NCBI RefSeq assembly: GCF_000421465.1
Contig: NZ_ATXB01000001.1
Coordinates: 2,263,001-2,327,000, forward strand
Direction of reading: 5' to 3'
From: Methylohalobius crimeensis 10Ki
Lineage (GTDB): Bacteria; Pseudomonadota; Gammaproteobacteria; Methylococcales; Methylothermaceae
Length of the DNA: 64,000 nucleotides
In this document: positions 1 through 64,000 of the stretch, one piece after another
How the letters are laid out: each line of letters opens with the position of its first letter
How positions within the stretch are numbered: the stretch's first letter is position 1
Position numbers and translations under genes: made by a program
The notes under the pieces: model-generated
Database searches by the model: none
What the model was told of the DNA's origin: nothing
Seen by the model: only the letters and a program-made list of their open reading frames with translations

Positions 1-435
1 GTACTCCATTCGACGCCCGAAAAAGTCGAGGGTATCCAGCGCGTCGAGCACGCTGTAGAGCGGCTCTATCGGCTCCTTTCGCCCGGCTTTCCGAGCCTGA
101 TAAGTTTTACGTCGCGCTTCCTCCTCGGCCAGGTGGGCGGAATCCATCAATATGATCTTGGCCAGGTCGCGGCTGGCCCCGGTAGTGATGATTTCCCCCC
201 GAAACCCTTGTTTGACCAATAGCGGCAAGCGCCCGCAGTGATCCAGATGCGCGTGGGTGAGCAGCACATAATCGATCTCCGCCGGATCGAAACCGAAGGG
301 CTTGGCGTTTTCCTCTTCGATTTCCCGTCCCCCCTGATACAAGCCGCAATCGATCAGGAGTTTTTGATCCGCCACCTCGAGCAAATAGCAAGAGCCGGTC
401 ACTCCGCCCGCGGCACCGTGAAATTCGATCTGCAT
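1..435 (-). CDS. MBL-fold beta-CASP RNA nuclease-like protein (3' part outside window)
   Basis: The reading frame opens with ATG at 435 and runs off the left edge, so only the first 145 residues are present. The N-terminus (MQIEFHGAAGGVTGSCYLLE) and the metal-binding motif HAHLDHCG near residues 61-68 are typical of metallo-beta-lactamase fold nucleases of the beta-CASP/Ysh1 type, which cut RNA using two zinc ions. A GGAG Shine-Dalgarno lies about 10 bases before the ATG. It follows the LOG-family gene on the same strand after a 28-base gap, so the two are probably co-transcribed. Family is clear from the N-terminus; the exact substrate cannot be told. Confidence 0.85.
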   Translation of the reverse strand, partial: MQIEFHGAAGGVTGSCYLLEVADQKLLIDCGLYQGGREIEEENAKPFGFDPAEIDYVLLTHAHLDHCGRLPLLVKQGFRGEIITTGASRDLAKIILMDSAHLAEEEARRKTYQARKAGRKEPIEPLYSVLDALDTLDFFGRRMEY

Positions 436-463
436 GGTTCTTCTCGCTCCTCGTATTTAACGA

Positions 464-1459
464 TCAATCATCCTCCGATGGCATCGGACAGAGGTCTCCA
501 TTAATCAAGGCTTCCCCCCGACTCTCGTACCACCAAACGATTTCATCCCAAATTTCCCGAGCGGTTTCCACATAGCGGAAGGATTGACGGTCCTCCTGAT
601 CGATCGTGCCTTCCTCCACCAGAAAATCGAAATCCACCGCGCGGCGCCAGTATTCCTCCCCCACCAACACCACCGGCACCGATCGAATCTTGCGGGTCTG
701 GATCAAAGTCAAGGTTTCGAACAGTTCATCCAGCGTACCGTATCCGCCGGGAAACACCACCAGCGCCTTGGCCCGCAGCAGGAAATGCAGCTTCCGAATG
801 GCGAAGTAGTGGAACTGGAAACACAGTTCCGGCGTGATATAGGGATTGGGAAATTGTTCATAAGGCAAGGTGATATTGAGCCCCACGCTTTTGGCTCCCC
901 GATCGAAGGCCCCTCGGCTGGCCGCCTCCATGATCCCGGGCCCTCCGCCGGTCATCACCACCAACCGGCAATCCAAGGGTCCCCGTCCGGAATCGCCCAC
1001 CAAGCGGCCGAATTCCCGGGCGATGTCGTAGTATTTGGCCTTGGCGGCGATCCGCTCGGCCACTTGCACGCGGCGTCGGAGCTCCTCGCTATGGGGCCGC
1101 TTTGCCAAAGCCTCCTTAAGCACCCGCAACTTGCGCCGGGCGGCGACCGGCTCCGGAATCCGGGTACTGCCGAAGACCACGATACTGTTTTGCACGCCCT
1201 CCCGCTGAAGCTCCAATTCCGGCTTGAGATAGTCCAGCTGCAGGCGGGTGGAGCGGGTTTCGTAACGATTGAGAAATTCCACATCGCGAACCGCCGGACG
1301 ATAGCTGGGACTGGCCAGGATCCGCTGAACCCGCCTGGGCGCCTCCGGATCCTCTTCGGGGGGCTTGGGGGTCTGCCAAGGCAAAGGCTCCACTCGCTGC
1401 AAAGCGGGCGCCTCGGCCGATGGTCGGGATTTGGATGACGAATCGTGCGTATCTGTCAT
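464..1459 (-). CDS. LOG family protein (lysine decarboxylase-like Rossmann fold)
   Basis: 331 residues. The nucleotide-binding motif GGGPGIMEAASRGA and the later motif VVFPGGYGTLDELFE are diagnostic for the LOG/TIGR00730 family. Characterised members are cytokinin-type nucleoside 5'-monophosphate phosphoribohydrolases; in older annotations they are called lysine decarboxylases. This copy belongs to the long form with about 100 extra N-terminal residues, charged and proline-rich at the start, whose role is unknown. The start ATG at 1459 overlaps the stop of the upstream antiporter gene by four bases and has a GAGGAG ribosome site, so the two are translationally coupled. Substrate is not predictable from sequence. 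Confidence 0.85.
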   Translation of the reverse strand: MTDTHDSSSKSRPSAEAPALQRVEPLPWQTPKPPEEDPEAPRRVQRILASPSYRPAVRDVEFLNRYETRSTRLQLDYLKPELELQREGVQNSIVVFGSTRIPEPVAARRKLRVLKEALAKRPHSEELRRRVQVAERIAAKAKYYDIAREFGRLVGDSGRGPLDCRLVVMTGGGPGIMEAASRGAFDRGAKSVGLNITLPYEQFPNPYITPELCFQFHYFAIRKLHFLLRAKALVVFPGGYGTLDELFETLTLIQTRKIRSVPVVLVGEEYWRRAVDFDFLVEEGTIDQEDRQSFRYVETAREIWDEIVWWYESRGEALINGDLCPMPSEDD

Positions 1460-2922
1460 GGGGAGCGCTCCTCTTCAACCATCACCGATTCGGAAAGCTG
1501 CCTTTGCAACATGTAAGGGGCGATCAGCATGGTGCCCACCATCATCATCACGAAGGCCGCATAGACATCATCCGTTAATAAACCGAAGCCTTTGGCCAAA
1601 GCCACAACGATCATGGCGATTTCACCCCGCGGCACCATGGCCCAGCCTAGCACCCACCCGCGAACGTCTGGAACGGCCATTCGCGCAGCGAGTAATTTCG
1701 CCCCCATCGCCACAATCGTCAAAAGCAAAGCCATACCCACAATCTTAAGGGAAAACAAAGACGCCAAATTGATTTGCATGCCCATCAGGACAAAGAAAAT
1801 GGGAGCGAACACTTTTTCCAGAGGGGTTATCAGATCCTGCATCGTAACCCGACCTTCGCATCTTTCTTCGAGGTTCAGGCTGTTTAGAATCAAGCCCGCT
1901 TCGAACACCCCTAAAATACCGGACAAGCCCAGTAGGTCGGCAAACCAAGCCATAATAAACGCCAACCCCAAAGGCAACAGCAGCTTGGCCTGATATTCTT
2001 CCATATCTTTCATCCAGGCCAGTTCCCAGGTGGGCGCTTTACGGCAGATGCAGTAGACACCGAAGAAAAACAGTCCAACACCCAGCAAATCCGCCAAGAT
2101 GCCAAGCCAACCACCGCTTTGAACCAAAGAAGAAGCAACGGAGATCAACCCGATAGCCAACACATCGTCAAGGAGCACGGCACCGACAAGGATCTTGGCT
2201 TCCTGGGTAAACCGCCTCCGAAAAAGCGGCATCAAAGCCAAACTGATGCTGGCGCTGGTGGAGACCAAACCACTGGCGAGAAGAAACCTGGCGGTCCAAC
2301 TGGATTCCGGTAGCAACCAGAAACTTGCAACCCAACCCAACGCCAACGAGCCGATTCCACCCCAGAGCGCTACTCGTAAGGATTCGGGGCCCACCTCCAC
2401 CAATTCATCCAGCCGCACGTCCAATGCCACCTTGAACAGCAGGAACAGGATGCCCAGATTGGAAAAGTGCCACAGCGCACTGCCCATCAACAGAAAACCC
2501 GGACCTTCGTCTCCCACCAAAATACTGATCAGCCGATCTCCGAGACCACCCGGTTCGAGTTCCTCGGGCGGAAAGATGTTCAAGGCCGCGGTCACCACCG
2601 AAGCACCCGACACCCAGACCTCTCGGAACAACATATTGGCATCGCCCAGATGCATGATCAGGAAGAACAGCGGTGACAGCTCGCTCCAATACAACAAGTT
2701 ACCGAATACCAAGCCGATCAAGAGTTCTCCCAGAATCTTGGGCAGATTCAGTCGCCGCGCCAACAGATGACCGGCTACCACGACCCCCAGGAGCACGCCC
2801 AACTCGACGAGGATATAAGCAAACGGATCGATTCCCAAGGGCTGCTGGCCGGCGCCGTAGGCACTTGGAATCCCCCCGATTACCGTTACCCAAAGCAACC
2901 ACCGTTTAATTGTAATTCGCAT
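1456..2922 (-). CDS. CPA2-type cation:proton antiporter
   Basis: 488 residues from ATG 2922, chosen because a strong GGGGGAGGA site precedes it; an upstream in-frame start at 2973 has no such site. The N-terminus looks like a signal or first membrane segment. It is followed by about twelve hydrophobic segments, including NLPKILGELLIGLVFGNL and the later SGILGVFEAGLILNSL, as in Kef/NapA-like antiporters. It lacks the C-terminal TrkA-N domain of KefB/C. The role would be exchange of K+ or Na+ for protons across the inner membrane; the ion is not predictable. It heads the operon with the LOG-family gene and the nuclease. Confidence 0.85.
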   Translation of the reverse strand: MRITIKRWLLWVTVIGGIPSAYGAGQQPLGIDPFAYILVELGVLLGVVVAGHLLARRLNLPKILGELLIGLVFGNLLYWSELSPLFFLIMHLGDANMLFREVWVSGASVVTAALNIFPPEELEPGGLGDRLISILVGDEGPGFLLMGSALWHFSNLGILFLLFKVALDVRLDELVEVGPESLRVALWGGIGSLALGWVASFWLLPESSWTARFLLASGLVSTSASISLALMPLFRRRFTQEAKILVGAVLLDDVLAIGLISVASSLVQSGGWLGILADLLGVGLFFFGVYCICRKAPTWELAWMKDMEEYQAKLLLPLGLAFIMAWFADLLGLSGILGVFEAGLILNSLNLEERCEGRVTMQDLITPLEKVFAPIFFVLMGMQINLASLFSLKIVGMALLLTIVAMGAKLLAARMAVPDVRGWVLGWAMVPRGEIAMIVVALAKGFGLLTDDVYAAFVMMMVGTMLIAPYMLQRQLSESVMVEEERSP

Positions 2923-3100
2923 GCTCAAAGTCCTCCCCCTATCTTCCCGGGTGAATCTAAGAATAGCAGCCATATTCGTGGAATTCTCCCGCCACTTCGT
3001 TCTCCCCTCGCGCTGTCGGGTGATATACTCACACGCCGTTCAATGGCGCAAGTACCCTTCACCGAATCAATCCCAAGCCTTACGGAGTACATAATTCCTC

Positions 3101-3937
3101 ATGTCAGGATGGACCACCGCTTTTAGCATCGCGCTTACCGCTTTTTTGGGAGCGATGGCCGCCGGCCTTGCTCCCCGTTATCTACCGGCGGGCAAACCCG
3201 GTTTGTGGAGCGCGACCACCGCCATCGCAGCCGGCTTATTGCTGGCATCGGCCATGGTAATCGTCATCCCGGAAGGCTTCGAGGTGCTGTTTCTCGTCCA
3301 CCCTCCCCAGACGATCCCCCATGCGGACAGTTTTCTCGGCCTGCCCAAGGTGCTGGCCTCGGGCTTGGCCATCCTGGCCGGTTTTCTGCTGATGCTCGGC
3401 CTGGAAAGCGGTGGAATGGGGCACGAATTTTCCCAGGCCAACAACTCGGAGGCGAACGGGCAAAATCCGATCAATATGCTGGCCCTGGGCCTCGGCCTTC
3501 ATGCCCTCACCGACGGTCTTGCCCTGGGAGCCAGTGTGGCGACCGGGCTCCTTGCCATCACTTTGCCCATCCTGGCGGCAATCATGGTGCATAAGATTCC
3601 GATTGCATTCGGCCTGGGCACTTTTCTTTGGCAAAACGGCAAGCGCGAAGAACACGACTCGTTGCGCCTCCTGATTTGGTTCAGTCTGGCTACGCCGGCA
3701 GGTTTGCTGATTACCTTTCTATTCCTGCGCCACCTCCCCCACGAATGGATCGGACTGATCTTGTTATTTTCCGGCGGCACTTTCTTCTATGTCGCGGCGG
3801 TGGACGTATTGGGAAGGGTGCGCAGACAACAGCAGGGCATGCGCCTCTTCCGACGGGTGGGACTGGGAGCGATTCTGGTGATCGCCGCTCTGATCCTGTT
3901 CCAATTGCTTGGTTTCGAAGCAGAATTCCATTCCTGA
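3101..3937 (+). CDS. ZIP family metal transporter
   Basis: 278 residues with about eight membrane segments. The motif LGLHALTDGLALGA (His about 134) in one transmembrane helix and MVHKIPIAFGLG (His about 164) in the next match the metal-coordinating helices 4 and 5 of ZIP transporters. The short loop before them holds one His-containing stretch (GGMGHEFSQ). Predicted to import Zn2+ or another divalent metal into the cytoplasm. It stands alone, divergent from the antiporter operon. The metal cannot be told from sequence. Confidence 0.88.
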   Translation: MSGWTTAFSIALTAFLGAMAAGLAPRYLPAGKPGLWSATTAIAAGLLLASAMVIVIPEGFEVLFLVHPPQTIPHADSFLGLPKVLASGLAILAGFLLMLGLESGGMGHEFSQANNSEANGQNPINMLALGLGLHALTDGLALGASVATGLLAITLPILAAIMVHKIPIAFGLGTFLWQNGKREEHDSLRLLIWFSLATPAGLLITFLFLRHLPHEWIGLILLFSGGTFFYVAAVDVLGRVRRQQQGMRLFRRVGLGAILVIAALILFQLLGFEAEFHS

Positions 3938-4049
3938 CGGCGTGATCTCGCATCGAGCGACTGAGCGCTTTTCTCGAATTGCCAACATTGGCTTTTCCCC
4001 TTTTCTGTTTTATCCTGGCCGCGAATCTTGATCGTTCCAGGAGGGCGCC

Positions 4050-5207
4050 ATGCCAATTCTTGACCGTCCGGGAGTCACAGCGAGCCACTTACTTTTCACT
4101 CTGGTCCTGTTTGCTTTACTGGCAGCCCCGTGGAAACCCCAAGCCGCGGAAGTCACTCTAGCCGACGACAAAGCCCTTTTGGGCCTGCCTCCGGTACCGA
4201 TTCCGGAAGACAACCCCTTGACCCTGGAGAAGGCACGGCTGGGCAAAAGATTGTTCGAGGACAAGCGTTTCAGTGGCGATGGCACCATCAATTGCGCCCA
4301 TTGCCATCAACCGGAATTGGCCTTTCAGGACGATTTGCCCATCGCTCAAGGCATCCGTCAGCAGAAAGGCACTCGCAACTCCCCCACGGTGATCAATGCG
4401 GCCTATTATGAAACTCAATTCTGGGACGGACGCAGGCCGAGCCTGGAAGCCCAAAGCAAGGATCCTTTCCTCAACCCGGTCGAGCACGGTTTGAAAAGTC
4501 ACGCCCCCATCGTCGAGAGCGTGCGCAAGGACCCCGATTACCGGAAAAGCTTTCAAGAAGTCTTTGGATCGCCCCCCGAACAAATCACCATCGACCATGT
4601 CGCCAAAGCCATCGCCAGCTTCGAACGCACGGTGGTGGCCGGCGACAGTCCCTTCGACCGCTATCAATTCGGCGGCGACCAAAACGCCCTGTCTGAAGCG
4701 GCGATCCGGGGGTTGGAGGTCTTCCGGGGCAAGGGCCGCTGCGTCAGTTGCCATGTGATCGAGGAAAACCAAGCCCTGTTCACCGACAATCAGTTCCACA
4801 ATTTGGGGATAGGCTTCAGCCGGATCCAATCCCGGCTGCCGCAGATCCTCGACGCTTTCCGCAAAGCCCGACAAGCCGGCGAGGACATCGACGAGACCGT
4901 ATTGACCAAGGCGGATATGTCGGAACTGGGCCGCTTCGTGGTCACCGAAAAACTGGAGGACATCGGCCGTTTCAAAACCTCCACCCTGCGCAACATCGCC
5001 CTCACCGCCCCTTACATGCACGACGGTAGCCTCAAGACCCTGGAAGAGGTAATCGTCGTTTACGACCAGGGCGGATTCGACAATCCGATGCTGGACGGCG
5101 GTATCCGGCCGCTGGGATTGACCCCCCAAGAAAAGTCGGATCTGATCGAGTTTCTCAAGTCTTTGACCAGCGATCGTTTTGCCCATCTGCAATCTGAAGG
5201 GAGGTAA
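4050..5207 (+). CDS. Periplasmic di-heme cytochrome c peroxidase (CcpA/MauG superfamily)
   Basis: 385 residues with a signal peptide (hydrophobic residues 12-26, cleavage near QAA-EV). Two heme c attachment motifs are seen, CAHCH at about 82-86 and CVSCH at about 231-235, together with the family landmark RNSPTVINAAYYETQFWDGR and the C-terminal LRNIALTAPYMHDGSLKTLEEV. The family reduces H2O2 using cytochrome electrons or, in MauG, oxidises protein side chains. It is followed 5 bases later by a Tat-exported phosphoesterase and then a small cytochrome c, suggesting one periplasmic redox operon. Peroxidase versus MauG-like role is undecided. Confidence 0.92.
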   Translation: MPILDRPGVTASHLLFTLVLFALLAAPWKPQAAEVTLADDKALLGLPPVPIPEDNPLTLEKARLGKRLFEDKRFSGDGTINCAHCHQPELAFQDDLPIAQGIRQQKGTRNSPTVINAAYYETQFWDGRRPSLEAQSKDPFLNPVEHGLKSHAPIVESVRKDPDYRKSFQEVFGSPPEQITIDHVAKAIASFERTVVAGDSPFDRYQFGGDQNALSEAAIRGLEVFRGKGRCVSCHVIEENQALFTDNQFHNLGIGFSRIQSRLPQILDAFRKARQAGEDIDETVLTKADMSELGRFVVTEKLEDIGRFKTSTLRNIALTAPYMHDGSLKTLEEVIVVYDQGGFDNPMLDGGIRPLGLTPQEKSDLIEFLKSLTSDRFAHLQSEGR

Positions 5208-5212
5208 GCGTC

Positions 5213-6295
5213 ATGAGCATCACCCGGAGAAAATTCCTCAAGCAAGCCGGCGTGGCCGGCGCCGCCGCCACCCTTCCCTTCAGCCTGGTGGAAATCAGCT
5301 GGGGCATGGGCCAAAAAGGCAAAGCCGAACACGAACCGTTCACCTTCGCCTATATTTCCGACTCCCATCTCACGCACATCAAGGGCACCCGATTCACCCG
5401 CAACTTCGATCAAGGGTTGCGCAAGGCGATCATGGAAGTCAATTTGATGTCGCCCAAGCCCGATTTCGTGGTCTACGGCGGCGATCTGGCCCAATTGGGC
5501 AAACCCGAAGAGCTGGACCACGGTCTCGAATTGATGTCGTCGCTGCGCCATCCGGTCCGTTGGGTCATCGGCGAGCACGATCTGTATCTGGATATGGGTA
5601 AATACTGGGAGGACAATATCAGCCCCCTTCATTACAGCTTCGACCACAAGGGCGTCCACTTCGCGGTCCTCAACAGCATTCTCACCTACGAGGAGTGGAT
5701 CAACCAATGGTCGACCCCCATGGAACGGATGCTCAACATGGCCCGCCTGGACAACCCCAAAGGCTCGCCGTTCATGGTGGGCGAAGCTCAAATCCAATGG
5801 CTCAAGGAGGACCTGGCCAAGCAGGACCCGAGCACGCCGATCGTGGTTCTGTCCCACTCCCCCTTGTATAAGATATTCAAACCGTGGAACTTCTGGACCG
5901 ACGACGCGGAAGAGGTCCAAGCCCTGCTGCAGCGCTTCGATCGGGTCACCGTGCTCCACGGCCACGTCCATCAGGTGCTTTACAACCAGATCGGCAACAT
6001 CACTTTCTATGCCATGATGGCCACCGCCTGGCCCTGGCCCTATCCGGTCAGCTACGTCCAGAAACCCAATCAGGTACCCAAACTGACCGTGTTCATGAAC
6101 CGGGCCGATCCTTTTCACGAGCGCGACGCCACCGGATGGGACATCCTCGACCTGGAAAGCGGCGCGATCACCAATCACTATCAGCTATGGCAGAACGAGT
6201 ACCGGACAGTCGCCTACGACTTCAAACTCGACCATCCGGTGGATCGCAAATATCAAGACGAAGACCAGCGAATCCCGCCACAACGCCACTATTGA
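5213..6295 (+). CDS. Tat-exported metallophosphoesterase
   Basis: 360 residues. The N-terminus MSITRRKFLKQAGVAGAAAT is a twin-arginine signal, so the protein is exported folded. The calcineurin-like phosphoesterase motifs follow in order: SDSH (Asp about 50), YGGDLAQ, GEHD in place of the usual GNHD, LSHSPLY and LHGHVHQ. These ligate a di-metal centre. It lies between a di-heme peroxidase gene and a cytochrome c gene with gaps of 5 and 14 bases, an unusual setting for a phosphoesterase. The substrate is unknown. Confidence 0.9.
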   Translation: MSITRRKFLKQAGVAGAAATLPFSLVEISWGMGQKGKAEHEPFTFAYISDSHLTHIKGTRFTRNFDQGLRKAIMEVNLMSPKPDFVVYGGDLAQLGKPEELDHGLELMSSLRHPVRWVIGEHDLYLDMGKYWEDNISPLHYSFDHKGVHFAVLNSILTYEEWINQWSTPMERMLNMARLDNPKGSPFMVGEAQIQWLKEDLAKQDPSTPIVVLSHSPLYKIFKPWNFWTDDAEEVQALLQRFDRVTVLHGHVHQVLYNQIGNITFYAMMATAWPWPYPVSYVQKPNQVPKLTVFMNRADPFHERDATGWDILDLESGAITNHYQLWQNEYRTVAYDFKLDHPVDRKYQDEDQRIPPQRHY

Positions 6296-6309
6296 TGAGG
6301 AGAGAGACC

Positions 6310-6708
6310 ATGGGATGCATGAAGGTTTTGACCCTGGGGCTGGCGCTGCTCGCAGCGGCCACTTCGGTTATCGGCGATGAATTCACCGAAGAGGATCTGA
6401 AGCGATGGCGGGCCGAGTTCATGGAAGTGAAAGAAAAAGGTGAAAAGCTGTTCCACTCGACCATGGGCAGCAACCACGTCTCTTGCGATCAATGCCACCC
6501 CAATGCCGCCAACACTCATCCCGAAACCTATCCCAAGTTCCAGCAGCAATTGGGCAAGGTGGCCACTTTGAGGGAAATGATCAACTGGTGCCTGAAAAAC
6601 CCCCTGGAAGGCGAACCCTTTCCCTTGGACAGCAAGGAAATGATCGCCCTGGAAGCCTACATCACTTGGGAACGACGCGACGTTCCGTTGGCGCCGGGCA
6701 AGCACTGA
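6310..6708 (+). CDS. Small monoheme periplasmic cytochrome c
   Basis: 132 residues from ATG 6310, preceded by GAGGAGAGAG. The signal peptide ends near VIGDEF. One heme motif CDQCH is present, and the C-terminal segment EMIALEAYITWERRD resembles the conserved tail of SoxA/TsdA-type and related cytochromes. The mature protein is only about 110 residues. It is the third gene of the peroxidase/phosphoesterase operon and may be the electron donor to the di-heme enzyme; that pairing is inferred from position only. Confidence 0.85.
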   Translation: MGCMKVLTLGLALLAAATSVIGDEFTEEDLKRWRAEFMEVKEKGEKLFHSTMGSNHVSCDQCHPNAANTHPETYPKFQQQLGKVATLREMINWCLKNPLEGEPFPLDSKEMIALEAYITWERRDVPLAPGKH

Positions 6709-6722
6709 ATCGCGTTACTCCC

Positions 6723-7394
6723 TCAAACTTGGGAAGGGGCTGCCTTGTCGAGCAATTCTTGCCGAATGCCCTCGGCGACTTTGCTGTCCAAGGCGACAAT
6801 CACCAATTCATCCCCTTCCTCGAGTTCGGAAGAGGCGTCCACAAACACCAAGCGGTCGCCGCGATACAGCCAGGCGGGATGAGCTTGCTTTTCCGGCAGC
6901 GGCAATTCCGTGAGGGAGCCCGCCCATTCCGGCGGGATGACCACGGAGAATAAATAGGCATCGCCCTTGAGCAAGGTGGCGAGCTGGAGGATATCGCGCC
7001 CCTCGACGGCGTCGGCCAAATAACGGCTGATGGTGCGGACCGGCACCAGCGTCTCGGTCAGCCCCAGGGCAATGGCGACGCGCTCGAATTCCGGGTCTTC
7101 CAAAGTGGTGAATATCCGGCCAATTTTCATGGTTTTTCCCACCAGGCTGGCCAAAATATTGTTTTGATCGATTCCGGTGGTGCAAATCAACACATCCACC
7201 GAATGGGGTTCGGTTTCTTCCAAAATATGGGGATGGGTGCCGTCGCCGTGAATGAAGCCGCAATCCATGTTTTCACTCAATTCCTGGATACGATCCTGAT
7301 TGCGCTCGATGATGATCACCTCGTGACGACGCTTGATCAAAAGCCGGGCGCAGGCCACGTTGGTGGCACTGGCGCCGATAAACACCACTCTCAT
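6723..7394 (-). CDS. trkA: TrkA-type K+ uptake regulatory protein
   Basis: 223 residues from ATG 7394, which has a GGAGGA ribosome site and overlaps the trkH stop by four bases (ATGA). The N-terminal RCK/TrkA-N Rossmann domain begins MRVVFIGASATNVACARLL and the C-terminal TrkA-C domain ends the protein. It is a single RCK module, half the size of E. coli TrkA (458 residues). It should bind NAD(H) or nucleotides in the cytoplasm and gate the TrkH channel encoded just upstream. The glycine loop is GASATN rather than the usual GxGxxG. Confidence 0.88.
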   Translation of the reverse strand: MRVVFIGASATNVACARLLIKRRHEVIIIERNQDRIQELSENMDCGFIHGDGTHPHILEETEPHSVDVLICTTGIDQNNILASLVGKTMKIGRIFTTLEDPEFERVAIALGLTETLVPVRTISRYLADAVEGRDILQLATLLKGDAYLFSVVIPPEWAGSLTELPLPEKQAHPAWLYRGDRLVFVDASSELEEGDELVIVALDSKVAEGIRQELLDKAAPSQV

Positions 7395-8827
7395 CGCGAA
7401 GTCCTCCAAGTGACGGGATTGAACAAGACCAAAACGGCAAAAATCTCCACTCGACCCAGCCACATATCCAAGCCCAGTACGCATCGCAACAAACCCGGCA
7501 GTTCCATATCGGTGATCCCGACGGACAATCCCACCGTGGCCACCGCCGAAACCACTTCGAACAAGGACCGCAAGGGATCATATCCCCACAGCAAAAAAGG
7601 CAGCCAGGAAACGAACACGGTCAGCACGTACAGGAGGATCAACAGCTGCACCCGGCTGCTCAAGGATTCGTCGATGATCTGGTTACCCAGCCGCAATTCG
7701 ATCCAGGCATGGGGCGGAAGCGCCAGACGGCGCAGCTGCAAGATCAGGGTGCGAAGAAAAATCAAAATTCGCAACCACTTGATGCCGCCTGCGGTGGAAC
7801 CCAGTCCACCGCCGCTCAACATGGTCGCCAACAAGAGTCCCAATACCGCCGGCGGCATCGTGCCCACTTCCAGGGTGGAAAAACCCGCCGTGGTCTGAGC
7901 GGAAATGGCCGTCAGCACCCCATGGAATAGGGCCGGCCCCCAACCGAACCCCTGCTGCCACACCAAAATGGCGGCGATCAGGCAGGCGGACAGGAAGGCG
8001 TTCACCAACAATGCACGAAGTTGCAGGTCGCGCCACCACGATCCGGGCAGACCGAGATACATCGCGAACGGCAACGCTCCCAGCAAACTGACACCCATAA
8101 CGCCAACCGCAAAAGGCGCGCCCAGTTCGGTCAAACCTCGGTCCAAGGACGAAAAGCCGCCGGTGGAAATCGCCGCCAGGGCGTGCACGAGAGCGGCAAA
8201 GGGGTCGCCGCCGAGCCCCCACAAGAGAAAAAAGGCAAGCCCGGTAATGGCCAGATAAACCCTGCCGATTCGCCAAGTGTAAATCCAGGCAGAGGTCAAA
8301 GGTTCGGCTTCGACTTCCAAACCCAACAGCCGCCTGGGCAAACGCCCCGGTTCCAGCCATAAGGGCAACAAGGCGACGATGCCGAGTCCGCCATACCATT
8401 GCATCCAAGCCCGGGCGAATAAAAACGCAGGCGGTTTGTCCGCCACGGCGGGCAAAGTGCTCAAGCCGGTGGTGGTCACCGCCGAAACCGCCTCGAAAAG
8501 CGCGGCCGAATAGCTGACCCCGGCCCCGCTCAAAGGATAGGCCATGAGCAAGGGAGACAGCAAAAAGGCCAGCGCGGTCACCACCAATCCCTCGTTGCCC
8601 CGCAGATCGGTCGGCGGGGAAAGACGCGCCAACGGCCAGCATAGAAGGCCCAGCGGGGCGAGGACAATTAGATAACGCAGGGTTATGCCGAGCAAACCGC
8701 TCATCAGCGCCACCGACATCGGCACCAGGGCCAGTGCAACCAGCACCAACCCTACCCTCCCCAGCAGGTAAGCCAACACCCGCGGACGGACCGAGTGATA
8801 CAAAACGCCAACGGACGGTTCAGTCAT
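7391..8827 (-). CDS. trkH: TrkH family K+ transporter subunit
   Basis: 478 residues with four repeated membrane-pore-membrane units. The four selectivity-filter stretches can be seen in order as TTTGLSTL, STGGFSSL, TTAGFSTL and ATVGLSVG. It should form the K+-conducting dimer in the inner membrane. The gene is coupled by overlap to the TrkA-type gene downstream and is divergent from the acetyltransferase/peptidase gene at 8885, with a 57-base spacer that must hold both promoters. Confidence 0.92.
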   Translation of the reverse strand: MTEPSVGVLYHSVRPRVLAYLLGRVGLVLVALALVPMSVALMSGLLGITLRYLIVLAPLGLLCWPLARLSPPTDLRGNEGLVVTALAFLLSPLLMAYPLSGAGVSYSAALFEAVSAVTTTGLSTLPAVADKPPAFLFARAWMQWYGGLGIVALLPLWLEPGRLPRRLLGLEVEAEPLTSAWIYTWRIGRVYLAITGLAFFLLWGLGGDPFAALVHALAAISTGGFSSLDRGLTELGAPFAVGVMGVSLLGALPFAMYLGLPGSWWRDLQLRALLVNAFLSACLIAAILVWQQGFGWGPALFHGVLTAISAQTTAGFSTLEVGTMPPAVLGLLLATMLSGGGLGSTAGGIKWLRILIFLRTLILQLRRLALPPHAWIELRLGNQIIDESLSSRVQLLILLYVLTVFVSWLPFLLWGYDPLRSLFEVVSAVATVGLSVGITDMELPGLLRCVLGLDMWLGRVEIFAVLVLFNPVTWRTSR

Positions 8828-8884
8828 AGACCTGCTACAATCGGCGATGAATAAAGGCCTATACTATCAGCGGAAAACAGCGGC

Positions 8885-10057
8885 GTGACGAATCTTCCGG
8901 TTTTTCAGCTCTCTCCTTCGGGTCATGCACTCAGCATCCGCCCCGCCCGCCTGGAAGATCTGAACCGGCTGGTGGAAATAGAAAACCGCTCGTTCACCAT
9001 AGATCGTTTTTCCCGCCGCACCTTTCGCTATCTTCTGACCCGCGCTCACGCCGTCACCCTGGTGGCGGAGACCGCCGATGGAAACGTGGCGGGCTATGCC
9101 ATGCTTTTGTTCCACCGCGGCACTTCCTTGGCGCGCCTCTATTCACTCGCCGTCGACCCCGCCTTGCGGGGGCAAGGAACGGGCGCCACCCTCATCGAGG
9201 CGGCCGAACAACTCGCCTTGAACCACGACTGTATTACTCTGCGCTTGGAAGTTCGCCAAGACAATACCGACGCCATCCGCCTCTACCAAAAACGGGGCTA
9301 CAAAGCGCTGGATACGGTCTCGGACTATTACGAGGACCACATGGATGCCCTGCGGATGGAGAAATCCCTCGCCCCGCACCTGAAACCTTCCCTGGCGCGC
9401 GTCCCCTACTACGAACAAACGTTGGATTTCACTTGCGGACCGGCTTCTCTGATGATGGCGATGGAGACCTTGGATTCCTCTCTAAAGCTTGACCGCAAAT
9501 TGGAACTTCGCATCTGGCGCGAATCCACCACCGTATTCATGACTTCCGGACACGGCGGTTGCGGTCCTTACGGTCTGGCCTTGTCTGCCTGGCGGCGCGG
9601 CTTCGACGTCGAGGTCTTCGTCAACGATCCGGGGGCGCTATTCATCACGTCGGTGCGCGACCCGGAAAAACGCGAAGTGATGCGCCTGGTGCAGGAAGAC
9701 TTCCTGGAGGAACTGCAAGCCTTGCCGATACATCTGGAATACCGGGCGCTGGAGGTGGAAGAATTGACCGCAAAATTCGACCGCGGCGGCATTCCGGTGG
9801 TGCTCATCAGTTCCTATCGAATCTACGGGGAAAAATTTCCCCACTGGGTGGTAATGACCGGTCACGACGAATCGTTCGTCTATCTGCACGACCCTTACGT
9901 GGATCACGAAGTCGGCAAAACAGCCACCGACTCCATCGACATGCCGATCCTGAAACGCGACTTCCAACGCATGGCCCGCTACGGTAAGACCGGCCAAAAG
10001 GCCGTGCTTATCCTATCCCGCTCTATCGACACCGACCCAACCGCGACATTCGACTGA
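8885..10057 (+). CDS. GNAT acetyltransferase fused to a C39-like cysteine peptidase
   Basis: 390 residues; start is GTG 8885, as no earlier usable start exists. Residues about 17-150 form a GNAT domain with the acetyl-CoA loop VDPALRGQGTGATLIEAAE. Residues about 170-380 form a papain-like C39 peptidase domain with DFTCGPASLMMAME (Cys about 184), a later His in FPHWVVMTGHDE and an Asp in LHDPY. The next gene, 7 bases on, is a RLAN-type ATP-grasp ligase. This fusion beside such a ligase is a recurring arrangement, proposed in comparative genomics (Iyer and colleagues on ATP-grasp amidoligases) to make and process a peptide or peptide tag. Substrate unknown. Confidence 0.9.
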   Translation: MTNLPVFQLSPSGHALSIRPARLEDLNRLVEIENRSFTIDRFSRRTFRYLLTRAHAVTLVAETADGNVAGYAMLLFHRGTSLARLYSLAVDPALRGQGTGATLIEAAEQLALNHDCITLRLEVRQDNTDAIRLYQKRGYKALDTVSDYYEDHMDALRMEKSLAPHLKPSLARVPYYEQTLDFTCGPASLMMAMETLDSSLKLDRKLELRIWRESTTVFMTSGHGGCGPYGLALSAWRRGFDVEVFVNDPGALFITSVRDPEKREVMRLVQEDFLEELQALPIHLEYRALEVEELTAKFDRGGIPVVLISSYRIYGEKFPHWVVMTGHDESFVYLHDPYVDHEVGKTATDSIDMPILKRDFQRMARYGKTGQKAVLILSRSIDTDPTATFD

Positions 10058-10064
10058 CCTGCCC

Positions 10065-11555
10065 ATGCCTTCCCATATCGTATTGATCGAAAAGCCGAAC
10101 GATTGGCGCCCCGATTTTCCCCGGATACAGATACTCACAGCGGGAGAATATCTGGCCCGGCCGGATCTTTTTAAACCCCGGGGTACACATTTGATCAATT
10201 TTTGCCGCAGCTATCGTTATTTGAGTTCCGGATATTATTGCTCTCTGCTGGCCGGCGCCCGCCACCACAAAATCCTGCCATCGGTCCATACCCTCACTGC
10301 CCTGAGCCGCAAGACTCTCTACAGCCTAGACCTGGAGAACCTGGACCGGACCCTGCAAAAAATACATGCCCAAGGCCAGCCATCCGATGGAGAAAGCCTG
10401 GAACTGAACATTTACTTCGGCCAAGCGGAAGAAGTCCGAATGCAGGGCCTCGCCCGGCAAATTTTCGAGTTGCTTCCCTGCCCGATCTTGAAAGTATCGC
10501 TTCATCATGAGCGTCGCTGGGGAATCGCTTCCATTCAACCGGTCCATTTGCATCAGTTGTCCAACCTTCAACACGAGAGCTTCACCCACGCGCTCGAATC
10601 GTATCTGAGCAAGCCCTGGCGACTCCCCAAAAGCCGCCGGGCGGCCCGCTTCGACCTGGCCATCCTGCACGAGCCGGGCGAAAAGAAGCCGCCGTCCAAC
10701 GCCGGTGCATTGCGCAAATTCGTTCAGGCCGGCAAAAAGTTGGGGGTCGCGGTGGAGCTGATTCAAAAGAAAGACTTCAACCGGGTGACGGAATTCGACG
10801 CCCTGTTCCTCCGCACCACCACCGCCATCGATCATTACACTTATCGCTTCGCCCGCAAGGCGCATTTCGAGGGAATGGCAGTGATCGACGACCCCGACTC
10901 CATCATCCGCTGCACCAATAAAGTCTATTTGGCGGAGCTGCTTGCCGGTCAACAAATTTCCCATCCCCGCACCGTGATTTTGCAGAAACGGGATCGCAAA
11001 AAGTTGCCCCAACCATTGGGCTTTCCGATCGTCCTCAAGATCCCCGACGGTTCCTTCTCCAAAGGGGTGCTCAAAGCCAACGATGAAAACGAATTCACCC
11101 AGGTCTGTGCCCAGCTGTTCAAGGCGTCCGATCTCATCCTGGCTCAGGAATTCATTTATACCCCCTTCGACTGGCGCATCGGCATCCTCAATCATGAGCC
11201 CTTGTATGCCTGCCGTTATTTCATGTCGCGCCGGCACTGGCAGATCGTCAAGTACCAACGATCCGGCCGGATCGAAGAAGGCGGATTCGAGACCCTGGCC
11301 ATAGAACAGGCACCGAAAACAGTGGTGGACACGGCGGTTCTTGCGGCTCAACATATCGGTGACGGTCTTTACGGGGTGGACCTGAAACAGACCGAGCGAG
11401 GCGTCTTTGTGATCGAAATCAACGACAACCCCAATATCGATTCCGGCATCGAAGACAAAGTCTTGGGCGAGTCCCTTTATCGTCAAATCATGGCGGACTT
11501 TATCCGCCGCATCGACAACCGTCGCGAGGGCGATGCTTATTTTACTTCACCATGA
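10065..11555 (+). CDS. RimK-like ATP-grasp ligase with RLAN N-terminal domain
   Basis: 496 residues. The first 200 or so residues match the RLAN type found before RimK-like ATP-grasp domains, and the C-terminal half carries the ATP-grasp core: GFPIVLKIPDGSFSKGV (ATP-binding lysine loop), ILAQEFIYTPFDWRIGIL and the metal-binding FVIEINDNPNIDSG. It is predicted to form an amide bond between an amino acid and a carboxylate using ATP. It lies between the GNAT-peptidase fusion and an antiporter gene whose ATG overlaps its stop by four bases. A standard RimK is encoded 3 kb away on the other strand, so the two ligases are probably not redundant. Confidence 0.9.
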   Translation: MPSHIVLIEKPNDWRPDFPRIQILTAGEYLARPDLFKPRGTHLINFCRSYRYLSSGYYCSLLAGARHHKILPSVHTLTALSRKTLYSLDLENLDRTLQKIHAQGQPSDGESLELNIYFGQAEEVRMQGLARQIFELLPCPILKVSLHHERRWGIASIQPVHLHQLSNLQHESFTHALESYLSKPWRLPKSRRAARFDLAILHEPGEKKPPSNAGALRKFVQAGKKLGVAVELIQKKDFNRVTEFDALFLRTTTAIDHYTYRFARKAHFEGMAVIDDPDSIIRCTNKVYLAELLAGQQISHPRTVILQKRDRKKLPQPLGFPIVLKIPDGSFSKGVLKANDENEFTQVCAQLFKASDLILAQEFIYTPFDWRIGILNHEPLYACRYFMSRRHWQIVKYQRSGRIEEGGFETLAIEQAPKTVVDTAVLAAQHIGDGLYGVDLKQTERGVFVIEINDNPNIDSGIEDKVLGESLYRQIMADFIRRIDNRREGDAYFTSP

Positions 11556-13381
11556 TGCATAGTCAGATTCTCTGGTCCTTGGTGGGAATCGGCCTGATTT
11601 CCATCGTCTGTCAATGGATCGCCTGGCGGGTCAAGCTGCCGGCCATCCTATTCCTTCTGTTGGCGGGCATCGCGGCCGGACCGGTGAGCGGCTGGCTGTC
11701 TCCGGATACCCTGTTCGGCGATCTGCTGTTTCCCATGATCTCCCTGGCGGTGGCGGTGATTCTGTTCGAGGGCAGCTTGACCCTGAAATTCGAGCAGATC
11801 CGGGGATTGGAGAAAGTAGTCCGCAATCTGGTCACCCTCGGCGTCCTGATCACCTGGTGGATCACCGCCTTGGCCACCCGTTACCTGGTGGGATTCACCT
11901 GGGACATCGCCATACTGTTTGGCGCCTTGATGGTGGTCACCGGCCCCACGGTGATCGTCCCCCTGCTTCGCAGTGTGCGCCCCAATCGCCGGGTATCCAA
12001 TATTCTCCGCTGGGAGGGGATCGTCATCGATCCTTTGGGGGCCTTGCTGGCTGTGCTGGTGTTCGAGTTTATCCGATCGAGCTACGGTTCGGCTCTGACC
12101 CTGACGGCCTCCACTTTCGGGAAAATTTTATTGGACGGTTTGTTGCTGGGTTCCTTCGCCGGCTATTGCTTCGGGCTTGCCCTTCGCAACTTCTGGATTC
12201 CGGATTATCTGCACAACGTCACCGCTTTGATTTTAGTCTTCGGCGTCTACGCCCTCGCCGACACGCTGGAAACGGAAGCGGGGCTGTTGGCGGTGACGGT
12301 CATGGGAATGTGGCTTGCCAATATGCCCGGCGTGCCGGTCAAAGAAATCCTCAACTTCAAGGAAAGCTTGAGCATATTCCTGATCTCCGGACTGTTTATC
12401 CTCCTCGCCGCACGCCTGGATTTCAGCCGATTTCAAGATCTGGGATTTTTAGCCCTGGCGGGTGTTTTTCTGGTCACCCAGTTCATCGCCCGCCCCGCGG
12501 GGGTGTGGCTTTCCACGCTCAATTCCGACCTGACTTCGGAAGAGAAAACCGTCCTGGCGCTGATCGGTCCCCGGGGGATCGTCGCGGCGGCAGTGACCGG
12601 CCTGTTCGCGATCCGCCTCGAGCAACACGGTTATCCCAAAGCGGATCTGTTGGTGCCGCTGGCCTTCACGGTCATTATCGGCACGGTGGCGATACAAAGC
12701 GCCTTCGCCCGGCTGCTGACGAAACACCTCGGGGTCTCGGAGCCGGAGGGCGGCGGTTTTCTCATCGTCGGGGCCAATGCGGTCGCCCGGACGCTGGCCG
12801 AGGCCTTGCAAGACCTCGGCATCCAAGTGATGTTGACCGACAGTTCCTGGGATCACGTCAAAACCGCGCGCCTGGAGGGACTGCCGGCCTATTACGGCAA
12901 CCTAACCTCCGAGCACGCCGACTGGGATTTGGACCTGGTGGGGTTGGACGGTCTGCTGGCCCTTTCCCCGAGCGCGGAATTGAACGCCTTGGCCTCCTGC
13001 AAATACGCAGGGGAATTCGGTACCGACCGCGTCTACATGATCCAAGCGGAGAAAGAAGAAGAAAACCGTCATCGAACCGCCGCCACGGCTCGGATCTTGT
13101 TCGATCGGGAGATCACCTTCGCGGTTCTGGCGAGCCGCATCGGTCAAGGCGCAATCATCCGCCAAACCAAGTTGACGGAAAATTTTGACTTCGAGGCCTA
13201 CCGGGCCCGCTATCGCAATCGGGCGATCCCCCTGTTTTTGCGCCTGCCCGATGGAGAATTGGAAGTCATTACCACCGATCGTAAACTCACCCCGAAACCC
13301 GGCTCGACGCTGCTGGCGCTGATCCAACCGGAATCCGGAGAGGAGACCGCCCCCACCGCCGAATCCCGTACCCTCCCCTGA
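11552..13381 (+). CDS. CPA1-type Na+/H+ antiporter with TrkA-N domain
   Basis: 609 residues. About twelve membrane segments occupy residues 1-390, with NhaP-type landmarks such as PAILFLLLAGIAAGP, VVTGPTVIVPLLRSV and LIGPRGIVAAAVTGLFA. A cytoplasmic Rossmann domain starts at GGGFLIVGANAVARTLAEAL (about 402) and could sense NAD(H) or nucleotides. Coupled by an ATGA overlap to the RimK-like gene, so made in step with it. It would exchange Na+ or K+ for H+ across the inner membrane. Why it is tied to an amidoligase is unclear. Confidence 0.88.
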   Translation: MMHSQILWSLVGIGLISIVCQWIAWRVKLPAILFLLLAGIAAGPVSGWLSPDTLFGDLLFPMISLAVAVILFEGSLTLKFEQIRGLEKVVRNLVTLGVLITWWITALATRYLVGFTWDIAILFGALMVVTGPTVIVPLLRSVRPNRRVSNILRWEGIVIDPLGALLAVLVFEFIRSSYGSALTLTASTFGKILLDGLLLGSFAGYCFGLALRNFWIPDYLHNVTALILVFGVYALADTLETEAGLLAVTVMGMWLANMPGVPVKEILNFKESLSIFLISGLFILLAARLDFSRFQDLGFLALAGVFLVTQFIARPAGVWLSTLNSDLTSEEKTVLALIGPRGIVAAAVTGLFAIRLEQHGYPKADLLVPLAFTVIIGTVAIQSAFARLLTKHLGVSEPEGGGFLIVGANAVARTLAEALQDLGIQVMLTDSSWDHVKTARLEGLPAYYGNLTSEHADWDLDLVGLDGLLALSPSAELNALASCKYAGEFGTDRVYMIQAEKEEENRHRTAATARILFDREITFAVLASRIGQGAIIRQTKLTENFDFEAYRARYRNRAIPLFLRLPDGELEVITTDRKLTPKPGSTLLALIQPESGEETAPTAESRTLP

Positions 13382-13390
13382 CTCGACCGG

Positions 13391-14464
13391 TCAATCGGCA
13401 ATAGGAGGCTCGGCGGGGAACGCCTCCATTTCCTCCTCGATTCGGACTTGAAATTGCTCCACCGCTTCGGCCGCCGGCCCCGCCTCGCCGAAGCGGGCGA
13501 TATGGAACAAGGCGTCGCCCTCGGTGACCAGGGGCAGGTTGTTTCTCCCGATCACGATACCGGAGCAAGTGGCGGTTACCTGTTCCTCGTTTTTGCCGAA
13601 CGGATCTTCCACGACGCCGAGGACTTCTCCACTGGACACCTTCGCTCCCAAGGGAACCAGAGCCCGCAACAGCCCGCTCTGGGGAGAACGAACCCATTGG
13701 GTCGAGCGGGCAACGACCGCCTCCGCCGGGGAACGGCTTTTCCCCGGGACGGAACGCACCATGCCCAAGGCCCGCATGACCCGGAACACCCCGCGCACGC
13801 CGGCGCGGATCACCGTCTCGCTATAGCGCAATGCCTCTCCGCCTTCATACACCAGAAACGGAATGCCCCGCTCCGCCGCTTCCGCGCGCAGGGAACCGTC
13901 GCGTAAATCGGCATTCAGAATGACCGGCGCGCCAAACGCCCGCGCCAAGGCCTCGTTGCAATCGGCGGCCTCAAAAGCGGTACGAATCTGGGGCAAGTTA
14001 TCGCGGTGGATGGCGCCGGTGTGAAGATCGATACCATGCGTGCATACCGTCAACAACTCATGGGTAAACAGATGGGCCAACCGCGCCGCCAAAGACCCTT
14101 TATCGGTTCCCGGAAAACAGCGGTTCAAATCGCGGCGGTCGGGCAGATACCGCGACTGGCGCACGAAGCCGTAAACATTGACGATCGGCACCGCGATCAG
14201 TGTCCCCCGCAGCCCTTTAAGCATGGGCGAGCGAATCAGGCGGCGAATGATTTCGATGCCGTTGATCTCATCCCCGTGCACCGCCGCGCAAACCAAAAGT
14301 CTGGGCCCCTCGCGGCGACCGTGGATGACATGCACGGTCATCGGCACGGGCGCGTGGGTATAAAGGCTGGGTAAGGGAATATCGAAACTCGCCCGCTTTC
14401 CGGGGCGAACGGTCATCTCGTGGATGACCAGCTCTTGCATGTCTTTTTCTTCTTTACGGCTCAT
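13391..14464 (-). CDS. Succinylglutamate desuccinylase/aspartoacylase family protein
   Basis: 357 residues. The zinc carboxypeptidase-like motif [11 protein letters not shown] (His 63, Glu 66) and the later [18 protein letters not shown] give the metal ligands of the AstE/ASPA family. A C-terminal beta-rich domain follows ([23 protein letters not shown], a biotinyl/lipoyl-like fold). It is coupled to rimK by an ATGA overlap at 14461-14464. Since RimK adds glutamates to a protein tail, a deacylase in the same operon may trim or recycle a related conjugate; this is inference. The true substrate is unknown. Confidence 0.88.
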
Positions 14465-15366
14465 CCTTTGCCGCGGGTACGGGTTTTACCCAGCCGGGCG
14501 TTTTTTTCGATGAACTGGATAATCTGGCCGGCAATGTCCCTGCCCGTGGCGGTTTCGATTCCGTTGAGGCCCGGCGACGAATTGACCTCCAATACCAAGG
14601 GACCGTGATTGGAACGGATGATATCCACCCCCGCCACATTCAACCCCATGGTTTTGGCGGCCCGGACCGCGGTGGAGCGCTCTTCCGGAGTGATTCGAAC
14701 CAAAGCGGCGCTGCCACCCCGGTGAATGTTGGAGCGAAAATCTCCTTCCCGGGCCTGGCGCTTCATCGCCGCCACCACCTTGTCTCCGATGACGAGGCAG
14801 CGAATGTCCGTACCTTTGGCCTCGGCGATGTACTCCTGCACCAAAATATGAACTTTCAATCCCAGAAATGCCTGGATGACGCTTTCGGCGGCCTGATAGG
14901 TCTCGGCCAACACCACCCCGATACCTTGGGTGCCTTCCAGCAATTTGATCACCAAAGGCGGTCCGCCCACCATCTTGATCAGGTCATCGATATCGTCGGG
15001 GGCGTGAGCGAAACCGGTGACCGGCAAGCCGATTCCCTTCCGCGCCAACAGTTGAAGCGAGCGCAGTTTGTCGCGGGATCGAGTAATGGCCACCGACTCA
15101 TTAAGCGGATAGACTCCCAACATCTCGAACTGGCGCAGCACCGCGGTTCCATAGAAAGTCACCGTCGCTCCGATCCTCGGGATGACCGCATCGAAGTCAT
15201 CCAGAATACTGCCCTTGTAGTGGATACTGGGACGATGGGAAGTGATATTCATGTAACAACGCAGCACGTCGACCACTTTGATCTCGTGACCTCTCTGGGT
15301 GCCCGCCTCCACGAGGCGTTGGGTCGAATAGAGTTTGGGATCGCGGGACAGGATGGCGATTTTCAC
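14461..15366 (-). CDS. rimK: RimK ATP-dependent glutamate ligase
   Basis: 301 residues from GTG 15366, which follows a CAGGAGA site and overlaps the upstream stop (GTGA). From here the protein begins [18 protein letters not shown], colinear with E. coli RimK (300 residues). Conserved blocks include [56 protein letters not shown] and [13 protein letters not shown]. RimK adds glutamate residues to the C-terminus of ribosomal protein S6 and can make poly-glutamate. The operon RimB-type protease, RimK, deacylase suggests controlled modification and removal. Confidence 0.95.
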
Positions 15367-15836
15367 GAATTCTCCTGGGTTGATATTCCGGTCTCGGGTT
15401 TTCCCAACAGATAAGACCGGGCCGGGTCCACTTGAGCGCGCCCGGCGATCGCGGTGCGGCCGAGAAGCATCCGGAACAACATGGTATCGCGGTTGGTCAG
15501 CGTCATCTCGATGGGCCATTCCACATCGCTCAGCCGGATCGGCGTGACGATAACATAGCGCTTTTCCCGATGGCCACCGGAATCGCTCACCATTCGCCGA
15601 TCGACCACTTGCGCCCGGCATTCCACGGCCAAGCGGGTATTGCGCGGCCGGGGATGAACGCCGAACCGCACCCAGAGAGCCCCCTTACGGCGATAAGGTT
15701 CCACGTAGAAGGTGTGCAAAGCGGAGGTTTTGGCGCCGGTATCCACCTTGGCTTTCACGGGGGGCAATCCCAACTCGGGCAAACACACCCATTCTCGCCA
15801 ACCGAGCAAAATAGGAACATGCGATTCGGCCGCCAT
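15363..15836 (-). CDS. rimB: ATP-dependent zinc protease family protein (RimB-like retropepsin)
   Basis: 157 residues. The motif [14 protein letters not shown] (Asp 32, Thr 33, Gly 34) is the active-site signature of the single-domain retropepsin-like family named RimB in pseudomonads. There it is reported to act with RimK on modified S6. Its TGA overlaps the GTG of rimK, so the two are coupled. No clear Shine-Dalgarno precedes the ATG. Assignment to RimB rests on motif and neighbour; the symbol is by analogy. Confidence 0.85.
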
Positions 15837-15903
15837 GGAGTACCAAGGAGGGTTTAAAGATAAAAGCGGCGTACCCGGAAGCGTTTCTCGCTTTTCGGGA
15901 AAT

Positions 15904-16389
15904 TTATTTGAGCCACCGCATCACCCCTCGGCGCAGTTTGGGACTCACTCCGATAGCAATACCCAAGGCGAAGGCGGCGAGGGTAAACGACGGCGCGTTT
16001 TTGCGTACCATCCGGTCGAGATCTTGAGTCAGCCGATCCACGTCCGCTTCCAACGTTTGGATTTCCGCGGTGGAAACCTCGGCGGAAGTTTTCGGTGGAA
16101 GCTTGGGGCGGCCGACGAACCACCAGACCATAAGGAAGATCAAGGCCGACAGCAATACCACGCAAGCGGTGATCAGCAAGGCGACCGGGTTGCCCAAACG
16201 CATCACCAGCCAGAGATAGAGACTGCCGAAGAGTAGACCGACACCGGCCGCCAACAACAAAATGGAAAGGATATAAACCGCAAGGAAAAGCAGTCCCCGC
16301 CGGGCCATGGAATCGACCCGGACGGCAGTGGCAGAAAAAACGCCTCGCAAAGAGCCCACAAGCCTAGCGGCTGAGGAGTTTCCCGGCAA
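15904..16389 (-). CDS. Phage holin-like (YqjE/DUF1469 type) membrane protein
   Basis: Up to 161 residues from TTG 16389; an ATG at 16308 would give 134. The longer form keeps the amphipathic lead [12 protein letters not shown] seen in this family, so it is preferred. Two membrane segments lie at about 30-90, followed by a short coiled stretch ([16 protein letters not shown]) and a weakly hydrophobic C-terminus. It overlaps the DUF883 gene by 26 bases, the usual YqjD-YqjE pairing. Despite the family name it is a host envelope protein, not a lysis protein. Function unknown. Confidence 0.7.
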
Positions 16390-16648
16390 TCAATCCCAAG
16401 CCGAACGCAGCCAGGATACTGAGAAACGGTTTTTCCTCGATTTTTCCTTCCACGGTCTTGCGTGCGTCTCCGACCGCTCTGCCGGCTTCTTTGACCGCCG
16501 AATCGGTCGCTTCGGACCAGTGCTCCCTTTGGGCTTGAACGGTTTCACTCGCCAAGTCGCCCACGGTTTTGGTCAATTGGGAAATGTCTTGCCCCAATTT
16601 TCGGATATCCGCTTTCAAAGATTCGATGTCTCGTTCGACTTCGGCCAT
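16364..16648 (-). CDS. ElaB/YqjD/DUF883 family protein
   Basis: 94 residues. A long charged helix (ERDIESLKADIRKLGQDISQ) is followed by a short C-terminal hydrophobic segment ending [17 protein letters not shown], the tail anchor typical of YqjD/ElaB proteins. In E. coli these bind ribosomes to the inner membrane in stationary phase. The ATG at 16648 is preceded by AAGGAGGTG. The gene is upstream of, and overlaps, the holin-like gene. Confidence 0.85.
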   Translation of the reverse strand: MAEVERDIESLKADIRKLGQDISQLTKTVGDLASETVQAQREHWSEATDSAVKEAGRAVGDARKTVEGKIEEKPFLSILAAFGLGLIAGKLLSR

Positions 16649-16737
16649 GTATCACCTCCTTCGCTCAGGTCCACGCCGACCGAACCCACACGTGCGGAGC
16701 GGGCTCGGCTCAATAATAACCCAACTTGCAAGTGCCG

Positions 16738-17583
16738 CTATTCCCTGCGAATATCCTCGGCGGTCTGTCCTTCCTTGAGAATAATGACCTCCACCCGACG
16801 GTTGTGTTGTCTCCCTGAGGCGGTATCGTTGGGAGCGATCGGATAAGCCTCGCCGTAACCTTCGGTCGTAATCCGATCCCGATCAACACCGTTCTGAATC
16901 AAAAAATCCGCCACCGATCGGGCGCGGCGTTGGGAAAGCTGCAAATTATACGTCTCCGAACCCACGCTATCGGTATGGCCTTCGATCACCAGCCTGCGGG
17001 TGGGGTTCTCTTTGAGCACGGTTACCAGACGATAAAGCTTCTGCATGGCCCCGGGCTTCAATTCCGCTTTCGCGGTTTCAAACAGAATGTCGCCCAGGGT
17101 GATCTCCAGACCTCTCTCGGTCTGTTTGGCCTGAAGATCCGCCAGTTCCCCTTCCAATTGCCTGACTTTCTCCGATGCCTGTTCGGCCTCGCCCCGAGCC
17201 ATCAAAGCCTCACGGGTCCGTGCCTCCAGCAAAAGTTGTTTGCGCTGCTCGGTCAATTTTGAAATGGTTTCTTCGGCCATATCGCGTTCGGCCCGAAAAT
17301 TGGCCAGCTCCACTTGCCTCTTGGTCAGATAGGCCAAATGGGAAACTTCGGTTGCATCCTCGCTCTCACTCCACGTTTGTTCGGCCTGGGCCAGCGTTTT
17401 TCCCGCTTCATGAAGTTCCACCGGCGCCATCCGAGCGATTTGCGGATCGTTCTTGGCCGCTTCCACCGCTTCCCGGGCTTCTCCCAGAGCCACCGGAGGC
17501 TGGGAAGCACAACCGTAAAAAAAGGCCAAGCCGGCAAGCGAGCCCAACTGCAGAAATTTGAAGGTATGTTTGCGCATGACCAT
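16738..17583 (-). CDS. OmpA-family lipoprotein with DUF4398 N-terminal domain
   Basis: 281 residues. The lipobox-like FFYGC places the lipidated Cys at about 25. Residues 30-160 are helical with DUF4398-like spacing (LGEAREAVEAAKNDPQIARMAP) and coiled-coil heptads. Residues about 165-275 are an OmpA C-terminal domain with VIEGHTDSVGSETYNLQLSQ, which binds peptidoglycan. Thus an outer-membrane lipoprotein tethered to the wall. It sits 10 bases after a second DUF4398 lipoprotein gene on the same strand. Confidence 0.88.
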   Translation of the reverse strand: MVMRKHTFKFLQLGSLAGLAFFYGCASQPPVALGEAREAVEAAKNDPQIARMAPVELHEAGKTLAQAEQTWSESEDATEVSHLAYLTKRQVELANFRAERDMAEETISKLTEQRKQLLLEARTREALMARGEAEQASEKVRQLEGELADLQAKQTERGLEITLGDILFETAKAELKPGAMQKLYRLVTVLKENPTRRLVIEGHTDSVGSETYNLQLSQRRARSVADFLIQNGVDRDRITTEGYGEAYPIAPNDTASGRQHNRRVEVIILKEGQTAEDIRRE

Positions 17584-17593
17584 TTCCCCCCTT

Positions 17594-17983
17594 CTATCCG
17601 GTAGGTTGTTGCTCAGAGACCGAGCGGTCGATTTCTCGACGCAACGTCTCTATGCTTTGACGCAATTCCTCCACCGCACGTCGGCCTTTTTCCGTGGTCG
17701 CCTTGGCCTCGGCGACTTGAGCGTCGACGGACGCCTGATCCGCCAGGCGACGAGCCTCGGCATATTCTTTATCGTCCAGCGCCGCTTTGGCCTGCTGAAG
17801 CTTTTCGCGGGCTAAACGAATATCCAACGGGGCATATTGGGCGGCATTCTCGTTGTCGGCCATACTGACCATCTGTTCGGCCACCGATATCTTTTCCAAC
17901 GGCGGTCTCTCGCCGCCGCAGCTCCAAATGAACAGGGGAACCATGCCTATGGTTATCATGTTTCTGCAACTGAAGAATCGCAT
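17594..17983 (-). CDS. DUF4398 domain lipoprotein
   Basis: 129 residues. A short signal sequence ends in IWSC (Cys about 22), a plausible lipobox. The rest is one helical DUF4398 domain (AAQYAPLDIRLAREKLQQAK) with alanine- and glutamate-rich coiled coil to the end. It precedes the OmpA/DUF4398 gene and shares its N-terminal domain type, so the pair probably interact or arose by duplication. An AGGTGG site lies before the ATG. Function unknown. Confidence 0.8.
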   Translation of the reverse strand: MRFFSCRNMITIGMVPLFIWSCGGERPPLEKISVAEQMVSMADNENAAQYAPLDIRLAREKLQQAKAALDDKEYAEARRLADQASVDAQVAEAKATTEKGRRAVEELRQSIETLRREIDRSVSEQQPTG

Positions 17984-18159
17984 CTATCCACCTCCATAAT
18001 TTATAAGTGGACTACCGGATAGGACAAGCGCCCATGGGAAGGAACGCTATCAGAAATCCCCCGGCATGGCAATTTAATGCATCTTCCTTACGGCTAGGAC
18101 TGTTGACTAAATTGCAATACCATAACCTTCCCCTCATTCAATTCCCGGGAGAGCAGTAC

Positions 18160-20334
18160 GTGACTCCATGGCGCCTCCTTTACATCGTCTGCTTATGCTG
18201 GCTATCGACCAAGCCGCTCCAAGCCGCTACCGTTAGCGTTCCGCTCACCTTCGAGTATGGTTTCATCCGCCAAGCCCTCTTAGCCTGGGCCTATGACGAC
18301 TCAGGCAAGCTGGGGGCTCTCCAAGACGCTTCCGGTTGTAATCGGGTGATCCTTTCCGATCCCAAACTGACGCCTGAGAATAAAAAAATGCATTTAAACC
18401 AACAAGCGGAAGTGGAGGTGGGCACAGCGCTCAACGGCCGATGCACTCCCTTCATCCACTGGCGGGGCCGGCTGCATACTTGGCATCGACCGGAAATCGC
18501 AGACGGCGGATCGGTGGTACGTTTTCCGATAGCCGCCAGCCGTCTTTACGACGAGACAGGCATGGAAATTCCCGCCGGTCCCATGCTAAACCAGGCCCGG
18601 CGATTCGCCGAACCTCGTCTCAACGATTTCAGCATCGATCTGAAACCGGCGCTGAAGGAAATCAAAACGCTGCTACCGCAAGTACTGCCTCGAAACAGCC
18701 CGCAATTGGCTTCGATCCTCGACTCCCTGGCGGTCACCGATCTTGCGGTGAACAATGACCATCTTCAATTGACCCTGCGCTTCACCACTCCCGACCTTCC
18801 TGCCGGCGAACCGTCTTCGCCCCCCCCTTTCACCGCAAAAGAATTAAAGCAGTGGGAAAACACCTGGGAACAATGGGACGCTTTCTTAACCGCGGCCATC
18901 AAGCAAGCCGCCTCCGATACCGATTCCCCCGCCCTGCGCCATACCCTGGAATCCGTTCTACTCAACGCCCGCTATGTTTGGCGCGATGCACTGGCGGCGG
19001 AAACGCCGGAAGAACGGCCCGATCCGGTACGGGTATTTTTCCTGGAAACCTGGGACCAACTCGCGCCGGTACTGGCGACGTTGACCGCCCGACTTCCCGC
19101 CGAAAAAGGAATCCGCTATGCCGCTTTCATCAATGCGGTGGATACCCTCGAGGCTCTGGATGCCCTCGGTCCCGCCTTGGGACTGGAGATTTCCAGCGCC
19201 GGGCTGCGGCGGTTGGCGCGCTTGCTGATCCGAGACGGCGACACCCCCTTGCAATACCGCGACGAGATCGACCCCGAACTGAGACGCCTTTTCGGTTTGA
19301 CACCCAACGACACCGAAATGCAGGGACTCGGCTTCCCCCTCGACTGGTTGATTGACCCAGCCATCGCCGCCCGCTCGGACACCGCCCTGGCGGCTCGTTT
19401 GAACGGTTGGGCCCCGGACCGCCGGGATGCCGGACGCTATCTGCCCTTGGCGCATCAGTTGCTGGTCCAGGCGATCGAAGACAGCGCTCAAAGCCAAGCG
19501 CTTCGTGGCGATCTGCGTCCCTTATTTCGGAATCTGGTGCTTGCCGCCGCCTGGCAGGAAAGCTGCTGGCGTCAATTCATCCAACAAGGAGGCAGCATTC
19601 AACCGCTGGTTTCGTCTTCCGGCGATGTGGGCATTCTGCAAATCAATACCCGGGTCTGGCGCGGGCTTTACCATCCCCGGCGCCTACGCGATGACATCGC
19701 CTACAACGCCCGCGCCGGCAGCGAAATATTGCTGCATTATCTGACCGATTACGCCCTCGCCAAGAAGGAGGATCGCTTGGGCGGTAGCCGCGACGCCCTG
19801 GCGCGCTCCACCTATGCCATGTACAACGGAGGTCCCCGCCACATCAGCCGTTACCGCAAATCCGGCACATCGCCTCATCTGCGCCGAATCGACCGGGCTT
19901 TCTGGGAAAAATACCGGCAAATTCAGCGCGACGGATTCCATGTTGTGGCCGGATGCTACGGCGGGTCGGTACGAATCGATCCAACCACCACACCGGCATC
20001 CGGCGCCGATGCGACAGCGACCGCCAAACCGATCGATAGCGCTTCGGGAAGGAGCTGGATCAAACGCCAAAACCCTGAGCACTACACCTTACAATTGATC
20101 GCGGTCCAAGAAGAATCGGCCGCCCAATCTTTCCTGAAGCGGCTCGGTAACAGCCCCGGAACTTATTACCGCTTCCGTCGTGACGGTAAAACCTGGTATG
20201 CGGTGGTCCTCGGCGTCTATCCTAACCGAAAGGAGGCTGAACAGGCGGCCGCCGTCTGGCGAAGCAAACTGTCCTTGCCGGACATATGGGTCCGCGACTT
20301 CGCCAGTCTTCAACAACAAATCGGTCGTTCCTGA
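18160..20334 (+). CDS. Lytic transglycosylase (SLT) with C-terminal SPOR domain
   Basis: 724 residues from GTG 18160, chosen because GGGAGAG stands 8 bases upstream and the protein then opens with a proper signal peptide (VTPWRLLYIVCLCWLSTKP, cleavage after LQA). A long N-terminal region of no recognised domain comes first. It is followed by an SLT domain near residues 500-620 (AAAWQESCWRQF with the catalytic Glu, SSGDVGILQINTRVW, YAMYNGGP) and a SPOR domain at about 640-715 (NPEHYTLQLIAV, KTWYAVVLGVYPNRKEA). It should cleave peptidoglycan at septal denuded glycan recognised by SPOR. First gene of a run with the DUF697-like and MscK genes. Confidence 0.88.
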   Translation: MTPWRLLYIVCLCWLSTKPLQAATVSVPLTFEYGFIRQALLAWAYDDSGKLGALQDASGCNRVILSDPKLTPENKKMHLNQQAEVEVGTALNGRCTPFIHWRGRLHTWHRPEIADGGSVVRFPIAASRLYDETGMEIPAGPMLNQARRFAEPRLNDFSIDLKPALKEIKTLLPQVLPRNSPQLASILDSLAVTDLAVNNDHLQLTLRFTTPDLPAGEPSSPPPFTAKELKQWENTWEQWDAFLTAAIKQAASDTDSPALRHTLESVLLNARYVWRDALAAETPEERPDPVRVFFLETWDQLAPVLATLTARLPAEKGIRYAAFINAVDTLEALDALGPALGLEISSAGLRRLARLLIRDGDTPLQYRDEIDPELRRLFGLTPNDTEMQGLGFPLDWLIDPAIAARSDTALAARLNGWAPDRRDAGRYLPLAHQLLVQAIEDSAQSQALRGDLRPLFRNLVLAAAWQESCWRQFIQQGGSIQPLVSSSGDVGILQINTRVWRGLYHPRRLRDDIAYNARAGSEILLHYLTDYALAKKEDRLGGSRDALARSTYAMYNGGPRHISRYRKSGTSPHLRRIDRAFWEKYRQIQRDGFHVVAGCYGGSVRIDPTTTPASGADATATAKPIDSASGRSWIKRQNPEHYTLQLIAVQEESAAQSFLKRLGNSPGTYYRFRRDGKTWYAVVLGVYPNRKEAEQAAAVWRSKLSLPDIWVRDFASLQQQIGRS

Positions 20335-20351
20335 CATCCGCTTGGCCTTGC

Positions 20352-20954
20352 ATGATTGACCTTTCCCTGCCCCCCGCTTCCCCTCTCGATAAACGGGCCG
20401 CCCATTTAATCCATACCTTCGCCGCGCTCCAAGCGGGGATTGCCTTTACCCTCGCCAACACCGCCTTGGGCGATACGGTGCTGGTCACGGGGCTGACCTT
20501 GTATCTGATCCACAAACTGGGCAAACTATACGGCGTTCAGGATGTCAGCGCTCAACAGGTGCTCGGTCAATGCCTGGCTTACTACGGCGGAACCTATCTG
20601 TCGAGCAAACTTCTGTTCTGGTTACCCGGCATCGGCAACTGGGCCAATGCCACCGCGACCTTATTGTTGGTGGAAACCGTTGGCTGGACCTGCGTCTCAC
20701 TGTTTTCATCCCAACTCGACCCGACAAACCTCAAACCGTCCCAGTGGCGCGAATTACTCCGCAAAGCCCGGCGTCAGGCCGAAATCCATCAGGCCGCCAA
20801 CAAACGCATTCTGGGTAAAATGACCGCCCAAGACCGCGCCCGCCTGGAGGCGATTCAGCGTCGACTCAAGGAACCCGATCTCTCCGAGGAGGAGAAAGAA
20901 AGGCTCTATCAAGCCCTCGAATCCCTGTATCAAGAAATAGAAAATCGGCCCTAG
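20352..20954 (+). CDS. DUF697-like membrane protein
   Basis: 200 residues from ATG 20352. The middle part reads LIHKLGKLYGVQDVSAQQVL then WLPGIGNWANATATLLLVETVGW, the pattern of DUF697 domains (YcjF and relatives), with two or three membrane segments. The C-terminal 70 residues are charged and helical. It sits 17 bases after the lytic transglycosylase gene and 12 before the channel gene. DUF697 assignment is by motif resemblance only; function unknown. Confidence 0.65.
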   Translation: MIDLSLPPASPLDKRAAHLIHTFAALQAGIAFTLANTALGDTVLVTGLTLYLIHKLGKLYGVQDVSAQQVLGQCLAYYGGTYLSSKLLFWLPGIGNWANATATLLLVETVGWTCVSLFSSQLDPTNLKPSQWRELLRKARRQAEIHQAANKRILGKMTAQDRARLEAIQRRLKEPDLSEEEKERLYQALESLYQEIENRP

Positions 20955-20966
20955 AAAGGAAAATCC

Positions 20967-23900
20967 ATGCGTCTGCTCATCTGCTTAGGTCTCATTTACT
21001 CGATTTTTCTGCATCCGGTGCTGGGAGAAGAACGCCTGACCGAGGAAATCCTGGTTCAGGAACAAAAAACCATCGAATCCGCCAATCTTCCCGAGGAGCA
21101 ACAGAAGCAAGCCATGGAATGGTTGGGCCAAGCGCGCCAGTGGCTGCACCAGGCACAAGCGGCGCAAAAGGCTCGCCAAGAATTGGAGAAAAAACTGCAA
21201 GAGGCGCCTAAACGCTTGGCCGAAATTCGTCAACGGCTGATACAACCGGAAGACCTGAGCCGGGATTGGCCTCCCCTCGATCTTTCCCGTCCCTTGGAAT
21301 GGCTGGAAATTCAACTCGCCGAAGAAGAAAGCGCGCTTAGCAAAGACCAAACCGAACTAGAACAGAAAGAACGCGAATTAACCGAACTTCTGGCAGCAGC
21401 CACCGCCGGCAGACAACAAATCGCGGAACTGGAACGGCAATTGGCGGAAGTGGCAGCCGAGCTCAAGACGATCTCGGCATCGTCCGAAATGCCTTTGGAC
21501 CAAGCCCGTCGCCTCTCCCTGCAAGCCCGCCGCATCTGGTTGCAGGCAGAGATTGAGCGATTGCGCCTCAGGCAATCCAACCTGGCGCTGCTCACCGAAC
21601 TCACGCGCGCGGAACGAGACCTTTTGGCCCTTCAGGTGGCCGAGCGTCAGGAACGAACCGAACGTCTTCGTCAAGCGGTGCAATCCGCCCGCGAGCATCA
21701 AGCTTTGAGCGCGGCCAACGAGGCCGAACGCGCTTTTCAGACGGCGGCGCCGGAAGTACGCTCGATACTGGAACAAAATCTCAATCTGTGGGCGGAACTG
21801 AGAAAACTCATCGACGAAGGCAAAAACCTCAAGGAGCGATCGCAAAAAATCAAACGGCAACTCGACAACCTGCAAAGCGATTTCGATCGGACGCAACAAG
21901 CTATTTCTCTGGCAAAAGCCGATGCCACCATCGCTCGCTTGCTACGCAAGCGTCTCGAATCCTTGCCCTCCGTGACCAGCATTCACCGGGATGCGGAAAT
22001 TCGCCAAGTCCGTCTGAAATCCGCCATCGCTCGCCGGCTCGAGATCGAAGAGTCCTTACAGCAACTCGGCGAAATCAACAAGATGATCAAAGCTCAGATC
22101 GAATCTTTGCCGGCCGATATCGATGAGAGCCGCCGCACGATTATCCGACTCCAACTCCGGGAAACTTTCCAGAACCGCCGCGAAGCATTGCAAGCCCTGC
22201 AACAGGAATACACCCGCTACCTCAGCACTTTGTCGGAATTGGATACCCTGGAGCAGCAACTCACCCGACTGACGAAATCTTATCGCGATTTCATCGAGCA
22301 AAAGCTGCTATGGATTCGCTACGGCGGTTTCCCCCACACAATGGGTGAACTCATCGACCCGCTCGTGGACAATCTCAACCCGGCTGCGCTCAACCAACTG
22401 AGAAGCCGATTGTTCCGTTTGATGGCTTCCGATCCTTTTCCTTTGGGACTGGTGATGATGGGGTTCGCGGGACTGCTCGTTATGCGCCGGAGGGTGAATC
22501 AGGATTTACTCGAGATGGCCCAAGCCACTCGAAGCATCCGCACCGACAGTTTCCTCAACACACTGCGCGCCTTGCTTGATACCCTCATTCTAGCCGCGCC
22601 AATTCCGCTACTGCTGTTCGGGCTGGGGTGGTGGCTCAGCCGCTCTGCGGTCGGCGACGATCAAATCGGCGCACTGTCTCACGCCTTATTGATGTCCGGC
22701 CGACCGGCGGTTGCTCTCAGCATCTTGCGCCAGATCTGCCGGCCAGAGGGACTTGCCCAGCGCCACCTGCGCTGGCTCAATGCCACCCGGGAACAACTCT
22801 GGTGTCACCTCCGATGGTTTCTCCCCGTGACGATTGCCTCTGCGTTCATTATCGACATCTCCGGAGGCCTTTCGCTCACCACTGCTTCTTTGGGACTCGG
22901 ACGTTGGACCTTCGCGATGCTGATGCTGATCACCAGCGCTTTGGTACATCGTCTCTGGCGCAAAGAAGGGGCGATTATGTCCGAACTGACCGCATCCCGA
23001 TCCAACTGGGTAGGAACTTACCACCTTTTATGGTTCCCGCTGGGAATCGGCATCCCCCTGGCGTTGGCCCTCAGTGCAGCCGGCGGTTATTACTATGCCG
23101 CCCTCTATTTGGTTAAGAACCTGGCCCGAACCTTGTGGTATTTCGTCGCCCTCATGCTGGTGAAGGATTTTCTTTTGCGCTCCCTTTATGTGGCCGAACG
23201 GCGCCTGCGCTTTCAGGAAATCCTGCGCCGGCGGGAGGATCTGCGCGCCCAACAAACACAACCCGACACCTCGGCGAGCGAATTACCGGCGGTGGAGGAA
23301 CCGACGGTGGATTTCGGCCGCTTGAGCGAACAAGCCCGGCGTCTATTGCGGATCGGTTTTTTCTTCGCTTCGCTCATCGGCTTGGGGTTAATCTGGAAAG
23401 ACGCGGTTCCGGCCCTGGCCTTCCTGGATCAAGTCACCCTCCCCATGACCACCACTAAGATCGTGGGCGGCGTCTCCAAAGAAGTCCCCTTGACCCTCGC
23501 CGACGTGGTCATGGGACTCTTAATCGGCCTGTTGACCGTCCTGGCGGCCAAAAACCTTCCGGGGCTTTTGGAATTCACCATCCTTCAACGCTTGCCCCTG
23601 GAAAAAGGCTCCCGCTACGCGTGGAGTTCCTTGTCTCAATATTTGATCGCCGCCATCGGAATTTATGTCATCTTCTCCTCCCTGGGGGTGCAATGGGCGG
23701 ATATCCAATGGCTGATCGCAGCCCTCTCGGTCGGGGTGGGGTTCGGTCTTCAAGAAGTGGTGGCCAACTTCATCAGCGGCTTGCTGCTTTTGTTCGAGCG
23801 CCCGATTCGCGTCGGCGACGTGGTCACCGTCGGCGACGTCACCGGTACCGTCTCCCGGATTCGCATCCGCGCCACCACCATTCTCAACTGGGACCGAAAA

Positions 23901-24317
23901 GAATTAATTATCCCGAATAAAAGTTTCATCACCGGGGAATTCATCAACTGGACATTAACCGATAGCGTCAACCGCACGACCATACCCATCGGCATTGCCT
24001 ACGGCAGCGATACCCAAAAAGCCATGCGCTTGATTTCAGAGGCGGCCGCCAATCATCCCGAAGTGCTCGACGATCCTCATCCGTTGATCACGTTCGAGAG
24101 CTTCGGCGACAATGCACTGCTTATCAATCTGCGTATTTATCTGGGATCGCTGGATAACCTCCTGGCCACCATCAGCGATCTTCACCAAACCATCTATACC
24201 CAACTCAACGCCGCCGGCATTGAAATCGCCTTCCCGCAGCGGGATGTGCATTTGGATACCGTCCGTCCCTTGGAAATCAAAATTCGGCGAGAAACAAAGG
24301 AGCAGCCTTCGCCTTAG
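20967..24317 (+). CDS. MscK/KefA-type mechanosensitive channel
   Basis: 1116 residues, AAAGGA site before the ATG. A signal peptide (about 1-20) is followed by a periplasmic coiled-coil region of about 400 residues, rich in Glu, Gln and Leu. Eight or so membrane segments follow, then the MscS pore and beta domain: VGFGLQEVVANFISGLLLLFE and RPIRVGDVVTVGDVTGTVSRI at about 925-970. The size matches MscK (1120 residues) and MscM-type channels. It opens on membrane tension to release ions and small solutes during hypo-osmotic shock. Exact subtype not settled. Confidence 0.92.
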   Translation: MRLLICLGLIYSIFLHPVLGEERLTEEILVQEQKTIESANLPEEQQKQAMEWLGQARQWLHQAQAAQKARQELEKKLQEAPKRLAEIRQRLIQPEDLSRDWPPLDLSRPLEWLEIQLAEEESALSKDQTELEQKERELTELLAAATAGRQQIAELERQLAEVAAELKTISASSEMPLDQARRLSLQARRIWLQAEIERLRLRQSNLALLTELTRAERDLLALQVAERQERTERLRQAVQSAREHQALSAANEAERAFQTAAPEVRSILEQNLNLWAELRKLIDEGKNLKERSQKIKRQLDNLQSDFDRTQQAISLAKADATIARLLRKRLESLPSVTSIHRDAEIRQVRLKSAIARRLEIEESLQQLGEINKMIKAQIESLPADIDESRRTIIRLQLRETFQNRREALQALQQEYTRYLSTLSELDTLEQQLTRLTKSYRDFIEQKLLWIRYGGFPHTMGELIDPLVDNLNPAALNQLRSRLFRLMASDPFPLGLVMMGFAGLLVMRRRVNQDLLEMAQATRSIRTDSFLNTLRALLDTLILAAPIPLLLFGLGWWLSRSAVGDDQIGALSHALLMSGRPAVALSILRQICRPEGLAQRHLRWLNATREQLWCHLRWFLPVTIASAFIIDISGGLSLTTASLGLGRWTFAMLMLITSALVHRLWRKEGAIMSELTASRSNWVGTYHLLWFPLGIGIPLALALSAAGGYYYAALYLVKNLARTLWYFVALMLVKDFLLRSLYVAERRLRFQEILRRREDLRAQQTQPDTSASELPAVEEPTVDFGRLSEQARRLLRIGFFFASLIGLGLIWKDAVPALAFLDQVTLPMTTTKIVGGVSKEVPLTLADVVMGLLIGLLTVLAAKNLPGLLEFTILQRLPLEKGSRYAWSSLSQYLIAAIGIYVIFSSLGVQWADIQWLIAALSVGVGFGLQEVVANFISGLLLLFERPIRVGDVVTVGDVTGTVSRIRIRATTILNWDRKELIIPNKSFITGEFINWTLTDSVNRTTIPIGIAYGSDTQKAMRLISEAAANHPEVLDDPHPLITFESFGDNALLINLRIYLGSLDNLLATISDLHQTIYTQLNAAGIEIAFPQRDVHLDTVRPLEIKIRRETKEQPSP

Positions 24318-24355
24318 GGGCCTCAGTGTTCCGCGACTCAGATCCTGTATCGATC

Positions 24356-25489
24356 CTAATAACGGTAAGTTTCAAAAACTTTCAATAGCAAATCCACTTC
24401 CGCCGACTCGGGCACTTCCCATGCTTGGATTTCGATGTCTTCCAAAACGCCCAATCCTTTTTCATCCGTATGCATCTGAGTGAGGACAGTTTGAAGCGAT
24501 TGTCGAAAATCCGCATCCAAATAAGGAGCGATGCAAAAAAGATGGGCGGCCAACTCCGTTTGGGTTTGGTCCAAGACGCGTGTCTGGCGACGACTGAGGG
24601 AAGATAAGCCGGAATAGGTTTTGAGGGGCATCATGACCCAGTCCACCTGTTGGCGAATGAGATACTGGATCGCTTTGATATCATTGCCGCTTTCGTGAAA
24701 CCGGAAAGCATTCGAATCCAGATCCCGCTCATCGCACAAAAATCGTCCCAATAGATAAGTGAAACTTTGCTTGCTTGCGATCGCCACTTTCGGAGAAGCG
24801 TAATCCTCCAACGAGCGGGAGTCGTTGGCGGGAGCCAAAATAACCACCTCTTCGGTTTCCCCTTCGGGTTTGCATAAAGGAATATACCCCTGGCCGTAAA
24901 TCAAGCGGCACGCTTCAAACGGACGGGCGAAAACAAGATCGGTTTGCTCTTCCCGGTCATTGGCCGTTTGCTCGGCCAGGGTTTGCGCGAAAAATTGAAT
25001 CGGCTTTTGCAGTCGGCGCTGAAGATAGGTATTGAATAGAAACCAGCCGTTGAGCTGTTGGCTGGTTTGCAGGCTGGCGAAGAGATTGAGACGATCCCGG
25101 GTTTGAGCAGGCGTCTTCGGATTTTCCTCCACGGCCGAATCGACTTGGATTTTCCGGGGTGTGGGCGTGGCGTCCCCTTCGCCATCCGGAAGGAAGCGAC
25201 CCAGGCCGGTAATTTTGAACAAAATGGACGCCATGCGATTGAGATTGATCGCCTGAATCTGTTTGCCTTCGTCTTCCCAGGCTTTGAGGAGCTTTAGAAG
25301 CAGCGCCAAACCCATGGAGTTGATTCGACCGACCTCGGAAAAATCCAGAACGATTTCGGAAACGTCGGGTACTTGCCGAGTCAACGACTCCAACTCCGGT
25401 CGGCTGGAGGCATCGAGAACTCCGATAAAGCGGTAGAGGACAGCCCTATCTTGATTTTCCCTCGCGATTTGGATGGTTTGCTCGTTCAT
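24356..25489 (-). CDS. STAS (anti-sigma antagonist) domain fused to PhnD-like binding domain
   Basis: 377 residues. Residues about 15-105 form an STAS domain: VLDASSRPELESL, then IVLDFSEVGRINSMGLALLLKLL, where the Ser of INSMG is in the position phosphorylated in SpoIIAA-type antagonists. After a proline-rich linker, residues about 135-377 resemble PhnD/transferrin-like periplasmic binding domains (TDLVFARPFEACRLIYGQGY, YLIRQQVDWVMMPLKTYSGL). There is no signal peptide, so this binding domain would be cytoplasmic. It lies 62 bases downstream of a SpoIIE phosphatase gene, its likely partner. The ligand of the second domain is unknown. Confidence 0.75.
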   Translation of the reverse strand: MNEQTIQIARENQDRAVLYRFIGVLDASSRPELESLTRQVPDVSEIVLDFSEVGRINSMGLALLLKLLKAWEDEGKQIQAINLNRMASILFKITGLGRFLPDGEGDATPTPRKIQVDSAVEENPKTPAQTRDRLNLFASLQTSQQLNGWFLFNTYLQRRLQKPIQFFAQTLAEQTANDREEQTDLVFARPFEACRLIYGQGYIPLCKPEGETEEVVILAPANDSRSLEDYASPKVAIASKQSFTYLLGRFLCDERDLDSNAFRFHESGNDIKAIQYLIRQQVDWVMMPLKTYSGLSSLSRRQTRVLDQTQTELAAHLFCIAPYLDADFRQSLQTVLTQMHTDEKGLGVLEDIEIQAWEVPESAEVDLLLKVFETYRY

Positions 25490-25551
25490 GTTGCAGCCTT
25501 TGTTCTGATTGTTCGGGTTGGATGGTGAGCGGATTCACCAACCGTGAGGAA

Positions 25552-28203
25552 TCATGATTGCTCGAAATACTGGAAGCCGCAGTCCCCCGAAACGGGCGCT
25601 TGCGCTTCCATGTCCCATAAAGCCACGACTCGGGTCCAACGGAAGGGCATGACCCGCAGCTGAAGATAATGACTGAACTTCCACATCATGAACAGGCCCG
25701 CCCCGCCGACACCCGGCGTGACTCCCTGCTGGGACGCCAGACTCATGTGATGGAGGAAACGTTCGGCGTTGATCGTGCCCCAGCTGTCGGTCGTCATCAG
25801 GGCAAGCATGTTGTCTTTCTGAGCCACATCGATCAGGATTTTCTCTTCCTCCAGAGAACGGGGCGATCCTTTGTCGTAGAGAGGACGGTAGTGGCCGTCG
25901 CGGGGAGCGGCGTAAAACGCATTCTCCAGCATCTCATCGGCAACCATCACCAATTGCTGCGCTGCCTCCTCGGAGCACCCCCGTTCGCTGATTTGCGCCT
26001 GAATCTCTTCAAGAATGAACGCCTTATCTTCGGTATGGGTAAGCGGGTAGCTTTGCCGCCAATGGGAGGCCCCCAATAGACGGGAGATATCGTCGGCGAC
26101 GCCTTCCGCGTGTTGGGTCAACAAAGAATCGAAAGCCACCTCCCGATAGAGAAAATGCTCCTCGGGCAATACCCGCTGGATACCGTCCCGTTCGATCTCC
26201 GGCATCACGTCGGAGAAAGGACCGTCGGCGTGGAGTATGAGCCAGCGCCGATCCAGTTCCGGTTGCGGGCGCTCGCCCCGGCGATAGCGGGAGAGCGGCA
26301 ACAATCGCACATGATCGGAGGCGGGCGCCGTGGGGGCCGTGATCCGTTCGAGGTGATCCACGACGATCACGGTGATGTCATCTTCAAATCGGCGACGGTG
26401 GGTATGCTGGCTCAGAGCCTCGAAGACCCGGTCGCACTCCGCCTTCGGTTCGGTAGCTCCGGCTTGTTGGCGGAGTAATGATTCCAGACGTTCATAGCCG
26501 AAAATATCCCCGAGAGGCGATTCCTCCTCCACCAAACCGTCGGTGATCAAAACGATACGGCCACCCAGGTCCCAATTCGATTCCGCCTCCGCATCGCGGT
26601 AGTCCATATCGGCCTGTTGACCGAGAGGCGGGGCATAGGAGGCCAATTGCATCCATTCCCCGTCGCGGTTGCGGTAATATGGCGGGATATGACCGGCACT
26701 GGCATACCATAAGCGACCCTCCCGGGCATCCAGGGTGAGACAGGTCATGGTCATAAACAAGGACTGATGGGCGACTTCAGAGACGATTTCATTGATGGCG
26801 GCCAAAATCTCCGCCGGCCGGAATACGCCTCGGGTGCTCAATTGGTGCACCGCCGCTTTCACCGCACTCACCAGGGTTCCCGGCCCTACGCCGTGACCGG
26901 TCACGTCCCCCAGCAATACCACGCTGTAGCGTCCGTCCACGCTGTAGTAATCGTAATAGTCCCCGCCGACCTCGCTCGAGGTCTGAATCATCGCATGCCC
27001 TTCCAATCCCGGCAGGGCGAAGGCGGGCGTGGGCAGCATGGCTTTTTGCAGGCTGGCCGCCAGCCTGATCTCCTCGCTCTGCAGGCGATGCAGCTGCTCC
27101 AGCTCCTCCAAACTCAAACGCAGTTTCTGTTCCGCGTGTTGGCGCTCGCTGATGTTGATGCCGGTCATCAGCAAAAGCGGTTGGTTGTCTTCCCCGATCA
27201 GAATGCTGCTGTGCCAGATCACCGCCAGCGACTCGCCGCTGCGAATTAAAAAGGGGGTTTCCACCACGCTTTCCAAAATCTCGCCGGTCAGCAGTTTTTG
27301 TAATTCATTTTGAAAAAAGGATCGTTTTTCCTCCGGAATGAAATGCTCGAAGAAATTTTGTCCCACCACTTCTTCTTCCATCCAACCACTTTCGGACTGG
27401 GCGCATTCATTGATCAACTGAATTTTCCCGGAGCGGTCGGTGATGGCAATCAGCGCCTGAGCGGTATTCAGCACGGCGGTGGTAAAGTCGCGTTGCTTTT
27501 GCAGCTGATCGATACTTTCCTTCAAACGGCCTACCAGCGGCTTGACCACCATCTGACCGACCGCCAGCAAGCCCAGAATCGCGACGACATACAAGGTACT
27601 GAAGGACGAAATGGAACGGTCCAATGTGTAGGCGCCCTCCGCCTGAATCATATTGGCGGCGCGCTCCAGATCGGGAATCAGCTTTTCCGATTCGGCCAAG
27701 ACCGATTTGAGAAGCGGTTCGTCAGGAGTGAAGTGCGAACGTCTGACGAGACTGCGGCCGTCGGCGATGAATTCCTGCATTCTTTTATTCAGCGCCGTTT
27801 TTCCAAAATACAACTGTCTGAGTTCCGGCGACAACTTCCCGGGTGCGGTCACATACCACAAGTCCTTGACGGGCAAGACCCGTTTTCCCGAAACGAGGAC
27901 GCTGTGCCCGTCGTCGAGCTGGGTCAGCGTATCGAGAAGATGGCTGCGCAGATCCCGCCTGGTATCCGGATCGTCGCTATAAACAGCCGTCAGAATCTGC
28001 GCCCGGATGCTTTCCGCCTGACGGACCACGTCTTCGGCCAATTTAACCCGGCCGATATTGCCGCGTTGATTTTCCAGGCCGGTACCGATGAGCAGAAAGA
28101 CCACGGTCCACATGATGGCCGCAAGATATAGCCCGCTGGCATAGTGTGAAAAAATAAGTTGTCGGTAACGTTCCCACAACCGTTTGAATTGCGCATTGAA
28201 CAT
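25552..28203 (-). CDS. Membrane SpoIIE-type phosphatase with PAS and HATPase domains
   Basis: 883 residues. Two membrane segments (about 22-42 and 203-222) enclose a periplasmic helical sensor region. Then come a PAS domain (about 240-360), a PP2C/SpoIIE phosphatase domain beginning EIRLAASLQKAMLP with the metal motifs SEVGGDYYDYY and LLGDVTGHGVGPG (about 385-600), and a C-terminal GHKL ATPase domain of anti-sigma kinase type (AAQQLVMVADEMLENAF, about 750-870). One chain therefore holds sensor, phosphatase and kinase-like modules of a partner switch, with the STAS protein encoded just downstream as the probable substrate. Confidence 0.9.
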   Translation of the reverse strand: MFNAQFKRLWERYRQLIFSHYASGLYLAAIMWTVVFLLIGTGLENQRGNIGRVKLAEDVVRQAESIRAQILTAVYSDDPDTRRDLRSHLLDTLTQLDDGHSVLVSGKRVLPVKDLWYVTAPGKLSPELRQLYFGKTALNKRMQEFIADGRSLVRRSHFTPDEPLLKSVLAESEKLIPDLERAANMIQAEGAYTLDRSISSFSTLYVVAILGLLAVGQMVVKPLVGRLKESIDQLQKQRDFTTAVLNTAQALIAITDRSGKIQLINECAQSESGWMEEEVVGQNFFEHFIPEEKRSFFQNELQKLLTGEILESVVETPFLIRSGESLAVIWHSSILIGEDNQPLLLMTGINISERQHAEQKLRLSLEELEQLHRLQSEEIRLAASLQKAMLPTPAFALPGLEGHAMIQTSSEVGGDYYDYYSVDGRYSVVLLGDVTGHGVGPGTLVSAVKAAVHQLSTRGVFRPAEILAAINEIVSEVAHQSLFMTMTCLTLDAREGRLWYASAGHIPPYYRNRDGEWMQLASYAPPLGQQADMDYRDAEAESNWDLGGRIVLITDGLVEEESPLGDIFGYERLESLLRQQAGATEPKAECDRVFEALSQHTHRRRFEDDITVIVVDHLERITAPTAPASDHVRLLPLSRYRRGERPQPELDRRWLILHADGPFSDVMPEIERDGIQRVLPEEHFLYREVAFDSLLTQHAEGVADDISRLLGASHWRQSYPLTHTEDKAFILEEIQAQISERGCSEEAAQQLVMVADEMLENAFYAAPRDGHYRPLYDKGSPRSLEEEKILIDVAQKDNMLALMTTDSWGTINAERFLHHMSLASQQGVTPGVGGAGLFMMWKFSHYLQLRVMPFRWTRVVALWDMEAQAPVSGDCGFQYFEQS

Positions 28204-28421
28204 AATCGGCCTCTCAACAGTTATCCTTCCGGGAAATATTTATTCATCGGCACGTGTGGACGTCGGTAAACCGCTCCACCGCGCCTTGGTAATACTTTTG
28301 TAAAAAAATAGTTAATTTCGAAAAGATAGGGGAGGAAAACGGTCGGAAATGTGACCGACTGCGAAAAATCTCAGCTGACACGACTAACGTTTAGAAGCGC
28401 GGGAAGCACTGCACGTCATGG

Positions 28422-28437
28422 GCGGAATCGATTCCGC
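28422..28437. promoter_or_regulatory. 16-bp perfect palindrome in the 28.2-28.5 kb intergenic region
   Basis: GCGGAATCGATTCCGC is a perfect palindrome between the SpoIIE phosphatase gene (starts 28203) and the small DUF3096 gene (ends 28498). It may be a dyad operator upstream of the phosphatase gene. No U-tract follows, so it is unlikely to be a terminator. A run of 12 G residues lies at 28474-28485 in the same spacer; otherwise no feature is seen in this 294-base gap. Confidence 0.4.
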
Positions 28438-28497
28438 AAACCATCGACGGTTCAGCGAATGAGGGGACCGATTGGGGGGGGGGGGAACAGTACCGAG

Positions 28498-28662
28498 CTA
28501 TGTGGCTCCCATGGAGAAACTACCGATTATCCCGATCAAACCGAAGGCGATCAGATAGAACGCCACGATGTAATTCAACAATCTAGGCCAAATTAAAATG
28601 GCAATCCCGGCGATCAGCGAAATCACCGAGGGCCCCAGCATGTAAAAATGGGAACCCATCAT
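28498..28662 (-). CDS. DUF3096 family small membrane protein
   Basis: 54 residues, starting MMGSHFYMLGPSVISLIAGI. The motif SLIAGIAILIWPRLLNYIVA and the following YLIAFGLIGIIGS are characteristic of the DUF3096 small hydrophobic proteins, which have two membrane segments and no known function. A strong GGAGGAGAAAACG ribosome site precedes the ATG. The second ATG at 28659 is also possible. It is easily missed because of its length. Confidence 0.85.
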   Translation of the reverse strand: MMGSHFYMLGPSVISLIAGIAILIWPRLLNYIVAFYLIAFGLIGIIGSFSMGAT

Positions 28663-28812
28663 CGTTTTCTCCTCCGTCCATCATTACGGATTTTCCGTTC
28701 AGGGGCATTTCTCAATCCACCCGGATTCTAACAGAAAAACACTTTCTTCCGCTTGTGCAAAGCCGACGCCTTTGTCACTATAAAATCACCAGCCGAGCAT
28801 TCGAGGCAAACC

Positions 28813-30006
28813 ATGCATCTCCTGGTTCTCAACTGCGGCAGCTCCTCGATCAAGTTCACGATCTTTCGTGCTTCTTCTTCGTTGTCGTGCCTGCTCCACG
28901 GTCAATTGGAAGCCATTGGAACCGAACGCGCTCGGTTGATTTTGGAGGGCCCTGGCGGACAACAACACAGTGAAAAATGCCCATCCTGCGATTATCGTCA
29001 GGGATTGGAACGCATTGCGGATGCATTTCGAGAGCATGATTTGCCACCGCCCGCCGGCATCGGTCATCGGGTGGTCCACGGCGGCGAACGATTCCAGGCG
29101 TCGGTGGTGATCGACCCGCCCGTCATGGCCGCCATCGAAGCCAACATCCCCCTCGCTCCCCTTCATAATCCGGCAAACCTGGAGGGCATTCGCCTGGCCC
29201 GGTCGTTTTGGCCCACTGCGCTGCAAATGGCGGTATTCGACACCGCCTTCCACCAATCCATGCCGCCGCAGGCCTTTCGCTATGCCGTCCCCCGCGCGTG
29301 GTACGAGGATTTCGGCATTCGTCGCTACGGCTTTCACGGCATTTCCCATGCCTACGTGGCAAAGCGCGCCGCCGAATATCTGGACGAACCGCTGGAAAAC
29401 CTCAACCTGATCACCCTGCACCTGGGCAACGGCGCCAGCGCCGCGGCCATCGCCAAGGGGCGCGGCGTGGATACGTCCATGGGCTTGACTCCCTTGGAAG
29501 GCTTGATCATGGGGACCCGCTCCGGCGATCTTGATGCCGGCGTGCTGCTGCATCTTCTCAATCACCGCCAAATGTCTGCCGAGGAACTGGACCGGGTGCT
29601 CAATCACGCCAGCGGACTGGTCGGCCTGTGCGGTCTCAGCGACATGCGCCGGATCCACACCGCCGTCGCCGCCGGGGATGAAGACGCCCGGCTGGCGCTG
29701 GATATGTTCTGTTACCGGGTGAAGAAATACCTGGGTGCCTATTTGGCCGTGCTGGGGCAAGTGGATGCCATCGTCTTCACCGGCGGGATCGGCGAACACG
29801 ACCCCGAGGTGCGTTCCCGCAGCTTAGCCGACTTGAACGGCTTCGGAATCCGACTCGACGAGAAAAAAAATCGCCGCTTGTTGACGGATGTCATGGAGAT
29901 TCAATCCGACCGTGCCACCATGAAAATTTTGGCGGTTGCCACCGACGAGGCCCGGGAGATCGCCCGCAACATGCTCGACTTGCTGCCACGCCCCTTGGAG
30001 GAATAA
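28813..30006 (+). CDS. ackA: Acetate kinase
   Basis: 397 residues from ATG 28813, where the protein begins MHLLVLNCGSSSIKFTIF. Family blocks follow in order: GHRVVHGGE (substrate Arg), YGFHGISHAYV, LHLGNGASAAAI, GLIMGTRSGDLDAG and the C-terminal VATDEAREIA. It converts acetyl phosphate and ADP to acetate and ATP. It is three bases ahead of the phosphoketolase gene, whose product supplies acetyl phosphate, so the two form one pathway from pentose or hexose phosphate to acetate. This ackA-xfp pairing is reported in methanotrophs and other bacteria. Confidence 0.96.
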   Translation: MHLLVLNCGSSSIKFTIFRASSSLSCLLHGQLEAIGTERARLILEGPGGQQHSEKCPSCDYRQGLERIADAFREHDLPPPAGIGHRVVHGGERFQASVVIDPPVMAAIEANIPLAPLHNPANLEGIRLARSFWPTALQMAVFDTAFHQSMPPQAFRYAVPRAWYEDFGIRRYGFHGISHAYVAKRAAEYLDEPLENLNLITLHLGNGASAAAIAKGRGVDTSMGLTPLEGLIMGTRSGDLDAGVLLHLLNHRQMSAEELDRVLNHASGLVGLCGLSDMRRIHTAVAAGDEDARLALDMFCYRVKKYLGAYLAVLGQVDAIVFTGGIGEHDPEVRSRSLADLNGFGIRLDEKKNRRLLTDVMEIQSDRATMKILAVATDEAREIARNMLDLLPRPLEE

Positions 30007-30009
30007 ACC

Positions 30010-32382
30010 ATGGCCGACACTTCGACCACTCCGCTGAAATCCGACGAACTGAACCGCATCATCGCCTACTGGCGCGCGGCCAACTATTTATCCGTGGGGC
30101 AGATATATCTGCTCGACAACCCCCTGCTCAAAGAGCCGCTCAAACCGGAACATGTCAAAACCCGCCTACTGGGGCACTGGGGCACTTGTCCGGGCCTGAA
30201 TTTGATTTACGTTCATATGAATCGAGCGATCCGCCAGCACGATCTCAACGCCATTTTCATCACCGGCCCCGGACATGGCGCCCCTGCCCTTCTGGCCAAC
30301 GTTTACTTGGAAGGTTCCTACAGCGAGCTTTACCCGGCGGTTACCCGGGACGCCGAGGGCATGCAAAAATTCTTCCGGCAATTTTCCTTCCCCGGCGGCG
30401 TTCCCAGCCACTGCGCGCCCGAGGTTCCCGGCTCGATCCACGAGGGCGGTGAATTGGGGTATTCTTTGTCCCATGCTTTCGGCGCCGCGTTCGACAATCC
30501 CGAGCTTTTGGTCTGCTGCGTGGTAGGCGACGGGGAGGCGGAAACCGGGCCCCTGGCCACCGCCTGGCACGGCAACAAGTTCCTCAATCCGATCACCGAC
30601 GGCGCGGTGCTGCCGATTTTGCACCTGAACAGCTACAAGATCGCCAATCCCACGATATTGGCCCGGATTCCCCGGGCGGAACTGGCCCAACTCCTGGAAG
30701 GCTACGGTTGGCAACCCTTCTTCGTGGAAGGAGACGATCCGGCCAAGGTCCACCAAGCCTTCGCCGCCACCCTGGACCGGGTTCTCGACAACCTCTTCGC
30801 CATTCAACGCCACGCCCGGACGGGCGGCCATCTCGAACGCCCCCTGTGGCCGATGATTGTCCTCCGCACGCCCAAAGGCTGGACCGGTCCCAAGGAGGTG
30901 GACGGCAAACCCGTGGAAGGCACCTGGCGTTCCCATCAAGTGCCGCTGGGGGATCTCCCCCACCACCCCGAGCGCATCGCTCAATTGGAAGCCTGGCTGA
31001 AGAACTACCGGCCGGAGGAATTGTTCGACGAGCAAGGCACGCTGCGCGAGGATCTACGCGACCTGGCCCCCCGGGGAACGCGGCGCATGGGCGCCAATCC
31101 TCACGCCAACGGCGGGCTCCTGATCAAAGATCTGCGCCTGCCCGAATTCGGGCCGTACGCCGTCGAGGTGGCTCAACCCGGGGCGATCCAAGCCGAAGCC
31201 ACCCGGGTGATGGGACGCTATCTACGCGATGTCATCAATCTCAACGCCGACCTTCGAAACTTCCGATTAATGGGCCCCGATGAAATCGCTTCCAATCGTC
31301 TCGATGCGGTCTTCGAGGCTACCGACCGGGTATGGCTGGCCGAAACCGCGCTTGTGGACGAGCATCTGGCGCCGGACGGCCGGGTGATGGAAATTTTGAG
31401 CGAACACACCTGCCAAGGCTGGCTGGAAGGCTATCTGCTCACCGGACGTCACGGTTTGTTCGCTTCCTACGAGGCCTTCATTCACATCGTCGACTCCATG
31501 TTCAATCAACATGCCAAATGGCTCGACGAGGCGCACGAGGTCCCCTGGCGGCAACCCATTTCCTCGCTCAATTATCTCCTCACCTCCCACGTTTGGCGTC
31601 AGGATCACAACGGTTTCACCCACCAGGATCCGGGGTTCATCGATTTGGTGGTGAACAAGAAATCCGATACCGTTCGGGTCTATTTCCCCCCCGACGCCAA
31701 TACCCTGCTCTATATCACCGATCTGTGTCTGCGTAGCCGCAACCACATTAACGTGATCGTGGCCGGCAAGCAGATGCAACCTCAATGGCTGGATATGGAC
31801 GCGGCGATCAAGCACTGCATCGCCGGAGTCGGGATTTGGGAATGGGCCAGCAGCGATCAGGAAGGGGAACCGGACGTGGTAATGGCTTGCACCGGCGACG
31901 TCCCCACTCTGGAAACCTTGGCGGCGGTGGACTTCATGCGCCAACACCTGCCGGACCTGAAGGTCCGGGTGATCAACGTGGTGGACCTGATGACCCTGCA
32001 ACCCCCCGAGGAACACCCCAACGGCCTGTCGCATCAGGATTTCGATACCTTGTTCACTACCGACAAGCCGATCGTCTTCGCCTATCACGGCTATCCCTGG
32101 CTGATCCACCGGCTCAGCTATCGCCGCACCAACCACAAAAATCTGCATGTGCGCGGCTACAAAGAGGAAGGCACCACCACGACGCCGTTCGACATGACGG
32201 TACTCAACGACATCGACCGTTTCCACCTGGCCATGGACGTGATCGATCGGGTCCCCAAACTGGGTCCCCAGGCCGCTCACGTCAAGCAGCTACTGCGCGA
32301 CAAGCTGATCGAGCACCGCCGCTACATCAACTTTCACGGACAAGACATGCCCGAAATTCGTAATTGGCAGTGGCCCGGTTGA
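30010..32382 (+). CDS. xfp: Phosphoketolase (xylulose-5-P/fructose-6-P)
   Basis: 790 residues, the usual length. The protein carries [53 protein letters not shown], the thiamine diphosphate-Mg motif [20 protein letters not shown] and [21 protein letters not shown], all diagnostic. It splits xylulose 5-phosphate (and possibly fructose 6-phosphate) with phosphate to acetyl phosphate and glyceraldehyde 3-phosphate or erythrose 4-phosphate. It lies between ackA and an AhpD-like gene, with a Pta-like gene further on, giving two fates for acetyl phosphate. Substrate preference cannot be read from sequence. Confidence 0.97.
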
Positions 32383-32447
32383 CACCGACCGTGGCAATAT
32401 CAGTAGCGGATGAATTTCAAATGGTCAAAATATAGGGAGGCACCCCC

Positions 32448-32810
32448 ATGGCTTCGAACCCCATGAAAGCCAAAATGGCCCAAATGCACGAGGCGTACCA
32501 ATATCTGCAAAAGCGCTATCCCACCGAAACCCGGGCCTTTTCCCATTTTTTCAAGGAGACCGAATCGGGACCGGCGTTGAGCATGCGGGAAAAGGAACTG
32601 ATCAACGTCGCCTTGGCGGTGGCGGGTCAATGCGATTGGTGCATCGGTTCCCATGTGAGAAGCGCCGTTCATGCGGGCGCGAGCCGGGACGAGATCGTCG
32701 AGGCCGGATTCATGGCGGTGATCATGCACGGGGGACCGGCGCTGATGTACTTGACCTCACTGGTCCAGGCGCTGGACTTGTATCTTCCGGAAAACGAAGA
32801 CCCTTCCTGA
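32448..32810 (+). CDS. Carboxymuconolactone decarboxylase/AhpD-like protein
   Basis: 120 residues with a CxxC-type active site and downstream His (QCDWCIGSHVRSAVHAGASR), the AhpD-like hydroperoxide-reductase signature. SMREKELINVALAVAG before it is typical of the family. A GGGAGG site lies before the ATG at 32448. Its place inside the phosphoketolase operon suggests a redox protective or unknown metabolic role; no direct link to acetyl phosphate is known. Confidence 0.85.
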   Translation: MASNPMKAKMAQMHEAYQYLQKRYPTETRAFSHFFKETESGPALSMREKELINVALAVAGQCDWCIGSHVRSAVHAGASRDEIVEAGFMAVIMHGGPALMYLTSLVQALDLYLPENEDPS

Positions 32811-32821
32811 AAGACGCACCT

Positions 32822-33763
32822 ATGGATCTCGTGACTTTAGACTCTCTGATCGAACGGGCCTCCGATTTTCCTCCCCTGCCCATGGCGGTGGTGGATGCGG
32901 GAGAAGCTTATGTCCTGGAAGGAGCGCGGGAAGCGACCGATGCGGGATTGCTCCAGCCCGTCTTGCTGGGCCGGAAACCCCGGATCGAGAAAATCGCCGC
33001 CGAAATCGGTTTTTCGCTGGCGGAAGTGACCCTCATCGACGCCGGCGGCGAGAAAGAATCCGCGTCCAAAGGCGTGGAATTGGTCGCGGAGGGACAGGTT
33101 CACGGCTTGATGAAAGGCTGGATCCACACCGACGTGCTGATGCACCCCGTCCTCAAGCACCTTCGCACCGAGCGCCGCGTCAGCCATGTGTTTTTGGCCG
33201 AGCTACCGGCCTATCCCAAGCTGTTGTACGTGACCGACGCCGCGATCAATATCGCCCCCGATTTGAAGCAAAAGGCGGCAATCGTTCAAAACGCCGTGGA
33301 TCTGGCCCGCTTGTTGGGCGTCCCGCTTCCCAAAGTGGCGGCCTTGTCGGCCTTGGAGATCGTTAAGCCGGAGATCGCCTCCACCATCGACGCCGCGTGT
33401 CTGAGCAAGATGGCCCAGCGCCGTCAAATCCATCACGCCGTCGTTGACGGCCCGCTGGCTTTCGACAACGCCATTTCCAAGGATGCGGCCCGGATCAAGC
33501 AAATCGACAGCGACGTGGCCGGTGAGGTGGACATCCTGCTGGCGCCGGACCTCAACGCCGGCAACATCCTGGCCAAGGATCTGGCCTACCTGGCCCAGGC
33601 CACCCTCGCCGGTATCGTGGTGGGCGCCAAGGTGCCCATCGTGCTGCCGTCCCGCTCCGATCCGCCCAAAGGGCGGCTGGCTTCGTGCGCCATCGCCGTA
33701 TTGATGCATCACCTGTGGGAGCAATTCCGCCGTGAAAACGAAACGCAAGGAGAACCCGGATGA
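32822..33763 (+). CDS. Phosphate acetyl/butyryltransferase family protein
   Basis: 313 residues from ATG 32822, 11 bases after the preceding stop. It matches the short Pta/Ptb family: MKGWIHTDVLMHPVLKH, LLYVTDAAINIAPDLKQKA, KVAALSALEIVKPEIASTIDA, VDGPLAFDNAIS and APDLNAGNILAKDL. It would transfer an acyl group between acyl phosphate and CoA, here most likely turning phosphoketolase-made acetyl phosphate into acetyl-CoA. The family also holds phosphate butyryltransferases and variants of uncertain activity, so specificity is an inference from the operon. Confidence 0.88.
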   Translation: MDLVTLDSLIERASDFPPLPMAVVDAGEAYVLEGAREATDAGLLQPVLLGRKPRIEKIAAEIGFSLAEVTLIDAGGEKESASKGVELVAEGQVHGLMKGWIHTDVLMHPVLKHLRTERRVSHVFLAELPAYPKLLYVTDAAINIAPDLKQKAAIVQNAVDLARLLGVPLPKVAALSALEIVKPEIASTIDAACLSKMAQRRQIHHAVVDGPLAFDNAISKDAARIKQIDSDVAGEVDILLAPDLNAGNILAKDLAYLAQATLAGIVVGAKVPIVLPSRSDPPKGRLASCAIAVLMHHLWEQFRRENETQGEPG

Positions 33764-34290
33764 ACATGATCAAGCCCATCGAACGTTTACTCCTATGGTT
33801 TCCCATCTGCCTCCTCTCCGCCTGCGCCACCCCCCCGACCGAACTGCAAGCGCCCGACGTGGAACCGTTAACGCTCTCCCAAGTCAATCAAAACCCGGAA
33901 GTTTACCGGGGACGCCGGGTACGGTGGGGCGGCACCATTCTCGCGGTGGAAAACGAGGCGGATGCCACCTGGGTGCAGGTCCTGGGCAAACCTCTGGACA
34001 GCTCCTGGCGCCCCAAAGAAGACGCCCGTCCCCTGGGACGTTTTCTGGTCAGCACCGAAGCCTTCCTGGACCCGGCCATCTACACGCAAGGCCGAGAACT
34101 CACCGTGCTCGGCACTTTGGACGGCGTCGCGGAACGCACCGTCGGCAAACGTGAAATTCAACTACCGGTGGTTCGGATCGAATCATGGCGGCTCTGGCCG
34201 AAAAGAGTCGAAATCCAAACGCCCTATTATTATCCTTATTGGTGGTATTCTCCGCCGTATTACCGTTATTGGCCGGGTTATTATTGGTAA
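33760..34290 (+). CDS. Slp family outer membrane lipoprotein
   Basis: 176 residues; ATG overlaps the previous stop by four bases. Signal peptide with lipobox LLSAC (Cys 22). The body carries the Slp pattern VNQNPEVYRGRRVRWGGTIL and GRELTVLGTLDGVAERTVG. The last 24 residues are extraordinarily aromatic (YYYPYWWYSPPYYRYWPGYY). Slp is a starvation/carbon-stress lipoprotein in E. coli with unknown biochemical role. It ends two bases before the convergent GH57 gene. Confidence 0.88.
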   Translation: MNMIKPIERLLLWFPICLLSACATPPTELQAPDVEPLTLSQVNQNPEVYRGRRVRWGGTILAVENEADATWVQVLGKPLDSSWRPKEDARPLGRFLVSTEAFLDPAIYTQGRELTVLGTLDGVAERTVGKREIQLPVVRIESWRLWPKRVEIQTPYYYPYWWYSPPYYRYWPGYYW

Positions 34291-34291
34291 C

Positions 34292-35758
34292 CTAAAATTC
34301 ATGCTCCAAAATTTCCCGGGCGCGGCGGCATAGTTCCCGCCCGTAGTCCACCCAAACGCCCTGCCCCCAGTAGCGGAAGCAGCTGGTCTCGCACACCATC
34401 AGGTGATACAAGGCCCGCCGGTAACGGTCCTCGGTGGTGGGAACGCCGGCCTCGATGACCTTTTCGTAAAACAGCGCGCTGATCTCGTCCATCGGCTGGA
34501 GCAGTTCGTCGTATCCCTTGACCCAGGAAATGTCGTTGGTCCAACTGCCGCCTTCCATGTGGAATTCATGGTCCTGCTGGCGCAATTTTTCGATCGCCTT
34601 TTCCAGCTTTTCATGCCCGTCGCCGGGTTGGACATGTTCCCATAACCGTGTTTGATGAACCGGCTGCAGCGCCGGCAGATCCTTTTCCTCAATCCCGAGG
34701 GAGAAGAGATACTCCAAATATTCGCTCACATTGACCACGGGAGTGCGGCTTCCGCTGCATTTGCGGACCACGTCCATGTATTTGGGCGGAAATTCGTTCA
34801 TCATCACCCCGCCGTTCTCACCGTCGGCGATCTGGGTCACCAGCGGCGGCACCTTTTTCCCGGCCAATTCCAGACGGCCAAGCCCTTGGGCCTCGTAGTA
34901 GGGCTGCATCTGGGCCACCAGCTTGGTATCGCTGCCCTGGGTCTTGATAACGGCGATGATTTCCGCCGTCTCGCCGTGGCTGTTGCGGCAGACCAACCGG
35001 TGGGGCAGATGCTTCTCCTGGGGTCCCCAACCGTTGTCCGGCTGCTCCACCGAGTGTTCCTGAACCAATACCCATTGAAAGCCGCAATCCTTCAGGGTTT
35101 TGACGAATTCATACGCCACATCCGGGTGATTGGGCAGCGCCATTTCGGGGGGAGAGAAACCGCGTACTCGAGCCACCGCGTCGAACCCGAATATAGCGGC
35201 GAAGTGATGCTGCCACGCCTGGACATGGAGGCGAAAATCCTGTACTGCCGTGGAAGGGGCCACGGCATGTCCCCAGGCGGTGCCGAGCCATTCGGCGGCA
35301 TGCACATGGGCCGGATCGGCGGCCAAGGGGCCGAGCGCATCGAACACGTCGTGGAGGCCCATTTTGCAAAGACCGTAAAGGAGCGTGCCGGAATAATCCA
35401 GCGCCGCCCGCGGTTGCTTGCCTTCGCCGATGAGCTGCGGAATGAACTCCCCCATTCGTTTGTAGCACCAATGAAACACCGGCGCGTTGTGATTGTCGCC
35501 GATATCCTGGTGCGCCATCATGTGCTGTAGGTTACTGATGATCTCGGCGTTGTGCAGATCGTCTCCCCCGGCGGGGATCAGCGGCTGGTGCATGTGCAGG
35601 GCAATCGCACAGGCGCTGTCGATCCGGTCGAAATCGACCCCGCTTTTCTCCAGATAAATCCGTTCACCGGCATGTTTTTTCACCGCTGCCTGGACACGGT
35701 CCTCGCTCCCGCAGACATTGGGCAAACCGTCGACGATTTCGGGCAATTGCTCGGTCAT
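34292..35758 (-). CDS. Glycoside hydrolase family 57 protein
   Basis: 488 residues with a very strong AAGGAGGTC ribosome site before ATG 35758. GH57 landmarks are AIALHMHQPLIP (first His motif), FSPPEMALPNHPD and the stretch IADGENGGVMMNEFPPKY. GH57 enzymes include alpha-amylases, 4-alpha-glucanotransferases and glycogen branching enzymes. The activity is not assignable without the full set of motifs. A second GH57 gene lies just upstream on the same strand (gap 73 bases), so both likely act on the same alpha-glucan, perhaps glycogen. No signal peptide, so cytoplasmic. Confidence 0.88.
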   Translation of the reverse strand: MTEQLPEIVDGLPNVCGSEDRVQAAVKKHAGERIYLEKSGVDFDRIDSACAIALHMHQPLIPAGGDDLHNAEIISNLQHMMAHQDIGDNHNAPVFHWCYKRMGEFIPQLIGEGKQPRAALDYSGTLLYGLCKMGLHDVFDALGPLAADPAHVHAAEWLGTAWGHAVAPSTAVQDFRLHVQAWQHHFAAIFGFDAVARVRGFSPPEMALPNHPDVAYEFVKTLKDCGFQWVLVQEHSVEQPDNGWGPQEKHLPHRLVCRNSHGETAEIIAVIKTQGSDTKLVAQMQPYYEAQGLGRLELAGKKVPPLVTQIADGENGGVMMNEFPPKYMDVVRKCSGSRTPVVNVSEYLEYLFSLGIEEKDLPALQPVHQTRLWEHVQPGDGHEKLEKAIEKLRQQDHEFHMEGGSWTNDISWVKGYDELLQPMDEISALFYEKVIEAGVPTTEDRYRRALYHLMVCETSCFRYWGQGVWVDYGRELCRRAREILEHEF

Positions 35759-35831
35759 AGAAGACCTCCTTATTGATAGCAGATATAGGTGAAGAGGATG
35801 AGGTGATGGCGAATCGGGTATTTAAGGAATC

Positions 35832-37022
35832 TCATTCATCTCCCAAGGATTCGCGGGCGGTTTCCAGCTCCGCCTCCGCCTTTTTTAGCAGTTGCTCGGC
35901 GCGCTCCATCCAGGCCTCTCCCCAATAAAAATGGCAACTGGTCTCGGCCTGGAGCAAATGGGACAAGGCCTGCGACAGCGGATACTGAATCTCCGCCTCC
36001 CCCCTGCCCAGCTCTCCGGCACGCCAACGCAGATCATGAATCTGTTTGCTCAAGTCTTCGATCGCCGCCAAGCCATCTTTTTGACGCGTCGAGCCGGTCC
36101 ATTGGGTAAATCCGTGTCCCGAATGATCGCCGGTATTCCACGCACCCGAATGGACTTTCACCTCGCCGTGCGCTCCGTAACGATCCAAATACTCCCCGAT
36201 GAAAATCGGCCGCGGCGCTTCCGCGTCGAATCGGGCCCGCATGAGCATGGGCAAGTAGAAGGCATCCCAGAAATTCGATCCTTGGGTGACATTGCGGAAC
36301 CAGCCGCCGTTCTCGCCGTCGGTACACGTGGTCACCAGCGGCGGAAAATCGCACCAGCGGGTGCGCTCGGCCACTTCCTGGCAGAACCATTCCGGTTCCA
36401 TCCCCGACTCCTGCGCATTGGACAGATCCCGGTCGCGCACCACCACGACGATTTCCGCCCCTTCGTAACGGGCGATATGGGGTCGGTAACGCAGCTGCGG
36501 CCAATCCATCGGGGTCACCGATTCCACGTGTTCGCTGTCCACCAGGACGTAGCGGTAGCCCAGTTCCGCCAAGAGAGGAATCAGTTCCATGGAGAAGCCC
36601 ATCTCCGGCGGCCAGAAGCCCGGAAACCGCTCACGCCAAAACAGATGCCGGCCGATATGAAGCCAACGCCAGAGCTGCTCCTTGCGGTCCGCTTCGGGAA
36701 TCAGCGGCAAAACCGGATGATAATAGGCGGTGCCCAGTATTTCGAACAGGGAGGTATTTTGAAAATGCCAAAGCAGCGACCCCACATCCACCGTTCCGTA
36801 CACCCGGTTCTGAAAAACCGGATCGGAAAGGCTCTCCAGCAAGGTGCCCGAGAGGGAAAGATGCACCCGCGCCACATCCTCGAATCCCCAAAGTTTTCTC
36901 GGAATGCGGTCCATGGCGAAAAGAATTTCCTTGGCCTCCCAGCGGTTGTGCTCCCATAAATCGGGCAAATTGCCCAGCGGCTGATGCAGGTTCAAAACCA
37001 AGGCGTGGTGGATGGGCATCAT
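35832..37022 (-). CDS. Second glycoside hydrolase family 57 protein
   Basis: 396 residues beginning MMPIHHALVLNLHQPLGNLP. GH57 motifs are LNLHQPLG, FWPPEMGFSMELIPLLAELG and CTDGENGGWFRNV. It is about 90 residues shorter than its neighbour and clearly paralogous in the motif regions. No signal peptide is present. The start could be either of two adjacent ATGs (37022 or 37019); no strong ribosome site is seen. Role in alpha-glucan metabolism inferred from the family. Confidence 0.88.
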   Translation of the reverse strand: MMPIHHALVLNLHQPLGNLPDLWEHNRWEAKEILFAMDRIPRKLWGFEDVARVHLSLSGTLLESLSDPVFQNRVYGTVDVGSLLWHFQNTSLFEILGTAYYHPVLPLIPEADRKEQLWRWLHIGRHLFWRERFPGFWPPEMGFSMELIPLLAELGYRYVLVDSEHVESVTPMDWPQLRYRPHIARYEGAEIVVVVRDRDLSNAQESGMEPEWFCQEVAERTRWCDFPPLVTTCTDGENGGWFRNVTQGSNFWDAFYLPMLMRARFDAEAPRPIFIGEYLDRYGAHGEVKVHSGAWNTGDHSGHGFTQWTGSTRQKDGLAAIEDLSKQIHDLRWRAGELGRGEAEIQYPLSQALSHLLQAETSCHFYWGEAWMERAEQLLKKAEAELETARESLGDE

Positions 37023-37190
37023 GGGGATGTCGATCCTCGATCAATTGTAGGTCTCTGCCGACAATCATACTCCAATTTGCTCCGCACGGCCTATCCTCAA
37101 AGGACTTGATGCGCTTAAAATTTGTCGTGGGAAGCAAAGCGCTTCGCCAGGTGCCAACATTAAGATTCTATCAACGTTGATTGGAGACCC

Positions 37191-37835
37191 ATGACAGAGG
37201 CTCACACCCACACCCCCGCCCTGCACGTAGACAACTTGGAGTGCATTCGAAGCGACCGTTTATTGTTCAGCGGTCTCAGCTTTCATTTAACCGGTGGGGA
37301 ATTGCTCCACCTGGAAGGCGCCAACGGCTGCGGCAAAACCAGCCTGCTCAGGATTCTTTGTGGTCTCAGCCCGCCGGCAGCCGGGGAAATTCTTTGGTTC
37401 GGCAAGCCGACCCGGAAGCAACGGGATCGATTCCATCAAGAGTTGGTGTATCTGGGCCATCACACCGGCGTCAAGGGAGAGTTGACGCCGCTGGAAAACC
37501 TCACATTGGCGAGCCGACTCTACCGCATCCGACCGGATATCGACTTGGAAGACGCTTTGACTCAAGTCGGTCTGGGCAAGCACATGGACGCCCCCAGCAG
37601 AACCTTGTCCGCCGGCCAGCGCCAGCGCATCGCTCTGGCCCGCCTCCTGCTGCAGAAAGCCACTTTGTGGATTTTGGACGAACCGTTCACTTCCCTCGAT
37701 GTCCACGGGGTGGATTGGGTGCAAACCCTGTTGGACGCGCATTTGCAGCAAGGTGGAATGGTGGTTTTGACCTCCCACCAACCCGTCCGAACCCGGTGCC
37801 CGGTGCGGAAATTACGCCTCGGCGGCAAATCGTGA
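37191..37835 (+). CDS. ccmA: Heme exporter ATP-binding protein CcmA
   Basis: 214 residues. Walker A GANGCGKTSLL, signature LSAGQRQRIALARLL and Walker B LWILDEPFTSLD are present. The CcmA-specific stretch YLGHHTGVKGELTPLENL fits cytochrome c maturation ABC proteins. CcmA with CcmB/C powers release of the heme chaperone CcmE. Here no ccmB follows; the next gene is marC, overlapping by four bases (GTGA). The rest of the ccm cluster must lie elsewhere, or this is a split locus. Confidence 0.88.
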   Translation: MTEAHTHTPALHVDNLECIRSDRLLFSGLSFHLTGGELLHLEGANGCGKTSLLRILCGLSPPAAGEILWFGKPTRKQRDRFHQELVYLGHHTGVKGELTPLENLTLASRLYRIRPDIDLEDALTQVGLGKHMDAPSRTLSAGQRQRIALARLLLQKATLWILDEPFTSLDVHGVDWVQTLLDAHLQQGGMVVLTSHQPVRTRCPVRKLRLGGKS

Positions 37836-38452
37836 TCAAGGAGTTTCTGAGCTTATTCGTTCCGCTCTTGATCATCATGGACCCGGCGGGTAATCTGCCG
37901 CTTTTCTTGGCCATGACCGCCGATCTCGACCGGACCCGGCAGGTGCGCGTCGCCGCAGTCGCCTGCTTCACCGCCGCCCTGATCCTGTTTTTCTTCGGCC
38001 TCACCGGGGATGCGGCACTGCGTTTGTTCGGCATCACCGTACCCGCCTTTCAGCTCGCCGGCGGGTTTATTTTTTTCATCTATGCCCTGCAAATGTTCAA
38101 CCTGATTCCGCCCCCCAACCTCAAAAGCTCGGCCGCCGAGGAAGCCGAAAGCCTGCGCAAAAACAACATCGCGCTCGTGCCCTTGGCCATCCCCCTGCTG
38201 GCGGGTCCCGGCGCCATCACTGCCGTTTTGGTCTGGCAGCAGGACCCCACCCGGCAGATCTCCCCCTGGCTGTTGGGCAGCGTGATCGCCGCCGCATGCG
38301 CCTGCGTTTTCTTGGCTTTCTACGCCGCACGCTGGATCCGCCGGGTTTTGGGGGTCGGCGGCATCGGCGTCGTCACCCGCCTGAGCGGACTGTTGCTCGC
38401 GGTCATCGCGATGCAATTCGTGATCGACGGCTTGTGCCGGGTCCTTCGTTAG
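37832..38452 (+). CDS. MarC family integral membrane protein
   Basis: 206 residues from GTG 37832, whose codon overlaps the ccmA stop. Six membrane segments; family blocks FVPLLIIMDPAGNLPLFLAMT and IALVPLAIPLLAGPGAIT are seen. MarC proteins have no established transport substrate, and their once-claimed link to multiple antibiotic resistance was withdrawn in E. coli. Coupling to ccmA is unusual and its meaning unknown. Confidence 0.9.
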   Translation: MIKEFLSLFVPLLIIMDPAGNLPLFLAMTADLDRTRQVRVAAVACFTAALILFFFGLTGDAALRLFGITVPAFQLAGGFIFFIYALQMFNLIPPPNLKSSAAEEAESLRKNNIALVPLAIPLLAGPGAITAVLVWQQDPTRQISPWLLGSVIAAACACVFLAFYAARWIRRVLGVGGIGVVTRLSGLLLAVIAMQFVIDGLCRVLR

Positions 38453-38481
38453 ATCCTGTTAATATCAACCGTAGCTTAACC

Positions 38482-38572
38482 GCGAGCCGGTGAGAACGCT
38501 TCGGGACCGTTCGCAGCGAGGATGCTGCGACGAGCGTACAAGGAAGTAGTTACAGCGTGTTCACCGGCTCGC
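38482..38572. repeat. 91-bp imperfect palindromic element
   Basis: Outer arms GCGAGCCGGTGA (38482-38493) and TCACCGGCTCGC (38561-38572) are perfect inverted repeats, continued by ACGCT/AGCGT after a 2-base mismatch, making a 19-position stem. Inside is a second hairpin CGCAGC-GAGGAT-GCTGCG. It lies between the convergent ends of marC and the pyrophosphatase gene. It could be a bidirectional terminator, a REP/BIME-type repeat mobilised by a RAYT enzyme, or a structured RNA. Confidence 0.6.
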
Positions 38573-38598
38573 AGGCGCCGCATGTGGATTATACGCCT

Positions 38599-40608
38599 CT
38601 ATACCAAAAGTGGTGCGATCACCAAGCTGACGATCGCCATCACATTGATGAGAATATTCATGGACGGCCCCGAGGTATCCTTGAACGGATCGCCCACGGT
38701 ATCTCCCACCACGGTGGCTTTGTGGACTTCCGATCCCTTGCCGCCCAGACTGCCCTTCTCCACGTATTTCTTGGCGTTGTCCCATGCCCCGCCGGCGTTG
38801 GCCATCATCAGCGCCATCAACACACATCCCAGCAGCGCCCCGCCGAGCATGCCGCCCAAGGCTTGAGGACCGAGCCAGAAACCGACGATCACCGGCGCCG
38901 CCACCGCGATCACCCCGGGCAGAACCATCTTCTTGAGCGCCGCTTGAGTGGCGATATCCACGCAGCGGGCCGTATCCGGTTCCACCTCGCCTTCCAGCAA
39001 GCCGGTAATCTCGCGGAACTGACGGCGGATTTCCTGGATCATCTCGAAAGCCGCATCCCCCACCGCGGTCATGGTGATCGAAGCGATCAACAATGGAATG
39101 GTGCCGCCGATGAACACTCCGCCGAGGACGTCGGCGTCGCTCAAGTCGAGACTGAAATCGGGCAATTCCGCCGCCACGGTTTCCCCGTAAGCGGTGATGA
39201 TGGCAAGCGCCGCCAAGGCCGCCGCGCCGATGGCGAACCCCTTGCCGATGGCGGCGGTGGTGTTGCCCAGCTCATCCAGGGAATCGGTGATCCGACGGGT
39301 TTCCGCGCCGAGCCCACCCATCTCGGCGATCCCGCCGGCGTTATCGGCCACCGGTCCATAGGCGTCGATGGCCATGGTAATTCCTACCGTGGACAACATA
39401 CCGACCGCGGCGATACCGACGCCGTACAAGCCGACTAGCCAGTCAGCCAAGAAAATAATCGCGCTAATGCTCAAAATCGGCACCACCACCGATTGCATGC
39501 CGGTCGCCAGGCCGGAAATGATCACCGTGGCCGGACCGGTTTCCCCGGATTGGGCGATGAGCGCCACCGGCCGCCCGCCGGTGTAATACTCGGTCACCAG
39601 ACCGATGACGATTCCCCCCACAGAACCCGCCAATACGGCGAGCCAAGCCTTGAGGCTGACCCCGGCGATCAAAATCACCAAGAAAGCCAGGACGATGAAA
39701 ATGGCCGCCGCGCCGATGGTGCCGATCCGAAGCGCCACTTCCGCCGACCGGTCGGCCGAACGCCTCACCAGCCAAATGCCGGTGATGGAAGACAGCAGTC
39801 CCACCGAAGACAGCGCCAACGGCAGGAACATCAGCGCCGCGCGAGACCCCACCGGCGCCAGGGTCTCGGCGGCGATGGTGGAAGCCATGGCGATGGTGGC
39901 GATCATGGCGCCGCAATAGGACTCGAAAATATCCGACCCCATCCCGGCCACGTCGCCCACGTTGTCGCCCACGTTGTCGGCGATCACGCCGGGATTGCGC
40001 GGATCGTCCTCGGGAATCCCCGCTTCCACTTTGCCCACCAGATCCGCCCCCACGTCGGCGCTCTTGGTGTAGATGCCGCCGCCGACCCGGGAGAACAGGG
40101 CCACCACCGACGCCCCCATGCCGAAACCGTGCAGGGCGTGGGCGGTTTCCGGATCGTCGCCGAAGAAAAGATACATCAACCCCAAGCCCAAAAGCCCCAG
40201 GGAAGCCACCGCCAACCCCATGATAGAGCCGCCGAAAAAGGCCACTTCCAGCGCCTTGGCGGCATCGCCGGTGCTGGCCGCCACGGTGGTGCGTACATTG
40301 GCGCGGGTGGCGGTATTCATGCCGATATAGCCGGCAGTGGCCGAGGCCGTCGCCCCCACCAAAAAGCAAAGGGCCGTCTGCCAGCCCAGGAAATAGATCA
40401 ACAGACCGAACAGCACCGCGACGAAGCCCCCCAAAATCTGGTATTCGCGGCGGATGAATACCATCGCCCCCAGATGGATCTGCTCGGCGATGTGGGCGAT
40501 CTTGCCTTCTCCCGCCGGCGTCTCCTTGACGATCTGATAGATCCGCCAAGCGGCATAAAGCCCGAACACCCCCAACAGCGGCGGCAACAGATAAAGCAGA
40601 TACTGCAT
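38599..40608 (-). CDS. hppA: Membrane-bound ion-pumping pyrophosphatase, K+-dependent type
   Basis: 669 residues and about 16 membrane segments, GAGGAGG site before the ATG. Catalytic blocks include [40 protein letters not shown] and the late [15 protein letters not shown]. The site [14 protein letters not shown] has Ala where K+-independent enzymes have Lys (GNTTKA), so this belongs to the K+-dependent subfamily by established knowledge. It hydrolyses PPi while pumping H+ and/or Na+ out of the cytoplasm; which ion cannot be decided here. Confidence 0.94.
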
Positions 40609-40879
40609 GAGCCATCCTCCTCAGAATATTTGTTATTTGCTTGATTGGCTTGCGTACTCCTTGGTACCGGCTTTGCCAGGCCCTGTCAACGATTTTTCTT
40701 TGGCAAGAGTCATACTCGGCCCCCACTAGGAAATCTGAAATTCCAGCCCTACTTGATCTTCGTAATGTAAGCAATATATTCGCCGAACTTGTACGAATAA
40801 TCTGTCAGAATTTCTTGCAAGGATAGAGAAAAAATTACTTCCAAGTATTTAATTCATTTCATATCAGCCACTTAAAAAA

Positions 40880-40897
40880 TTGGTATCTATTTTGCTT
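40880..40897 (+). promoter_or_regulatory. Candidate sigma-54 (RpoN) promoter
   Basis: TTGGTATCTATTTTGCTT has GG (40882-40883) and GC (40894-40895) exactly 12 bases apart, as in -24/-12 promoters, and a good TTGCT half. The first half GGTAT departs from GGCAC. It lies about 64 bases before the start codon of a PEP-CTERM-type relic gene, a class often under RpoN control in exopolysaccharide bacteria. Confidence 0.5.
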
Positions 40898-40941
40898 AAA
40901 GCATTTTGTAGGTAGATTCGCACCTACTTTTCACCAATAAC

Positions 40942-40959
40942 ACAACTAGAGGTAGTTGT
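40942..40959 (+). promoter_or_regulatory. Hairpin with ribosome site in its loop
   Basis: ACAACTA (40942-40948) and TAGTTGT (40953-40959) form a 7-bp stem whose loop is GAGG, the Shine-Dalgarno of the ATG at 40961. The fold could limit or present the ribosome site. Confidence 0.4.
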
Positions 40960-40960
40960 T

Positions 40961-41372
40961 ATGAAAACACGTTGGGCATCTCAACACTACGCCGAATATC
41001 ACATCTAATGCTGCTGCAACGGGTTTGGCGTTCAACTTCGGCACCCCCGCCGCGACCGACTGGCGCGATGCCACCGCCCCGGGCTGCTTGTGCGAGGGAT
41101 GGGGGGTATCTGTGAACGGCGCTACCTCGGGGTACGCAACGATAGATAACGTCTCTCCCGGGATATCCAATCTGACCGTCGATGGCTTCGGATCGACCGC
41201 GTCGACCGCCACTTCTTCGGTGCATCTGACCAGCCTGCCGGGTCTTGCCGTTACTCACGAATACGCACCGGCGACCAACTCACCGGATGCCCTGTTCCGC
41301 AGCCTGGTCACAATCACTAACTCCACCGGTGCCGACGTGACCGACCTCAAGTACGTGCGGGGGAGGACGAAT
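40961..41372 (+). pseudogene. Broken PEP-CTERM-type secreted protein gene
   Basis: The original ATG (40961) with ribosome site reads only 15 codons (MKTRWASQHYAEYHI) to a stop. In another frame a coherent extracellular protein follows: TSNAAATGLAFNFGTP, TAPGCLCEGWGVSVNG, ATSSVHLTSLPGLAVTHEY, VTITNSTGADVTDLKYVR. It is cut at about 41372 by the RAYT unit, so the C-terminus and any sorting signal are missing. The signal-peptide region also looks deleted. The family resemblance (secreted, Ser/Thr/Asn/Gly-rich, PEP-CTERM-associated) is from memory of sequence style and is not certain. Confidence 0.6.
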
Positions 41373-42087
41373 GGGGTCACCGTGCCAATACCTCGATTTG
41401 TTTTTTGAATCGATCGCCACCCAATGCCCAACCTTTGTGCGTACAATCGCGAATTTCCGCCAGATCGTTGTCGGAGAGCGCGGTTTGAAATAATTGCCGG
41501 TAAGCGTTCTGTCTGTCCACTTCATTGCGACCCAATCGCAGATATTCCTCGTGCGCCGTCAACCAGTCGGCATTCGATCCCGACTCGCCCTCTGCATGAC
41601 AGCGGTAGCTCGACCAAGGATAATCCCCAGGGTGCGCAACCATCCCCGCCCTGACCGGGTTGAGTTCAATGTAACGCATCAGTGTCAGCAGATACCGATC
41701 ACTATCCACTACCGTTGCCCGATAGCGCCCTTCCCAAAGCGTACCGCTGCGCCGGTAAGTTGCATTGAAGTATTGCACATACCGTCGGCCCACTGACTGG
41801 AAAACTTTACTGATGCTATGGTCGAATTCGGGGGTCGCCAGCAGATGGATATGATTCGTCATCCAGACATAGGCATGGATCGCCAGACCATGCTTGGTTG
41901 CCGCTTCCACCAAGGCATCGCGAAAAAACTGATAATCTTCGTCACCGGCAAAGATCACCTGCCGATTGTTACCACGCTGGATGATGTGCTGCGGCTGGCC
42001 GGGAATAACGTAGCGGGGAAGACGGGCCATTGGGCACTCTCTCAAGGAATTTAAAAACAGCATAGCACAGAATATCGTGTCTGACCC
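41373..42087 (-). mobile_element. REP-associated (RAYT) transposase unit
   Basis: The unit is bounded by short inverted ends: GGGGTCA at 41373-41379 on the left and TGACCC at 42082-42087 on the right, with further partial matches inward (CCGTG / CACGATA). The left end overlaps the transposase stop codon. It cuts the secreted-protein relic on its left. No target duplication was identified. Confidence 0.6.
41377..42030 (-). CDS. REP-associated tyrosine transposase (RAYT, Y1/HUH family)
   Basis: 217 residues from ATG 42030 (MARLPRYVIPGQPQHIIQRG), the normal start for the family; an upstream in-frame start at 42222 is not needed. The HUH metal motif is in MTNHIHLLATPE, and the catalytic Tyr is likely in the helix VGRRYVQYFNATYRRSGTLW. 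Such enzymes cut single-stranded REP hairpins. The gene is intact and long enough to be active. A large palindromic repeat 2.8 kb away (38482-38572) could be a target. Confidence 0.9.
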   Translation of the reverse strand: MARLPRYVIPGQPQHIIQRGNNRQVIFAGDEDYQFFRDALVEAATKHGLAIHAYVWMTNHIHLLATPEFDHSISKVFQSVGRRYVQYFNATYRRSGTLWEGRYRATVVDSDRYLLTLMRYIELNPVRAGMVAHPGDYPWSSYRCHAEGESGSNADWLTAHEEYLRLGRNEVDRQNAYRQLFQTALSDNDLAEIRDCTHKGWALGGDRFKKQIEVLAR

Positions 42088-42213
42088 TATTTTTTGTAGA
42101 CTTTTCTCAAGATCCAAACGCACCATTGCAAATACAGATATTTCGCCGATTTGTTTGGTATCATCCCATCGATTTAAGAGCACATTTCGGTCAACGCTGC
42201 CCTGCATTTTTTC

Positions 42214-43629
42214 ATGAATCATTCACCCGCCGCTTTCACCACATTCACCGAAACTTTTTGGGATCAGGCCATCCTCCCCGCCCTCACCGAATACATCGCA
42301 ATCCCCAATGTCTCGGTGGATTTCGATCCCGATTGGGAAGTCCACGGCCATATGGAGCGGGCCCGGCAACTGGCCCTCGACTGGCTGGAAGCGCACGCCG
42401 AACCCGACTGGCGAATCCACGATCTGAAACAGCCGGGAAAAACGCCGCTGCTGCTGGTGGAAATCCCCGGCCGGGGCGAAGGAAACGTGTTGCTGTACGG
42501 CCACCTGGACAAGCAGCCGGAGATGGAGGGCTGGCGGGAAGGTTTGGGTCCCTGGCAGCCGGTGATCGAAGGCGACAAGCTCTACGGGCGCGGCGGCGCC
42601 GACGACGGCTACGCCTTGTTCGCCTCGGTGGCAGCGCTCAAGGTCCTCAGACAGCGAAACATCCCCCACGCCCGGGTGGTGATGCTGATCGAATTCTCCG
42701 AAGAGAGCGGCTCGCCCGATCTTCCCGCCTATCTGGACAGCTGCGCCGATCTGATCGGCACGCCGGATCTGGTGATCGCCCTCGATTCGGGCACCGGCGA
42801 TTACGACCGGCTCTGGTCCACGACTTCGCTGCGCGGGATGCAGACTCTGACCGTGACCGTCCGCACGCTCGAAGAGGCGACTCATTCGGGGATCGCCTCG
42901 GGCATCGTGCCCGAATCGATGACCGTCATGCGCCAACTCTTGGACCGGCTGGAAGATCCCGCCACCGGCAGGTTCAAGCTCGACGCCCTGCACGCGGAGA
43001 TTCCCGACATTCGCATGGAACAGGCCCGGTCGGCGGCCGACATCCTCGGCAAAGCGCAATTGGCGGGGCTGAATCCCTTGCCCGGTTTGAAGCCCTTGAA
43101 CGACGACCCCTTGGAGCTGATCCTCAACAACACCTGGCGCCCGACCCTGTGCGTGGTGGGCCAGGACGGTCTCCCGCCGGTGCGCCAGGCCGGCAATGTG
43201 ATGCGGGCCTATACCACCTTGAAGCTCTCCCTGCGTCTGCCGCCGACGGTTCCCTGCCAGGCCGCCCGGACGGCCGTGGAAAAAGCCCTGCTGGCCGATC
43301 CACCCTACGGAGCTCAAATCTCGGTCCACTTCGACCAGGGCGGCGACGGCTGGGAGGCGCCCGCCCCGGCCGACTGGCTGCTCAAGGCCAGCGACGAAGC
43401 CTCCCACGCTCTGTACGGCAACCCGGCCGCCTATCTGGGGCTGGGGGCCAGCATTCCCTTCATGAATCTGTTGGGACGGAATTTCCCCGAGGCCCAGTTT
43501 CTGATCACCGGCGTCCTCGGACCGGGCAGCAACGCCCACGGTCCCAACGAGTTTCTGCATATTCCCTACGCCAAGAAACTCACCGCCTGCGTCGCCCATA
43601 TCCTCGCCCGCCACTTCGAACATGCGTGA
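42214..43629 (+). CDS. M20 family metallopeptidase (dipeptidase type)
   Basis: 471 residues. Metal-binding motifs are YGHLDKQPEM (His, Asp), GRGGADDGYALF (bridging Asp) and EFSEESGSPDL (catalytic and metal Glu), followed by a dimerisation domain and a final HGPNEFLHIPYAKK with a ligand His. The family removes dipeptides or hydrolyses amino-acyl bonds. The rep gene starts 8 bases before its stop. No clear Shine-Dalgarno is visible for ATG 42214. Confidence 0.9.
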   Translation: MNHSPAAFTTFTETFWDQAILPALTEYIAIPNVSVDFDPDWEVHGHMERARQLALDWLEAHAEPDWRIHDLKQPGKTPLLLVEIPGRGEGNVLLYGHLDKQPEMEGWREGLGPWQPVIEGDKLYGRGGADDGYALFASVAALKVLRQRNIPHARVVMLIEFSEESGSPDLPAYLDSCADLIGTPDLVIALDSGTGDYDRLWSTTSLRGMQTLTVTVRTLEEATHSGIASGIVPESMTVMRQLLDRLEDPATGRFKLDALHAEIPDIRMEQARSAADILGKAQLAGLNPLPGLKPLNDDPLELILNNTWRPTLCVVGQDGLPPVRQAGNVMRAYTTLKLSLRLPPTVPCQAARTAVEKALLADPPYGAQISVHFDQGGDGWEAPAPADWLLKASDEASHALYGNPAAYLGLGASIPFMNLLGRNFPEAQFLITGVLGPGSNAHGPNEFLHIPYAKKLTACVAHILARHFEHA

Positions 43630-45634
43630 CCTGAACCCCCAGCAGAAGGCGGCGGTCAAGGCGATCGAAACGCCGGTCCTGGTGATCGCCGGCGCCGGCA
43701 GCGGCAAGACCCGGGTCATCACCCAAAAGATCGCCCACCTGATCGATCAGGGCCTGGGGGCTCGAAATATCGGCGCCCTCACTTTCACCAACAAGGCGGC
43801 AAGGGAGATGAAAGTCCGGCTGGGAAATCTGGTGGCTAGCAAACAGCTCAAGGGACTGACCGCTTCTACCTTCCATTCCCTGGGGCTGGATATTCTCCGC
43901 CGCGAATACAAGGCGCTGGGATACAAGGCCGGCATTTCCATTCTCGACCCCCACGACCGCCTCACCTTGCTCAAGGAAATCCTGAGCCACGGCGATTACG
44001 CCGTTAACCCCGACGATCTCCCCGGCTATGCCTGGCAAATCGGCACCTGGAAAAATGCCTCCCTCACCGCCGCCGACGCCGAGCAACAAGCCGACGCCGA
44101 ACAACGTCCCGCGGCCCAGCTCTATCGGGAGTACGAACGCTGCCTCAAAGCCTACAACGCGGTGGATTTCGACGACCTGATCCTGCAGCCGGTGCTTCTG
44201 TTCCAGCGGGACGAGGAAATTTTGGAAAAGTGGCGCAACCGCTTGCGTTATCTCTTGGTCGACGAGTACCAGGACACCAACCACAGCCAATACCGATTGC
44301 TGCGCCAGCTCACCGGCAACCTGGGCGGCTTCACCGTGGTGGGAGACGACGATCAGTCCATCTACGCCTGGCGCGGGGCCCAGCCGGAAAACCTGGCCCA
44401 ATTGAAAAAAGACTATCCGCGTCTTCAAGTCATCAAACTGGAACAGAATTACCGTTCCACCGGACGTATTCTGAAGGCCGCCAACCAGTTGATCGCCAAC
44501 AATTCTCACGTGTTTAAAAAGAAGCTCTGGAGTCAACTGGGCTTCGGCGACCCGATTCGGGTCCTGAGCTGCGCCGACGACTTCGCCGAGGCGCACCAAA
44601 TCGCCGCCGACCTGCTCCACCACAAATTCCGCAGCGGCGGCCGCTGGCACCACTACGCCATCCTCTACCGCAGCAACCATCAAGCCAGGCTGTTCGAACG
44701 GGCCCTCCGGGAGCAGCGCGTACCCTACTTCCTCACCGGCGGTCAGTCGTTCTTCAATTACGCCGAGGTCAAGGACTTGATCGCCTATCTCAGGCTGCTG
44801 GTCAATCCCGACGACGACGTGGCCTTCCTGCGGGTGATCAACACCCCCAAGCGGGAAATCGGCCCGGCCACCCTGGAGATTTTGGGGACCTATGCCCAAC
44901 GCCGCCACATCAGTCTGTTTTCCGCCTGTTTCGAATTGGGTCTGGAACAGGAATTGCCCCAGCGGGGCGTCCAACGCCTGCGCCATTTCTGCGAGTGGCT
45001 GGTGGACGTGGCCGATCGCGCCAAACGCGGCGACACCCTGGGCGTGATCCGGGAACTGGTCGACACCCTGGATTACCGGGAATGGCTCAAGGATAACGCC
45101 GCCACCCCCCGCCAGGCCGAACGCAAGTGGGAAAACGTGGAAGAACTGATGGAATGGCTGGGCCGCCTGCTAGAAGAGGCCGAAGGCGGCGAGGACCCCT
45201 TGGGGAGCGCCGTCTCCAAGCTCATGCTCCTGGATGTCCTCGACCGCACCAAGGAGGATGAAACCGGCGACCGGGTCGCTCTGATGACCCTGCATGCGGC
45301 CAAGGGATTGGAGTTTCCCCACGTGTATCTGGTGGGGATGGAGGAAGGCATCCTGCCCCATCAAAACAGCATCGACCAGGACACCATCGAAGAGGAGAGG
45401 CGCCTGGCCTATGTGGGCATCACCCGGGCCCAGAAAAGTTTGACCATGAGCTACTGCCGCCAGCGCAAGCGCTACGGTGAAACCATCTCGTGCGAGCCCA
45501 GCCGATTCCTGGGCGAACTGCCCGAGGACGATCTGGAGTGGCCCGACAAGGCGGGGCTCGACCCGGAGGAAAAGAAGGCCCGTGGCAAGGCCGCCCTCAG
45601 CCAGATGAAAGCCCTGCTCCAGGAGACGGGATGA
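43622..45634 (+). CDS. rep: ATP-dependent DNA helicase Rep
   Basis: 670 residues, the size of E. coli Rep (673). UvrD/Rep motifs: VIAGAGSGKTRVITQKIAHL (Walker A), LVDEYQDTNHSQY (Walker B), VVGDDDQSIYAWRGA and the late TLHAAKGLEFPHVYLVG, VGITRAQKSL. It is a 3'-5' superfamily 1 helicase that removes protein blocks ahead of forks. The N-terminus MRDLNPQQKAAVKAIETPVL is Rep-like rather than UvrD-like. Overlaps the M20 gene by eight and the hydrolase gene by four bases. Confidence 0.95.
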   Translation: MRDLNPQQKAAVKAIETPVLVIAGAGSGKTRVITQKIAHLIDQGLGARNIGALTFTNKAAREMKVRLGNLVASKQLKGLTASTFHSLGLDILRREYKALGYKAGISILDPHDRLTLLKEILSHGDYAVNPDDLPGYAWQIGTWKNASLTAADAEQQADAEQRPAAQLYREYERCLKAYNAVDFDDLILQPVLLFQRDEEILEKWRNRLRYLLVDEYQDTNHSQYRLLRQLTGNLGGFTVVGDDDQSIYAWRGAQPENLAQLKKDYPRLQVIKLEQNYRSTGRILKAANQLIANNSHVFKKKLWSQLGFGDPIRVLSCADDFAEAHQIAADLLHHKFRSGGRWHHYAILYRSNHQARLFERALREQRVPYFLTGGQSFFNYAEVKDLIAYLRLLVNPDDDVAFLRVINTPKREIGPATLEILGTYAQRRHISLFSACFELGLEQELPQRGVQRLRHFCEWLVDVADRAKRGDTLGVIRELVDTLDYREWLKDNAATPRQAERKWENVEELMEWLGRLLEEAEGGEDPLGSAVSKLMLLDVLDRTKEDETGDRVALMTLHAAKGLEFPHVYLVGMEEGILPHQNSIDQDTIEEERRLAYVGITRAQKSLTMSYCRQRKRYGETISCEPSRFLGELPEDDLEWPDKAGLDPEEKKARGKAALSQMKALLQETG

Positions 45635-46500
45635 TCGAGGACGCCGTCCTCACCACCTCTCGAGGCCGCCGGATCGCTTTCGCCCGCTACGGCGATCCCG
45701 ACGGCCGGCCGATAGGCTATTGCCACGGCTTGCCTTCCTCCCGGCTGGAAGCCGCCCTGGTCGCTTCCACGGCAAAACGCATGAAGCTTCATCTGTTCGC
45801 GGCCGACCGGCCGGGGTACGGACGATCCGATCCCCTCCCTCCGACCCGGATCGCCGACTGGCCGAAGGACCTGGCGCGGGTGGCCGATCATTTGGGAATC
45901 GATCGGTTCGCCGTTCTGGGCGTTTCCGGCGGCGGTCCCTATGCCTTGGCGTGCGGCCAATATTTAGGATCGAGAATCGACCGGATAGGATTGGTTTGCC
46001 CCCTGGGTCCGGTGGCCCAAACCTCGCTGCGGCAAAGCATGAGTCCGGCCGCCCGCTGGGCCTTTTTCCTCGCCTCGAAAGCGCCCTGGGCCTTGCCGAT
46101 TTTCTTCGGCAAACCCACCGCTTACCTCATCCACCGCTACCCCGATCTCGCCTTCTCCTTGTTGATGCGAAGCCTACCAGACAAGGATCGAGAGGTCTTG
46201 GCATCCCCTGAAATCCGCGAAGTCTTTCGCGCCACTATCCGCGAAGGCTTGTGCCATGGGTCCGCAGGTACCTTGCGGGATTTTCTCCACTACATCCGTC
46301 CGTGGGGGGTTGAATTAGCCTCTGTCGATCTACGTGTCACCTTCTGGCACGGCGACGTCGATACGGTGGTCCCTCTCGCCCACAGCCGTCACTTGGCCGA
46401 ACGACTGCCCCGCGCCAAACTCCATATTCTGCCCGGCGAAGGGCATTACTCCCTGCCCGTCAATTATGCCGAAACCATACTGGGAGATTTCCCGCGCTAA
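45631..46500 (+). CDS. Alpha/beta hydrolase
   Basis: 289 residues from ATG 45631 overlapping the rep stop (ATGA). Nucleophile elbow GVSGGGPYALA, acid in HGDVDTVVPLAHS and His in LPGEGHYSLPVNYAE form the triad; the oxyanion region is CHGLPSSRLEAAL. It is related to the haloperoxidase/epoxide-hydrolase-like serine hydrolases; substrate unknown. Coupling to rep is probably positional rather than functional. Confidence 0.88.
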   Translation: MIEDAVLTTSRGRRIAFARYGDPDGRPIGYCHGLPSSRLEAALVASTAKRMKLHLFAADRPGYGRSDPLPPTRIADWPKDLARVADHLGIDRFAVLGVSGGGPYALACGQYLGSRIDRIGLVCPLGPVAQTSLRQSMSPAARWAFFLASKAPWALPIFFGKPTAYLIHRYPDLAFSLLMRSLPDKDREVLASPEIREVFRATIREGLCHGSAGTLRDFLHYIRPWGVELASVDLRVTFWHGDVDTVVPLAHSRHLAERLPRAKLHILPGEGHYSLPVNYAETILGDFPR

Positions 46501-46551
46501 TATTCCAATGCAAGAAGTCCGTCGGTGTTCCCAAATCCAAGCGGATTGTTG

Positions 46552-46821
46552 CTATCGGCGTTTCAAATCGCGATAGAAATTTTCATGGGGTTCGACTGCC
46601 AAAAGCACGCAATGGGTGTCATGGTATTCGTAGGCAAGCAAATATTCCTGACTAATACAGTCAAACTTGAACACTTTGATACCACGCAAATCACCTATTT
46701 TTTCTACACCCGTTTCAGGATTTGCAGCGATATAACGAATAGCATCTTGAACAGCCCGGCGCTGATTTTTGTGAAGTTTTTTGTAATTGCGCCGGAAAGT
46801 AGGCTTCTGCTCAATTCTCAC
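46552..46821 (-). CDS. RelE/ParE family toxin
   Basis: 89 residues from GTG 46821. The compact, basic sequence (MRIEQKPTFRRNYKKLHKNQ, QDAIRYIAANPETGVEKIGDL, FYRDLKRR) fits type II RelE/ParE toxins, which cut mRNA at the ribosome or block gyrase. It follows the antitoxin gene after three bases. Toxin target (ribosome or gyrase) not told by sequence. Confidence 0.85.
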   Translation of the reverse strand: MRIEQKPTFRRNYKKLHKNQRRAVQDAIRYIAANPETGVEKIGDLRGIKVFKFDCISQEYLLAYEYHDTHCVLLAVEPHENFYRDLKRR

Positions 46822-46824
46822 GGA

Positions 46825-47037
46825 TCAATCCTGATCAAACTCGAATGGCTCTGATTCCTCAGATCTCGCGATTATCACGTCACGAATAAAATCCACCGGC
46901 AAATCCGGATTATCCAGTGCTGCCCGACCAATTTGCGCCCAATAGGTCACCTGGCTGGAAATAGTTCGGAATTCAGCTTTGGCGCGGCTTTTAGCGGATT
47001 CATACAGCGCATCATCGATACGTATGGAATGGCTCAT
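46825..47037 (-). CDS. ParD-like antitoxin
   Basis: 70 residues from ATG 47037, with AGGAG upstream. The N-terminus MSHSIRIDDALYESAKSRAK and following ISSQVTYWAQIGRAALDNPD fit the ParD-like ribbon-helix-helix antitoxins (PF11903-type). The acidic tail (SEESEPFEFDQD) would cap the toxin. A 28-bp palindrome 15 bases upstream is the likely autoregulatory operator. Confidence 0.85.
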   Translation of the reverse strand: MSHSIRIDDALYESAKSRAKAEFRTISSQVTYWAQIGRAALDNPDLPVDFIRDVIIARSEESEPFEFDQD

Positions 47038-47051
47038 AATTTCATCTCCTA

Positions 47052-47079
47052 GCAATTTGCTACAATTGTAGCAAATTGC
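47052..47079. promoter_or_regulatory. 28-bp perfect palindrome, operator of the toxin-antitoxin operon
   Basis: Half-site GCAATTTGCTACAA followed by its exact reverse complement, with no mismatch. It starts 15 bases before the antitoxin ATG and covers the expected promoter/ribosome-site upstream zone. Ribbon-helix-helix antitoxins bind such dyads, so this is a likely repressor site. Smaller repeats of TTGCTACAA/TTGTAGCAA are contained in it. Confidence 0.8.
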
Positions 47080-47199
47080 ATACATCATAGACACCCAAGA
47101 TCAATCAAACGTAATCATGTACCTTCCACGTGATTCGTCCCTTCCCCAAATAAATCGGGTAAGTCGCGTTCGCACAGCCTTTGCGCCACTCCGACCTGC

Positions 47200-47943
47200 T
47201 TATCTTGATTGCAACATCTGTTTCAATTCGAGGGCATTTTCGACGGCGTAGCCGGCCTGATCGTTGTCGAAGTAGCAGTAGACCTCCCTTCCCTCGGCCA
47301 CCCACGCCGAAATCGCTCCCAACCAGCCGCAAAGGGTTTGGGTGTCATACTTACCCTGATAGGGACCATCCGGGCCGTGCAAGCGGATATAGACGAAATC
47401 CGCGGTGATTTCCTTGGGCGAGAGCGTTTCATCCAGATCGTAAATGCAGAAAGCGGCGTTGAATTCCGCCAGCAGCCGATAAACCTGCTCGTCGAACCAG
47501 CTCGGATCGCGAAACTCGAAGGTATAGCGGTAACCCGATGGCAGCGCCTCCAAAAACTCATGCAGTCGCTGAAGATTCATCCGCCACCTCGGCGGAAGCT
47601 GAAACAGAATCACTCCGACTTTTTCGGTCAGCGGCGCAAGATTTTCAAAAAAATGGGCCAAGGGAGGCTCGGGATCTTTGAGCTTTTTCAGATGGGTAAT
47701 GTAGCGACTGGCCTTGACCGAAAAAATAAAGTCGTCGCCGACGCTATGGCGCCAGGATTCGAAGGTTCGGGGAGAAGGCAAGCGGTAGAAGGTATTGTTG
47801 AGTTCGACAGTGTCTAAGCGCTCCTGGTAATAAGCCAAAAAATCTTCGCTGGCAAGTTCTTGGGGGTAAAAAGGCCCCCGCCAGTGATCGTAATGCCAGC
47901 CGGAGGTACCGATATGAATTGGAGAATTTTGTTTGCTTGCCAT
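47200..47943 (-). CDS. DUF72 domain protein
   Basis: 247 residues from ATG 47943, where the protein reads MASKQNSPIHIGTSGWHYDHW. DUF72 landmarks are GTSGWHYDHWRG, LDTVELNNTFYRLPS, FSVKASRYITHLKKL and YTFEFRDPSWF, a TIM-barrel family of unknown function related to YecE. An in-frame upstream ATG (48018) is possible, but the ribosome site GAGGAAG supports 47943. It is divergent from exonuclease III. Confidence 0.9.
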   Translation of the reverse strand: MASKQNSPIHIGTSGWHYDHWRGPFYPQELASEDFLAYYQERLDTVELNNTFYRLPSPRTFESWRHSVGDDFIFSVKASRYITHLKKLKDPEPPLAHFFENLAPLTEKVGVILFQLPPRWRMNLQRLHEFLEALPSGYRYTFEFRDPSWFDEQVYRLLAEFNAAFCIYDLDETLSPKEITADFVYIRLHGPDGPYQGKYDTQTLCGWLGAISAWVAEGREVYCYFDNDQAGYAVENALELKQMLQSR

Positions 47944-48098
47944 GGCTTCCTCTTCGAGCACGAATGGATGGGGTTGCCTTCCCTCAACCAATCTGGACGA
48001 AGTCAGAATCACAATCAATACCTTCCTACTAGGTCAGCGAGGGCTCTGTTAATATGTTTGCCATCAACGACTACTCGCTCATGGGAGGGAATTATCGG

Positions 48099-48863
48099 AT
48101 GAAGATCATTTCCTGGAACGTCAACGGAATTCGCGCGGTACAAAAAAAGGGCTTCGCCGACACGATGGCCCGACTGGACGCCGACTGCATTCTGCTGCAG
48201 GAAACCAAAGCCCAAGACGACCAGGTCGCCGCAGCGCTGGATGACATCGACAGTTATCGGATTTTCTGCAATTCCGCGCAGCGCAAGGGCTACGCCGGCG
48301 TCGCGCTATTGACCCGAAAACCGCCGAACAACGTCATCAAGGACATCGGCATAGACGAGCACGACCGGGAAGGTCGCGTACTCGCCGCCGAATTCGACCA
48401 GTTCTTTCTGGTCAACGTGTATGTTCCCAATTCGGGCCAGGGACTGGCACGACTCGATTACCGGCAAACCTGGGACCGCGAATTTCTCGCCTATCTGCAG
48501 CAACTGGAAAAACAAAAACCACTGATCGTTTGCGGCGATTTCAATGTCGCTCATCAGGAAATCGACATCGCCCGACCCAAAGCGAACTACAACAAAACCG
48601 CCGGCTACACCCAGGCCGAAATCGACGGCTTCAGTCGCCTCCTCGACGCCGGCTTGGAGGATACCTTCCGTCACTTCCATCCGGACACGGTCGCCTATAG
48701 CTGGTGGAGCTTCCGCGCCAACGCCCGCGCGAAAAACATCGGCTGGCGGATCGATTACGTATTGGCCAGCGCCCCTTTACTCGACAAAATCAACGACGCC
48801 TTCATTTTGCCGGAGATTACCGGCTCGGATCATTGCCCGGTGGGCATCGAAATCGCTTGTTGA
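48099..48863 (+). CDS. xth: Exodeoxyribonuclease III
   Basis: 254 residues from ATG 48099 with GGGAGGGA eight bases upstream. MKIISWNVNGIRAVQKKG, LLQETKAQDDQ, GDFNVAHQEIDIARPK and the C-terminal SDHCPVGIEI are the AP-endonuclease/ExoIII blocks. It cuts at abasic sites and trims 3' ends. Its 3' end is 22 bases from the left attachment repeat of the integrated element, so the element sits just past this gene. Confidence 0.95.
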   Translation: MKIISWNVNGIRAVQKKGFADTMARLDADCILLQETKAQDDQVAAALDDIDSYRIFCNSAQRKGYAGVALLTRKPPNNVIKDIGIDEHDREGRVLAAEFDQFFLVNVYVPNSGQGLARLDYRQTWDREFLAYLQQLEKQKPLIVCGDFNVAHQEIDIARPKANYNKTAGYTQAEIDGFSRLLDAGLEDTFRHFHPDTVAYSWWSFRANARAKNIGWRIDYVLASAPLLDKINDAFILPEITGSDHCPVGIEIAC

Positions 48864-48884
48864 CAGGGTGCCTGAGTGTCCCAC

Positions 48885-48975
48885 GGGCATTAAAAAAGCC
48901 CTACGCTTTCACGTAAGGCTTTGATAGTACTGGCACCCCGGATAGGATTCGAACCTATGACCTTCCCCTTAGGAG
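48885..48975. repeat. Left attachment repeat (displaced tRNA-Arg 3' half and terminator)
   Basis: 91 bases identical to 54905-54995. It carries a tRNA terminator hairpin (48892-48922), then the CCA end, acceptor, T arm and part of the anticodon arm of tRNA-Arg(CCT), from 48931. After 48975 the sequence departs from the tRNA, so this half copy cannot make a tRNA. Weaker similarity continues on the outer side (TGAGTGTCCCA versus TGAGTGTGCCA). Confidence 0.92.
48892..48922 (-). terminator. Intrinsic terminator (left copy of tRNA terminator)
   Basis: On the minus strand AAAGCCTTACG-TGAAAG-CGTAGGGCTTT followed by further T residues; 11 pairs with one G:U. In this displaced position it could still end transcripts entering from inside the element. 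Confidence 0.7.
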
Positions 48976-49093
48976 TGGGATACCGTCCAATTCCCACCAT
49001 TCACCACAACACAAGAATGAAGGATAAACAATAATTTATCCGATTGGTGGTATTGTCTTTTATCGTCGTATATCGCCCTATTTTGCGTGCAAG

Positions 49094-49111
49094 TGTGCCA
49101 TGAGTGTGCCA
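49094..49111 (+). repeat. Left copy of 18-bp terminal repeat (candidate integrase arm site)
   Basis: TGTGCCATGAGTGTGCCA, identical to 54886-54903. Each copy itself contains TGTGCCA twice. They lie inside the two ends of the element, as expected for arm-type integrase or excisionase sites. Confidence 0.6.
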
Positions 49112-49382
49112 CGGCACAGTTGGGTAAACCCATACCAATCAAGGCTTCCAGGGGTTTCGTGGTTGGGAATGCCGGTGCTTGGAGCATTCATTCCAAGAAC
49201 TGGGATGCTTGGGACACTTCGTTAAGGCTTTCGGAAGGCTTTCGGAAGATAGTTGTTACTGCGTAACGTGGGGGTGGCAATACGGATAGCGGAAAGCCGT
49301 AAGCTACTGATATTGAAGGTATTATTTCCTGAATGGGAATAATTATCGTTGGGGACCCTATGATGTAGGCTAGTCCGCGCGG

Positions 49383-49402
49383 CGCGCTACCAGCGCGGTT
49401 TT
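49383..49402 (+). terminator. Possible hairpin terminator
   Basis: CGCGCT-ACC-AGCGCG then GTTTT. Short GC-rich stem with four T residues; weak as a terminator. Confidence 0.3.
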
Positions 49403-49688
49403 CGGAAGTTTTTCAGCCCCCCATGGGACAGCAGCATATTAGCTTTTTCTAATAGTCTGGAATTGACTATCCACCAGGGCGGTAATGCCCTTGCTTATTC
49501 GGTCAAGGTGACGGGGCATCGGTGGTGGGTTTATCTGTCAACCGTTGATAGATAGTGAAGGGTTGGGGTGATGGCGGTTTCTTGGGGTAGCCCTACCCCC
49601 TGGGTGCCTTCGTTTCGCGGCTTATATCGGCTTACATGGCGTCGGTTTTGGCAGCAGGTGAGGGGCGGTTTTCATCATAGAAATGTCT

Positions 49689-49791
49689 GGCGACACTGGC
49701 GACACGGCGACACCACCCGCTGTATCCCGCATGGTTCTAGGGCTGAAGCCGAATTGGCCGATTGGCGACACGCTGGCGACAGTGGCGACAC
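49689..49791 (+). repeat. Left composite iteron site
   Basis: Six copies of octamer GGCGACAC on the plus strand, five perfect and one GGCGACAG, at 49689, 49698, 49706, 49764, 49775 (variant) and 49784. The two triplets are spaced 9 and 8, then 11 and 9 bases. Between them is a core (49719-49748) shared with the right site. It stands 59 bases past the 3' end of the helicase-primase gene. Confidence 0.85.
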
Positions 49792-49849
49792 CTTGGCGGC
49801 AGACATAAAAAAGGGGCCGAAGCCCCCTGAAGCGGTGCGGTGTGCAAGA

Positions 49850-51973
49850 CTATTTACCCGACAGTTTAGGATGGACGCGGTACACCATGCCGGGCTGGTC
49901 CCGTTCGGGCGGGGCTAGCCGCAGCCATCCAAGTTCGCACAGCCAAGCCAGCAAATCTCGCGCCTCGTCGCCCTTGGGCCGGGGCCTTGGGCCTTGACGC
50001 TGAAGCTGCCGGGCGGTGACGGTTTCCTTGCCGCTTTGCCGAAGCCAGTCCACCACAGCACGGGCGCGCCGGGCGTCGTCGGTGCCTTGGGCCATTCCCA
50101 ACATGCGCTTTGCCTCGGTCAGGTGCCAGTGGCCTAACACTTCCGCGCGGTCCCACGTGCCCAATGAAACGTAGCTGTATTCCGCTTTCAGCGCGTCCGG
50201 GTTCTCCAGGACGCTGAAAAGTCCGGCCAGCTTGACGACCTGGCTTGTGAACTTGCTTGCCACGTCCCTGTAGTCCGCAAACGCGCCACCGTCCCGCATT
50301 TCAATTTCAATCGCGTTGTGCAATTCCCGCCGGGCTTCCTGGGCTTCGGTGCCTAGTCGGATAACATGGGGTTCCGTGCCAAGTTCAACGTCCAAGGCGG
50401 CGCGTACCACGTCGAAGAATGGTTCCAGCTTTGTTTCATCGAGGCCGGCATCGTCGGGGCTTTCCAGGCGGTAGCCCACAAGGCTTGGAAGCCCTACCGG
50501 CCATATCCGAGCCAGCAGCCCGCTCCCGCGCATGGTGGGATGCTTGGCAAGCTGCGCCCACTTATCCGGTTGAAGGTAGCAACAAACATTCAGCGCTGGG
50601 TGGGGAATTACCCTTTCGTCTGGCATGTCGCCGGGGCCTATCCTATCTCGCGAAATGCTGTCGCCTGAAATCCCTTCCAGGAATATCGATTCAGCCGTCC
50701 CGCCGTTTTCATAGCGGCCAAGAATGTTATTCACGACGGTTCGACCTTCGCCGGACATGACGGCAAAAGCCCCGTCCCGGTCGTGCATCAATTGAAATAG
50801 GCGTTCGGGCGTCGTGTCGGATGTCCACAGCCTGGGGGCCGGTGGCGGCTTCTTCCGCTGCGCTTCAATGTCCGCCAGGTCGCGCGCCAGAACGTCCACC
50901 CCAAGTCTCTCCTTTTTTGCGTCCCGTCGGGTTTGGGCCGCAAGGTCATCTAAGGCGGCATTGTGGGCGGCCACCCGCGCCAGCTCGGCCTCCCGGCCCG
51001 GCCGCTTCGCTTCCTGCCATTCCAAGACGGGTTGTTCCAAAGCCTTGAATACCGGCGACTTCCGTTCGCCGCTTCCAGCCACCAGCACCACAAAGAGCGT
51101 TGGAAAATGTCGCAAGCCCCGCTTTTCCTGAACGATGACAGCCTTCCGTAACGCGGCGGCGAGCATACCCAGGGCAACGGTGCCCGGTGCGGATACGGGG
51201 ACGTAGGCGCTGGCTTCGAGTTCCTGGGCGGCCACCCGCAGCCGTTCCGGCAACATTTCCACGGGGTATCGTTCCGGTTCGCTTCCGTCGCTCGGTAGGG
51301 GGCATGGTTCCGTCCATTCCGACAGGGCAGTAACGGTTGAATGTGTGACGCTTTCAAACCATTCCTTCGGCGGCGCTTCCAGGACTTTCTTGACGGCAGC
51401 GAAAACCACTTCCCGCAGCGTTTCCACGTCCGCCTCATCGATGGGTGAAAAGCCGTCCCAGCCGTCATACCGGGCTTGGATGAAGTCCACCACGTCCCCG
51501 CCTTCAGGCAGGCCGGGCAACCGGGCAAGCTGTATCTTTGGTGGCTTGTCTAAGCCGCTCAGCGCCTTGCAAACGTCCCTTGCATAGCCTTCCCCCGGTT
51601 CGTTCGCGTCAGGTAGAATGATGACACGTCCGGCATTCCGAAGCGGCTTCCAGTCGGCCTTGGCGGCGGCCTGGCTTCCACCTTGCGAAGTCACGCATGG
51701 CAGCCCCAAGGAATGCAACGCGGCGGCGGCTTTTTCGCCTTCGGAAACGAAAGTCGTCTTGCCAGGGCGTATCGTGTCCAGTCCGTACAAAGGCCGGGGG
51801 GTGGGTAGCCCCCCCGGTTTCCAGACTTGGCCGTTGGGCTTGAAGAACGGAACGACATGCTTCCCGTCCTGGCCGTCATACCGCGCCACAATTCCCAGCG
51901 TCCGGCCGTCCTGGATGTAGCACCAGGCATAGCGAAACCGCTTTCCTTCGTATGTTTGGGGTATCCCGTCCAT
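49850..51973 (-). CDS. TOPRIM/DUF3987 replication protein (helicase-primase-like)
   Basis: 707 residues from ATG 51973, which is six bases after AAGGGG; an alternative GTG at 51979 has no spacing for a ribosome site. Residues about 75-150 form a TOPRIM-like domain (FVSEGEKAAAALHSLG, VIILPDANEPGEGYA). Residues about 230-600 match DUF3987 proteins (GSGERKSPVFKALEQP, RLFQLMHDRDGAFAVMSGEG, GDMPDERVIPHP), a helicase-like fold common in phage and mobile-element replication. The C-terminus looks like a winged-helix domain (DDARRARAVVDWLRQSGK). Coupled by overlap to the CHC2 gene, so the pair may form one split primase. Confidence 0.85.
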   Translation of the reverse strand: MDGIPQTYEGKRFRYAWCYIQDGRTLGIVARYDGQDGKHVVPFFKPNGQVWKPGGLPTPRPLYGLDTIRPGKTTFVSEGEKAAAALHSLGLPCVTSQGGSQAAAKADWKPLRNAGRVIILPDANEPGEGYARDVCKALSGLDKPPKIQLARLPGLPEGGDVVDFIQARYDGWDGFSPIDEADVETLREVVFAAVKKVLEAPPKEWFESVTHSTVTALSEWTEPCPLPSDGSEPERYPVEMLPERLRVAAQELEASAYVPVSAPGTVALGMLAAALRKAVIVQEKRGLRHFPTLFVVLVAGSGERKSPVFKALEQPVLEWQEAKRPGREAELARVAAHNAALDDLAAQTRRDAKKERLGVDVLARDLADIEAQRKKPPPAPRLWTSDTTPERLFQLMHDRDGAFAVMSGEGRTVVNNILGRYENGGTAESIFLEGISGDSISRDRIGPGDMPDERVIPHPALNVCCYLQPDKWAQLAKHPTMRGSGLLARIWPVGLPSLVGYRLESPDDAGLDETKLEPFFDVVRAALDVELGTEPHVIRLGTEAQEARRELHNAIEIEMRDGGAFADYRDVASKFTSQVVKLAGLFSVLENPDALKAEYSYVSLGTWDRAEVLGHWHLTEAKRMLGMAQGTDDARRARAVVDWLRQSGKETVTARQLQRQGPRPRPKGDEARDLLAWLCELGWLRLAPPERDQPGMVYRVHPKLSGK

Positions 51974-51975
51974 AG

Positions 51976-52263
51976 TCACCCCCTTCCCGCTAGAATTTTG
52001 GCCGCGTCCAGGGGCTGGATGCGGTGGAATTGGGCGACAAAGCTTATCGTGTCACCACCCGAAGCCCCGCAACTGAAGCACTTATACCCACCCGTACGTA
52101 GGTTCACCCGAAAGCTTCCCCGTCGGTTGTCGTCGTGGAACGGGCATAGTCCGCCGTCAGTCCAGCCATGGGTGTTTGGCCTTCGCTTCATTTCGGGCAG
52201 ATACCGAGCATAAACGTGTTCGGGCGGCACGTGGCGGCGGGCCAAATCGAATACATGTTTCAT
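51976..52263 (-). CDS. CHC2 zinc-finger protein, primase N-terminal half
   Basis: 95 residues from ATG 52263, which overlaps the upstream stop (ATGA). The zinc finger is LCPFHDDNRRGSFRVNLRTG then YKCFSCGASGGDTISFV, with C-x2-H and C-x2-C ligands as in DnaG-type primases. It ends with IQPLDAAKILAG. In DnaG this finger is in the same chain as TOPRIM; here the two are in neighbouring overlapping genes. Confidence 0.85.
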   Translation of the reverse strand: MKHVFDLARRHVPPEHVYARYLPEMKRRPNTHGWTDGGLCPFHDDNRRGSFRVNLRTGGYKCFSCGASGGDTISFVAQFHRIQPLDAAKILAGRG

Positions 52264-52622
52264 GCGCGCCACCCCCAAAGCCCCAAGCTTCGCGCCGAAA
52301 ATTCCTGCCCGCGCGTCCCGGCCATGGTGATAGCCCATCCAGGCAATCTGTATCGGGCAACTGGGCGGTGACGTTCAGACGGCGCGTTTGCGGTAGGAAA
52401 TGCCACGTCGTCAATCGTTTCTATCGGCCAAGCCATGCCGCGCAATCGGTGCATTACGGCACCTAAGCGCCATGAACCCGTTGTCCGAATGAATGCGGGG
52501 CTATCCATAAGCCTACCAGTCAACAGGACTCCTAGCGCGAAGCCGTCCAAGGTAGCGGCGCTGGGGTATTGAAACGCCATGGGGGGCAAGTCGTCGCTTC
52601 CGTAAAGGGTTGCTTGGCTCAT
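52260..52622 (-). CDS. Hypothetical protein, winged-helix-like
   Basis: 120 residues from ATG 52622 after a G-rich ribosome site, overlapping the excisionase-like gene by four bases. The stretch STGSWRLGAVMHRLRGMAWPIETI and the following RPVARYRLPGW resemble a helix-turn-helix plus wing in mobile-element regulators. No enzymatic motif. The start is fixed by the ATGA overlap and the family assignment is tentative. Confidence 0.6.
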   Translation of the reverse strand: MSQATLYGSDDLPPMAFQYPSAATLDGFALGVLLTGRLMDSPAFIRTTGSWRLGAVMHRLRGMAWPIETIDDVAFPTANAPSERHRPVARYRLPGWAITMAGTRGQEFSARSLGLWGWRA

Positions 52623-52816
52623 TCCGCCCCCCCTTCCCGGCGGGCACATTCAAAAAATTTGGCTTCGTCCACCAACAGTTTTCTTCCGACTTTTACGAAC
52701 GCTGGGGCAAAGCCGTTTTTATCGCGGTAGAACGCCAGGTGGCGCAGTCCGCCGGTGCTCGGCCATGGATGAAATTCTTCCCATTTTGTTAGGGGGATAA
52801 GTCTTGTTTCAGGCAT
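52619..52816 (-). CDS. Excisionase/AlpA-like small DNA-binding protein
   Basis: 65 residues, MPETRLIPLTKWEEFHPWPS then GLRHLAFYRDKNGFAPAFVKVGRKLLVDEAKFFEC. The pattern of a helix followed by a wing carrying V-GRKLLVDE is that of MerR-like excisionases and AlpA regulators. It would direct excision or activate the replication genes. First gene of the coupled cassette. Confidence 0.75.
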   Translation of the reverse strand: MPETRLIPLTKWEEFHPWPSTGGLRHLAFYRDKNGFAPAFVKVGRKLLVDEAKFFECARREGGAE

Positions 52817-52878
52817 TGTTGTTTACCCACGTTTTCGTTAATGACGCGGGCAATGCTATTAGCCTGTTTCGGAAAATA

Positions 52879-52964
52879 AATTGGGGATAATTGGGGGGAA
52901 ATATATTCTCCTAATTTTGGGGCGCGGTGTATGCGGGCTTTGGCGGGATAAAAAATAATTGGGG
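52879..52964 (+). repeat. AATTGGGG direct repeats in AT-rich spacer
   Basis: Three perfect AATTGGGG copies (52879, 52889, 52957) and one with two extra T (52913) lie in the 166-base AT-rich spacer between the unknown gene and the excisionase-like gene. They are candidate operator sites for the cassette promoter or an AT-rich unwinding region. Confidence 0.5.
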
Positions 52965-52982
52965 AAAGTGGTTTTCCATTAA

Positions 52983-53537
52983 TTATAAGTTTTTGCGCGG
53001 GCGTCCTGCTTTCTTTTTGAATCGGGGGTGGCGCTTAATTAATTCCTTCCAAAATTCCGTGAATTGTTCGAAGGTGTCTTCTTCGAAAGCGTCATTATCG
53101 AATTGAAGCTTTTCGAATATTTCTTCGCGCGTCATTTTCTGTAAGCCGGGGGGTTTTCTTCCAGCCCACAAAAGAAAGGCTGCTTCCCTATCTTTATAGC
53201 CAGGCGTTTCCGTCCCAGCTATCAGCCATTTGAAAAGCTGGGTATCCGGCGGCGGCATTGCGTCGTGGTTTTTCAGGAATGCCCGAAGCGTTTCCCGCCC
53301 AATGTAGAATGCCCCACCAAGCTTAACGTGCTCCCAGCCTGGGCGTGCCATTCGGCGGGGTTCGATGACGCGGGAAGGCCTCAGCGCGCCACGCTTGCAG
53401 GCGATTTCCAGCGTCCGCTGGAAGTCGAAGCGGGCTTTGTCGTTATCGCCGTGCCATAGGCGGGCGGCTTCGTAGGGCGTCAGTTCGTCCCGTTCGAGCA
53501 GGGGAATGAAATCGCTTTCGAAGTCTGAAAGTGCCAT
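52983..53537 (-). CDS. Hypothetical protein with basic GRPR-type tail
   Basis: 184 residues, unknown family. N-terminus MALSDFESDFIPLLERDELT is followed by a helical, charged body. The C-terminus PRFKKKAGRPRKNL is a basic tail of AT-hook style (GRPRK). It lies between the right composite iteron site, 22 bases upstream of its ATG, and the AT-rich repeats. DNA binding is a guess from the tail and place; it could be the initiator accessory protein or cargo. Confidence 0.6.
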   Translation of the reverse strand: MALSDFESDFIPLLERDELTPYEAARLWHGDNDKARFDFQRTLEIACKRGALRPSRVIEPRRMARPGWEHVKLGGAFYIGRETLRAFLKNHDAMPPPDTQLFKWLIAGTETPGYKDREAAFLLWAGRKPPGLQKMTREEIFEKLQFDNDAFEEDTFEQFTEFWKELIKRHPRFKKKAGRPRKNL

Positions 53538-53559
53538 AAAAAACCTTACTGATTATGTG

Positions 53560-53661
53560 GTGTCGCCAGTGTCGCCACGGTGTCGCCAAACTGGAAAAAC
53601 GCTGTAGGCCGCATGGTTCCTAGCGTTGAAGGGTATGTGTCGCCATGTCGCCAGTGTCGCC
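53560..53661 (-). repeat. Right composite iteron site
   Basis: Six GGCGACAC octamers read on the minus strand: five perfect and one GGCGACAT, with plus-strand starts at 53560, 53569, 53580, 53637, 53645 (variant) and 53654. In iteron direction the spacings are 9, 8, 57, 11 and 9, almost the same as the left site (9, 8, 58, 11, 9). The core at 53601-53631 matches the left core in plus-strand orientation. Confidence 0.85.
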
Positions 53662-53668
53662 ACGTATT

Positions 53669-54745
53669 TCAGAATACTTTTTGCGCCATGTCTTCCAGCA
53701 CCCCGCGAAGGTGGGTTTCGCTCAGGTGCGAATATCGATAGGTCATTTGCAGGGTCCTATGCCCAAGGATTTCAGCCACGTCCCTGAGGCTTGCCCCCTG
53801 CATAACGAGATAGCTGGCGCATGAATGCCGCAAGTCATGAAAACGGAAGTTGTCTATTTCCGCCCTTTGCAAGGCGCTTGCCCATGCCCGTTTAATGTCC
53901 ATGGGTTTGGTGGGCGGTTCGTCCGGCTTCGTAGGTCTACCGGGAAACAATAGTTCGGTATCCAGCCGCCGCACCTTGGAATGTCCCTTCAACGCTTCCA
54001 GGGCAGCCCCCACCAATGGCACCCGGCGACGTTCCCTGTTCTTCGTCTCATTCAACAGAATGAAACCACCATGTAAGCTCACGTCCGCCCATGTCAGGTT
54101 AAGAATTTCTGACTTCCGCATACCCGTAGAAAACCCCAACAAAACTATGGGGTACAGATAGCGGTTGGTTGACTGTTTGCAGGCTTCCAGCAGGCGGGCG
54201 CGTTCGTCGTCGTCCAGAAACCGCACCCGGCCATTATCGACACGGGGTTTCTTCACCTTCCGACACGGGTTTTCTTCCAGCCAGCCCCATTCATTGGCTG
54301 CCAGGGTAAAAGCAGCCGATAGGCAATTCATGGCTTTGACGACGGTGGCCGGTGCCCGCTTAGTACCTCTGGCGCATGGTTCATTCAGCAGGGCGTCTTT
54401 GCCTTCCGCGACAACGGCGGCGGTTACGTCACACAACAGCAGATAACCGTACCTATCCTTCCACCAGTCCAAGGCATGGGCGGCATTCGCTTGGTGCTTG
54501 GGTTTCTGGTTGGGTAGAACGTCCCGTTTGTATCTGTCTATTAGTTCGGAAAGTGTATGCTTCCTTGCTTCGGCGGTTTTGAAGTGACGGCCTTCACGTA
54601 TGGCCGCTTCGGTGGCTTGCGCCCATTTTTTGGCGTCGGTCTTGCGGTCGAAAGTGGCGGTTTGGGGGGGGTAGCCTTTCAGGCGGATTTGAACGTGGTA
54701 TGAAACCTGCCCATCGGATGTGTTACGCTTTCGAATTGAAGCCAT
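53669..54745 (-). CDS. int: Tyrosine recombinase/integrase
   Basis: 358 residues, ATG 54745 preceded by GAGGG. N-terminal SAM-like core-binding region (TLSELIDRYKRDVLPNQ) and catalytic domain: Arg in GFSTGMRKSEILNLTW, HxxR in FHDLRHSCASYLVMQG, and His/Tyr in ILGHRTLQMTYRYSHLSE. It lies beside the intact tRNA, as integrases usually do next to the reconstituted target. It would insert and excise the element by recombination at the 91-bp repeats. Confidence 0.93.
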   Translation of the reverse strand: MASIRKRNTSDGQVSYHVQIRLKGYPPQTATFDRKTDAKKWAQATEAAIREGRHFKTAEARKHTLSELIDRYKRDVLPNQKPKHQANAAHALDWWKDRYGYLLLCDVTAAVVAEGKDALLNEPCARGTKRAPATVVKAMNCLSAAFTLAANEWGWLEENPCRKVKKPRVDNGRVRFLDDDERARLLEACKQSTNRYLYPIVLLGFSTGMRKSEILNLTWADVSLHGGFILLNETKNRERRRVPLVGAALEALKGHSKVRRLDTELLFPGRPTKPDEPPTKPMDIKRAWASALQRAEIDNFRFHDLRHSCASYLVMQGASLRDVAEILGHRTLQMTYRYSHLSETHLRGVLEDMAQKVF

Positions 54746-54885
54746 GCCGATACCCTCATTATCGGTGTGGTGGATATGCCCGGTTGGTGTTGCCGCACCT
54801 TCCGGGTTTTTTGTTTCTGATAGCTTACCACAAACCGCTGAACGTCACGATACAAGACGGTTCAAGGGGTATCTTTTTTTTCAAC

Positions 54886-54903
54886 TGTGCCATGAGTGTG
54901 CCA
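54886..54903 (+). repeat. Right copy of 18-bp terminal repeat
   Basis: TGTGCCATGAGTGTGCCA, identical to 49094-49111, directly adjoining the right attachment repeat. Same likely role. Confidence 0.6.
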
Positions 54904-54904
54904 T

Positions 54905-54995
54905 GGGCATTAAAAAAGCCCTACGCTTTCACGTAAGGCTTTGATAGTACTGGCACCCCGGATAGGATTCGAACCTATGACCTTCCCCTTAGGAG
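54905..54995. repeat. Right attachment repeat (within intact tRNA-Arg)
   Basis: 91 bases identical to 48885-48975, covering the tRNA terminator, CCA end, T arm and anticodon arm up to 54995. The tRNA continues beyond as an intact gene. Confidence 0.92.
54912..54942 (-). terminator. tRNA-Arg terminator
   Basis: AAAGCCTTACG-TGAAAG-CGTAGGGCTTT with a run of six T on the minus strand, 8 bases past the CCA end of the tRNA. Strong intrinsic terminator. Confidence 0.85.
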
Positions 54996-55027
54996 GGGGA
55001 CGCTCTATCCAGCTGAGCTACCGGGGC
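54951..55027 (-). tRNA. tRNA-Arg (anticodon CCT)
   Basis: 77 bases with encoded CCA. Acceptor GCCCCGG pairs with CCGGGGT, the D arm is GCTC/GAGC, the anticodon loop is CTCCTAA (anticodon CCT), and the T arm ATAGG-TTCGAAT-CCTAT is canonical. Integration site of the element; its 3' half is duplicated at the left end. Confidence 0.97.
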
Positions 55028-55063
55028 AAACAAACAATATTATGAACGACTTCGGCTAAATTT

Positions 55064-55429
55064 TCATCCGGGCATCGGTTCCGCTACCGAAAAAGCGTAT
55101 TCTTCCACCACTCGACCTCCGATCAGATGCTCTTGAATGATGCGTTCAAGAACTTCCGGCGTGCAGGAGTGATACCAGACGCCTTCGGGATAAACCACTG
55201 CGACCGGCCCCCGGATGCATACCCTGAGGCAATTGGCTTTGGTGCGCTGAATTCCGCCGCGTCCGGTCAATTTTAGTTCGTTCAAGCGGCGTTTCAAGTA
55301 ATCCCAGGAGGCGAGTCCCGCTTCTTGCCCACAGCATTTGGGCGCGGTTTGGTCGCAGCAGAGAAAAATATGATGCCTGGTTTCCGAAAGGCCCAAGTTT
55401 TGGGCAATTTTGTTGAGAGCATCGGTCAT
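55064..55429 (-). CDS. (2Fe-2S) ferredoxin domain protein
   Basis: 121 residues from ATG 55429, after AAAAGGA. Thioredoxin-like 2Fe-2S pattern: [19 protein letters not shown] and [18 protein letters not shown] supply four or more conserved Cys, followed by [20 protein letters not shown]. These cytoplasmic ferredoxin-like proteins are electron carriers of unknown partner. Adjacent upstream of the tRNA gene on the same strand. Confidence 0.88.
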
Positions 55430-55527
55430 GGTTGTATTTCCTTTTAAGATGGACATCCTAGATTGACACTTGCACAATAGTCTATCGAACTTATCCAATT
55501 CCGTTGTTCAAGACAACGCCTACCGCG

Positions 55528-58500
55528 ATGCGAAATTTCCATCCCGCCGTCGCCGCCTGGTTCAAGGAATCCTTTGCCGCCCCCACCGACTGTCAACAAC
55601 GGGCCTGGCAGGCACTCAAAAACCGGCGCCACGCTTTGATCGCCGCGCCCACCGGGTCGGGCAAGACCCTGGCGGCGTTTCTGTCCGCCATCGACGATTT
55701 GGTCCACCAGGCCGAGGTGGGACAGTTGACGGACGCCACCCACGTGGTCTACGTCTCCCCCCTCAAGGCGCTCAGCCACGACGTGGAATGCAACCTGGAG
55801 CAACCGCTGGCGGCCATTCAGCAAAAGCTCCTGAAAGCCGGCGCTCTCGCTCCCGCCATTCGCGCCCAGAGCCGCACCGGAGATACCCCGGCGGCGACCC
55901 GCACCGCCATGGCCAAAAGGCCGCCCCATATTCTGGTCACCACCCCCGAATCTCTTTATTTGCTTCTCACTTCCGAAAGCGGGCGCAGGATGCTGGCCCC
56001 GGCGCGCACCGTCATCGTCGATGAAATCCACGCGGTGATCGGCAGTAAACGGGGCGCCCATCTGGCGCTTTCGCTGGAGCGGCTGCAAAAGCTGTGCGAG
56101 CACCCCCTGACCCGCATCGGCCTGTCCGCCACCCAAAGGCCGCTGGAAACCGTGGCCCGCTTTCTGCTCGGCGCCCGCCCCCTGGCCGATTGCGAGATTA
56201 TCGACAGCGGCCACCTGCGGCGGCTGGATCTGGATATCGAGCTGCCCGACCTGCCCTTGGAGACGGTGTTATCCCAGGAGGCGGCCAAATCCCTCTACGA
56301 CCGCATCGCCGACCTGATCCGCGCCCACCGCACCACCTTGGTGTTCGTCAACACTCGTCGCCAGGCGGAAAGGGTGGCCAAGGCCCTGAGCGAGCGTCTG
56401 GGGAACGGTCGGATCACCTCCCACCACGGCAGTCTCTCCCGCAACCAGCGCCTGGACGCCGAACGCCGCCTCAAAGCTGGGGAATTGGAGGCCCTGGTCG
56501 CCACCGCCTCGCTGGAACTGGGCATCGACATCGGCGAGGTGGATCTGGTCTGCCAGCTGGGCATCACCGATTCGGTGGCCACTTTCCTGCAACGGGTGGG
56601 GCGCGCCGGTCACCGTCTCGACCGCATTCCCAAGGGCCGCCTATTTCCCACCAGCCGCGACGAACTGGTCACCGCCTTGAGTCTGGTGGACGCGGTCCGG
56701 CGGGGCGAGTTGGAGACTTGCCGGATCGAGGCGCGGCCGCTGGACGTCCTCGCCCAGCAAATCGTGGCCATGGCGGCCTGCGAGGATTGGGACGAAGAGA
56801 CATTATTTCAAACCATCCGCTGCGCCGAGCCTTACCGGAGCCTAAGCCGGGAGGCATTCGAGGAAGTGGTGACCATGCTGGCGGAAGGCTACGCCACCCC
56901 GCGCGGGCGCCGCGGCGCCCATCTCCATCGAGACCGGATCGGCGGTCGGGTGCGCGGCCGCCGCGGAGCGCGGCTGACCGCCCTCACCTGCGGCGGAGCG
57001 ATCCCCGATACCGCCGACTACCGGGTGATTCTGGAGCCTTCCGGGGAAATCATCGGTACGGTGGACGAGGACTTCGCCATCGAGAGTCTCGCCGGGGACA
57101 TTTTCCAGCTGGGCAATGCCAGTTGGCGGGTATTGCGCCTGGAGACCGACGGCCTCCGGGTGGAGGACGCCCAGGGCCTGCCGCCGACCATTCCGTTCTG
57201 GTTCGGGGAAGCCCCGGGCCGTAGCGATGTCCTGGCCTGGTCTGTCTCCAGGCTGCGCGAGGCGGTCTTTCGGCAGTTCTGTTCAGCAGGGAGGCCGGAG
57301 ACCGGTCTAAAGGGACGCCATGAACCCATCCCCGGGGGCGCCCCCCTCCCTAGCCCTCCCCCCAGCGGGGGGAGGGTTGGGTGGGGGGCGCCTCCCAGCG
57401 GGGGGAGGGTTGGGTGGGGGGAGCCCCCCAGCGAAGGGAGGGTTGAGCGGAGGGAGAACCAGCTCGCAGTCAATCCGGAAGCGGTCCGTCAAGCGGCGGA
57501 CTATCTGGCGGCGGCCGGGAATTCTTTGGGAACGATGCCCACCCAAAGCCGCATCGTGCTGGAGCGCTTCTTCGACGAGGCCGGCGATCTCCACTTGATC
57601 ATCCACAGCCCCTACGGCAGCCGCGTCAACCGCGCCTGGGGACTGGCCCTGCGCAAGCGCTTCTGCCGTCATTTCAATTTCGAGCTCCAAGCCGCCGCCA
57701 CGGAAGACGCGGTCTTGCTGTCGCTGGGCGCGGGCCAGAGCTTCCCGCTGGACGAGGTGAAACATTTCCTCAAATCGACCAACGTGCGGGACATTCTGAC
57801 CCAGGCGGTGCTCGACAACCCCATGTTCACCGCCCGCTGGCGCTGGAACGCCACCATTTCCCTGGCGGTCAGACGCTTCCAGAACGGCCGCCGGACACCG
57901 CCCTACCTGATCCGGATGCAGTCGGAAGACCTGGTCACCGCGGTATTCCCGGAACAGCTCGCCTGCCTGGAAAACATTCAGGGAGACCGGGACATCCCCG
58001 ATCATCCCCTGGTGAATCAGACCCTGGCCGACTGTCTTTTCGAGGCGATGGACGTGGCGGGATTGGAAGCAATCTTGCGCGGCATCGAGTCCGGAGCCAT
58101 CGAGGTGATTTCCCGCGAGACGGTGGAGCCCTCCCCCCTCGCCGCCGAAACCGTCAACGCCCGCGTCTATGCCTTTCTGGACGGCGCTCCCTTGGAGGAA
58201 CGCCGGGTGCGGGCGGTCTCCCAGAGACGCTGGATCGATCCCGACGAGGCCGAGGATCTGTGCCGACTCGATCCGAAAGCCATCGAGCAAATCCGCCGGG
58301 AAGCCCGGCCCGATCCCCGGGATCCGGAAGAACTGCATGATGCGCTATTGGGAAGCGGCTACCTGGTGGAAAACGAAATGGCTTCCGCCTGGAATCCCTG
58401 GCTGGAAACCTTGCAGGGACAGGGACGCGTCTGTCGATTCATCCCGGGGTCGGGCCTGGCTTCCTCCCGGCATCCCTGCCGGGAAGACCTCCAAGGAGCG

Positions 58501-59898
58501 CCTTCCCGAGCCCACCTCTGGATCGCCGCCGAAAACTGGCCGCAGTTTCGGGCGCTTTTGGATCCCCCCCCTCCCCAGCAGGGAGAAGGTTGGGTGGGGA
58601 GCTCCCCCCGCAGAGGGGAGGGTTGGGTGGGGGGCTCCGAACCTCAATTGCCGGAAGCTTTGATCAATCAAAGCTGGACCGCCGACGAGGCTTTGGCGGC
58701 CATTTTGCGCGCGCGCATGTCCGTTTTAGGGCCGGTCGAAACCGAACGACTGGCGGGGGAATTGAATCTGCCGGCGTTGGAAATCGAAGCGGCGCTAATG
58801 CGGCTGGAGCAGGAAGGCAATCTCTTGCGGGGAGATTTCGGCTGGTGTGAACGGGGGCTTTTGGCCCGCATTCACCGCCTCACCCTGAACACCCTGCGGG
58901 AGGCGGTGCAACCGGTCGCGGCGGCCCGGTTCATGCGCTTCCTGCTGCATTGGCAGCACGTCCATCCCGATACCCGCCTGGCGGGTCCTCAGGCGCTCAC
59001 CGAGATTCTGACCCAATTGGAAGGATTCGAGGCTCAAGCGAAGGAATGGGAATCGACCATCCTGCCGGCGCGCATCCCCGATTACGAGCCGGCCTGGCTG
59101 GACCGGCTCTGCCTGTCCGGACGCTTCGTCTGGCTCCGGCTGAATCCCACCGGCAAGCGCACCCCCATCAAAAACACGCCAATAGCCTTCGTCAACCGGC
59201 GTCACGTCTCCCTCTGGCGCGCGGATGCGGTGGAAGCGTCGCCCAGCCCCACCGCCCAGCGCGTTTTGGACAATCTGACTCAAGCAGGGGCGTTGTTTTT
59301 CGACGAGCTTTTGGATTCGTGCCGGCTGCTTCCGACCCAATTGGAGGATGCCCTGGCGGAATTGGTCGCCCGGGGCCGGGTCAGCGCCGACAGCTTCGAG
59401 GGGTTGCGCGCCCTGCGCCTGCCGGAAGCCAAGAAGCGGCGCTACAAACGCCTTCTCAATACTTTGGAAAACGCCGGCCGCTGGCAGCGTCTTCGCGATG
59501 GAGAAGCCGACCTACAGACACGTAATGAACACTTGGCCCGCAAATTGCTGAAACGCTACGGGGTGGTCTTCCGGGCCCTGGCCGCTCGCGAACGCGGTCT
59601 GCCGCCGTGGTGGGAGCTGGTGCGCATCTATCGCCGTTTGGAAGCGCAGGGGGAAATCCGGGGCGGGCGGTTCGTGGCCGGTCAATTCGGGGAGCAGTTC
59701 GCCTTGTCCGAGGCGGTGACGCTGCTGCGCAAGCTCTCCAAGGAAGATTCGACCGAGGTCATCCTGTCCGCCGCCGATCCCTTGAACCTGAGCGCGATTC
59801 TCACCGGCGCTCAAGCGGTTTCACCCCAGCCGGGCCGCACCATCCGCATCGGCCCCGAAGGTATCGTACCCGGCAATCAGCTCAGGACTTCAGCATAG
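55528..59898 (+). CDS. lhr: Lhr-type ATP-dependent helicase with inserted repeat peptides
   Basis: 1456 residues from ATG 55528; a TTG eight codons earlier is possible. Helicase motifs: AAPTGSGKTLAAFLSAI (Walker A), VIVDEIHAVIGSKRG (DExH), and LQRVGRAGHRLDRIPKG (motif VI), followed by the long Lhr winged-helix and C-terminal domains. E. coli Lhr has 1538 residues. It moves 3'-5' on DNA/RNA hybrids in repair. Two segments are low-complexity peptide insertions read from 33-bp tandem DNA repeats (57361-57459, 58574-58639), an odd feature. The gene is otherwise intact. Confidence 0.9.
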   Translation: MRNFHPAVAAWFKESFAAPTDCQQRAWQALKNRRHALIAAPTGSGKTLAAFLSAIDDLVHQAEVGQLTDATHVVYVSPLKALSHDVECNLEQPLAAIQQKLLKAGALAPAIRAQSRTGDTPAATRTAMAKRPPHILVTTPESLYLLLTSESGRRMLAPARTVIVDEIHAVIGSKRGAHLALSLERLQKLCEHPLTRIGLSATQRPLETVARFLLGARPLADCEIIDSGHLRRLDLDIELPDLPLETVLSQEAAKSLYDRIADLIRAHRTTLVFVNTRRQAERVAKALSERLGNGRITSHHGSLSRNQRLDAERRLKAGELEALVATASLELGIDIGEVDLVCQLGITDSVATFLQRVGRAGHRLDRIPKGRLFPTSRDELVTALSLVDAVRRGELETCRIEARPLDVLAQQIVAMAACEDWDEETLFQTIRCAEPYRSLSREAFEEVVTMLAEGYATPRGRRGAHLHRDRIGGRVRGRRGARLTALTCGGAIPDTADYRVILEPSGEIIGTVDEDFAIESLAGDIFQLGNASWRVLRLETDGLRVEDAQGLPPTIPFWFGEAPGRSDVLAWSVSRLREAVFRQFCSAGRPETGLKGRHEPIPGGAPLPSPPPSGGRVGWGAPPSGGRVGWGEPPSEGRVERRENQLAVNPEAVRQAADYLAAAGNSLGTMPTQSRIVLERFFDEAGDLHLIIHSPYGSRVNRAWGLALRKRFCRHFNFELQAAATEDAVLLSLGAGQSFPLDEVKHFLKSTNVRDILTQAVLDNPMFTARWRWNATISLAVRRFQNGRRTPPYLIRMQSEDLVTAVFPEQLACLENIQGDRDIPDHPLVNQTLADCLFEAMDVAGLEAILRGIESGAIEVISRETVEPSPLAAETVNARVYAFLDGAPLEERRVRAVSQRRWIDPDEAEDLCRLDPKAIEQIRREARPDPRDPEELHDALLGSGYLVENEMASAWNPWLETLQGQGRVCRFIPGSGLASSRHPCREDLQGAPSRAHLWIAAENWPQFRALLDPPPPQQGEGWVGSSPRRGEGWVGGSEPQLPEALINQSWTADEALAAILRARMSVLGPVETERLAGELNLPALEIEAALMRLEQEGNLLRGDFGWCERGLLARIHRLTLNTLREAVQPVAAARFMRFLLHWQHVHPDTRLAGPQALTEILTQLEGFEAQAKEWESTILPARIPDYEPAWLDRLCLSGRFVWLRLNPTGKRTPIKNTPIAFVNRRHVSLWRADAVEASPSPTAQRVLDNLTQAGALFFDELLDSCRLLPTQLEDALAELVARGRVSADSFEGLRALRLPEAKKRRYKRLLNTLENAGRWQRLRDGEADLQTRNEHLARKLLKRYGVVFRALAARERGLPPWWELVRIYRRLEAQGEIRGGRFVAGQFGEQFALSEAVTLLRKLSKEDSTEVILSAADPLNLSAILTGAQAVSPQPGRTIRIGPEGIVPGNQLRTSA
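57361..57459 (+). repeat. Three tandem 33-bp repeats inside lhr
   Basis: Units start at 57361, 57394 and 57427, with core CCCAGCGGGGGGAGGGTTGG in the first two and a diverged third. Being 33 bp they keep the frame and read as 11-residue units PSGGRVGWGAP, PSGGRVGWGEP, PSEGRVERREN. They sit between helicase and C-terminal domains. Confidence 0.9.
58574..58639 (+). repeat. Two further 33-bp repeats inside lhr, in another frame
   Basis: Units start at 58574 and 58607 and match the same family (GGTTGGGTGGGG centre). They are translated one base out of phase from the first site, giving QQGEGWVGSSP and RRGEGWVGGSE. The same DNA sequence is thus read in two frames, which points to a DNA-level repeat rather than a protein repeat. 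Confidence 0.88.
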
Positions 59899-59932
59899 AT
59901 CCAAGGCGGATTGAGCCAGGTTCCCGCTTTCT

Positions 59933-60988
59933 TCACCGGTGATAGACGGGACTCAATTCGTGGACCGCTTCCACCATCGCTTCCACGTGGGCGGGGGCCA
60001 TGTCCGGCAGAATACCGTGACCCAGGTTGAAGACGTGGCCGGTGCCGGGGCCGAAACGATCCAAAATATACCCCACCTTGGCCCGGATGGTCTCGGGTCG
60101 GGCGTAGAGAGCCACGGGATCGAGATTCCCCTGGAGAACCACACGGCCACCCACGCGCTGGCGCGCTTGGCCGATATCGCAGGTCCAGTCCACGCCCAAG
60201 GCGTCGAAGCCGGTTTCCGCCATGGTCTCCAGCCATTGCCCGCCGTTTTTGGTGAACAGGATGGTGGGCACGGTTTCCCCGTTCGATTGGGTGTTCAGCC
60301 GCTCGCGGACCCGGCGCGCCGCCGCCAAGGCGAATGCTTGATAATCCTCCCCGGTCAATACCCCGCCCCAAGTGTCGAACAGCATCACCGTTTGGGCGCC
60401 GGCGGCGATTTGGGCGTTGAGGTAATCGGCCACCGCCGTCGCCAATTTGTCGAGCAAGCGCCGCATCAAATCGGGCCGGTCGTAGAGCAGGGTTTTGACC
60501 TTGCCGAAATTGCGGCTGCTCCCGCCTTCGACCATATACGTAGCCAAGGTCCAAGGGCTGCCGGAGAAACCGATCAAGGGCGTTTTTCCGGCCAGTTCCC
60601 GCCGAATCAGGCGCACCGCGTCCATGACGTAGCGCAACTGGTTCTCCGGATCGATGGACGGCAGGCGATCGATGTCTTCCTCGCTGCGAATGGGGCGCTC
60701 GAACTTCGGTCCCTCCCCTTCGCTGAAATACAAGCCCAGTCCCATGGCGTCGGGAATGGTGAGAATATCCGAAAACAGGATCGCCGCATCCAGCCGAAAC
60801 CGCCGCAGCGGCTGCAACGTCACCTCGCACGCCAATTCCGGGTTGCTGCACAGGTTCATGAAGCTTCCGGCCTGCTCGCGCACCTTGCGGTACTCGGGAA
60901 GATAGCGGCCGGCCTGGCGCATGAACCACACCGGCGTCCGGGAGACGGGACGCCGCAGCAAGGCATCGATCAACAAATGGTCAGACAT
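59933..60988 (-). CDS. hemE: Uroporphyrinogen decarboxylase
   Basis: 351 residues with AGGAG upstream of ATG 60988. Landmarks: [20 protein letters not shown] (substrate-binding Arg residues), [38 protein letters not shown] and the late [10 protein letters not shown]. It removes four carboxyl groups from uroporphyrinogen III to make coproporphyrinogen III. Located downstream of the damX-like gene on the same strand. Confidence 0.96.
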
Positions 60989-61009
60989 GAAAATACAGCT
61001 CCTGATTTC

Positions 61010-62545
61010 TCATTGGGATTGGGCGGTATCGATTTCTTGGTGCACCGAACGCATCCGCCTCAACCAGGGCTTGCCCAAGCCCGAAGGCAACTTCTCGCCG
61101 GCGCGCCGGGCCGCGGCGAGAGAGGGATACACCCCGTATAACAGGGAATACCAATCCTTTCCGCGCCGCAGCTTGTGATAAAAAGCCAAGGGTCGCAGCT
61201 TGGGATAGCGTTCGACGAGATCCTTGAGATCCACCAGCGTCTCGAAGGCGGCGATCTGCAGGGTGTAATGCGAAGGGTTTTGCCGCATCAGCCACTGGCG
61301 GTCGCGGACGCCCAAGGCCCCGAGGCCGGCCGGGGCATCGGCGGGCTGCTCCGGTTGGATCGGTGCCGAAACATCTGTTTCCTTCGCGAGTTGAAGTTCA
61401 GATGGCCGCGGCTCAGCAGCGGTCGGCATCTCCGCTGGCGGCGGCTGCACCGGCGTTTCCGGCGTAACCGCAAATTTCGGAAGAGCAGGCGGAATCCCGG
61501 GCAGAGGAAGGACTTCTGCAAGATCGTCGACCGCCACGGAAGACGGCGCATCCAGCGGCGTCTCCGATTCCTGCTCCACGCCAGGCGCAGCCGTTTGCCC
61601 CTCGGATACGATAGTCAACGGCAACTCGGTCGGGGTTTGTAGGTCTCCATTTTCCGGCCCGCTCGTCAAATCCGGATCCTCGCTCGTCGCGTGAATCTCG
61701 CCGGCCGGGGTATGGGACTGTTGCCAATAGGTCAATGCCACGACCGCGGCCACCACCAGAACAAGCGCCAAGTAGACCGGCTTGGCCAAGGCGCGGTGCC
61801 AACGCAACGGCGGCTTGCCGACCAGATTCAGCATTTCCTCGCGAACCCGGGCGGGAATGCCGTGGGAACGGCGATAGACCTCCCGGACCATCGCATCGTC
61901 CGGCGCTCCGCTCCGTCCCAAGCGCGTCCACAAGCGGCCTAGATAATCGGCGCACTGCTTTTCGGTCAAGGAAGGCAATTCGATGATATGAGCCTCTTCC
62001 ACCACCCAAGCGTCGGTCACCGCCTTGACGTGCAGATCGTCGGGGCGCAAGGCCGCCACCAAGCGCAGCGCCGGAAACTCGGCGGCGAAACGGCAGAGTG
62101 CCTCCAACAAGCCGGGAAGCGCCAATCCGGCGTCATCCAAAGCCAAAATCACGATTTCCCGGGCGTAAATCCTGGACTCGTCTCGATGCGAAAGCGTCTC
62201 CAGGTGACGGCGCAATGCCGTCTCCACGCCACCGATTTGCAAATTCCCGGAGCCCCGGAGATTCAAGGCTTCGGCCAAAGCTTGATGCACCCCCTCCATA
62301 TTCAGCGCGGACGCGTCCTGGATCAAGCAAACCACGCCTTCCTCGGGAGGATGGTCATGCAACTGCCGGAGAAAAGTGGATTTGCCGATGCCGTCCGGAC
62401 CACACAGAAACAAAGGTTTGTGCAGATTGGTCAGCAGATGCGACAAGAGGTCGTATTTCTGCTGCCGCTCGGCGCCGAGGAAATCGAAATTTCCTCCGGT
62501 TCGACGACTGTCCCGGAAAGTCTCAGCCAGCCCTGCCGTACTCAT
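61010..62545 (-). CDS. damX: DamX-like AAA ATPase with SPOR domain
   Basis: 511 residues. N-terminal AAA-type ATPase: [17 protein letters not shown] (Walker A, about 54-60) and [14 protein letters not shown] (Walker B-like). One membrane segment follows near residue 270 ([17 protein letters not shown]), then a proline-rich periplasmic linker and a C-terminal SPOR domain ([31 protein letters not shown]). DamX is a division-septum protein found after aroB in gammaproteobacteria, as here. The ATG overlaps the aroB end by 23 bases. SPOR sequence resembles that of the lytic transglycosylase at 18160. Confidence 0.9.
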
Positions 62546-63644
62546 CGAGCGTCGCTCTGAGGGTTGGGGTTGAAACCGAACGCGGCAAGGCGGCTTTGCC
62601 GATCCCTTCCAACAAAATCAGACGCAAGCTACCGTCGATATTTTTCTTGTCCACCGCCATCAACTCCAAAAAACGGTCGCTGTCCAATGTTTTCGGCGGC
62701 GTCACCGGCAAGCCAGCGCGCTCCAAGAGGGCGATCGCCCGCTTGCCATCCGCCGGCGCCAACCAGCCCATTCGGCAGGACAGATCCGCCGCCTGGCACA
62801 TGCCGATGGCCACCGCCTCGCCGTGAAGATAACGGCCGTAACCGATGCCGGTCTCGATGGCGTGACCGAAGGTATGACCGAAGTTGAGGATCGCGCGCAA
62901 TCCGGATTCGCGTTCGTCGGCCGCTACCACGTCGGCCTTGTTGGCGCAGGAACGTTCGATGGCGTAGGCCAAGGCTTCGGGATCGCGGGCCAAGAGTCGA
63001 TCGATGTGGGCTTCCAGCCAGCGGAAAAACGGCTCGTCTCGAATCAGGCCGTACTTGACGATTTCGGCGATGCCCGCGCGCAATTCCCGGTCGGGGAGGG
63101 TTTCCAACACGGAAGTGTCGGCGATCACGCACTGGGGTTGATAGAAGGCGCCGATCATGTTCTTTCCCAGGGGGTGGTTGACGCCGGTCTTGCCGCCCAC
63201 CGACGAATCCACTTGCGCCAACAACGTGGTGGGAATTTGGATGAACGGAATGCCCCGCTGATAACAAGCGGCGGCGAATCCCACGATGTCGCCGATCACG
63301 CCGCCGCCCAGGGCGATCAAAGTGGCGGTTCGGCTGAAGCGTTGCTCGAGGAGCGCATCGAAGATTCGTTCGACGGTGGCAAGGGTTTTATGGGCTTCCC
63401 CGTCGGGAAGCACCAGGCTCGCCTTGGCGGGCACGTCGAGTCCGTCCATCACCTTATTCAAATACAAGGGAGCCACCACCTCGTTGGTGACCACCATCGC
63501 CTGGCGGGCCGGAACATGGCGGTTGATAAGGGATGCTTGTTCCAGCAGACCAGTCCCGATATAGATCGGATAGCTGCGTTCGCCCAAATCGATGGAAAGG
63601 GTGTTTACGGGGTGAGCAGATGCTCTGTCCTGATAATCGGTCAT
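62523..63644 (-). CDS. aroB: 3-dehydroquinate synthase
   Basis: 373 residues from ATG 63644 overlapping the aroK stop (ATGA). Motifs: [75 protein letters not shown] and [14 protein letters not shown]. Second step of the shikimate pathway, NAD- and metal-dependent. Length is standard. Confidence 0.97.
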
Positions 63645-64000
63645 TTAGCTAATGATTGCTTCTCAAAAGCATGATAGAACTTTTGAATTTTTTTGGCGGC
63701 CTGACGACTGGAGCAGGTGCCGGTATCGACCACGGCATCGGCGATGGACTCGTACAGGGGCGCCCGGACCGAGATCAAATCCCGCAAGCGCCGTTCCGGA
63801 TCGGCTGTCTTGAGCAAGGGTCGATGATTGTCCTTGCAGGTCCGCTCCAATTGTTTTTCCACCGCACAGCGCAAATATACGACGAACCCGTGTCGCTGCA
63901 AAAGCGCACGGTTGTCAGGTCTGAGAATTACCCCGCCGCCGGTGGCCAATACAATACCACGTAATTGGACCAAATCCGCCAAAACTTCGTGCTCGCGCCG
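63641..64000 (-). CDS. aroK: Shikimate kinase (5' part outside window)
   Basis: The reading frame is open to the right edge, so the N-terminal P-loop is missing. The 120 residues present begin [12 protein letters not shown] and carry [20 protein letters not shown] (shikimate-binding GGG), [21 protein letters not shown] and the final helix. It phosphorylates shikimate. Its stop overlaps the aroB start. Confidence 0.95.

Follow-up and report, generated by a model that had tools for sequence, protein, structure and literature searches.

Mirror-image iteron sites around the replication genes of a small Methylohalobius crimeensis element are very probably landing sites of its DUF3987 helicase

A 6,020-bp mobile element of Methylohalobius crimeensis 10Ki, here called E1, carries short repeats in two mirror-image clusters, on which its own replication helicase very probably lands. 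Sequence comparison across about 40 relatives shows that single residues of this helicase predict single letters of the repeats, and the origins of such elements should therefore be readable from protein sequence. We think it probable, with good confidence, that the element's DUF3987 helicase binds the GGCGACAC repeats through its C-terminal winged helix and acts as a self-recruiting initiator after excision. The left cluster is most likely an origin of the SaPI/PICI kind read by the same protein.

E1 lies within the 64-kb stretch of DNA that was analysed (the window). It is bounded by 108-nt direct repeats (97% identical) and inserted at tRNA-Arg(CCT), the sole match in an Rfam scan, and all of its genes are on the minus strand (Table 1). 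The 709-aa protein matches DUF3987 (PF13148, E=7.7e-66) and the phrog_2373 DNA helicase family (E=2.9e-50), with a weak Toprim match below the cut-off; taken together, the Pfam and PHROG matches of the replication proteins are to DUF3987, CHC2 and phage DNA helicase/primase families. Pfam gives no match for the 65-aa protein. Searches with the 184-aa protein detected no homologue outside E1 and a second element, E2, described below; its one relative among 301 genomes of the order is the E2 copy in the same genome. The most AT-rich stretches of E1 lie elsewhere than in the left spacer.

Table 1. Features of element E1, in window coordinates.
Feature	Position	Strand	Evidence or remark
Left attachment repeat	48873-48980	+	
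Left iteron site and predicted origin, with two direct triplets of GGCGACA(C/G) (six repeats)	49689-49791	+	
Left spacer core CGCTGTATCCCGCATGGTTCTAGGGCTGAAG	49718-49748	+	conserved in E2
Terminator-like hairpin between DUF3987 gene and left site	49811-49828	-	such matches occur at chance rate; segment missing in E2
Toprim-like region plus DUF3987 helicase, 709 aa, predicted initiator	49850-51979	-	PF13148, phrog_2373
Predicted iteron reader: winged helix at the C-terminus of the DUF3987 protein (residues 634-709)	49853-50080	-	AF2 pLDDT 90.9, covariation
Codon Arg665 (Ser in E2), candidate contact for octamer base 1	49985-49987	-	
Codon Arg661 (Gln in E2), covaries with octamer base 4	49997-49999	-	
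Codon Arg657, covaries with octamer base 6	50009-50011	-	
CHC2 zinc-finger (DnaG-type) primase piece, 120 aa	51976-52338	-	Pfam Zn_ribbon_DnaG E=1.5e-12
Conserved ORF, 129 aa, function unassigned	52260-52649	-	92% identical in E2
Excisionase/AlpA-like protein (weak match), 65 aa	52619-52816	-	phrog_629 E=0.009
184-aa protein, function unassigned	52983-53537	-	homologue in E2 only
Right iteron site, six repeats mirroring the left set, immediately upstream of the 184-aa gene	53560-53661	-	
Right spacer core, oriented as the left core	53600-53631	+	
Tyrosine integrase	53669-54745	-	Phage_integrase E=3.6e-36
Right attachment repeat, overlapping the 3' half of tRNA-Arg(CCT)	54893-55000	+	
tRNA-Arg(CCT)	54951-55027		

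The octamers of the left site start on the plus strand at 49689, 49698 and 49706 (first triplet) and at 49764, 49775 and 49784 (second triplet), the one at 49775 reading GGCGACAG, and are separated by steps of 9, 8 / 58 / 11, 9. Along its own strand, the right site has steps of 9, 8 / 57 / 11, 9 and includes one variant octamer, GGCGACAT. The six octamers per site, their triplet spacings and their positions agree exactly with a first-pass annotation of this DNA and are beyond chance. Exact GGCGACAC occurs 12 times in the window against 2.5 expected (sd 1.3), a count reached by no shuffle, and 10 of these 12 copies fall inside the two sites; within E1, up to six copies of one exact octamer fall inside 110 bp, whereas 300 first-order shuffles gave at most three. 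A chance origin of the repeats is ruled out by these shuffles and by E2. The spacer cores of the two sites match in the same (plus) orientation (score 42, 0/5000 shuffles), the inverted comparison giving p=0.98, so that the iterons are inverted and the core of about 30 bases is not, as had been proposed. The sites enclose the helicase-primase cassette and the 184-aa gene (49850-53537), again in agreement with that annotation, and the left site begins 59 bp beyond the DUF3987 stop codon.

A second copy of the element, E2, sits at a tRNA-Lys gene of the same genome with the gene order of E1. The two are about 84% identical along their shared stretch, and their proteins are 86-95% identical with the exception of the integrase, the most diverged at 68%. 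The two-site arrangement is conserved in E2, with nearly equal repeat counts and spacing: its right site has six repeats with the same steps as in E1 (9, 8 / 57 / 11, 9), and its left site has five clear copies and one decayed copy. The repeat itself is altered, GGCGAC of E1 becoming TGCTAC in all 11 recognisable E2 copies, which differ at bases 1 and 4. Eleven copies altered alike at two bases point to a reader protein that was altered with them. E2 retains the spacer core, again in one strand orientation at both sites; there the left and right cores match less well (p=0.004), and the inverted alignment scores nearly as high.

The DUF3987 helicases of E1 and E2 show a candidate for such a change. 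Residues 559-660 are identical, and sharp divergence sets in at residue 661, inside the predicted winged helix, with R661Q, Q662F, R665S and eight further changes by residue 687; at this break the identity of the coding DNA drops from 98-100% to 65%. An AF2 model of the C-terminus, built on an alignment of 29 relatives, is a winged helix (pLDDT 90.9) in which residues 657 and 661 lie four residues apart on helix 2 and residue 665 lies in the next loop; a model of the whole protein from two rows reached pLDDT 34 and was not used. Foldseek comparison of the C-terminus with the PDB returned generic winged helices, none below E 0.001, and sequence searches of the PDB gave no match.

We then looked for repeats of this kind in other elements. 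DUF3987 relatives at 25-40% identity were assembled from plasmids, whole genomes and contigs of viral or genomic origin; profile searches found them, while single-protein scans of viral contigs and a first genome-contig scan returned none. In the 900 bp that follow the DUF3987 stop, phased arrays are about 20-fold denser than in the remaining sequence: 52 kb of such flanks contain 14 arrays, and the other 713 kb contain 11, two of which are the right sites of E1 and E2. With one mismatch allowed, arrays at 20 of about 60 loci exceed all 40 shuffles. Plasmid-borne loci, too, have arrays downstream of the DUF3987 gene. The annotation's view of the sites as replication-linked iterons is supported at the level of sequence, and so is the presence of arrays beside DUF3987 genes in other elements, which it had put forward for checking. 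Not every DUF3987 gene has an array, none being found at the enterobacterial YfjI genes examined. The usual form in relatives is two triplets in opposite orientation within about 100 bp, unlike E1 and E2, where the triplets are direct within each site. A distant mirror site was found in E1 and E2 only. An apparent second site at L116 is an artefact of a tandem concatemer, and an extra triplet at L179, which falls within an integrase-like frame, was not taken as a true second site.

The identity of the repeat can be followed from the protein. At the 31 loci of the GP subfamily (E1 and E2 included) scored for residue 661 against base 4, Arg accompanies G (GCGA) in 16/16 cases and Gln accompanies T (GCTA) in 15/15, with one Gln661/GCTA locus, L096, containing GCGAC copies too. 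Lys661 occurs at two loci with GCGGC; the alternative register, GCCGC, was rejected since GCGGC fits better. A mutual-information scan of all columns of the last ~105 residues against all repeat positions ranks residue 661 and base 4 first (z=19.7; MI=0.99, the full entropy of that base) and residue 657 and base 6 second (z=8.4). On a tree of the ATPase region, from which the winged helix was left out, residue 661 switched independently at least eight times on well-supported branches (11 in all), and the base followed in 8/8 (p=0.0078). The register was anchored on GC and the GCGA and GCTA classes were set after the first loci had been seen, and held-out loci therefore matter. With rule and criteria fixed beforehand, all six held-out loci with a scorable array fit at both 661 and 657. 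By eye, four more fit: L186, L194 (in two of three repeats), L221 and L189, the last combining Ser657 and Arg661 with GCGAA, a pair absent from the first set. No array was found at L188, and six held-out loci carry other classes (GGCGCA, GAAGC). The 657 rule has exceptions in L096, L128 and partly L106, and GGCGCA arrays (L202-type) pair Arg657 with A at base 6, against the rule, if the simplest register is right. For residue 665 the claim is weaker because the E1-like clade is small; in it, base 1 is G where the protein has GPR and T where it has GPS. The covariation falls on helix 2 and the next loop rather than on helix 3, through which winged helices usually recognise DNA.

The covariation points to the winged helix of the DUF3987 protein, and not to the 184-aa protein, as the iteron reader. 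That the 184-aa protein binds the iterons is very unlikely in our view: its gene adjoins the right site, and both the protein and the two-site layout are found in E1 and E2 only, but relatives without it have like repeats, and at every scored locus the repeat sequence can be predicted from the DUF3987 C-terminus. The spacer core may be an alternative target for this protein. Slighter still is the chance that the repeats are arm-type sites of the integrase, the most diverged E1/E2 protein, or sites of the excisionase-like protein, a reading we reject because a separate short pair beside both att sites (TGTGCC in E1, TGTCCC in E2), which switches independently, fits better. The att repeats, moreover, are ~0.7 and 1.2 kb distant from the iterons, and arrays accompany the DUF3987 gene on plasmids too.

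From the arrays, their position, their conservation in E2 and the covariation of residues and bases, we infer binding, origin activity, looping and autoregulation as parts of the following scheme. The integrase and the excisionase-like protein would free a 6-kb circle, on which DUF3987 subunits would occupy the left array, at the usual origin position of the family, 3' of their own gene. The helicase would then load, and the CHC2/Toprim primase parts would prime synthesis. The right array, whose repeats switch together with those on the left and which is therefore presumably a target of the DUF3987 protein as well, would serve as the partner in opposite orientation, placed in most relatives no more than about 100 bp away, and would pair with the left site by looping and/or control the replication genes that start there.

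Two roles can be proposed for the right site, that of second half in a split origin and that of operator for the replication genes. In phage P4, replication requires two separated sites, ori and crr, and the first-pass annotation had suggested a two-site origin of that type for E1. A requirement for both sites in cis has a reasonable chance of being correct, if somewhat short of even. It would explain the mirror symmetry and matching spacing seen in E1 and E2 alike, with the opposite array, found within about 100 bp in most relatives, standing 3.9 kb away. Against it, two relatives (L098 and L143) have direct arrays only and a distant partner was not found. The likeness to P4, as compared here, is one of layout, namely two separated sites with short repeats together with helicase and primase functions; the helicase and CHC2 primase of E1 are two proteins of another family. 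The proposal thus holds in so far as the two-site layout is kept in E2, and falls short in that relatives usually have one compact origin 3' of the helicase gene.

A more doubtful reading, to which we still give some weight, makes the left site the origin and the right site an operator only, through which the initiator would repress or tune the replication promoter and copy number by handcuffing. In the F and P1 plasmids iteron arrays likewise flank the rep gene on both sides, with possible control by pairing. Unlike E1, with its octamers and predicted helicase initiator, these plasmids use non-helicase initiators (RepE and RepA) and iterons of about 19 bp. The right site is kept in E2, lies 23-124 bp upstream of 53537, where the co-oriented replication block starts, and overlaps the only intergenic space upstream of its first gene; moreover, relatives seem to do with one site. 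On the other hand, a search covering promoters of the sigma-70 type called none at the right site, and for operator function alone one would not expect a complete mirror copy in which the triplet spacing is the same and the core is shared.

Among known systems, the left site most resembles the origins of SaPIs and PICIs. These combine a self-loading helicase, Rep or Pri-Rep, with iterons downstream of it; the C-terminal domain of SaPI Rep helicases reads iterons directly downstream of their own gene (PMC7581432, PMC6092414). A single compact origin on the 3' side of the helicase gene, the layout reported for SaPIs and PICIs (PMC6092414, PMC7581432), is also the norm in the DUF3987 family. E1 shares an initiator helicase with a C-terminal DNA-binding domain (here predicted), iterons just 3' of its gene and two iteron sets; it differs in having DUF3987 in place of the Rep families and a second, mirror site 3.9 kb off. 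The sets of a PICI origin flank an AT-rich stretch, while the left spacer of E1 is ~58% GC, a point against the origin reading. In the literature searched we found no residue-to-base relation described. PICMIs, satellites of Vibrionaceae (PMC10803314), are likewise about 6 kb long, with an integrase, a DUF3987 primase/helicase gene and a few small genes; they integrate next to fis and encode AlpA (PF05930/PF12728), whereas E1 and E2 sit at tRNA genes and the 65-aa protein of E1 has only its weak phrog_629 match. Iterons go unmentioned in the PICMI paper (PMC10803314). A satellite life style would be compatible with the size and genes of E1 and with the viral contig of one relative (L116), a concatemer of a 5,858-bp unit. 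E1 has the DUF3987 ATPase, the phased repeats 3' of its gene (a criterion proposed in this analysis) and the C-terminal winged helix predicting the repeats that would define a DUF3987 (YfjI-type) replicon. Rather than the wholly new replicon type suggested at first, we regard it as a two-site variant of this replicon, because one compact origin is the family norm and the mirror site was found in E1 and E2 alone.

Genes of the DUF3987/YfjI type are frequent in satellites, small integrative elements and some plasmids; the literature searched yielded no description of an origin for them. The rule offered here is to look for the origin 3' of the DUF3987 gene and to predict its repeat from three residues. 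The chances seem to us about even that these residues form a modular code (657 for base 6, 661 for base 4, 665 for base 1), in which one or two residues together with a concerted change of the repeats could switch origin specificity and with it the compatibility of co-resident elements, with E1 and E2 as an orthogonal split-origin example. Co-resident pairs with different repeats are E1/E2, L099/L106, L128/L143 and L139/L213, and one pair, L151/L156, has a shared core repeat; the differing pairs hint at incompatibility-driven change, in small numbers and with L151/L156 to the contrary. If the code is true, an E1 protein with R661Q and R665S would shift its preference from GGCGACAC to TGCTACAC. 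E1 and E2, being near-identical elements with different repeats in one cell, offer a natural test system for the way in which an initiator and all of its sites change in concert, and on a modular code they would represent diversification by orthogonal codes within one genome, with a split two-site origin.

E2, a second element in the genome that carries E1, the 6,020-bp element integrated at tRNA-Arg(CCT), is near-identical to E1 and has a different repeat code. Short repeat pairs beside both att sites of each element probably represent integrase arm sites, and the switch between them (TGTGCC in E1, TGTCCC in E2) is probably independent of the iteron switch. An E2-type GTGTCCCA is also present at window 48876-48883, in the outer left flank of E1 and adjoining the att repeat, and is perhaps a remnant of an earlier integration. 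Two non-coding stretches of E1 and E2 match their counterparts in a third region, on L017, with 85-97% identity and could possibly correspond to a shared packaging or regulatory site.

Features of E1, E2 and the third region
Feature	Location	Context
E2, near-identical second element	L005:5290-11300 (G000:C1:817290-823300)	tRNA-Lys, same genome as E1
TGTGCC pair, E1	window 49093-49111 and 54885-54903	beside both att sites
TGTCCC pair, E2	L005 5459-5477 and 11156-11174	beside both att sites
Non-coding stretches, E1 (2)	window 49352-49436 and 49585-49649	recur elsewhere in genome
Matching stretches	L017 6926-6991 and 7669-7720	third, integrase-bearing genome region

Two repeat classes 3' of genes for DUF3987 proteins, the predicted replication helicases, fall outside the rule pairing Arg661 with GCGA and Gln661 with GCTA repeats: GGCGCA (loci L202, L203, L213, L216 and L207) and GAAGC (L205 and L139). 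L179 has an additional TGCGACA triplet within an integrase-like reading frame (6699-6730), and L098 a second array of a different motif (GGTGTAA) at stop+2103, approximately 2 kb beyond the DUF3987 gene. No downstream array was detected for the YfjI-type DUF3987 genes of L121, L161, L162, L165, L223 and L224, a set comprising E. coli and Citrobacter plasmid records plus one genome.

The viral contig L116 consists of a 5,858-bp unit, containing integrase and DUF3987 genes, in a tandem concatemer, and in this it resembles the PICMI satellites, for which concatemers have been reported.
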